From positions 1-29,480 of IMG/VR virus record IMGVR_UViG_3300008107_000888: a stretch of 29,480 nucleotides of DNA, one strand, 5' to 3'. This document shows, one piece after another, positions 1 to 29,480 of the stretch; position 1 is the first letter of the stretch, and each line of letters starts with the position of its first letter. Source of the DNA: a virus. A program made the translations under genes and the position numbers. The notes beneath the pieces are model-generated. The model was not told where the DNA came from, did not search any database, and saw only the letters and a list, made by a program, of their open reading frames with translations.

Positions 1-612
1 AGTATAACAGAAGGCGCAAGCTCAACAGTTACATTAACTACTACTGGTGTTGCTGACGGCACTAGTGTTCCTTATACTATAACAGGTGCTGGCACTGGAC
101 GTGTATCAACAGCATTAACTGGTAATGTAACTGTAAATGCAAACACAGCTACATTAACGGTTAATACTACAGATGATTCTGTATATACTGGCACTCAATC
201 AGTTACAGTAACATTTGATTCAGCGCAAGCAGATCCTTGCAGCCAACTTGATAAAACAGCCGTTATAAGCATTAATGATAACGATAGTCCTCCAACAGTT
301 TGTCCAACAGTGTATGTTCCAGCAGTTTGGTGCCCAACTTATGCTTCATCAACTGGACAAGTAACTTCTCTTACACCTTCAAGCTATGTAGCAGTGGCGG
401 CAGCCTACAGTGGAGGACCGTCAACAACTGTTCCGTTAACAGTCAGTGTGTCAGCTGGCAATCCAAGCACTGTCACAGTGTTAACTACAGCAACAATTGA
501 TACAAGTTCAAACAAAGGCGGAGTTGATGTTAATGTAATAACTACCTTTAACACGATTGCACCTAATGCTGTTCCAACAGGCACTACAACCTTAGTAAGA
601 GGAGCTATCTAA
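1..612 (+). CDS. C-terminal part of a Calx-beta-type phage tail/adhesin protein (5' end outside window)
   Basis: The first reading frame is open from base 1 to the TAA at 610-612, giving at least 203 residues with no need for an internal start, so this is the end of a longer gene. The opening residues (SITEGASSTVTLTTTG) and the later stretch ending VISINDND have the look of a Calx-beta domain, an extracellular beta-sandwich common in adhesins and phage tail proteins. The second half is Thr/Ser/Val rich and contains two cysteines around a PAVW motif. It overlaps the next gene by TAATG. The gene running off the right end of the window carries the same kind of domain, so this may be the C-terminus of that tail-tip protein if the genome is circular. 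The tail role is inferred from domain type and neighbours. Confidence 0.7.
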   Translation, partial: SITEGASSTVTLTTTGVADGTSVPYTITGAGTGRVSTALTGNVTVNANTATLTVNTTDDSVYTGTQSVTVTFDSAQADPCSQLDKTAVISINDNDSPPTVCPTVYVPAVWCPTYASSTGQVTSLTPSSYVAVAAAYSGGPSTTVPLTVSVSAGNPSTVTVLTTATIDTSSNKGGVDVNVITTFNTIAPNAVPTGTTTLVRGAI

Positions 613-848
613 TGATATCAACAACCTGTTGTCCTAAAGAAGAAGTTATCTTACCACAAACTGAAATAACAGTAGAAACAGAAACTGATTTCTTATTAAA
701 CAAAGAGACTCGCAGTGAAGATAGATTGTCTATCTGTAAAGAGTGTCCAGAATTATTTGGTCCCCTTAACAACTGCCGTCAGTGCGGTTGCTTTATGAAT
801 ATCAAAGTTCGTATCTATTCAGCAGCCTGCCCACTGGGCAAGTGGTAA
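612..848 (+). CDS. Small cysteine-rich, probably zinc-binding phage protein
   Basis: This 78-residue protein has cysteines at 42, 45, 55, 58, 60 and 73, in the arrangement C-x2-C-x9-C-x2-C-x-C followed by a C-terminal CPLGKW. The spacing suggests a zinc-ribbon-like fold. I recall similar small proteins, with the CGCFM and CPLGKW ends, beside tail genes of marine T4-like phages, but their role is not known to me. The start ATG overlaps the stop of the upstream tail gene (TAATG), so translation is likely coupled and the protein is probably made with the tail proteins. It could be a virion assembly helper or a regulator. The metal binding is inference from the cysteines. Confidence 0.75.
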   Translation: MISTTCCPKEEVILPQTEITVETETDFLLNKETRSEDRLSICKECPELFGPLNNCRQCGCFMNIKVRIYSAACPLGKW

Positions 849-880
849 AGTTTTTTTACCTTTTAACGTCTTTTTTTAAT
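844..880 (+). terminator. Possible weak terminator with T-tracts
   Basis: GGTAAA (844-849) and TTTACC (855-860) can form a short AT-rich stem around a T-rich loop, followed by a seven-T run at 871-877. The stem is weak and overlaps the stop codon of the upstream gene, so this is only a candidate end for the left-hand tail transcript. Confidence 0.35.
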
Positions 881-894
881 GATTTTTTAGGTTT

Positions 895-911
895 GCACTA
901 AATACAAGTGC
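895..911 (+). promoter_or_regulatory. CTAAATAC late-promoter-like element inside a small inverted repeat
   Basis: GCACT (895-899) and AGTGC (907-911) flank AAATACA. The core CTAAATAC (898-905) resembles the T4-type late promoter TATAAATA and recurs in other gaps of this window. The string GCACTAAATACAA is found again at 13023-13035. It lies about 50 bases before the start at 951, after a T-rich stretch. Promoter function is inferred. Confidence 0.4.
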
Positions 912-950
912 GATTCGCGAAATCCGACATTATACCTATAGGAGAATAAT

Positions 951-1379
951 ATGTCCGCAGCAAGTAATTATTTAGAGAACAAACTCTTAGACCACACATT
1001 AAAGTATGGCACAGCACCGTATGTAGGTTCAGCAACAATCTATTTGGCATTGTTCAACAACACTTCAGGCAATGCAGCCGCTAACCTAGAAGCTGGCACA
1101 TTAACTGACGAAACAGTAACAAGTGGTGGTTCATTGTATGCACGTCAAGCAGTGACATTTGCATCTGCTAGTGGTGGTTCAAGTGCTACCAACGCCACTG
1201 TGACTTTCCCAACTGCTGGTAGCAACTGGGGAACTATCACTCACGTGGCAGTTATGGATAGCGGCACACAAGGTGCTGGTAACGTCTTGTTCTGGGGTGC
1301 AGTAACTACAAGTAAGACAATTGAGACTGGTGATACATTTCAAGTTACTTCAGGTAACTTGACAATCAGCTTGGCATAA
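951..1379 (+). CDS. Virion structural protein, tail-associated
   Basis: The 142-residue product starts with an amphipathic segment (SNYLENKLLDHTLKYG) followed by a beta-rich Ser/Thr/Gly region. I recall this layout, a short helix and then YLALF and a beta-sandwich with a HVAVMDSGTQGAGNVLFWG-like strand, from small structural proteins next to tail fibres in marine phages. A good ribosome site (AGGAG, 8 bases before the ATG) and a clear upstream gap with a late-promoter-like element support this start. Its place between the Calx-beta protein and the large fibres suggests a fibre or baseplate accessory role. A specific function is not supported. Confidence 0.7.
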   Translation: MSAASNYLENKLLDHTLKYGTAPYVGSATIYLALFNNTSGNAAANLEAGTLTDETVTSGGSLYARQAVTFASASGGSSATNATVTFPTAGSNWGTITHVAVMDSGTQGAGNVLFWGAVTTSKTIETGDTFQVTSGNLTISLA

Positions 1380-1396
1380 TAGCCACTGACTGGATT

Positions 1397-1414
1397 GGGG
1401 GCAAGTCCCCCTTT
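1397..1414 (+). terminator. GC-rich hairpin with short T-run after the 951 gene
   Basis: GGGGG (1397-1401) pairs with CCCCC (1407-1411) around a five-base loop and is followed by TTT. The T-run is short, so this could be a weak terminator or an mRNA-stabilising hairpin between two structural genes. Confidence 0.5.
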
Positions 1415-1491
1415 CCTGCTGACAATACCCAGCACTGAGAACTTGGACTCTTTCTTTGCTGTAGAACAACAACTTTAGTGGAGCAAGTCAC

Positions 1492-3483
1492 ATGGCATCA
1501 ATAACAACAAGAGCAGGCAAAGGTTCAGCACTAACCTGGACTGAAGCAGACAATAACATAACTAATCTCAACACTGCCAAGATTGAGAACGTAGTAGAAG
1601 ACACCACACCGCAATTAGGTGGTGATTTAGATGTAAATGGCAAGAGCATTACATCAGCCAGCAACGGTGCAATCAACATTATACCCAACGGATCAGGCAA
1701 CATTGCTCTTACTCCAGTAACGGGTAAGATTATATTAGGTGCATTAGATTTCCCAACAGGCACAGGCACTAACGGACAAGTTTTAACAACTAATGGCTCT
1801 ACAGGTATGACTTGGAGCACACCGTCAGGTGGTGGTGCAAGCACATTAAATGATCTTACTGATGTGACTATTACAGGAAGCCCTAGCACAGGGCAAGTAA
1901 TTAAGTGGAGCACAGCAACCAGTCAATGGACTAATCAAGCAGACGCAGGTATTGATGGATTGTATGCTGATCCAAACCCTAGCCTAGGTGGCAACTTAAC
2001 TGTTATGGGTTACTCAATTGTGTCAGCCGCGGCTGGTGATATTGCTATTACGCCCAACAGCACAGGCAATATTGTGCTTGATGGACAAAAGTGGCCACAA
2101 GCAGATGGCACTGCAAATCAAATACTAAAAACTGACGGTGCTGGACAATTATCATGGACTACAGGCGGTGGTGCAACTACTCTAGACGGACTTAGTGATG
2201 TTGTTATCACAGCAGCCGCAACCAATGATGTGCTTGTTTATAACGGCACCAACTGGGTTGATACTGCGGCCAACACATTAACTGTCAGTGCGGCATCTAC
2301 AGCTACCACCGCCACTACTGCTACTACTGCCACCAATGTCACTATTGTGGCCACTGGCACTGATACAACAATGTATCCAGTAGTAGTTGGAGCATTGTCA
2401 GGCAGTCAGATTCCATATGCTGATATTGATTTTAAATGGGATGCTAGTGCCAATATACTAGTAGCACCAACAGTCAATGCTACTAACTTTAATGGTATCA
2501 TTGGTGCTACTACCGCAGCCGCAGGAACATTTACAACACTAACAGCAAGTTCAACAGTTAGTGGAACTGGATTCTCAACTTATCTAGCAAGTCCTCCGCC
2601 TATTGGCAGCACAAATCCTAATTCTGGACGCTTTGTCACAGTCACTTCAACAGCTACTACAGGCACAGCACCATTTACAGTAGCATCAACTACACAGGTG
2701 GCAAACTTAAATGCTGCCACTGCTGGAACTGCAACCAATGCTACCAACGTGGCTATTACTGGTGCAGTATCAACTAATGCTACTTTTTATCTACCATTTG
2801 TTGCTAACAATACCACAAGCAATCAAGCACTAAACACAGCAGCCAATATAACATATAACCCTAATACTTTTGTATTCAACGTGCCTAACGGAGAAAATAC
2901 AACTCTACAGGTTAGTGGTTGGAATAGCCCATTTGGAACAAGTGGTGTCTTTAGAACATTAGCAGGAACATTTACTGATACTACTACTGCTACAGGAACT
3001 GTAGCTTCTGACTACTACAATGTATTTGGAAGTCCAACTCGTGCATCAACCAACGTAATTACAGTGACGGACTTGGCTACATTATTTGTTGGAGCACCAG
3101 CCACAGGCACTAATACTACTGCTACTAACAAATATGCTTTACTAAGTGACGGAACTGTTAAGGCTAAGGAATACCAAGAAACGGTATTTGCTATTGGCAA
3201 CAGTGGCACTTCAACACTGACTCCTGATGCGGCTAACGGCAACATTCAAACAATCACAGCCACTGGAAACTTTACCTTGTCAGCATTTACCAATCCAACC
3301 AGCGGTGAGACAATAACCTTTATCATAACACAAGACGCAACGGGTTCAAGAACACTGACATCAACAATGAAGTTTGCTGGTGCCAGTAAGACACTATCAA
3401 CTGCGGCTAACTCAATTGACATATTGACTGTCAGCTACATTGGCACAACCTACTACGCCAGCTTGTCTAAAGGATTTGCATAA
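1492..3483 (+). CDS. Tail fibre protein with duplicated LGGDL/GQVL modules
   Basis: This 663-residue protein is extremely rich in Thr, Ala, Ser, Asn and Gly. Its N-terminal third holds two copies of a module of about 123 residues. Each copy runs from P-x-LGG-[DN]-L-x-V, through NIIPNGSGNI or ITPNSTGNI, NGQVLTT or NQILKTD, and TWST or SWTT, to TLNDLTDV or TLDGLSDV. These motifs are typical of beta-rich fibre shafts in cyanophage and marine phage tail fibres. Residues around 260-285 form a Thr/Ala repeat. The C-terminal third (TLTPDAANGNIQTITATGNFTLSAF, ending in YIGTTYYASL) looks like the terminal beta-domain of such fibres. The ribosome site is GGAG upstream of ATG 1492, and the gene overlaps the next by TAATG. 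It probably binds the host surface; the receptor is unknown. Confidence 0.85.
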   Translation: MASITTRAGKGSALTWTEADNNITNLNTAKIENVVEDTTPQLGGDLDVNGKSITSASNGAINIIPNGSGNIALTPVTGKIILGALDFPTGTGTNGQVLTTNGSTGMTWSTPSGGGASTLNDLTDVTITGSPSTGQVIKWSTATSQWTNQADAGIDGLYADPNPSLGGNLTVMGYSIVSAAAGDIAITPNSTGNIVLDGQKWPQADGTANQILKTDGAGQLSWTTGGGATTLDGLSDVVITAAATNDVLVYNGTNWVDTAANTLTVSAASTATTATTATTATNVTIVATGTDTTMYPVVVGALSGSQIPYADIDFKWDASANILVAPTVNATNFNGIIGATTAAAGTFTTLTASSTVSGTGFSTYLASPPPIGSTNPNSGRFVTVTSTATTGTAPFTVASTTQVANLNAATAGTATNATNVAITGAVSTNATFYLPFVANNTTSNQALNTAANITYNPNTFVFNVPNGENTTLQVSGWNSPFGTSGVFRTLAGTFTDTTTATGTVASDYYNVFGSPTRASTNVITVTDLATLFVGAPATGTNTTATNKYALLSDGTVKAKEYQETVFAIGNSGTSTLTPDAANGNIQTITATGNFTLSAFTNPTSGETITFIITQDATGSRTLTSTMKFAGASKTLSTAANSIDILTVSYIGTTYYASLSKGFA

Positions 3484-4538
3484 TGTTTGGTGTAGCTAGA
3501 TTAAACTCCATAGCCAAGTCACAGGATGTTGCGGCACCTGGTGCACCAACTTACAGCATATCTGCCAGTCCAGGGACATTTAACGAAGACGGCGGTGTTT
3601 CAACTATGATTACCTATACATTGACAACTACTAATGTCCCTGATGGCACAACTATGTATTTCAGCTATACTTTAGATGGTGTTGATCAGGGAGATATAAG
3701 CACGGGCCTTGGCCCAGATATTGACGGCAGTTCTACTTGGACAGTATACAGCAATCAAGCACAATGGACAATATATGGTTTAGCAGATCAAACCACAGAA
3801 GGCAATCAATCCGTAATTGCTTATGTTTACACTGACAGTGGCAAAACAAATCTTGTGGCTACCAGTGCCGCAGTCACATTAGTAGATACCAGCCTAAGCC
3901 CAGTGACATTAACTTTTGTTGCAGCCAGTTACAGTAATGCTACTACAACTATTGCTATGCCTAGTGGAGCACAGGCTGGTGATATTGTGTTTGTAGTAGA
4001 TGTAATGGCTGTAGTAAGTGCTACATTAAGAACACCTTTAACAAGTGCGGGAGGAGGTTTTACATTAAGACAAAATATTTCTGGTGGCACTAGTGGCACT
4101 AGTTACATAGCCTCTTATGTTAGTAGTAGAGTATTGACAGGAAGTGAATTAGGCACAATTACTAACTTACATAACAGCACCCAAAGTGGAGCACATAGAG
4201 CTATGGCTTTATTATTCCGTCCTAGTGCTGCCATAACATCAACTACTTTTACATCTACTGGTAATTTAACTAACATTAGCGACCCCAGTGCTCAAACGGT
4301 TACAGTTAGTAATCAACCCCAGGCTGCATTAGCATTGGCGGTAATGAGAAGCACAGGATCAATTAGCACAAGAAGCAGTAGTATCGCAATGAATGAACTT
4401 GTTGATAGTGGAGTAACACAGTTTTATGTTAGATACAAACTGTATACTGCTGGTGAAGCAAGAACTAACTTTACAGTAGATATGAGTGATGGCGGAGCAA
4501 ACAATCTGCTACAAAGTTCTTATGTTAAGTTTAATTAA
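3483..4538 (+). CDS. Tail protein with Calx-beta-like N-terminal domain
   Basis: This is a 351-residue protein. Residues about 21-135 look like a Calx-beta domain: a sandwich of strands (SISASPGTFNEDGG, TYTLTTTNVPDGT) and a typical late segment (GLADQTTEGNQSVIAYVYTDSG) ending in VTLVDTS. Residues about 140-351 form a second beta-rich domain (VTLTFVAASYSN to SYVKFN) that could be a jelly roll carrying the binding surface. It starts by TAATG overlap with the upstream fibre and is followed by AAGGA and the next fibre gene. The context makes it a tail or adhesin component. Enzymatic motifs are not visible. Confidence 0.75.
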   Translation: MFGVARLNSIAKSQDVAAPGAPTYSISASPGTFNEDGGVSTMITYTLTTTNVPDGTTMYFSYTLDGVDQGDISTGLGPDIDGSSTWTVYSNQAQWTIYGLADQTTEGNQSVIAYVYTDSGKTNLVATSAAVTLVDTSLSPVTLTFVAASYSNATTTIAMPSGAQAGDIVFVVDVMAVVSATLRTPLTSAGGGFTLRQNISGGTSGTSYIASYVSSRVLTGSELGTITNLHNSTQSGAHRAMALLFRPSAAITSTTFTSTGNLTNISDPSAQTVTVSNQPQAALALAVMRSTGSISTRSSSIAMNELVDSGVTQFYVRYKLYTAGEARTNFTVDMSDGGANNLLQSSYVKFN

Positions 4539-4546
4539 GGAATAAA

Positions 4547-7500
4547 ATGACACAAGATTTATACTATGTTGAGAGTGGCTACCTAACACCAGATGCAGGC
4601 TATTATGTCTACACGGCTGATGCTGAAGCGGCTGTTAGCAGTGCTTCAACTATGGCAGTCACTGTGGGCGTTATTAAAGATTGTGTATCTACAATCACTT
4701 GTCAAACTACAGTAGCCGCAGTAATCAGTCACATACACGGTGCGGATCTTGTTGCATTTTCTAATGCGGCTATTGCTACAGAAATCAATGTAATAAGAAC
4801 AACTAACATTGCTCTAACTTCAGTGTTTAGTGCGGCTATTGATGCAGTCAGAGGTATCTATGTTAGTGCTCAAGCTGATTCTACTGCTACAATCTCTATT
4901 GCTAACTCACGTGTTAGAACTACAGAAGCCGCACATTCAGCGGCTTTTGCTTTGGCTGCAGACGTAAGCGTAATTTCTGGTGTTGTTATCAAAGAAGCAG
5001 AAGCCAATTTATCTAGTGCTTTTACTCAAACATCAATAACAGGCAAGCGTCAAAGATTTGAGATAGCACAAGTTGCATTATCAAGTCAAAACACTCAAGC
5101 AGAAAGAACAAGAGATGTTCTTGCTACTCTTGTCAGCCAATCTATTCTTGTATCTACTGTTGGCGTTGTTAAAGAAGTTGTCAGCAGTCAGTCTAGTGAA
5201 TTTACACAATCTAGCAGTGCAAATAGAACACGTGACGCTAGTGTTAGCATTAACGGTGCTTTTACTCCAACACTTATCGCTGATGCATTTAAGAATAGTC
5301 TTGCTGTATTAGATGCAACGTCATCATTGACTGTTCAATCAAATGTTACTGTTGGTTATCAAGCTGACTTATCAAGCCAATCAACTGTTATTGTTCAAGG
5401 TAGCATTTATAAACTTGTTGCGGCTAGTTTTGCAAGTGAATTTAATTCTATTGTAGTTGGAGTAAAACCAAGTCGCGTTGTTGGTGATCCAACTATAACA
5501 TCTGGTGCTGGATATTCTGATTTAACTATTGATACAACAACTAAGAAGTTTGGTGCAGGTAGTTTAAGATTCCACAGCCGTCCGTCTTATACTAGTAATA
5601 ACAATATCTATGTTGCTGGGAATACTGCCGTTAGCACAAGTCAAAAGCAATTTGGTGCAGGCAGTATATTCTTTGATGGCACTGGTGATAATATTAGTTT
5701 AGATTTTTCTACTGATTATGCATTTGGGTCAGGTGACTTTACTGTTGAGTGTTGGATCAGACCGCAGACATTAGTAGGAACTGATTATATTTTTGATTTA
5801 AGAAATGCTCCTTCTCTAGTGCCAGTGCTATATTTAGATAACGGAGTTTTAAAGTATAGTAATCCTATCACAGTAAGAATTACTGGTTCTACATTAACCA
5901 CAAATACTTGGTATCACATAGCATTAGCAAGAAGTGGAACCAGCACTAAATTATTTGTTAATGGAACACAAGTAGGATCGACATATACTGATACAACTGT
6001 TTATAGTGCTGCAACTCCATTCTTTGGTAGCAACTATCAAAATTCTGTTGGTAGCAATTTTCATGGCTATATGGATGAGATTCGTGTAAGCAACATAGCA
6101 AGATATACCAGCAACTTTACTGCACCTACGGCAGCTTTTACTCCTGATAGTGATTCATTAATCTTAATTAACGGTAATACTACCATTGCAGATAGTCATG
6201 CAGATTGGCAAACAGTTTTAAGTGTCCCGTCAGTTTCTTATCCAGACAACAGTAAATGGACAACTTGGAAGACTATTGATTTTTGGTTATACATCACTCC
6301 TGGGCATCCAACAAATAATAGTTCTTACCATCATTTGTTAGGGCAAGGTTTAGTTTTTAGTAGTAATTATTGGAGTTTTTTATTACAAGGAGCTAGCGGA
6401 TTTTCAAGACTACTTGCTTTATCTACAGGTGCAGGTGGAGCAAGCGGTAGCGCAAGTGGAGTAAGCATTCTTGACAATCAATGGAATCACATTAGACTTA
6501 TTAAAGACAGCGGATCTATTGTTTTCTTCTTAAACGGAACAAAATTATATACATGGACATCAATAAATCTTCTTGATCTTGCACAACCATTATTATTTGG
6601 TGGTGACGGTGGTTATGTTGGACTTGCAGGCACTGGAAACGTTTATGTTGACGAAGTATTCATCAGTGATGTTGCTTTAACCAGCGTTAATGATACAACA
6701 TTCACAGTTCCAACAACACCATACTCAAATACCGTTGATACAAGTTTATTATTACATTTTGATTCAAACTTCTTTGATGATGCAAGTCAAATACCTAAAA
6801 CACTATCTGGTGTTGCAAGTCTAACTGCTACAGCCGTTCAATCAACAGTTGCATTTAAATCAGTTGACGCGGTAGCTGGACTATCATCTACAGCTTCTAT
6901 GACTATTGTAGCTGTAAAGAATGCAGAGATTATTCTAACTGCATTTAGTGATGCGGCAGTAACAACTAATGTTAATAGACTACGCTCTGCTGATTCTTCA
7001 CAGTCAAGTGCTTTCACTCAGTCAATTGATAGTATAAGAGTTCGTTTTGCTGACTCTGCACAGTCAAGTGTCTTTACGCAAGACACTACCGCTGTCAAAA
7101 CTGTTGATTCAACTGTCACTACAGATGCTATCTTTACTGAACTTGCGGCAGTGGCAAGAACTGGCGCGGGCTTTGTGCAACTTGATGTCCAAGCCACAAT
7201 GGCTATTACAGCCGTTAAGACTACAGACGTAGTAGCACCTATTAGTAGTGAGTTTGCACAGGCAACCACAGCAGTCAAATCCACAGTTAGTAGTGCGGCA
7301 TTATCCAGTGCTACCGCTCTTGGCACAACTATTACCAGAATTCGTAATCAAGTTTTAGTCTATGCAGTTAACAGCCAGTTAGAAGCACAAGTAGGTGAGA
7401 TAGAACAATTTAGCATAGACTTAACAGCAGTTAGTATCCTATCTTGCGAAACAGGCGGAGTTAGAGAAGCTTTTGCTGATTTAAGTAGTCAATCCAGTAT

Positions 7501-8365
7501 AGACGCTACAATTTTACGCATTAAATCTTTATCTAGTAACTTATCTAGTGAGTTTGCACAAACAACAGTTTCTAACAATAGTCTAATAAGAAATGTTGCA
7601 GCCAGTATTGCTGTAGAAGCAACTACCAGCACCGCTCCTGGAACTATCAAAACGTCAGCAATCACCACAGATGCAATCTTTACTGAATTGGCAGTAGTGG
7701 CAAAGATTGGACAAGGATTTATTACCTTAGACAGTCAAGCTACATTGTCAGCAGTGATTACCAAAACAAATGGAGCTTCAGCTAATATTGCTAGCCAAGC
7801 TACTATGGTTGCTGTAATTGGTAAACTGCAAACTGCTGACTCTGCAATTTCTTCCACCGCTACACTTACAACCACAGGAACATTTGTAACCACTGCCTCT
7901 GCTAACTTTAGTGCAGCCTATACTTTAGTATGTAATGTAGTTAAAACAGTAAATGCTATCAGTCTTGAGGCTAGTGCTGGCACATTAGTTGCTCAAGGCG
8001 TGGCTACTAAACGAACAACCGCATCAATATCAGCGTTGGCATTTGAGCTTGCTGTTGGCAGCAGAACACAAACTTTCACTGCCAACCTTACTGCCGCCGC
8101 AAGTGTCCAAGCAAAGATTGGCGGCTTATTCCAATTCACAGCCGCAATGCAGGGCTTTGCCGCTGAAGTCATTGTAGCAGACATTATACACATTGATGCT
8201 AAACTGACTTGGATGATATTTGCTGAAGATAGAGCATACTCAATCCAATCAGAGAACAGAACTTACTTAATCATTGAGGAAGATAGGGACTACATGATAG
8301 TCCAAGAAGATAGAGAACACGCAGTCACAAGAGAACTGCTAACTACAGAATTACAAGGAGTCTAA
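4547..8365 (+). CDS. Giant repetitive tail fibre with two LamG-like domains
   Basis: This is the largest gene here (1272 residues). Residues about 95-305 and 750-1215 are arrays of units of 19-23 residues with a loose core LSS-x-F-x-Q or xSS-x-x-T followed by a basic or KT position. Between them lie two concanavalin-like (LamG) domains. The first, about 365-530, has FTVECWIRP, YHIALARSGTSTKLFVNGT and DEIRVSNIARYT. The second, about 565-725, has TIDFWLYITPG, WNHIRLIKD, VFFLNGTK and YVDEVFISD. LamG folds often bind sugars, which fits receptor recognition. The C-terminus has four short units with the core E-[DN]-R, described separately. An AAGGA ribosome site precedes ATG 4547. The fibre role is secure in outline; the receptor is unknown. 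Confidence 0.85.
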   Translation: MTQDLYYVESGYLTPDAGYYVYTADAEAAVSSASTMAVTVGVIKDCVSTITCQTTVAAVISHIHGADLVAFSNAAIATEINVIRTTNIALTSVFSAAIDAVRGIYVSAQADSTATISIANSRVRTTEAAHSAAFALAADVSVISGVVIKEAEANLSSAFTQTSITGKRQRFEIAQVALSSQNTQAERTRDVLATLVSQSILVSTVGVVKEVVSSQSSEFTQSSSANRTRDASVSINGAFTPTLIADAFKNSLAVLDATSSLTVQSNVTVGYQADLSSQSTVIVQGSIYKLVAASFASEFNSIVVGVKPSRVVGDPTITSGAGYSDLTIDTTTKKFGAGSLRFHSRPSYTSNNNIYVAGNTAVSTSQKQFGAGSIFFDGTGDNISLDFSTDYAFGSGDFTVECWIRPQTLVGTDYIFDLRNAPSLVPVLYLDNGVLKYSNPITVRITGSTLTTNTWYHIALARSGTSTKLFVNGTQVGSTYTDTTVYSAATPFFGSNYQNSVGSNFHGYMDEIRVSNIARYTSNFTAPTAAFTPDSDSLILINGNTTIADSHADWQTVLSVPSVSYPDNSKWTTWKTIDFWLYITPGHPTNNSSYHHLLGQGLVFSSNYWSFLLQGASGFSRLLALSTGAGGASGSASGVSILDNQWNHIRLIKDSGSIVFFLNGTKLYTWTSINLLDLAQPLLFGGDGGYVGLAGTGNVYVDEVFISDVALTSVNDTTFTVPTTPYSNTVDTSLLLHFDSNFFDDASQIPKTLSGVASLTATAVQSTVAFKSVDAVAGLSSTASMTIVAVKNAEIILTAFSDAAVTTNVNRLRSADSSQSSAFTQSIDSIRVRFADSAQSSVFTQDTTAVKTVDSTVTTDAIFTELAAVARTGAGFVQLDVQATMAITAVKTTDVVAPISSEFAQATTAVKSTVSSAALSSATALGTTITRIRNQVLVYAVNSQLEAQVGEIEQFSIDLTAVSILSCETGGVREAFADLSSQSSIDATILRIKSLSSNLSSEFAQTTVSNNSLIRNVAASIAVEATTSTAPGTIKTSAITTDAIFTELAVVAKIGQGFITLDSQATLSAVITKTNGASANIASQATMVAVIGKLQTADSAISSTATLTTTGTFVTTASANFSAAYTLVCNVVKTVNAISLEASAGTLVAQGVATKRTTASISALAFELAVGSRTQTFTANLTAAASVQAKIGGLFQFTAAMQGFAAEVIVADIIHIDAKLTWMIFAEDRAYSIQSENRTYLIIEEDRDYMIVQEDREHAVTRELLTTELQGV
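4832..5465 (+). repeat. First array of 19-23-residue fibre repeats
   Basis: About nine degenerate units follow each other, such as ANLSSAFTQTSITGKRQRFE, SSQSSEFTQSSSANRTRDAS and DLSSQSTVIVQGSIYKLVA. They end where the LamG region begins. The regular spacing suggests a repetitive fibre shaft. Confidence 0.65.
6800..8190 (+). repeat. Second array of fibre repeats with a long internal duplication
   Basis: The same kind of 19-23-residue unit returns after the LamG domains. Within it, bases near 7122-7199 and 7671-7748 encode matching segments (TTDAIFTELAAVARTGAGFV and TTDAIFTELAVVAKIGQGFI) 549 bases apart, which indicates a duplication of 183 residues or a shared multi-unit module. Adjacent units SSAFTQS and SSVFTQD (about 7003-7082) also look recently duplicated. 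Confidence 0.65.
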
Positions 8366-8366
8366 T

Positions 8367-8690
8367 ATGACAACAGGATTTTATCAAAGCATACAGGGCC
8401 TAACCATTGAGAAAGACCCTGAAGCAAACTTAACTTATACATTGGACTGGGCTAACTGGCTACCAGTTGGCGACAGCTTATCCGCATCTAGTTGGGTAAT
8501 ATCAACTCGTGCCAACGATCCGGATCCACTAGTCAAAGTATCAAACGGCATACAGGGCACTAAGACTTATATCCGCTTAAACAACGGACAAGAAGGCAAG
8601 ACTTACACTGTCACTGCTCAAGTCACAACTGTTGACGGATTGATTGATAGACGTTTCTTCCGCGTTAAGGTCCTAGCTCGCACAGCCTAA
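8367..8690 (+). CDS. Fibre-tail adaptor-like / Ig-like small structural protein
   Basis: This 107-residue beta-rich protein carries the pattern of small phage fibre-tail adaptor proteins: YTLDWANWLPVGDSLSASSW, later GQEGKTYTVTAQVTTVDG, and a final strand DRRFFRVKVLA. In known examples such proteins sit at the end of fibre gene groups. A GGAG ribosome site is 8 bases before the ATG, inside the end of the giant fibre gene, so the two are likely co-translated. It may link or cap the preceding fibres. The family assignment is by remembered pattern, not by search. Confidence 0.6.
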   Translation: MTTGFYQSIQGLTIEKDPEANLTYTLDWANWLPVGDSLSASSWVISTRANDPDPLVKVSNGIQGTKTYIRLNNGQEGKTYTVTAQVTTVDGLIDRRFFRVKVLARTA

Positions 8691-8727
8691 TTTAACGCTC
8701 AAAATAATCTGGGTTGATAACTATGTT

Positions 8728-9186
8728 ATGGACCCAGAATTATTTAAAAAGAAGTTAGAAGAGTTTGCTGAACTCAAGCTGGCAAAAACACCCAAATCAC
8801 CTGCTATACGTGAAAACGACGAGCCTGAAGTAATCTATCGCGGCGGTAAAGAATTTACTGTAGAGTCAGATACAAATTCAACATTGACTTATATAATCAA
8901 AAAAATGAAACCTCACGTGGCTGTCTGTGAAGATTGCGACAAAGTTGTAGAGAATCGCGTATTAGAAATTAAACAACATCAAATGCCAACACCACATTGG
9001 CGTAGAAGTTGTAAAAATTGCATGAAGACTCAAAATCCCTACACAGGCGAATTTGATTTAACCAGCACTAAATCCTTTCATGTAATGAACTGTTGGATAA
9101 AGGGTTCGCCACAACCCCAAACCTCTAATGATATAGATGAAAATCAACCAGATTTAAAGCCTGTTTTTAAGAAGCCTACTAAATAA
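8728..9186 (+). CDS. Zinc-ribbon-like conserved phage protein
   Basis: This is a 152-residue protein. The N-terminus (MDPELFKKKLEEFAELKLAK) is a charged helix. Cysteines at 67, 70, 95 and 98 form two CxxC pairs 24 residues apart, the usual layout of a four-cysteine zinc site, with HW between them. The last 35 residues are Pro, Asn and Lys rich and probably disordered. I recall similar sequences among hypothetical proteins of T4-like cyanophages. The start ATG has no strong ribosome site, and a gap of 37 bases separates it from the fibre-adaptor gene. The function is not known; nucleic-acid binding or an assembly role are both possible. Confidence 0.75.
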   Translation: MDPELFKKKLEEFAELKLAKTPKSPAIRENDEPEVIYRGGKEFTVESDTNSTLTYIIKKMKPHVAVCEDCDKVVENRVLEIKQHQMPTPHWRRSCKNCMKTQNPYTGEFDLTSTKSFHVMNCWIKGSPQPQTSNDIDENQPDLKPVFKKPTK

Positions 9187-9187
9187 T

Positions 9188-9240
9188 AGTGTGTAAGGTG
9201 TTCTGACTTATTGCCATTAGTTTATCCTTCCTTACACACT
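9188..9240. other. 11-bp inverted repeat with a 31-base loop
   Basis: AGTGTGTAAGG (9188-9198) is perfectly complementary to CCTTACACACT (9230-9240). It starts directly after the stop of the 8728 gene. No T-run follows immediately, so it is not a classical terminator. It could be the 5' domain of a small RNA, an mRNA 3'-end protector or a protein-binding site. Confidence 0.6.
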
Positions 9241-9332
9241 GGATGCGGCACTGCTTGGGGTTTTTGTTCTAATCCCTTAATTACCAAGCTATCTCCGTTA
9301 TGAAGGCTGTCACTTTCTATAACCCATCCAGA

Positions 9333-9376
9333 CAATACTCCTCGTATTGGCAAAGCCCCGCAAGGGGCTTTGTTTT
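9333..9376 (+). terminator. Hairpin followed by a strong intrinsic terminator
   Basis: CAATAC (9333-9338) pairs with GTATTG (9344-9349). Directly after it, CAAAGCCCC (9351-9359) pairs with GGGGCTTTG (9364-9372) around the loop GCAA, followed by TTTT at 9373-9376. The 9-bp GC-rich stem, tetraloop and T-run make a convincing terminator for the left-hand structural transcript. Confidence 0.8.
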
Positions 9377-9420
9377 GACTAATCCAACCAATCACTATTG
9401 CATGTCTTTTAGAAATATGT

Positions 9421-9428
9421 TATAAATA
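9421..9428 (+). promoter_or_regulatory. TATAAATA late-type promoter element
   Basis: TATAAATA is identical to the consensus of T4-type late promoters and sits 30 bases before ATG 9459, downstream of the terminator. It is one of several copies of this motif in intergenic gaps. Confidence 0.5.
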
Positions 9429-9458
9429 TACATGACAGCTTTTTAATAAGGAGAATTT

Positions 9459-9833
9459 ATGAAATATCAACCCCCAGTTCAGAACTACGTTGTTCTTAAA
9501 CAAGAACCAGGACTATCGCAAGTTACTGGACACCCTTATGTTAAATTAATCATAGTTGGCACTAAAGATCGCCGTGAGTATGTGACTTATGTGGATAGTG
9601 CCAATCATAATCAAAAGAATTGGTTTCACATAATAAACAATCCACAAAACGGATTCATCTTAAAGAATCTAAGGACCAAAGTCAGCAAAGACAAACTATT
9701 GATTGATGCTGACAGCAAGCCCCAAATAGCGGGTGAGCACGACAGCTTGGATCATCTTTTGACTATCTTACAAGAAGTCTGGGATGAGCAAGACAGCAAA
9801 GCCAAAACCAATTTTAAAGACTTGTTTGAATAA
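9459..9833 (+). CDS. Conserved hypothetical phage protein
   Basis: This 124-residue soluble protein has a beta-rich first half (VVLKQEPG, YVKLIIVGTKDRREYVTYVD) and a helical, acidic second half ending DEQDSKAKTNFKDLFE. The segment KDRREYVTYVDSANHNQKNW reminds me of hypothetical proteins in marine myophages, but I cannot name a function. It has its own TATAAATA element and a strong AAGGAG ribosome site, and stands alone between a terminator and the structured non-coding region. That isolation suggests its own control, perhaps high late expression. Confidence 0.75.
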   Translation: MKYQPPVQNYVVLKQEPGLSQVTGHPYVKLIIVGTKDRREYVTYVDSANHNQKNWFHIINNPQNGFILKNLRTKVSKDKLLIDADSKPQIAGEHDSLDHLLTILQEVWDEQDSKAKTNFKDLFE

Positions 9834-9865
9834 GTCACATTTAACAAGTAAATTTTTACATTAGG

Positions 9866-9875
9866 CTATATATTA
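9866..9875 (+). promoter_or_regulatory. Weak late-promoter-like element before the non-coding region
   Basis: CTATATATTA partly matches the CTATAAATA element seen elsewhere. It would place a start just before the structured stretch. No good sigma-70 pair with correct spacing was found here, so this is a low-confidence proposal. Confidence 0.25.
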
Positions 9876-9879
9876 ATGA

Positions 9880-10379
9880 CAGGCTTCCAATTTCCCACTA
9901 GGCACATCTTAAACAACAATTATCTAACACTAAAGGTTAGCGGGCCAGTTCGTAATACCGCTGTGGAAAAACTAGGGTAATAACTAGACACGTGACATAT
10001 TGAGGCACCCCCGTCGTGGAATACGACTATCCTGAAACGGAAGTGGGTTGAGGTTGAAAACAAAGATAACCAACGCATTGATATAGTATGAATGTTAGCA
10101 TACGACAACACTAGCTATAAACATCTAAACACTAGGAACGAGGTTTAGAATGCGTAATGCATATCGTGGCAGGAAGGAAAAGCACAGAGTCCTTTAGCAT
10201 ATAGTGTATAACAAATACCTGCTTCCCAAAGTCTTGGCTGAGATAACTCACAGAAAGAGGACGGAACCGTAAAAAAGGTTCCGTCTGACTAAACAATCTA
10301 CAGAAAGTTCTTAATACAAAAAAGAAAAGAAAAAGTTAAAGCACGAAAGTGCTTTAACAGAGTTAACGCAGTTAACTCT
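9880..10379 (+). ncRNA. Candidate large structured non-coding RNA
   Basis: About 570 bases between genes (9834-10405) hold no credible reading frame but many perfect complementary arms in short range. They are: 9924-9928 with 9936-9940; 9939-9943 with 9958-9962 (alternative to the first); 10013-10017 with 10023-10027; 10086-10090 with 10099-10103; 10124-10130 with 10143-10149; 10169-10173 with 10218-10222, enclosing 10174-10178 with 10190-10194; 10239-10242 with 10247-10250; 10260-10268 with 10277-10285; 10335-10344 with 10349-10358 (GAAA tetraloop); and 10359-10367 with 10371-10379. The density, the multi-branch layout and the GNRA loop suggest a folded RNA rather than spacer. Known large phage RNAs such as GOLLD and ROOL have comparable size, but I could not match either. 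The ends and the + strand are inferred. Confidence 0.55.
10335..10379 (+). other. Tandem perfect hairpins, GAAA tetraloop and 3-base loop
   Basis: GTTAAAGCAC (10335-10344) pairs with GTGCTTTAAC (10349-10358) around GAAA, and AGAGTTAAC (10359-10367) pairs with GTTAACTCT (10371-10379) around GCA. No T-run follows. They may close the 3' end of the structured RNA or protect it from exonucleases. The second palindrome could also be an operator for the next promoter. Confidence 0.65.
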
Positions 10380-10385
10380 TAAGTG

Positions 10386-10399
10386 TTATCTCTAATAAA
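10386..10399 (+). promoter_or_regulatory. TCTCTAATAAAATC element abutting a start codon
   Basis: This element nearly matches those at 12401 and 14134 and ends a few bases before ATG 10406. TTAACT (10372-10377) upstream could act as a poor -35 box. There is no ribosome site between element and start, so translation may be leaderless. Confidence 0.35.
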
Positions 10400-10405
10400 A
10401 TCTTT

Positions 10406-10597
10406 ATGACTAAAACACCTAACTATGAATACGTGAGACTTGATGTCTGGCATTTGATCTCGGATAACCACGACACAGAGTGGCTTAAGCAACAACCTGA
10501 CTGTGAGTGGCGTGAGGACTATCAGTGCTTCTTTATCCTCAAAGGGTCCAAAACTCACACACTAGCCGCACTCAAATACGGAGGAGTTTTTGAATGA
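10406..10597 (+). CDS. Small hypothetical protein (63 aa)
   Basis: This is a short acidic protein with several Trp and Tyr residues (YEYVRLDVWHLISD, EWLKQQPDCEWREDYQCFF). No signal peptide, membrane segment or known motif is visible. It is the first gene after the structured RNA. Its ATG is not preceded by a purine-rich ribosome site, and the CTAATAAAATC element lies only six bases upstream, which suggests a leaderless or near-leaderless message. It is likely an early host-takeover gene, judged only by size and location. Confidence 0.65.
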   Translation: MTKTPNYEYVRLDVWHLISDNHDTEWLKQQPDCEWREDYQCFFILKGSKTHTLAALKYGGVFE

Positions 10598-10625
10598 GAG
10601 TCCAAAATAAAGAAAGCCAAACGAC

Positions 10626-10654
10626 ATGACACAACCAAAGATTAGTGTTATACT
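10626..10654 (+). promoter_or_regulatory. Sigma-70 promoter before the 10690 gene
   Basis: ATGACA (10626-10631) and TATACT (10649-10654) are separated by exactly 17 bases, each one mismatch from the sigma-70 consensus. The start codon lies 36 bases past the -10 box. This should be read by host RNA polymerase, consistent with an early gene. Confidence 0.7.
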
Positions 10655-10689
10655 ACATACTTGTTTAACAGCACACAGAAAGGTGCAAA

Positions 10690-10878
10690 ATGTCTGACAA
10701 CAACTATCAAGCTCAAATTGATATCTTAGAGAATTTAGAAAGCCAACTTAACGGCTTTAAGTTAGAAGCAGCCAAACTTGGACTAACTGACATTGCCCTA
10801 ATGATTCACAAGTTTCGCCAGCAAACAAAAGAACGTCTTTATGACGCACAGGCAGACGTTCTTAAAGAAACAGTCTAA
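10690..10878 (+). CDS. Small helical hypothetical protein (62 aa)
   Basis: The protein is predicted to be almost entirely alpha-helical (NYQAQIDILENLESQLNGFKLEAAKLGLTD and a second helix IALMIHKFRQQTKERLYDAQADVL), which suggests a helical hairpin or coiled-coil dimer. It has its own sigma-70-like promoter and the leader motif CACAGAAAG seven bases before the ATG. No family is recognised. Small helical early proteins of phages often bind host enzymes, but that is only a general expectation here. Confidence 0.7.
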   Translation: MSDNNYQAQIDILENLESQLNGFKLEAAKLGLTDIALMIHKFRQQTKERLYDAQADVLKETV

Positions 10879-10885
10879 ATTGGCT

Positions 10886-10924
10886 AATCCGCACATTGAC
10901 ACCTGTGCGGATTTATAGTATAAT
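10886..10924 (+). promoter_or_regulatory. Perfect sigma-70 promoter overlapped by a 9-bp inverted repeat
   Basis: TTGACA (10896-10901), a 17-base spacer and TATAAT (10919-10924) match the sigma-70 consensus exactly. AATCCGCAC (10886-10894) and GTGCGGATT (10905-10913) form a perfect inverted repeat with the -35 box in its 10-base centre. This could be a repressor operator, or a hairpin ending the upstream transcript. It should drive the 10977-12342 gene cluster strongly. Confidence 0.8.
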
Positions 10925-10976
10925 CATTACATACAGACAGCACTTCGCACACTGTATAACACACAGAAAGACAGTT

Positions 10977-11201
10977 ATGAATTTAACTTACAAAGAAAAG
11001 TCGTTAGCTAATATGACGCCAGCTCAAATGCGTCAATTTATTCTCTGGCAAAACACTTACCGTGATGACTATGATCGTGCTATCTGGCACAGTCTTGAGG
11101 CATTGGCACAATTTGCATACTTGCCCAAATCTCATCCAAAATATGCAGTCTTTGAACGAGTGTATAATAAAGTCTCTGCAGAATACAAAGAGGTGGCATA
11201 A
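10977..11201 (+). CDS. Small hypothetical protein (74 aa), first of a coupled cluster
   Basis: I choose ATG 10977 because it follows the promoter at 10896-10924 and a CACAGAAAG leader six bases upstream; an earlier in-frame start would lie inside the -35 box. The protein begins MNLTYKEKSLANMTPAQMRQ and is helical, with many Tyr and basic residues. No domain is recognised. It overlaps the next gene through ATAATG, so it is the first of seven closely packed genes ending at a terminator near 12395. Confidence 0.7.
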   Translation: MNLTYKEKSLANMTPAQMRQFILWQNTYRDDYDRAIWHSLEALAQFAYLPKSHPKYAVFERVYNKVSAEYKEVA

Positions 11202-11398
11202 TGCGTATTACTAAGAAATATTTGACTAACTTATTTCTGTCTGATACTATCAACGCAGAACTAGTCAAAAAAGGTTTAAAGCCAACAACGGATCATGTGT
11301 TGGCGTTTCTAACCAAACAACATACTCTTGATGTCAAACAGCAACAACAGATACATAGAATTGGTTGTAAATTGTTAGGATTGGAGAGTGCGGAATGA
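11201..11398 (+). CDS. Small hypothetical protein (65 aa)
   Basis: This basic, helical protein begins MRITKKYLTNLFLSDTIN and has a run of glutamines (KQQQQIHRIG) before a C-terminus LGLESAE. It is translationally coupled on both sides: TAATG with the upstream gene and AATGA with the next. The final codons LESAE are part of a 20-base DNA repeat that also ends the next gene. No function can be assigned. Confidence 0.65.
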   Translation: MRITKKYLTNLFLSDTINAELVKKGLKPTTDHVLAFLTKQHTLDVKQQQQIHRIGCKLLGLESAE

Positions 11399-11399
11399 A
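11380..11399. repeat. 20-base direct repeat at gene junction, copy 1
   Basis: This stretch encodes the last residues (LESAE), the stop codon and the overlapping start of the next gene, and is repeated exactly at 11520-11539, 140 bases away. Both copies include GGAGAG, which can serve as the ribosome site for the following ATG. Confidence 0.85.
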
Positions 11400-11538
11400 T
11401 CAAGAACTAATGGACAAGGCTTGGTTTCTCGCCTGTGAAGCAGAAGGCTATGATGACGGCCAAGTGCCAGACTGGGCTATACAGATGGTTAGTGACACAC
11501 AAGAACAAATCTATAATGAATTGGAGAGTGCGGAATGA
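11395..11538 (+). CDS. Very small acidic hypothetical protein (47 aa)
   Basis: Reading from ATG 11395 gives MNQELMDKAWFLACEAEGYD and on to a C-terminus NELESAE, 47 residues, strongly acidic. The start overlaps the previous stop (AATGA) and has GGAGAG upstream. The end overlaps the next start in the same way, using an identical 20-base junction. No family is recognised. Reading frame, ribosome site and tight packing support a real gene despite its size. Confidence 0.6.
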   Translation: MNQELMDKAWFLACEAEGYDDGQVPDWAIQMVSDTQEQIYNELESAE

Positions 11539-11539
11539 A
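11520..11539. repeat. 20-base direct repeat at gene junction, copy 2
   Basis: This is identical to 11380-11399 and placed in the same way over a stop-start overlap. The pair brackets the 47-residue gene and could allow its deletion or duplication by recombination. Confidence 0.85.
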
Positions 11540-11702
11540 ACTACCCCCTAACTACCTTTATGTCAAGATGCTTGATGACGAGAGAGAACTGCTTTACCGC
11601 CAGTGGTGTCATCAAGCCAAGTTAGACCCTGCACTGGAATACTCAATAGAAGAATTCTTTTCAGCTATTGACGGTGTTAAAGAAGAAGAGATCCAAGAAT
11701 GA
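11535..11702 (+). CDS. Small acidic hypothetical protein (55 aa)
   Basis: From ATG 11535 the product reads MKLPPNYLYVKMLDDERELL and ends DGVKEEEIQE, 55 residues, predicted mostly helical and acidic. It starts within the second copy of the 20-base junction repeat and overlaps the next gene by AATGA. No motif or family is recognised. The coupled arrangement supports expression with the rest of the cluster. Confidence 0.6.
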   Translation: MKLPPNYLYVKMLDDERELLYRQWCHQAKLDPALEYSIEEFFSAIDGVKEEEIQE

Positions 11703-12193
11703 AATTACCAAAACTAAAATATTGGTATCATGCTACAGACATTGATACAGCCAATAAAATTATTGAATGTGGTTATTTGATTCCGCAAGCTCATAAAGGT
11801 GATTTAACAGCGGGTGTATTCTTTGCTAACTCAATGTCTAATGCCGCTCAGTGGATGATGTTGCGTGGCATTACTAACTATGTTATCTTTAAGATTTCTC
11901 GCACAAGATTAAATCCAAATAAAATGTTTTTAGGGCAAGCAGATCGTATGCCTAAAGAAATGAATATGATTTGTATGCGTCATCTGGATATGATTAAAGT
12001 AGAATCTGCAGATGCTACTGTTTGTCAAAGTCCTGAATTTAAACTGCCTGGCATCAAGATTATTGCAGATGGCACAAAAAAAGTAAGTATGGAAATAGAT
12101 GACATAGAAGCATTTGAAGCTTACATTGATGCTAATCCAGAACTAAAGGCAATGATTGAAAAAGAAATTAAACAGAAAGAAACTGTAGAATGA
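11699..12193 (+). CDS. Possible ADP-ribosyltransferase-fold protein
   Basis: This is a 164-residue protein. The N-terminus has the order of elements seen in ADP-ribosyltransferases such as KptA, PARP-like and DarT-like families. A strand ends in YWYHATD (His11, Thr13), then comes a helix TANKIIECGYLIPQ, then GVFFANS (39-45) followed by a helix (NAAQWMMLRG) and a strand (YVIFKISRTRL). In those enzymes the first His-Thr and the aromatic strand hold NAD. A clear catalytic Glu or Arg cannot be fixed by eye. The C-terminal helix is acidic then basic. T4 uses such enzymes to modify host proteins early in infection, so an early effector role is plausible but inferred. It lies in the coupled early-type cluster. 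Confidence 0.45.
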   Translation: MKLPKLKYWYHATDIDTANKIIECGYLIPQAHKGDLTAGVFFANSMSNAAQWMMLRGITNYVIFKISRTRLNPNKMFLGQADRMPKEMNMICMRHLDMIKVESADATVCQSPEFKLPGIKIIADGTKKVSMEIDDIEAFEAYIDANPELKAMIEKEIKQKETVE

Positions 12194-12342
12194 CTGACCC
12201 AAAGCCTAACCTAAGCCGTGCCGCTATATTGTCTAACATTGAATATTGCCAAGCTAAAAAAGATTATCACTTAACATTGGCAAATGAATTTATAAAGAAA
12301 GCACAAGATTACATTGTAATGCTTGCTGAACTCAAAGAATAA
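12190..12342 (+). CDS. Small helical hypothetical protein (50 aa), last of cluster
   Basis: Reading from ATG 12190 (overlapping the previous stop as AATGA) gives a 50-residue protein MTDPKPNLSRAAILSNIEYC followed by a Lys-rich helix and a C-terminus VMLAELKE. It is predicted helical. No family is recognised. A terminator follows 30 bases later, so it closes the cluster that starts at 10977. Confidence 0.55.
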   Translation: MTDPKPNLSRAAILSNIEYCQAKKDYHLTLANEFIKKAQDYIVMLAELKE

Positions 12343-12371
12343 AACCCTTTCTCGCAAGTTTGAGGTTTTAG

Positions 12372-12395
12372 GCCCATAATCCTGTGGGCTTTTTT
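12372..12395 (+). terminator. Intrinsic terminator after the first small-gene cluster
   Basis: GCCCA (12372-12376) pairs with TGGGC (12385-12389), followed by six T (12390-12395). An upstream AT-rich pairing (AAACC near 12343-12347 with GGTTT near 12364-12368) may extend the structure. Confidence 0.75.
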
Positions 12396-12400
12396 ACGTT

Positions 12401-12413
12401 CTAATAAATACAA
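12401..12413 (+). promoter_or_regulatory. CTAATAAATACAA element next to a start codon
   Basis: This element follows the terminator by five bases and precedes ATG 12415 by one base. The same 13 bases occur at 14134-14146 in the same terminator-element-ATG order. If AATAAATA works as a -10 or late promoter, the message would be leaderless. Confidence 0.45.
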
Positions 12414-12414
12414 T

Positions 12415-12825
12415 ATGAAGAAAGTAAAAGCCGTATTAGTCACAGAGGCCATGGCTGATGCATTTAAGTATGCACCCAAGAAGCAGTCAACAACCAACTC
12501 ATATGGTAAGCCTCGCCGTATGTTCCCCGCTAACTGGATAAGTGGTCCAGATCCCCTAATGCACGATATGTATTATGCTTGGGCTAAACATAGAGCTCAG
12601 GCACGCTTTCGCAATGAAGCCTATGCGTTAACTTGGGAAGACTGGCAGTCTATCTGGGCAAATCCAACGGACTTCCTAAACAGAGGACGCAAGCCAGAAG
12701 ACTTAACATTGACACGCATAGATGATGACGGTGCTTGGGACATTGACAATGTAGAAGTTATGACACGATTAGAACAACTACGCAAGGCACGTGACAGAAC
12801 TCTGCAGGCAAGAGGAAGATTATGA
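12415..12825 (+). CDS. Possible HNH-like DNA-associated phage protein
   Basis: This is a 136-residue basic protein. The C-terminal half has the pattern LTWEDWQSIW, RGRKPEDLTLTRIDDDGAWD, then IDNVEVMTRLEQ, which resembles the end of phage HNH or homing-endonuclease-related domains where R-x-D-x-x-x-[GY]-x-x-x-N-V and an EQ-x-x-x-[KR] follow. The expected CxxC zinc pairs and the catalytic HH are not visible, so it may be inactive or a DNA-binding relative. The middle has many Trp and Arg residues. No ribosome site lies between the CTAATAAATACAA element and the ATG. The next gene overlaps by ATGA. Confidence 0.5.
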   Translation: MKKVKAVLVTEAMADAFKYAPKKQSTTNSYGKPRRMFPANWISGPDPLMHDMYYAWAKHRAQARFRNEAYALTWEDWQSIWANPTDFLNRGRKPEDLTLTRIDDDGAWDIDNVEVMTRLEQLRKARDRTLQARGRL

Positions 12826-13028
12826 TTGACCCAGGCTTTGATCCTTACCAAGAACTAATTGATCTTAGAGTTGAAGTTGAAATGATGAAAGCCAACTTCC
12901 AAGTGCTAATACACAATCACAACAAGATCAGTCACGAGAATAATAAATTGCGTAAGTGGACACAAGAGCAACAACAAGAGCTACTTGAATTACGCCATAA
13001 AGTAGACGTCTTAACTGAACGGCACTAA
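12822..13028 (+). CDS. Coiled-coil hypothetical protein (68 aa)
   Basis: After a short N-terminus (MIDPGFDPYQ) the protein is one long amphipathic helix, with Leu, Val and Met at heptad-like spacing (LIDLRVEVEMMKANFQVLIH, then QQQELLELRHKVDVLTE). This predicts a coiled-coil dimer or trimer. The ATG overlaps the previous stop. The stop codon itself lies within a GCACTAAATACAA element. It could be an accessory partner of the preceding DNA-associated protein or a scaffold-type protein. No family is recognised. Confidence 0.65.
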   Translation: MIDPGFDPYQELIDLRVEVEMMKANFQVLIHNHNKISHENNKLRKWTQEQQQELLELRHKVDVLTERH

Positions 13029-13035
13029 ATACAAA
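13023..13035 (+). promoter_or_regulatory. GCACTAAATACAA element at a gene end
   Basis: This is the same 13 bases as at 895-907, here overlapping the stop codon of the 12822 gene. No gene starts nearby; the next feature downstream is a terminator about 40 bases away. If it is a promoter, it would make a very short transcript, so it may be a processing or binding site instead. Confidence 0.3.
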
Positions 13036-13073
13036 TGTAGTTGCTGACACAACGACAATTCCCTAATTGACAT

Positions 13074-13108
13074 ACCCCCTCGCACAAAATGCTTGGGGGT
13101 TTTGTTTT
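13074..13108 (+). terminator. Intrinsic terminator after the second small-gene cluster
   Basis: ACCCCC (13074-13079) pairs with GGGGGT (13095-13100), with an inner GCA/TGC pair, followed by a T-rich run containing one G (13100-13108). A strong terminator. Confidence 0.8.
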
Positions 13109-13110
13109 GA

Positions 13111-13118
13111 TGTAAATA
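13111..13118 (+). promoter_or_regulatory. TGTAAATA late-like element
   Basis: One mismatch from TATAAATA, three bases after the terminator at 13074-13108. It would transcribe the GC-rich hairpin region at 13131-13200. Confidence 0.3.
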
Positions 13119-13159
13119 TCTATAACACTGCCTTAGGACCGTGTTGCGGCTCGCGTCGC

Positions 13160-13200
13160 GGGGGATCTAGTTTCGCTAGCTAAATCCCCCAATTTTATTT
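13160..13200 (+). terminator. GC-rich hairpin with T-rich tail
   Basis: GGGGGAT (13160-13166) pairs with ATCCCCC (13184-13190). Inside, CTAG (13167-13170) pairs with CTAG (13176-13179) around TTTCG, leaving a small bulge. AATTTTATTT follows. It is terminator-like, yet it follows another terminator by only 50 bases with no gene between, so a short RNA or a packaging-related site are alternatives. Confidence 0.6.
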
Positions 13201-13211
13201 CGCCAAATGAG

Positions 13212-13240
13212 TTGATTACTTTTGGTTTCTGTGTTATAAT
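13212..13240 (+). promoter_or_regulatory. Sigma-70 promoter before the 13274 cluster
   Basis: TTGATT (13212-13217), a 17-base spacer and TATAAT (13235-13240) form a strong sigma-70-type promoter. ATG 13274 lies 33 bases past the -10 box, and a GACAGGTGT leader precedes the start. Confidence 0.8.
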
Positions 13241-13273
13241 AACTACTTACTAACAACACTGACAGGTGTAAGA

Positions 13274-13498
13274 ATGAATCAAACTATTAGACAGCAATTA
13301 TTAGAAATAGCCAAGCCTCATCCTCATTGCTATGGTGTTTATGAAATAGAAGGATGTAAGTTTGAAACTGAATGGGACGCAGGCTGGGTATTGTTCTGCT
13401 ACAAAGATCATTTGGATAAGAACTATACTTGGTATAATCAACCTTGGACTTGGGCAGTAAATCCAACGACAAAAGAAATAGATGCGGCCGCAGAATGA
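13274..13498 (+). CDS. Small hypothetical protein (74 aa)
   Basis: The protein is rich in Trp, Tyr and Cys (HPHCYGVYEIEGCKFETEWD, then NYTWYNQPWTWAV) and acidic. It is predicted to be a compact mixed fold. It is the first gene after a strong sigma-70 promoter, so it is probably early. The end (DAAAE) and the overlapping next start (AATGA) share 13 bases with the junction after the next gene. No family is recognised. Confidence 0.65.
   Translation: MNQTIRQQLLEIAKPHPHCYGVYEIEGCKFETEWDAGWVLFCYKDHLDKNYTWYNQPWTWAVNPTTKEIDAAAE
13486..13498. repeat. GGCCGCAGAATGA junction repeat, copy 1
   Basis: Thirteen bases over the stop-start overlap (encoding AAE, stop and the next ATG). They are repeated at 13662-13674 in the same position relative to the next gene pair. 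Confidence 0.75.
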
Positions 13499-13674
13499 AA
13501 TCCACATTAGTTATTGTCCATAAACCTATGTTTAAGAAACCCTTTCACATTGAAAGGCACTATTATGAATCTAATGGGGATATCCTTAAAAAAGATATCT
13601 TTGTTGGTAAAGAATATTCTACCAGAAAAGAAGCAAACCAAGCCTTGGGCAAAATGTTAGAGGCCGCAGAATGA
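13495..13674 (+). CDS. Small basic hypothetical protein (59 aa)
   Basis: I choose ATG 13495, which overlaps the previous stop, because a longer frame from 13444 would intrude deep into the upstream gene. The product (MKSTLVIVHKPMFKKPFHIE and onwards) has a beta-rich first half and a helical end NQALGKMLEAAE. It is strongly basic at the start, so it may bind nucleic acid or an acidic surface. No family is recognised. Confidence 0.6.
   Translation: MKSTLVIVHKPMFKKPFHIERHYYESNGDILKKDIFVGKEYSTRKEANQALGKMLEAAE
13662..13674. repeat. GGCCGCAGAATGA junction repeat, copy 2
   Basis: Matches 13486-13498 exactly and again encodes AAE, stop and the next start. Confidence 0.75.
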
Positions 13675-13889
13675 GAACACAATATCAACTACAGACAGAA
13701 GTTAACCGTTTAGAAGAACGTCAAAAAACTATTGAGTTTATGCTTAAAAATCCACGTATCATTGTTGATGACGAATGGCGATTATTTGTTAGCGAAATTA
13801 AAGGCGAACATAGTTTGAATGCTGAACGTATTGGTTATCTACAATCTCAACTTAAATTACTAAAATTAAAGGAAACAACAAATGTTTGA
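13671..13889 (+). CDS. Small coiled-coil-like hypothetical protein (72 aa)
   Basis: Two helices are predicted: QTEVNRLEERQKTIEFMLKN at the start and NAERIGYLQSQLKLLKLKE at the end, with a short beta or loop region between. The shape suggests a helical hairpin that could dimerise. It overlaps the previous stop by AATGA and the next gene by eight bases. No family is recognised. Confidence 0.6.
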   Translation: MRTQYQLQTEVNRLEERQKTIEFMLKNPRIIVDDEWRLFVSEIKGEHSLNAERIGYLQSQLKLLKLKETTNV

Positions 13890-14085
13890 AGCAACCGCAG
13901 TCTGGCGAACAGACACAGAAGAATTTAACCCAGCAGGCTTTACTATTATGGTAGAAGTTGAGCCTGTATCAACTAATGTTATGCCCACAAGTATGGATAT
14001 GATTATGGGCAATATACGTGATGGACGATGTGATGGATTTATTATTGATCTAGGCACAACAAAGAAACACGTTATACGCAGTTAA
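13882..14085 (+). CDS. Small hypothetical protein (67 aa), last of third cluster
   Basis: The protein is probably beta-rich (FEATAVWRTDTEE, GFTIMVEVEPVSTNV, CDGFIIDLGTTKKHVIR). A good ribosome site (AAAGGAAA) lies in the end of the preceding gene. A terminator follows 15 bases after the stop. It has no recognisable domain; the final GTTKKHV may be a short strand-turn. Confidence 0.6.
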   Translation: MFEATAVWRTDTEEFNPAGFTIMVEVEPVSTNVMPTSMDMIMGNIRDGRCDGFIIDLGTTKKHVIRS

Positions 14086-14100
14086 ACAAAAAACACACAT

Positions 14101-14129
14101 AAGCACCCAGTATTAGGGTGCTTTTTTTT
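14101..14129 (+). terminator. Strong intrinsic terminator before the packaging genes
   Basis: AAGCACCC (14101-14108) pairs with GGGTGCTT (14116-14123) around a seven-base loop, followed by an eight-T run (14122-14129). It separates the small-gene cluster from terminase. Confidence 0.9.
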
Positions 14130-14133
14130 GTCT

Positions 14134-14146
14134 CTAATAAATACAA
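14134..14146 (+). promoter_or_regulatory. CTAATAAATACAA element before the terminase genes
   Basis: Identical to 12401-12413 and lies between a terminator and ATG 14148, one base from the start codon. It is the only candidate promoter for the packaging and head operon here. Confidence 0.45.
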
Positions 14147-14147
14147 G

Positions 14148-14480
14148 ATGACTGACTTTATGGGACTATGTGTAGGGCGTGATAAGAAAGTCATTGATCC
14201 AGAAGATGTGCGTAAGCTGGCAGCACTCTCATGCACGGATCGTGATATCGCAGAATACTTGGGCATTAAAGAAGATACTCTACGCTATAACTTTGCGGAT
14301 ATATTAGTAAAAGGACGAGCTGACGCAAGAATCACGCTACGCAGAGCAATGATGGATAATGCTTGTAAGAATATGCACGCCTCAGTTCAGATATTCTTAG
14401 CTAAGAACTTGTTGGGCATGAGTGACTCACCAATAGATGCAGAAGCCGCAGCCCCGCTTCCTTGGGACGATGAAGTATGA
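14148..14480 (+). CDS. terS: Terminase small subunit-like DNA-binding protein
   Basis: The small terminase recognises phage DNA and feeds it to the large subunit. I choose ATG 14148 (MTDFMGLCVGRD) because the frame's earlier start lies inside the terminator. The 110-residue protein has a helix-turn-helix of the type seen in phage small terminases and Hin-like domains: DPEDVRKLAALSCTDRDIAE, then YLGIKEDTLRYNFADIL. A KGRADARITLRRAM segment and HASVQIFLAKNLLGMSD follow, close to the usual LRR-A and IFLgKn-LGq pattern. It overlaps a micro-gene that precedes the large subunit. There is no ribosome site, so the message may be leaderless. Confidence 0.85.
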   Translation: MTDFMGLCVGRDKKVIDPEDVRKLAALSCTDRDIAEYLGIKEDTLRYNFADILVKGRADARITLRRAMMDNACKNMHASVQIFLAKNLLGMSDSPIDAEAAAPLPWDDEV

Positions 14481-14578
14481 AACTAACTGTGGAGTCACTT
14501 ACATTCATAGTGCTAGGATTCTTAGTAGGCATTGGCATTTACTTGGGTCAAGCATTCTGTAATATTGTCTTTAACTAA
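14477..14578 (+). CDS. Single-pass membrane micro-protein (33 aa)
   Basis: ATG 14477 overlaps the stop of the small terminase (ATGA) and the stop overlaps the start of the large terminase (TAATG). The product has a polar start (MKLTVESLT) and one hydrophobic segment, residues about 9-27 (TFIVLGFLVGIGIYLGQAF). It could be a small holin-like or membrane-targeting protein, or simply a coupling frame for terminase. Perfect nesting between two genes on both sides supports a real frame. Confidence 0.55.
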   Translation: MKLTVESLTFIVLGFLVGIGIYLGQAFCNIVFN

Positions 14579-15801
14579 TGGCTCTAAGTGCAACTCAACA
14601 GACAGTAGCTGACTGCGACAAACGCTTTAGAGTTGTCATAGCAGGGCGTCGTTGGGGTAAAACAACATTGGCTATCCGTGAGATGTGCAAGGTAGCACGT
14701 GAGCCTGGCAAAGATGTCTATTACATTAGTCCCACATATCGTATGTCAAGAACAATCATCTTTAAAAGGCTTAAAGAGAAACTGTTGGACTTACGTTGGG
14801 TTAAGAAGATTAATGAAACCAACTTAGAGTTTAGCCTAAAAAATGGATCCACAATTAGTCTTAAAGGTGCTGATAACCCTGATAGCCTGCGTGGCGTTAG
14901 TTTGTCAGCAGCCATCTTTGACGAGTTTGCCTTCATGGACTCAGAGACTTGGGACACAGTCATACGTCCAGCATTAGCGGATCAACAAGGCTCAGCATTG
15001 TTTATTACTACTCCTGTAGGCAAGAACAACTGGGCATTTGATTTGTTTAACATGGAGCAAGCTCATCCTGAATCATGGGCTAGTTTCCAATATACAACTT
15101 TGCAAGGTGGCTTCGTCCCTGAACAAGAGGTTGCAGCCGCTCGTAGTGAAATGACAGAACAGCAATTTAAACAAGAGTTTGAAGCCAGCTTTGTAGTTGG
15201 ACAGAGTCTTGTAGCGTGGGAGTTTGATCGCAAGGATCATATCAAAGAACTCCTCAATCCTGATTTAACCTTATTGCACGTGGGCATGGACTTTAACGTA
15301 AGTCCTATCACAGCCGCCATCTTTGTGCAACAAGGAAACCTAATGTATCAAGTAGATGAAATACATATGGAGAACTCAAATACACAGGAGCTTGCTGATG
15401 AACTTAAAAATAGATATCCAAAAAGTCGTATCGTCTGCTATCCCGACCCTGCTGGGAGGCAAAGGAAAACCTCAGCTGGAGGTCAAACTGACTTTACAAT
15501 TCTTACCAACGCAGGCTTTACTGTCAAAGCCCCTAATAGACACAACGCTGTCAGAGATAGAATCAACAGCTATAATGCTAGATTGAGATCAGCAGACGGT
15601 GTTATCCGTATGTTTATCAGTGCAAAGTGTAAATATACAATAGACTGTTTAGAGAAGTTCCAGTATAAGCCTGGCACACAGATTCCAGACAAAGATTCAG
15701 GCTTTGATCACATGTTTGATGCTGCCTCTTACTGTATAGATTATATGTTCCCGTTGAAGAGAGACGTGGATCCACAACGCTGGGGACACGCCCTCGCTTA
15801 A
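14578..15801 (+). CDS. terL: Terminase large subunit (packaging ATPase and nuclease)
   Basis: This is a 407-residue protein that pumps DNA into the procapsid and cuts it. The ATPase domain has Walker A AGRRWGKTT (22-30), Walker B IFDEF (113-117, Asp115 and Glu116) and a coupling motif FITTPVG (142-148). The C-terminal RNase-H-like nuclease domain has MDFN (Asp238), VDEIH (Asp260/Glu261), YPDPAG (Asp290) and a late DHMFDA (Asp377 and Asp381). The length is normal, if slightly short, for this family. The start overlaps the stop of the membrane micro-gene. Portal follows after 15 bases. Confidence 0.97.
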   Translation: MALSATQQTVADCDKRFRVVIAGRRWGKTTLAIREMCKVAREPGKDVYYISPTYRMSRTIIFKRLKEKLLDLRWVKKINETNLEFSLKNGSTISLKGADNPDSLRGVSLSAAIFDEFAFMDSETWDTVIRPALADQQGSALFITTPVGKNNWAFDLFNMEQAHPESWASFQYTTLQGGFVPEQEVAAARSEMTEQQFKQEFEASFVVGQSLVAWEFDRKDHIKELLNPDLTLLHVGMDFNVSPITAAIFVQQGNLMYQVDEIHMENSNTQELADELKNRYPKSRIVCYPDPAGRQRKTSAGGQTDFTILTNAGFTVKAPNRHNAVRDRINSYNARLRSADGVIRMFISAKCKYTIDCLEKFQYKPGTQIPDKDSGFDHMFDAASYCIDYMFPLKRDVDPQRWGHALA

Positions 15802-15816
15802 CAAGGACAAGATTAA

Positions 15817-17376
15817 ATGGACGCAATACAAACACTCAATAGTGAAATAGCAGAACTGTTATCAGGCAATATTATCTATGATGCTTACAAGGATCAATGG
15901 ACTTACTTGCTCGCCAGCTATGTTGGTGGTGAAGAATACCGCAACGCTGGACACCTTACACGCTATCAACTTGAAACTGCCAATGAGTATAATGCAAGAC
16001 TAAAGACAACTCCACTTGAGAATCACTGCCAATCAGTGATACAGGTGTATAACAGTTTCTTGTTCCGTCAAAGCCCAGAGCGTGAGTTTGACAATAACAC
16101 AGAATCATTTGAACTTGAAATGTTCTTACGTGATGCGGATCTAGACGGACGCAGTCTCAACGCATTTATGAAGGATGTTGCCACTTGGAGCTCAGTGTTT
16201 GGACACTGCTGGATTATGGTAGCCAAGCCTAATGTTGGTGCTCAGACAGTAGCTGACGAACAAGCCCTAGGCGTTCGCCCATATGTGTCATTGCTAACAC
16301 CATTGACTATGTTAGACTGGAAGTGGAGTCGCAACGCAATGGGACGTTATGAACTAACCTACATTCGTTATCTTGAAGACTCAAACGGTGATGTTCGCAT
16401 TGTTAAAGAATGGTATCAGGATCGCATTGTCACTACTAATCTTGATGTCAAGAAGGGCAACGTCAACGAAGTTATTGAAGAAGTCAACGGCTTAGGACGT
16501 ATCCCTGCTGTGTGTGTTTACAATGGACGCTCAATCACACGTGGTATTGGTATCAGTGACATTGCTGACATTGCGGATCAACAGAAGTTTATCTACAACG
16601 CTACTTCAGAGATTGAACAGACAATCCGTTTAGACAGTCACCCAAGTTTAGTCAAGACACCAGAGACTATTGCAGGCACAGGTGCAGGTGCTATCATCCA
16701 TATGCCAGAGAACTTGGATCCTGGTTTGCGTCCGTTCTTACTTGAGTTTAACGGTGCAGAGATATCTAGCATACAGTCAGCTATCAATCACGCTATCAAT
16801 GCTATTGATAAGATGGCTAACACTGGAAGTGTTCGTGCTACAGAAAGCAGAACAATGTCAGGTGTTGCAATGGAAACAGAGTTTCAGTTACTAAACGCAC
16901 GTCTAAGTGAGAAAGCTGACAACCTAGAGCTTGCTGAAGAACAGATGTGGGACTTATGGTTTGCCTATCAAGGTGAGCAGTGGATGGGCTCAGTTGAATA
17001 CCCTGGCAGCTTTAACATTCGTGACAATGGCAAAGAGATTGAACAGCTACAGATGGCAAAGAACACTGCCACTGATCCTATTGTGCTACGCAAGATTGAT
17101 GAACACATCTTAGAGTGGATGGGCGAAGAGAAAGAAGCATTGGCATTCATTGATCCTAATCCACAAACAGGCAGAACTTATGAAGATGGTGAGGCTATTC
17201 CTACATCATTGCCTAATGCATATCAACCAGCAACTAACCCAGAAGTCCCAGAAGGACAGAACTGTGCTAATTGTGAATACTACAAACCTGGCGAACTCTA
17301 CTGCACTAAGTTTGACGCACCAGTCCGTGCTGTCTATTGGTGTGCCAAGTGGGAAGAAGCTGAATACGAATCATAA
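15817..17376 (+). CDS. Portal protein (DUF4055-like) with Cys-rich C-terminal tail
   Basis: This 519-residue protein sits right after the large terminase, the classic place for portal. It has a helical N-terminus, the family-like core (SVIQVYNSFLFRQSPE, ITRGIGISDIADIADQQKFI and onwards), and a helical crown region near EQMWDLWFAYQGEQ. The pattern resembles DUF4055-type portals. Portals form a 12-subunit ring that lets DNA through and docks terminase. Unusually, residues 483-509 hold four cysteines (C483, C486, C496, C509) as C-x2-C-x9-C-x12-C, ending WCAKW, resembling a HiPIP-like iron-sulphur or zinc site. The ribosome site is AAGGACAAG upstream of ATG 15817. Confidence 0.9.
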   Translation: MDAIQTLNSEIAELLSGNIIYDAYKDQWTYLLASYVGGEEYRNAGHLTRYQLETANEYNARLKTTPLENHCQSVIQVYNSFLFRQSPEREFDNNTESFELEMFLRDADLDGRSLNAFMKDVATWSSVFGHCWIMVAKPNVGAQTVADEQALGVRPYVSLLTPLTMLDWKWSRNAMGRYELTYIRYLEDSNGDVRIVKEWYQDRIVTTNLDVKKGNVNEVIEEVNGLGRIPAVCVYNGRSITRGIGISDIADIADQQKFIYNATSEIEQTIRLDSHPSLVKTPETIAGTGAGAIIHMPENLDPGLRPFLLEFNGAEISSIQSAINHAINAIDKMANTGSVRATESRTMSGVAMETEFQLLNARLSEKADNLELAEEQMWDLWFAYQGEQWMGSVEYPGSFNIRDNGKEIEQLQMAKNTATDPIVLRKIDEHILEWMGEEKEALAFIDPNPQTGRTYEDGEAIPTSLPNAYQPATNPEVPEGQNCANCEYYKPGELYCTKFDAPVRAVYWCAKWEEAEYES

Positions 17377-17391
17377 ACCGGGAGCGAGTCG

Positions 17392-17778
17392 GTGAAACTA
17401 AAGAGCACAGCAATCAAGAGTTATAGACTCCTGCAATTAGAACAACAAAATAATTGCTGTGCTCTTTGTGGCGACGTTATCATAGATGATGCTGTGTTGG
17501 ATCACTGCCATAAGACTGGCTTATTACGCAAAGTCTTACACAGAGGTTGCAACTCAATGCTGGGCAAGATTGAAAACAATATGCCTCGCAGTCGTATGAA
17601 CAGAGACAGACTAAGAACATTTGCACAGAATCTAATGCAGTATATTGAGACTACTCATACTGACATTACGCATCCAACACATAAGGAGAAGAAGATGTCT
17701 AACCCATTACCAGTCCGCGGCATGAGAACTGCCAAGAATAAGAAGCGTCCTAAGCCACCTAAGAAGCAAGGATACTGA
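17392..17778 (+). CDS. Endonuclease VII-like HNH nuclease
   Basis: Endonuclease VII of T4 resolves branched DNA before packaging. This 128-residue frame begins with GTG 17392 after GGGAG. It has CALCG (Cys23 and Cys26), LDHCHKTG (Asp37, His38, His40) and HRGCN (His50, Cys53), the pattern of that family with a His replacing one of the usual zinc cysteines. The last 27 residues (from Met102) are very basic. Position between portal and scaffold is compatible with clearing branched DNA during packaging. An internal ATG with its own ribosome site lies at 17695 and is listed separately. Confidence 0.85.
   Translation: MKLKSTAIKSYRLLQLEQQNNCCALCGDVIIDDAVLDHCHKTGLLRKVLHRGCNSMLGKIENNMPRSRMNRDRLRTFAQNLMQYIETTHTDITHPTHKEKKMSNPLPVRGMRTAKNKKRPKPPKKQGY
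17695..17778 (+). CDS. Possible nested basic micro-protein (27 aa)
   Basis: Inside the nuclease frame, AAGGAG lies just before ATG 17695, which begins MSNPLPVRGMRTAKNKKRPK. The product would have about nine Lys/Arg and four Pro. The ribosome site is better than that of the parent gene, so the tail may be made alone as well as fused. It could bind DNA or RNA. It is not confirmed by any other sign. Confidence 0.35.
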   Translation: MSNPLPVRGMRTAKNKKRPKPPKKQGY

Positions 17779-17779
17779 T

Positions 17780-17968
17780 ATGACGCTTAAAGAATTAGCC
17801 AAAGAACTTGATATTATCAAGAACAACCACCTCAAACATATGTCAGAGGACATTGACAAAGTTGAAAAGAAAATAGAAAAGATGGATGCCCGTGTATGGG
17901 CTATCTTACTCTTACTTGTTGGTGCCGTGGTATTACCAGCTGTCGTAAATTTTGTTAGGACATTTTAA
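17780..17968 (+). CDS. Holin-like membrane protein with coiled coil (XhlA-type)
   Basis: The 62-residue protein has an N-terminal amphipathic, heptad-like helix (ELAKELDIIKNNHLKHMSED, DKVEKKIEKMD) and one membrane segment, residues about 39-58 (VWAILLLLVGAVVLPAVVNF). This matches the layout of XhlA-like proteins and some class III holins, which help lysis from the membrane. It follows the nuclease by one base. No endolysin was found in the window, so lysis may use a gene outside it. The role is inferred from architecture. Confidence 0.55.
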   Translation: MTLKELAKELDIIKNNHLKHMSEDIDKVEKKIEKMDARVWAILLLLVGAVVLPAVVNFVRTF

Positions 17969-17983
17969 CGGCTAATTCAGTCA

Positions 17984-18018
17984 ATTTATAGGCAGTTATG
18001 TCAATTGTCTATAAATAC
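17984..18018 (+). promoter_or_regulatory. CTATAAATAC late-type promoter with inverted copy
   Basis: TATAAATA (18010-18017) within CTATAAATAC lies about 60 bases before the scaffold gene. Its first eight bases CTATAAAT (18009-18016) are complementary to ATTTATAG (17984-17991), and GTCAATT occurs twice (17980-17986 and 18000-18006). A clear candidate for the capsid-gene promoter. Confidence 0.5.
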
Positions 18019-18077
18019 TAAACCAGAGACACATTGGGTGTCCTACAACAAATACTCTTAAAGAGGCGAGGTAAACA

Positions 18078-18755
18078 ATGACCGATACAACATTGGCAAA
18101 CGACATGGGAACTGAACCCGCAGGCGATACTGCAAGTCAGGCACAGGCAGCTAAGACATTTACGCAAGATGAAGTCAACGCAATACTGGCAAGAACTAAA
18201 TCTCAATTAGAGAAGAAGTATTCCAGCAAATACGAAGACTTAGGCGATCCAGATGAACTACGCTCAATCAAAAGTGATTGGGAGAAGAAGCAACAGGAAC
18301 AACAGATCAAGCGTGGAGAGTTTGAAAAGACTCTACAAGAAATGGCTGCTAAGAAAGATGCTGAAATTTTTAAGAGAGATTCAGTCATCAAGGAATACAA
18401 GGTTAATGTTCCAATACTAAGTGCCGCGGCAAAGTTTAATGCAGTCAATGCTGAACAAGTCAAATCATTATTAGCACAGAATGTTAGATTGAATTCTGAA
18501 GGTGATGTAGAAGTAGTAGATGAGAAAGGTTCCGTTCGTTATAATGACAAAGGTGAACCAATTGCTGTTGAAGAATTAGTGCGTGGCTTCCTTGATTCGA
18601 ATCCGCACTTTAAGATGGCAACACCGTCAACTACTAATACTAGAAGTAATATCTCTAGTGTTTCAGCGGAAAAGTTGGATGTGTCTAAATTGAATATGAC
18701 AAATCCTGAGCACCGTAAACTCTATGCGGAACACCGCAAGAAAAGCGGATTTTAA
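18078..18755 (+). CDS. Capsid scaffold protein
   Basis: This 225-residue protein directly precedes the major capsid gene. The N-terminus is acidic and disordered. The middle (residues 30-115) is a long charged coiled coil (KTFTQDEVNAILARTKSQLE onwards, with KKQQEQQ and KKDAEIFKRDS). A short folded C-terminus ends with NPEHRKLYAEHRKKSGF, a basic helix of the kind that contacts the capsid inner face. Such proteins direct capsid assembly and then leave. A strong AGAGGCGAGG ribosome site precedes ATG 18078. Confidence 0.85.
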   Translation: MTDTTLANDMGTEPAGDTASQAQAAKTFTQDEVNAILARTKSQLEKKYSSKYEDLGDPDELRSIKSDWEKKQQEQQIKRGEFEKTLQEMAAKKDAEIFKRDSVIKEYKVNVPILSAAAKFNAVNAEQVKSLLAQNVRLNSEGDVEVVDEKGSVRYNDKGEPIAVEELVRGFLDSNPHFKMATPSTTNTRSNISSVSAEKLDVSKLNMTNPEHRKLYAEHRKKSGF

Positions 18756-18781
18756 AGCCTAATTAAACAAGGAGAATTATT

Positions 18782-19636
18782 ATGGCCGGTTCTACAACCA
18801 CAACACTAAACGACCTTTTGCCAGCAATCACTGCTGAAGCAATGTTCGTAGCAAACGAAAGATCCATCATGCGTGGATTAGTTAAGAATTACAGTATTCC
18901 TGCTAGCAATGGCAAGACAATCACTGTGCCAATCTACCCAACTCAAAGTGCAGCCGCATTGACAGAAGGTGATGAAGTATCTAACACAGCAGTATCTACA
19001 GACGGCGTGACATTGACTGTTTCTACAGTTGCTATCCGCACTATGATTACTGACTTAGTTCGTGCAAGCTCTGCCTCTAACGTAGTAGCTGACATGGGTC
19101 GTTTATTTGGCGAAGCAATTGCCAAGAAGATGGACCAAGACTTGTTAGCCCTATTCAGTGGCTTCTCAGTAGGCGTAGGCAGTGCTAGCACAGCATTCTC
19201 TGCAGCCGTATTGGCACAGGCAGTTGCACGTCTACGTGCTAACGCTGTTCCTGGCGATGCATTGGCTTGTGTGGTTAACCCATATGTTGCCTATGACTTG
19301 AAGTCTGCATTGACAAACACATTTGCAAACCCTAACGCTGGTATCATCCAGAACGAAGCTATGCAAACAGGCTATGTTGGCACACTATTTGGTGTTCCAG
19401 TATTTGAATCAAGCAATATTGCTAACACTGGCACTGCTGGTGATTACGTTGGTGCTGTTTTCCACCGTGATGCTTTAGGTCTTGCTATGATTGGTGATAT
19501 CACTATTGAAACTCAGCGTCGTGCTAGTTTTGTTGGTGACGATATTGTTGCTAGTGCTCACTACGGCGTTGGCGAACTATATGACGGCTACGGTGTTAAA
19601 ATCACTGCTGACAGTTCATTAGTTGATCCAGCGTAA
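18782..19636 (+). CDS. Major capsid protein (HK97-type fold)
   Basis: The 284-residue product forms the head shell. The N-arm (TLNDLLPAITAEAMFVANER), the E-loop and P-domain strands (TITVPIYPTQSAAALTEGDE), the spine helix (NVVADMGRLFGEAIAKKMDQDL) and the A-domain (ACVVNPYVAYDLKSALTN, GTLFGVPVFESSN, YVGAVFHRDALGLAM) follow the order of HK97-like capsids. It lacks a long N-terminal delta domain, consistent with the separate scaffold. The ribosome site AAGGAG is ideal, as expected for an abundant protein. Confidence 0.95.
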   Translation: MAGSTTTTLNDLLPAITAEAMFVANERSIMRGLVKNYSIPASNGKTITVPIYPTQSAAALTEGDEVSNTAVSTDGVTLTVSTVAIRTMITDLVRASSASNVVADMGRLFGEAIAKKMDQDLLALFSGFSVGVGSASTAFSAAVLAQAVARLRANAVPGDALACVVNPYVAYDLKSALTNTFANPNAGIIQNEAMQTGYVGTLFGVPVFESSNIANTGTAGDYVGAVFHRDALGLAMIGDITIETQRRASFVGDDIVASAHYGVGELYDGYGVKITADSSLVDPA

Positions 19637-19648
19637 TAGGAGACAAGA

Positions 19649-20158
19649 ATGGCTTTCGTCACTGAAAACAATATTGTAATCAGCTTTGCTGAATACTCAG
19701 ATGTCCTACTACAGGATCAACGTCTGTTTGAAGTTAATGAAGGCCTTTCTGATGATGTAGTTGAACCTTTCTTGGTTCGTGCCACTGAACGTATATTGAC
19801 TAAACTGAGAACCAGTGCATGGTGGAGAAGTTATTTTAGAGCTCGCAACACAACTGTTGATATCTCTACGGTAGCTGACATACCTGCATTGAATCCTAAC
19901 TATATCAAACTTCGTCAAACTGACTTTACTGAACTATGTGTCTATGTTGCCTTAGCGGACTATATTTTGCCAAGCATTGCTGACTTCTCTAATCAAGAAA
20001 CAGCAGAGCGTCAAAAGATGGGCTACTATGCTAACAGGGCTGAATCATTGTTCATGGAGTTAGTTGAAGCTGGAGATTGGTATGATTTTGATAACTCAGG
20101 AACAGTCACTAGTTCAGAACGCACACCAGGATTGATTAACTTGAAGAGAGTAAGATGA
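19649..20158 (+). CDS. Head-tail connector protein (gp6-like)
   Basis: This 169-residue helical protein lies right after the capsid gene. The region FLVRATERILTKLRTSAWWR, and later LCVYVALADYILPS and ERQKMGYYANRAES, follow the helical pattern of head-tail adaptor proteins that extend the portal ring. A final stretch with DWYDFDNSGTVTSSE is loop-like. The ribosome site is AGGAGA and the gene overlaps the next by ATGA. The role is from position and pattern; sequence families here are diverse. Confidence 0.7.
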   Translation: MAFVTENNIVISFAEYSDVLLQDQRLFEVNEGLSDDVVEPFLVRATERILTKLRTSAWWRSYFRARNTTVDISTVADIPALNPNYIKLRQTDFTELCVYVALADYILPSIADFSNQETAERQKMGYYANRAESLFMELVEAGDWYDFDNSGTVTSSERTPGLINLKRVR

Positions 20159-20547
20159 GACAAGAACTAGTTGATTATATTGGCACGCAGAACCTAGGCG
20201 GATTTATTCTGTCTAATGAACTGCCATACTCTAGTTCAGGAGTCCCCTTGTATATTAAGAATGTGAAAAGAATTTACGTGGATCGCACAGAATTTTCTAA
20301 TCAACCTCTTATTGCTACATTAAGTGGAGTCCAGATTGATTCTGAAATTGCATCAGTTCGTGTCTACTTTGCGTCAGATGCTAAACAATTACCCCCTAAC
20401 TACGACACAGTAGTCACTGCTTTGAGAGCTGGTAAAGATGTTGACACAATTACAGGCGTCACACGCCGTGAGTGTGTTATATCAACTACTTTCCAAGAAG
20501 ACTTGCTTGTCACTGAGTTAGAATTTCGATTCACAACAATTATATAA
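20155..20547 (+). CDS. Tail terminator or neck protein
   Basis: This 130-residue alpha/beta protein has a first helix (QELVDYIGTQ), followed by strands (PLYIKNVKRIYVD, SVRVYFASDAKQ) and a helical NYDTVVTALRAGKD segment, ending in strands (ECVISTTFQEDLLVTELEFRF). The layout and place between connector and tail tube match tail terminators of the lambda gpU type, which cap the tail and join it to the head. An alternative is a second head-completion protein. It overlaps the connector by ATGA. Confidence 0.65.
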   Translation: MRQELVDYIGTQNLGGFILSNELPYSSSGVPLYIKNVKRIYVDRTEFSNQPLIATLSGVQIDSEIASVRVYFASDAKQLPPNYDTVVTALRAGKDVDTITGVTRRECVISTTFQEDLLVTELEFRFTTII

Positions 20548-20559
20548 AGGAAAAAAGCT

Positions 20560-21045
20560 ATGGCTTATATTAACCCAAGTCCTGGAGTAGGTGGTGCCCA
20601 GGTTACATTAAAACTACACCACACGAGTAAGGCAACTGATGCTACAGGCTTAAACATCCCAGCATTGCAAGACGTGACTATCAACGCAGGCAATGACGTG
20701 TTTACCTGGAGTCAGTTAGACAGCGGTTCTAAACAACAGATTGCAACTACTGCAACCAACAGTTTGTCTATGAACTTGGTCCTTGACCCAACCAGCTTCT
20801 TCCCAGGAGCAAGTCCAACTACTACTGCCGCAAGTCAGGGTATCTTTGGATTAAGCAACAACAAGACTAAAGTAGAATTTGATCTTGTCATGGGAGACAC
20901 TGACGGTGGTGTTAACACTAAAACCATTAATGGCTTTGGCTATATTACTGGTTTAGCACCAACAGTATCTGCTGATAGTCCAGTATGGGTATCACCAATC
21001 ACAATCACAGTGACTGGCTCATACACTATCACTACTACAGCCTAA
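20560..21045 (+). CDS. Major tail tube protein
   Basis: The 161-residue beta-rich protein (GGAQVTLKLHHTSKATDATG, then QDVTINAGNDVFTWSQLDSG, ending SPITITVTGSYTITTTA) has the shape of a tail tube subunit: a beta-sandwich with a long loop near residues 80-100. It precedes the tail chaperone and tape measure genes and is followed by a terminator, so it may be expressed in greater amount than downstream genes. The ribosome site is AAAGGAAAAA. Confidence 0.8.
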   Translation: MAYINPSPGVGGAQVTLKLHHTSKATDATGLNIPALQDVTINAGNDVFTWSQLDSGSKQQIATTATNSLSMNLVLDPTSFFPGASPTTTAASQGIFGLSNNKTKVEFDLVMGDTDGGVNTKTINGFGYITGLAPTVSADSPVWVSPITITVTGSYTITTTA

Positions 21046-21062
21046 TTAATCTTAGGTAAGAG

Positions 21063-21090
21063 AATAGGGGCATTATGAGCCCCTATTTTT
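21063..21090 (+). terminator. Intrinsic terminator after the tail tube gene
   Basis: AATAGGGGC (21063-21071) pairs with GCCCCTATT (21079-21087) around a seven-base loop; a T-run (21086-21090) overlaps the stem end. A clear terminator that would reduce transcription into the distal tail genes. Confidence 0.85.
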
Positions 21091-21097
21091 GTTTAGG

Positions 21098-21108
21098 CTA
21101 TAAATATT
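21098..21108 (+). promoter_or_regulatory. CTATAAATATT late-type promoter
   Basis: TATAAATA (21099-21106) matches the T4-type late consensus and lies eight bases after the terminator and 18 bases before ATG 21125. It can restart transcription of the distal tail genes. Confidence 0.5.
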
Positions 21109-21124
21109 GTAAGGAAAAAGATTT

Positions 21125-21298
21125 ATGGATCTATTAGATCAAAAGACAGATAAAGAGTTGCTAACCAGCCTCCTAGCAGAACTAGCTAAAGCCAAGAATG
21201 AATTGACTTGTGCTAGAGGAGACATAGATAAGATATCAAGTAGGATAGGTTTCTTACTTGTTGTCACAAATACACTGATAAACAGATCAAAGGATTAA
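21125..21298 (+). CDS. Small helical hypothetical protein (57 aa) before tail chaperones
   Basis: From ATG 21125 the frame reads MDLLDQKTDKELLTSLLAEL and ends TNTLINRSKD, 57 residues. It is helical with leucine-rich heptads and a moderately hydrophobic C-terminal segment (IGFLLVVTNTLI). An AAGGAAAAAG ribosome site precedes it and an AGGA site for the next gene lies at its end. It could be a small tail assembly factor or a membrane-associated protein. No family is recognised. Confidence 0.6.
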   Translation: MDLLDQKTDKELLTSLLAELAKAKNELTCARGDIDKISSRIGFLLVVTNTLINRSKD

Positions 21299-21301
21299 AA
21301 G

Positions 21302-21634
21302 ATGAAACTATCAACACTGGCTGCAAAGCCCCAACTAATTAAAATTCTCCTGAACGACGAGGACACAGTCACCAACTACGGCGATGAACTTGAGTTCTGG
21401 ATTTACGACAGACAAGACATGGACAGCTTTGTCAAGCTAGCCACAATGGACACTGAGCAGTTTGACAAGTTAGCTGCCACTGTCAATGATATGATATTAA
21501 ATGAAGACGGCACAAAGGTAGTCAAAGACGGTTTGTGTTTGCCAACAGATGTTATGATGAAGGCTATTCAGAAGGTTATTGAAATCTTGGGAAAGCCCCA
21601 AGTGTTGAATTCGCCAACCCCAGTGCAGAAATAA
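21302..21634 (+). CDS. Tail assembly chaperone, gpG-like (unshifted product)
   Basis: Tail chaperones bind the tape measure during tail assembly. This 110-residue protein (MKLSTLAAKPQLIKILLNDE, DELEFWIYDRQDMDSFVKLA and onwards) has the expected size and place between tube and tape measure. Near its end the 0-frame reads G GGA AAG (21589-21595), the same heptamer that lambda uses for its G to GT -1 shift. The normal product stops at 21634; the shifted product continues into the next frame. Ribosome site AGGA precedes ATG 21302. Confidence 0.8.
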   Translation: MKLSTLAAKPQLIKILLNDEDTVTNYGDELEFWIYDRQDMDSFVKLATMDTEQFDKLAATVNDMILNEDGTKVVKDGLCLPTDVMMKAIQKVIEILGKPQVLNSPTPVQK

Positions 21635-21885
21635 ACATAATGCTCACTGTGGACTTCATGGCAAAACGCTATGGACTGTTGCCTAGTGAGATTATGTCAA
21701 GAGCAACAACATTTGACATGGAAGTGGGACAAACAGCAGTAGAGTATGAAAACTACTGCTATGATCGTGAAAAGCGTAGAGCGGATGGTGTTGCTGAACC
21801 TGCTGGGAATTTAACACAGGAACAAATGTTGGATATGATAAAGAAAGTCAAGGAGCAAGAAAATGTCAGTAAGCATAAAAGTTGA
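21302..21885 (+). CDS. Tail assembly chaperone fusion, gpGT-like, made by -1 frameshift
   Basis: A one-base backward slip at GGGAAAG (21589-21595) joins the first 98 residues of the G-like product to the second frame, which is open from 21583 onwards, giving 194 residues in total. The added part starts APSVEFANPSAEINI and then continues MLTVDFMAKRYGLLPSE, DMEVGQTAVEYENYCYDREK and a C-terminal charged helix. In lambda-type tails the fused T part binds the tube subunit while the G part binds the tape measure. The efficiency cannot be judged from sequence. Confidence 0.75.
21640..21885 (+). CDS. T part of the chaperone (frame accessed by frameshift)
   Basis: The frame from ATG 21640 gives 81 residues (MLTVDFMAKRYGLLPSEIMS onwards). 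No good ribosome site precedes this ATG, and the frame is open upstream to 21583, overlapping the G-like gene through the slippery site. I therefore read it mainly as the C-terminal part of the frameshift fusion rather than as a free protein. YGLLPSEIMS is a pattern often found in T-type chaperone domains. Confidence 0.65.
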   Translation: MLTVDFMAKRYGLLPSEIMSRATTFDMEVGQTAVEYENYCYDREKRRADGVAEPAGNLTQEQMLDMIKKVKEQENVSKHKS

Positions 21886-22171
21886 TACTAAAGAGTTTTC
21901 GGATCTTGTGCGTCTAGCTAAACAAGACATTGACAAGGTGCGAGATGATGCTTTTGATTTCTTTCATGACTTAACACCATACCGCACTGGCAATGCAAAG
22001 AATAACACATATTTGTCTGGAAGAAGTATACAGGCTAGCTATCCTTATGCAGGCAAGCTGGATGAAGGATATAGCCGTCAAGCACCAAACGGTATGTCAG
22101 GACCAACAATTGATCACATTGAGAATACTCTAATACCAAGAGCAATAAGGAGAGCGAATCGTGGCAAGTAA
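21863..22171 (+). CDS. HK97 gp10-like tail or neck protein
   Basis: This 102-residue protein has the pattern of the HK97 gp10 family: a helix with FSDLVRLAKQDIDKVRDD, then TPYRTGNAKNNTYLSGRSIQ and YPYAGKLDEG, then PTIDHIENTLIPRAIRRA. In most siphophages this gene sits between connector and tail tube, so its place after the tail chaperones is unusual. It overlaps the chaperone frame and the tape measure start, with AAGGAG upstream of ATG 21863. Likely a head-tail joining or tail completion factor. Confidence 0.7.
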   Translation: MSVSIKVDTKEFSDLVRLAKQDIDKVRDDAFDFFHDLTPYRTGNAKNNTYLSGRSIQASYPYAGKLDEGYSRQAPNGMSGPTIDHIENTLIPRAIRRANRGK

Positions 22172-24746
22172 TATAACTGTTGTCTTAACAGTAGACAATC
22201 AATCATACATAGCCAATTTAAACAAGGCTGAACAAGAAACCAAGGACTTTGCTGCCACAGGCGTTAAGGCTGGTAAAGATGTTGCTGACAGCTTTGATAA
22301 ACTGAACACAAGCACTACACATTTAAACGGACACCTAAGTAAACTCAAAGGTGCATTACTTGGTGCTGCCTTTCTAGGTTTTGCTCGTAGTGCAATCTTA
22401 ACTGCTGACGGCATTGATGATTTAAGCAAATCCACTGGCATGGCAATTGATAAAATTGTTGGCTTTAGAAATGCTCTAATGCTAGGTGGTGGAACTGCTG
22501 ATGGTGCAGCCAAAGCTATTACTACTCTTTATCAACAGATTGATGCGGCTCGTCAAGGTGCCGCAGGTGCTCAAGATGCATTTTCTCGTGTTGGTATAAC
22601 ACTAACAGCCTTAAAGGGTCAGGATGAGGATGTCTTCTACAATACATTAGAAGCCCTGGCTAAAATGCCAGAAGGTGCTGCCAAAACAGCAATGCAGATT
22701 TCTTTACTAGGTAAAGAAGGACGTAATGTCAGTATCAATAGAGAGTTCATAGACAATTTAAAAGCAGGCGAAGAAGGTGCAGTCAAAACTGCTGAAGCTA
22801 TTCGTCGTGCAGCCGCACTGAATGATGCTTGGGCTAAAAGTTTTGAGACTCTAAAGCTACAGTTTTTAGAAGCATTTACTCCGTTAATAAAAAGTGTTAG
22901 TTGGTTAATTGAGAACATTCCTGGATTGACATTAGCCTTTAAGGCATTGGGTGTGGTTATTGTAGGTATTGCCGTAGCCAGCGGCTTCCGTGCTATTGTC
23001 AGTGCTGTTGGTATGGCATCACGTGGAGTTAGTGCTCTTATTGGTGGTATGCAAAAGTTAAAAGACATGGGCGGTATTGGTAAGGCATTAGCTGGCACTA
23101 CTCAAAATAAAGGTATTGGACAAATACGTGACGCAGCCAGTGCTATTGGTTTAGGGGCAGGTGTTGTTGGTGGCGTTGGTATGATGATTGGTGGCAGTGT
23201 GGAAACTCCTGAATCTCCTCCTAAGCCACCAGGACCTAGTGAAGACAATGAAGTCATTGATGCTAATGCTGGAAAGAAAGCCAGCATCAAAGATGTTGCT
23301 GACGCTTACCTAGAAGCTAACAGAAAAGCACGTGAAGCCATTGATTTAGAAACAAGTCTAATTGGTTTAGGCAAAAAAGAACAAGATACAAGAAAAGCTC
23401 TTGCTGACATCATGAACAGAGAACGTGATGCAATAGATAAGCTAACAAAACAAAAAGAAGCGTTATCAGCCGCAGAGCAAAGAGCTGGACTTGGCGGAAA
23501 GATTGATGAACAAATTGATCGTATCAAGGCTCAAACAGCCGCTAACAAAGAAGAATTGGCTGCAAGCATTGCCGCAAAGAATGCTAGTGAAATTGGCGAT
23601 GCTATAGTAGTTGCTGGACGTGGCAGAGTCTATGACATTACTAAACAAATTGCTGATTTAAAATTTAACACAGCCACTGCAGGCATGGGTGAGTTAGACT
23701 CAAAAATAGAAAACATAACTAAATCAGCAAATGATTGGAAGAACTCAACAATACAAGCATTGGCTAATGCACAAGGTATTAGTGTTGAGGCATTTGCTAA
23801 ACTATATCCAGAAAGAGTTGCAGAAGTTTATAAAGCAGCCGCTGAAGGATTAAGAGAGCTCACAGGAGCTGCCAAGGAAAACTTTATAGCTCAACAAGGC
23901 ATTAATGATTTAACCTTTGGTATCCAACAGCGTATTAGTGCAGAAAAAGAACTTACTCAAATACAAAATGATATGGCAAACATTGGGTTGTCTAGCATTG
24001 AGAAGAAGTATAAATCTATTGATGCAGCCGCACAAGCCGCTATCAAAACACAAGTAGATGCCGCAGACAAGGCTCTGTATGGTGCTAAAGGTGTTGCTGA
24101 AGGCATGAGCATTAAGAATCTTGATCCTGAACGCTACAATAACATTGTTAAATCAGCTACTGCCAGCACAGAAAAATTAAAAGAAGGCGCTGGTGGATTA
24201 TATGATGCCAGCAGAACATTTGAGGCGGGATGGAGTGAAGCTTTTGCTAAATTTGTAGAAGATGCAAGTAATGCGGCAATGCAAAGTCAACAGTTATTTA
24301 CTAACTTAACTAAAGGCATAGAAGACGCCTTTGTAAATTTTGCCAAGACAGGCAAATTAAGTTTTAAAGATTTATTGTCAAGCATTGCTGAACAGCTATT
24401 AAGAAGTAACATTAAACAATTATTAAGTAATATCTTTTCACCAAACGGTTCATCAGGCAGCTTATTAAACACAATAATAAGTGGTGGAAGAAATCTTATG
24501 GGATTTGCTGGCGGCGGCATTATTCCAACCAACGCACCTGTAATAGTAGGTGAACGTGGTCCTGAAATCATAAGTGGTGCCGCTGGTAGAATGGTAACTC
24601 CTAATAATCAATTAGGTGGAACCAATGTCACTTACAATATCAACGCAGTAGATGCAATGAGCTTTAAACAAATGATTGCAAGAGATCCTTCATTCATTCA
24701 TGCAGTAGCCAGTCAAGGCGCTAAGAGTGTGCCAACTAGGAGATAA
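22161..24746 (+). CDS. Tail tape measure protein
   Basis: The 861-residue product sets tail length and is ejected with DNA. At about 1.5 angstrom per residue it would give a tail near 130 nm. GTG 22161 follows AGGAG. The N-terminal part (NITVVLTVDNQSYIANLNKA and onwards) is helical. Hydrophobic segments lie near residues 55-75 and 255-290 (LTLAFKALGVVIVGIAVASG). The middle has long coiled coils. The C-terminus has the typical GGGIIPTNAPVIVGERGPEI turn near residue 784 and ends in a basic tail. No lytic domain is visible. Confidence 0.95.
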   Translation: MASNITVVLTVDNQSYIANLNKAEQETKDFAATGVKAGKDVADSFDKLNTSTTHLNGHLSKLKGALLGAAFLGFARSAILTADGIDDLSKSTGMAIDKIVGFRNALMLGGGTADGAAKAITTLYQQIDAARQGAAGAQDAFSRVGITLTALKGQDEDVFYNTLEALAKMPEGAAKTAMQISLLGKEGRNVSINREFIDNLKAGEEGAVKTAEAIRRAAALNDAWAKSFETLKLQFLEAFTPLIKSVSWLIENIPGLTLAFKALGVVIVGIAVASGFRAIVSAVGMASRGVSALIGGMQKLKDMGGIGKALAGTTQNKGIGQIRDAASAIGLGAGVVGGVGMMIGGSVETPESPPKPPGPSEDNEVIDANAGKKASIKDVADAYLEANRKAREAIDLETSLIGLGKKEQDTRKALADIMNRERDAIDKLTKQKEALSAAEQRAGLGGKIDEQIDRIKAQTAANKEELAASIAAKNASEIGDAIVVAGRGRVYDITKQIADLKFNTATAGMGELDSKIENITKSANDWKNSTIQALANAQGISVEAFAKLYPERVAEVYKAAAEGLRELTGAAKENFIAQQGINDLTFGIQQRISAEKELTQIQNDMANIGLSSIEKKYKSIDAAAQAAIKTQVDAADKALYGAKGVAEGMSIKNLDPERYNNIVKSATASTEKLKEGAGGLYDASRTFEAGWSEAFAKFVEDASNAAMQSQQLFTNLTKGIEDAFVNFAKTGKLSFKDLLSSIAEQLLRSNIKQLLSNIFSPNGSSGSLLNTIISGGRNLMGFAGGGIIPTNAPVIVGERGPEIISGAAGRMVTPNNQLGGTNVTYNINAVDAMSFKQMIARDPSFIHAVASQGAKSVPTRR

Positions 24747-24748
24747 AA

Positions 24749-25129
24749 ATGTCATTTCAATGGATTGTAAACAATGCTGAATCAATCAGCATAAACAGAA
24801 AAAAGACTGTAGCACAGACTACTGCCAGAGATGGTAAAGTTCGTGCTGTTAGCCGTGGAACTCCTCCTAAGAGATTTGAGGTGCGTGTTCCAGACGGTAT
24901 TGCTTGGACAACATTAAAGTCTGACATAGAGGCAGCAGAAGTATTAGATCGTGTGTCTACTGCTACAATATCAATACCTTATGCCAAGTTTCCTTGGTTC
25001 TATAATAATATTAATCCAGGCACTGACTTATCATACACAGTGATTTGCACACAGTTTCCTGAATGGACTTTGTTTGCACAAAATCAAGTCAGTTGGAGCG
25101 GTGCATTTGTATTTGTTGAGGTAGCCTAA
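24749..25129 (+). CDS. Distal tail protein
   Basis: This 126-residue beta-rich protein is directly after the tape measure. The pattern (FQWIVNNAESISINRKKTVA, TPPKRFEVRVPDGIAW, ending TLFAQNQVSWSGAFVFVEVA) fits a small distal tail or minor tail protein that closes the tube above the hub, comparable to lambda gpM or short Dit proteins. AGGAG precedes ATG 24749, and the end overlaps the next gene by TAATG. Confidence 0.65.
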   Translation: MSFQWIVNNAESISINRKKTVAQTTARDGKVRAVSRGTPPKRFEVRVPDGIAWTTLKSDIEAAEVLDRVSTATISIPYAKFPWFYNNINPGTDLSYTVICTQFPEWTLFAQNQVSWSGAFVFVEVA

Positions 25130-25734
25130 TGCCAGCATTAATAGATTACTCAAGTATACAGACTAACTTGTTTGTTAGACTGCAGATAGATGAATACAGA
25201 ACTAGCTCTGCTGGTGCTTATACTAGTCAAGTGTTAAGATTCAGTGATAGTAGAATCAATTACACTATCAACAGTGAAGTTTACACTGGACTAGGTAATT
25301 TACTTGGTGTGACTAATAGCAGTAGTGAGATTCGTCCAAGTTCAGGTGAATTAACTATAACTATTAGCGGAATTCCTAATACCAGTATTGATGAAATAGT
25401 TAATAGTAGAATTAAAGGAAGCCCTGTGACAGTTTATCGTGCATTCTTTGACGTTACCACAGGCACATTTATTAACTTTGGCAGCGAAGCATATGGTAGA
25501 TTCTTTGGATTTGTCAACAGTTATAGTCTACAAGAAGAATATGACATTGATGCCAGAACAGCTACAAATACTATTATATTGATATGCAATAGCTCAATTG
25601 ATGTTCTTAATAATAAAACTTCTGGGCGCAGGACTAATCCTAACAGCGAAAAATCATTTTATCCTAATGATTTAAGCATGGACCGTGTGCCAACACTTAA
25701 GAATGCCACATTTGATTTTGGAGCACCTAAATGA
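25129..25734 (+). CDS. Baseplate hub-like tail protein (gpL / DUF2163-like)
   Basis: This 201-residue protein (PALIDYSSIQTNLFVRLQID, then NYTINSEVYTGLGNLLGV, ELTITISGIPNTSIDEIVNS) resembles tail hub proteins that follow the distal tail gene, with a hub-like beta domain in the first 150 residues. The C-terminal stretch (SGRRTNPNSEKSFYPNDLSM and a later PTLKNATFDFG) is the usual end of this family. The cysteines found in iron-sulphur hub proteins such as lambda gpL are not seen as a cluster here. It overlaps both neighbours. Confidence 0.65.
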   Translation: MPALIDYSSIQTNLFVRLQIDEYRTSSAGAYTSQVLRFSDSRINYTINSEVYTGLGNLLGVTNSSSEIRPSSGELTITISGIPNTSIDEIVNSRIKGSPVTVYRAFFDVTTGTFINFGSEAYGRFFGFVNSYSLQEEYDIDARTATNTIILICNSSIDVLNNKTSGRRTNPNSEKSFYPNDLSMDRVPTLKNATFDFGAPK

Positions 25735-26486
25735 GTTTTATAGATAGTATTGTTGATTTTGGATCAAGTGCCTTAAAATACTTAAATGCCAATCCAATTG
25801 CAGGGGCGTTAGCCAGAACTGCTATTACGGGTCTTGCATTAAATCAAATTCAAAAAAGCATTAACAAAGATAACAACAAAGATAACAAGGGAACTAGAGT
25901 TAGTCTAGACCCAGATACACAAAATGCTATTCCAGTTGTTTACGGAACTGCCTATGTTACGCCAATAATTACTGATGCAGCCATTAGTGGTGATAATTTA
26001 TTCATGTATTATTGTCTAACACTTTGCGAAAAGACAGGCAATCTATACAGCACAGGTAGCAATAGTGTTATCAGTATTGATGCTGTTTATTATAATGAAC
26101 TACAAGTTAACTTCCAAGCTGATGGTTATACTGTTGGCAGTTTTAGCGACAGTGAAGGAACAGTATCTACTGATCCTAACGGATTAATCAAAATATATCC
26201 GTTTAGTGGAGGTAGTAATTTTCCTGTAAATTTTACTGGACAAGCAAACGGCAACACTAGCCTAGCTAACACAATTATGCTAGACTGGACAGCAAATCAT
26301 ACTATGAATAACTTGGTATTTGTCATTGTTCGTATTGAGTATAACAAAGATAAAGGTATTACAGGATTAGGAAACTTGCTTTTTAAAGTAAACAATACAA
26401 TAACCCTGCCTGGTGATTGTCTGTATGACTACATGACTAACACACGATATGGTGCTGGAATTTCACCTGCGGAGATTAATCTATAA
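25731..26486 (+). CDS. N-terminal part of tail tip (J-like) protein
   Basis: This is a 251-residue protein. After a hydrophobic start (SSALKYLNANPIAGALARTA) the region DPDTQNAIPVVYGTAYVTPI and onwards, and the end GLGNLLFKVNNTITLPGDCL followed by YDYMTNTRYGAGISPAEINL, match the N-terminal hub of lambda J-like tail tip proteins of marine phages. In complete proteins the chain goes on with a Leu-rich segment, then Y-[ST]-D, then an [LI]NGV-[IL]-DT strand. Here the frame stops, and those continuations are found at the starts of the next two genes. The stop overlaps the next start by TAATG. I read this as the first piece of a split tail tip. Confidence 0.8.
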   Translation: MSFIDSIVDFGSSALKYLNANPIAGALARTAITGLALNQIQKSINKDNNKDNKGTRVSLDPDTQNAIPVVYGTAYVTPIITDAAISGDNLFMYYCLTLCEKTGNLYSTGSNSVISIDAVYYNELQVNFQADGYTVGSFSDSEGTVSTDPNGLIKIYPFSGGSNFPVNFTGQANGNTSLANTIMLDWTANHTMNNLVFVIVRIEYNKDKGITGLGNLLFKVNNTITLPGDCLYDYMTNTRYGAGISPAEINL

Positions 26487-28303
26487 TGAAAAGTTTATCC
26501 CAACTTAATGCCAGAGGCACAAGTTCATTAAATTATACTGATGATCGTAATGCTTCAATTACATTTGATAGAGATACACCAAGTAATCAATCACTAAGTA
26601 TTGCATCTGGACAACCACATACAGCTCAACCTGGTATTTTAATACTTGATATAATTAAACCAGATAGTCTAAACATATATTATGAGATAGATGTAAGTAA
26701 TCTTGCAGGTGCCACAGTTAGTTGGCCCAATTTGCCTGCTGGCGTCACTCTTACTAATTTAAGTTCTGGAAAATATAGAATAACCAACATTGACACAGTT
26801 GCACAGTGGGATGCAATTAAAGCTCCAATAATATCTAATCCTGGAATTACCTATGCTCCTTATATCTATATTGCTGGCATATACTATGATCCAAGTAAAA
26901 GTAAAGTTTGGTATACTAATGTTACTATAACAGTTAGGGCAGTATTAACATCTGTGTCAACACAACTATCACGTATAACAGGCATTCAGCAAGCTCGCAG
27001 TAATTTAAATGCTGTATCAAGTATTAGTAACTTTCTTGCTGGATTTAGAAAACAAGCAAGCCTAGCAATTTCAACGGTTAGTTCTTTAACCATAGTTCCT
27101 AAGGCTACTAAGCGAGGCATATCTTTAGAAGCAGGTGTATCTACTTTGACTGTTGTTAATGCAAAATTTTCTGGAGCAACAAGTAATATGACTGCAATTA
27201 CTACAACAATTTCTATAGGCACTTTTGTAGTTCGCCCAACAATTGGAATATCAGCATTGATGCAACATTCTTCAATAATTGGTCCAGGCTGGGGTTCTCC
27301 AACAACCTATCAAGATGAACAATATCCTAGTGACTATTATCAACATTCAGCTAAAAAGTTTTTTAGTGTTAACAATTATGCTTTTGTTAGTGACCCTAAC
27401 GGAACTAACACTACTACCAGCGGGCAGACAAGAAATAGTGGTAATGTAAAAGTTTATGTTGCCGCAGATGATACTGCACCTTATTTTTTACAAACTACAT
27501 TGAGACCTGATCAAAGTTACATTGATGCAACAGCATCTTTTGAGGCATCTTTTTATGATTTTGGAAAAGATGTTGCAATAAATTCAAATGCTACTAGAAT
27601 TGCTGTGCTTGCTTCTGAAGAATATAACGGCAACCCTGAAATTTATATATTTGATAGATCAGGAACTACCTGGACCAGAACACAGAGACTGTCAGTTACG
27701 TATGCAGCCTTTAATATTGCTATGAGTAGTGATGGAAATTATATTTGTTATTCACAAAATTTAACTAATACCTTAAGGATTTACAAGTATAATGCAGGAA
27801 CTTATAGCTTACAACAAACAATGGATCTAACATCTATAAATTCTGGAAATACGTTATATTCAAACACAGCACAAATGAACTCAGACGGAAGTAAAATTCT
27901 TATATACTCAATAAGTGGTAGTGGATCTAACGGAAATATCTTTACACTTCAAAGAACTGGAACTACTTGGACTAACTCAGGAACATTTAATCTTAACGGT
28001 ATAGAAAAGTTGCAAAATGAAACACTTCTTGACAACGCTGTATTAAGTTTATCGCCTAATTGGAATTATGGCGTGATTCAAACAAGAATAGACAACAACG
28101 ACGTTGCGCCGTTTGAGATCGCTGATGCAGATATTGGTGCATTATATATTGTAAACTTAAATGCGGCAGCTACTGGATACACTAGTGTTCAACGAATTAA
28201 TTTTAGCAATGGACTTACTATGCCGTCTGGACTTAAAATAAGTGATACAGGAACAATTGATCTGTTTTATGGATCAGCAATTGTCACATATACAAAACTT
28301 TAA
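26486..28303 (+). CDS. Inserted tail protein: Ig-like, short repeats and beta-propeller
   Basis: This is a 605-residue protein between two pieces of the tail tip. Residues 3-17 (SLSQLNARGTSSLNY) resemble the next segment of a J-like protein. Residues about 50-150 look like an Ig-like domain (YYEIDVSNLAGATVSWPNLP, GKYRITNIDTVAQWDAI). Residues 152-268 are five units of about 21 residues like those of the giant fibre. Residues 270-605 resemble a beta-propeller, with repeated blades such as VAINSNATRIAVLA, IAMSSDGNYICYSQ and QMNSDGSKILIYSI, each followed by a strand and a WTRTQ or WTNSG turn. A GGAG ribosome site precedes ATG 26486. It is probably a receptor-binding module; the carbohydrate or protein target is unknown. 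Confidence 0.7.
   Translation: MKSLSQLNARGTSSLNYTDDRNASITFDRDTPSNQSLSIASGQPHTAQPGILILDIIKPDSLNIYYEIDVSNLAGATVSWPNLPAGVTLTNLSSGKYRITNIDTVAQWDAIKAPIISNPGITYAPYIYIAGIYYDPSKSKVWYTNVTITVRAVLTSVSTQLSRITGIQQARSNLNAVSSISNFLAGFRKQASLAISTVSSLTIVPKATKRGISLEAGVSTLTVVNAKFSGATSNMTAITTTISIGTFVVRPTIGISALMQHSSIIGPGWGSPTTYQDEQYPSDYYQHSAKKFFSVNNYAFVSDPNGTNTTTSGQTRNSGNVKVYVAADDTAPYFLQTTLRPDQSYIDATASFEASFYDFGKDVAINSNATRIAVLASEEYNGNPEIYIFDRSGTTWTRTQRLSVTYAAFNIAMSSDGNYICYSQNLTNTLRIYKYNAGTYSLQQTMDLTSINSGNTLYSNTAQMNSDGSKILIYSISGSGSNGNIFTLQRTGTTWTNSGTFNLNGIEKLQNETLLDNAVLSLSPNWNYGVIQTRIDNNDVAPFEIADADIGALYIVNLNAAATGYTSVQRINFSNGLTMPSGLKISDTGTIDLFYGSAIVTYTKL
26940..27290 (+). repeat. About 21-residue repeats in the inserted tail protein
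   Basis: Five units encode RAVLTSVSTQLSRITGIQQA, RSNLNAVSSISNFLAGFRKQ and similar segments. The period and the [ST]-[ST]-x-[ILV] core match the arrays at 4832-5465 and 6800-8190. Confidence 0.55.
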
Positions 28304-28312
28304 GGATTAACA

Positions 28313-29480
28313 ATGTCAACACTAACAAATGCGTTTACAATAAATGGTGTCATTGATACTAAGAATAAAGTATTAGACAACATGAATTTAATCTGCGATG
28401 CCGCAGGAGCATTCTTAACTTATGATGTGAACACGGGCTTATGGAGTGTTATTGTCAATGAACCTGACACTTCAGTTAAGAGCTTTAATGATAACAATAT
28501 TATAGGTGCTATTAATGTTCACGGAACTGGACTAACAGAAGCATACAATAGTGTCAGCGTTGAGTTTCCTCACAAGGATATAAGAGATAGAACAGACTTC
28601 ATTGATTTAACAATACCTGTTGGAAATAGATTTGCTAACGAAATTGATAATGTATTAAACATCAAATATGATCTAGTTAATCATCCTGTTCAAGCTCAGT
28701 ATCTTGCTACAGTAGAACTTAAACAAAGTCGTGTAGATCGTGTCATTGAGTTTAACACTGACTATACAGCACTTGGTGTTAAAGCAGGTGATATTATATC
28801 TGTTAGTAATACTCCTTATGGATTTTCTAGTAAACTATTCCGTGTTACACGCATAGAAGAAAATGATACTGATGCTGGAGGTATTGAGTTAGGCATAACA
28901 GCATTAGAGTATGATGCAGATGTATACAGCTCAGCTGGGCTTACCTATCAAGAACGAACGCTACTAACTGGCATTCCAGCAAAGATCAATAATGATGCTA
29001 CTAAGCAAAAAGACGATCAAAGCACAGGCGAAACACTGCTTAAACTGCTTGGTATGAATGTTCTAACAGGATTATTTAATAGTGTTTTTACTAAGAATGC
29101 AACAACTGGAAAAGTTACTCAAACTATAACACCAACTAGTGCTTCAAGAGACAAGGCAATGAGTAAGATGAAATTGCCAGGTGTAGTTATCACAGGCGCA
29201 AGCTCAATTTGTGAAGGTGCTACCCTAACTTTAACATTAGATTTAGATTGTAATAGTTGTATGTATGATCCTATTAGTTATGAATATACAATAACGGGCA
29301 TAACATCAGCAGACACATCATTTCCCTTAACAGGCACAGTTAACGTTCCTGGCACAATGTCAATCCCAATAACTGCAGATGCAGACACAGGCCCAGAAAC
29401 AATGGTATTGACTATTGGCGCCGCTACTAAATCAGTTGTTATCAATGACTCGCTGGCATTTACCTATGTAACAGATGCAA
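28313..29480 (+). CDS. Central and C-terminal part of tail tip (J-like) protein, truncated by the window
   Basis: The frame is open for at least 389 codons and runs off the window. It starts MSTLTNAFTINGVIDTKNKV, the strand that normally follows the Y-[ST]-D segment inside J-like proteins. It continues FNDNNIIGAINVHGTGLTEA, VSVEFPHKDIRDRTDFIDLT and QSRVDRVIEFNTDYTALGVK, and ends the hub with ITALEYDADVY. Residues from about 293 begin Calx-beta-like domains (VVITGASSICEGATLTLTLD). AAGGA precedes its ATG, so it is translated separately from the inserted gene, in the same frame and nine bases after that gene's stop. It is the second half of the split tail tip. Confidence 0.8.
   Translation, partial: MSTLTNAFTINGVIDTKNKVLDNMNLICDAAGAFLTYDVNTGLWSVIVNEPDTSVKSFNDNNIIGAINVHGTGLTEAYNSVSVEFPHKDIRDRTDFIDLTIPVGNRFANEIDNVLNIKYDLVNHPVQAQYLATVELKQSRVDRVIEFNTDYTALGVKAGDIISVSNTPYGFSSKLFRVTRIEENDTDAGGIELGITALEYDADVYSSAGLTYQERTLLTGIPAKINNDATKQKDDQSTGETLLKLLGMNVLTGLFNSVFTKNATTGKVTQTITPTSASRDKAMSKMKLPGVVITGASSICEGATLTLTLDLDCNSCMYDPISYEYTITGITSADTSFPLTGTVNVPGTMSIPITADADTGPETMVLTIGAATKSVVINDSLAFTYVTDA

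Follow-up and report, generated by a model that had tools for sequence, protein, structure and literature searches.

In siphophage tail-tip hubs, the J part is one conserved chain on the DNA route. A hub of the T5 pb3 type is divided over consecutive genes in lambda (gpL-gpI-gpJ) and in RcGTA (gp13-gp14-gp15) (PMC10721106). In lambda, a plug gene is located between the hub pieces, and gpL, gpI and gpJ together correspond to pb3 (PMC10721106). Modular receptor-binding proteins with an N-terminal anchor are also known, such as those of Klebsiella phages (PMC8262889). In the open-licence literature, no account was found of a J protein that is cut within the hub and has a fibre between its halves. 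Both the division inside J and the hub-derived anchor of the locus described here look new.

The window, that is, the whole stretch of DNA that was analysed, comprises the complete record of a virus, 29,480 bases long. We consider it likely, with some room for doubt, that its J hub consists of two separately translated halves, encoded by ORF1 and ORF3, around a receptor-binding fibre gene, ORF2, the product of which starts with ~22 residues that are a helix and a strand of the hub itself. The homology, the gene order, the independent ribosome sites, the conservation and the cassette exchange of the fibre part are established at the level of sequence. Assembly of the halves, filling of the gap by the ORF2 N-terminus and host binding by the distal domains are inferred, without protein or structural data. 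The features of the locus are as follows.

22161-24746: tape measure gene, 5' of the L-like gene
24749-25129: short gene between the tape measure gene and the L-like gene
25129-25734, plus strand: ORF0, L-like gene (201 aa), predicted separate polypeptide with the first hub domain, HDI (name from order)
25731-26486, plus strand: ORF1 (251 aa), N-terminal half of J, HDII-insertion/HDII part (names from order)
26471-26474, plus strand: GGAG, Shine-Dalgarno site of ORF2, within the -E-I- codons of the ORF1 tail, 11 nt 5' of the ATG
26486-28303, plus strand: ORF2, whole, from the ORF list
26486-26551, plus strand: predicted hub-derived anchor, ORF2 codons 1-22, the helix and strand absent between ORF1 and ORF3
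26552-28303, plus strand: exchangeable fibre cassette, Ig-like to ORF2 residue ~150, stalk ~151-296, propeller-like ~297-605
28302-28306, plus strand: AAGGA, Shine-Dalgarno site of ORF3, 6 nt 5' of the ATG and overlapping the ORF2 stop
28313-29480, plus strand, running off the record: ORF3, first 389 codons, C-terminal J hub half (HDIII/HDIV, names from order) and linker
1-612, plus strand: ORF3, C-terminal ~203 codons, located at the opposite end of the opened record

The hub genes occupy the position expected for a siphophage tail-tip hub, with the tape measure gene followed by the L-like gene and then by ORF1. The first-pass annotation had placed the end of ORF3 at position 29480, which proved incorrect, as the C-terminus is encoded at positions 1-612. 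The N-terminal part of ORF3 aligned with residues 1-390 of ORF3 of a related locus (L003), and the product of positions 1-612 aligned with residues 394-598 of the same protein (67% identity, E 4e-73), giving a total length of ~595 residues. The two ORF3 frames do not join directly, a few bases being absent at the join. Since the record ends encode both ends of ORF3, the record is read as an opened circle; the genome is probably circular or permuted, about 29.5 kb long and almost completely covered. Elsewhere in the record, directly 3' of the portal gene (positions 17392-17778), a small protein with CxxC and DHCHKTG motifs is encoded, which resembles a recombination endonuclease VII-type HNH nuclease by motif reading only.

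Profile comparisons indicated that the consecutive genes ORF0, ORF1 and ORF3 make up one T5 pb3-type hub. The profile of ORF0 (13 relatives) matched residues 12-179 of pb3 (E 1e-5), and ORF0 also matched the tail protein family phrog_2048 (1e-22). ORF1 was examined in an alignment of 41 members, and its profile A1 matched pb3 residues 261-478 with an E-value of 0.0016, which would be weak as a sole match, and the ORF3 profile A2 matched residues 522-720 of pb3 (E 5e-15) and residues 523-723 of the DT57C hub homologue (E 1e-17), with a further match of ORF3 to phrog_31, central tail fiber J (2e-20). The three profiles were thus colinear on the single chain of pb3 (about 12-179, 261-478 and 522-720). 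The hub fold was assessed on a natural fused relative, L126, and not on the split pieces. Its model (mean pLDDT 87) had as best matches T5 pb3 (Foldseek E 2e-22), lambda J (Z 23.4, rmsd 2.7, 344 residues aligned) and the GTA hub (Z 23.9). The domain names HDI to HDIV were inferred from the order of the genes and of pb3, not from coordinates.

The link that is missing between the two halves is, by sequence comparison, the first ~17-22 residues of ORF2. ORF1 ends with ..RYGAGISPAEINL, ORF2 begins with MKSLSQLNARGTSSLNYTDDR (also given as MKSLSQLNARGTSSLNYTD), and ORF3 begins with MSTLTNAFTINGVIDT. In fused relatives, the ORF1-like and ORF3-like parts are joined by a helix and a strand, e.g. SITALNTYSAQSVTY, and the junction reads ..YGASINPNLINTSSITALNTYSAQSVTYGNFPAQQRYQINGLIDT; therefore, ORF1, residues 1-~17 of ORF2, and ORF3 cover J once. 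A score matrix of 17 columns, derived from 80 ORF2 starts chosen by the motif [LF]xxLN, was run on 14 fused J proteins of about 590-1220 aa. The expected place scored 14-27 bits and was the best window in 13 of the 14 proteins and the second-best in the remaining one, while the best windows in the remainder of the ORF2 proteins, used as a control, had a mean of -1.7 and a maximum of 10.2. On these scores, the likeness of the ORF2 start to the missing J segment is not due to chance. In an alignment of 29 ORF2 proteins that were not selected by the motif, Leu7 and Asn8 were invariant. The segment forms a helix (255-265) and a strand (269-273) in the L126 model, and in the ORF2 model it forms a helix (4-10), after which comes an Ig-like domain, all-beta and modelled with confidence, that extends to about residue 150.

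Each of the pieces appears to be translated separately. A GGAG was found within 20 nt 5' of the ORF2 start in 86 of 97 split loci, sitting in Glu-Ile codons near the end of ORF1, and was absent from the equivalent place in 14 of 14 fused loci. The Glu codon at this site was GAG in 63 cases and GAA in 7, compared with 54 GAG and 553 GAA in the rest of ORF1, and the base 5' of the Glu codon was G in 60/70 cases at the site versus 19/607 elsewhere in ORF1. This codon bias points to selection at the nucleotide level. Related sequences give counts that are not independent, but the GGAG contrast is large and holds across proteins that are about 40-50% identical. A Shine-Dalgarno-like site for ORF3 (AAGGA, AGGA, AGG or AGGAG) was present in 68 of 72 three-piece loci; the AAGGA of the record itself was read from the sequence and had been scored 'none' in the automated count only because the match there started past the ATG.

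Related loci were collected by scans with ORF1 or ORF1 profiles, followed by removal of duplicates. All of the resulting 115 viral loci were found through ORF1, and the proportions hold for relatives of ORF1, not for phages at large. They comprised 72 three-piece loci, a few of which had two genes within the insert, 17 three-piece loci that were cut off, 15 fused loci, 8 two-piece loci without an insert, and 3 that were too short to assign. The J part of the hub is accordingly not in one chain in the record and in the 72, 17 and 8 loci in which ORF1 and ORF3 are separate. The two-piece loci (L028, L033, L038, L070, L125, L127, L128 and L129) had the same break point as the three-piece loci, and all except L070 grouped with the fused loci L126 and L136. 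Because these eight loci are split at the same point without an insert, splitting and insertion are separable. The locus states were clustered on the tree and required at least 5 changes; the deep forks were unresolved, and on a smaller set the hypothesis that the two-piece state arose only once could not be rejected (p 0.079). Rather than being a recent accident, the arrangement has a long history in these phages, among which it is common. Near-copies carried breaks in ORF2 or ORF3 at L008 9680-9701, L010 8351-8473 and L098 2478-2502, ORF3 being cut at 296 aa in L008 and intact in L010, where ORF2 was cut short. These breaks look like sequencing or assembly frameshifts.

The phages with this arrangement form a large, uncultured aquatic group. 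In the cultured-phage collection, three different ORF1 queries matched only the Methylophilaceae phage P19250A and a few Pelagibacter phages. The two that were checked, P19250A and HTVC202P, have one J gene each, and no cultured phage with the split arrangement was found in that collection. The genome collection yielded one distant relative, L123, and a single-protein query with ORF3 gave no match in the viral collection. The initial reading of the locus, that a J-like gene had been split by an inserted tail-module gene, was borne out by the ordered pb3 matches and by the fused relatives, which cover the same J. The observations that would have spoken against it, namely a lack of any intact fused J among related phages or a match of ORF1 and ORF3 to different families, were not made, given the 15 fused loci, the single J gene of P19250A and the matches of both halves to pb3 in order.

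In the AF2 model of ORF2, residues 20-150 were mostly above 88 pLDDT and much of the remainder was below 50. Residues ~151-296 formed a repeat stalk of low confidence, and propeller-like strands were seen at residues 371-503. The Foldseek/VIA matches of the model were beta-propellers, with a best Z of 14.7. No Pfam family of its own was found for ORF2, and none of the cultured phages matched it. Among relatives, ORF2 was mostly 550-1360 aa in size, and its distal domains included FG-GAP propellers, Gly_rich_2, DUF285 and Laminin_G. Elsewhere in the record, a 1272-aa fibre-like protein (positions 4547-8365) contains laminin-G domains, and its short alternating repeats resemble those of the ORF2 stalk at residues ~151-296.

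Close relatives differed in the distal part of ORF2. In 21 pairs in which both hub flanks were about 80-96% identical in DNA, homology ended at ORF2 codon 8-34 (19 pairs) or codon 148 (2 pairs) and restarted within about 32 nt of the ORF2 stop. With breakpoints in or near the ORF2 start and at the ORF2 stop, it is thus the fibre that behaves as a cassette, while the anchor remains with the hub. The swapped pairs were spread over four clades, and there must therefore have been at least four separate exchange histories. Three pairs, L105/L106, L014/L084 and L015/L089, were 96%, 92% and 89% identical in ORF1, 84%, 49% and 54% in the first 150 residues of ORF2, and 93%, 95% and 96% in ORF3, respectively, the remainder of ORF2 being unrelated in each. 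The breakpoints and the domain variety are what is expected of a modular fibre with a conserved N-terminus and exchanged distal domains. That ORF2 is a receptor-binding fibre is inferred from the domain types and their variability, and receptor binding itself is likewise inferred. The J protein beyond the split had a median length of 580 aa in three-piece, 789 aa in fused and 943 aa in two-piece loci. It was shorter in three-piece phages (p 1e-8, without correction for kinship, which may explain the difference), which fits a fibre role moved from the J C-terminus to ORF2. ORF3 of L019 (8944-10968) and of L021 (8078-9970) contained an extra in-frame laminin-G domain at residues about 92-232, an insertion after residue ~50 of the hub half that marks a second domain-accepting place in the J hub.

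Several details of the first-pass annotation can be judged against these results. Its identification of the first 17 residues of ORF2 with the missing segment agrees with the score matrix, for which this was the best window in 13/14 fused J proteins, and the ribosome site that it gave to each piece corresponds to the GGAG at 26471-26474 and the AAGGA at 28302-28306. The Ig-like, repeat and propeller-like regions that it described in ORF2 correspond to residues up to ~150, ~151-296 and ~297-605. The insert that it placed at ORF2 residues 18-605 is real, although its start lies nearer residue 22 than residue 18. Its suggestion of module swapping gained support from the DNA breakpoints in close pairs, with receptor binding still an inference.

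Other explanations of the locus were weighed. ORF2 might be a structural plug or collar of the tip, similar to lambda gpI, that is placed between hub pieces by an assembly-ordered arrangement of tip genes. The location of lambda gene I between L and J, in a set of proteins that together equal pb3 (PMC10721106), speaks for this explanation, but ORF2 is large, with variable FG-GAP, Gly-rich, laminin-G and DUF285 domains that are swapped among close relatives, unlike a conserved plug, and its break point differs from that of gpI; we therefore regard a plug as improbable. It could still less readily be supposed that the three frames yield one polypeptide through programmed frameshifting and stop readthrough, an idea for which the record offers some ground, with ORF2 and ORF3 in the same frame and a single TAA between them. 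However, relative to ORF1 (its stop), the ORF2 start was in the -1 frame in 75 loci, in +1 in 19 and in frame in 3, ORF3 shared the frame of ORF2 in only 22/66 loci, the ORF2 stop was TAA in 62/66, and in 24 loci the ORF2 frame is open only within 7 nt before the ORF1 stop. Because the frames vary, programmed frameshifting or readthrough is no general explanation, and with these frames and overlaps, and a ribosome site 5' of each start, it was rejected.

That these are three ordinary, separate tail genes with a fortuitous likeness to a broken J can hardly be maintained, even though most of the relatives found have three genes here, as it is contradicted by the fused and two-piece relatives, by the colinearity of the pieces on pb3 and by the match of the anchor to fused J at one place only. 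Nor do we give any real weight to a mobile intron or intein, or to a one-off artefact of assembly or decay. Conserved genes are typical targets of introns and inteins, but no Rfam match at gathering score, and hence no catalytic RNA fold of a group I or group II intron, was found in the whole record, no repeats flank the insert, the insert encodes virion-type domains, and the layout is common to dozens of diverged loci from many samples on independent contigs. As for an invertible or repeat-mediated switch, neither inverted repeats nor direct repeats at both ends of the cassette were found in the record.

In a small group of loci (L042, L047, L130, L132, L133, and near-copies of L042), a short gene (133-154 aa) is followed by a long one, and both successive genes start with the hub segment. 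Such a duplication of the segment would be needless for a mere relic of splitting and could be possible for a docking tag. A further idea, which we think doubtful, is that the hub is an open socket with three symmetric gaps, each filled in trans by a protein with the ~20-residue segment, and that in this two-gene clade the short anchor-plus-Ig-like protein and the long fibre share the gaps as rivals, leading to mixed or asymmetric tips of variable make-up.

Under the favoured reading, two hub halves around an anchored fibre, ORF1, ORF3 and the L-like protein would form a trimeric hub, and the N-terminus of ORF2 would complete each hub subunit, so that the fibre would be held by fold complementation near the HDII-HDIII region. 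The distal domains of ORF2 may bind the host and would be swapped by recombination with the hub contacts untouched. It is a matter of speculation that a fibre at HDII-HDIII could relay a binding signal directly to the hub. The arrangement suggests a plug-in socket for changing the binding target of the phage. In most of the members found of a large environmental group, the J chain is cut at a fixed place, and the cut serves as an exchange site for probable receptor-binding parts. The fused, split, split-plus-insert and two-insert states constitute a natural experiment on the tolerance of the tail tip to splitting. The locus also offers a short, defined segment for docking that lends itself to tests in trans, and it provides a marker with which probable receptor-binding genes can be located in uncultured phages.

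Among known systems, both halves have their closest cultured relative in the J of Methylophilaceae phage P19250A (37% and 33% identity), which differs in being encoded by a single gene of 3,300 bases. The T5 pb3 and DT57C hubs match in sequence profiles and in the modelled fold of the fused homologue, but the 949 residues of pb3 form a single chain that is not interrupted by a fibre between positions 478 and 522. The Klebsiella phage receptor-binding proteins share a conserved N-terminal attachment part and an exchangeable distal part (PMC8262889); there the attachment module is a dedicated one, whereas the corresponding part of ORF2, a gene nested in that of the hub, is a short stretch of the hub fold. 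The likeness to lambda and RcGTA is that the hub, a single chain in T5, is spread over consecutive genes, with another tip gene between the pieces, and their L/J division is also present in this record. Unlike them, the record has a second division inside J, at the place corresponding to pb3 478-522, and its intervening gene encodes a large, variable fibre with a hub-segment N-terminus.
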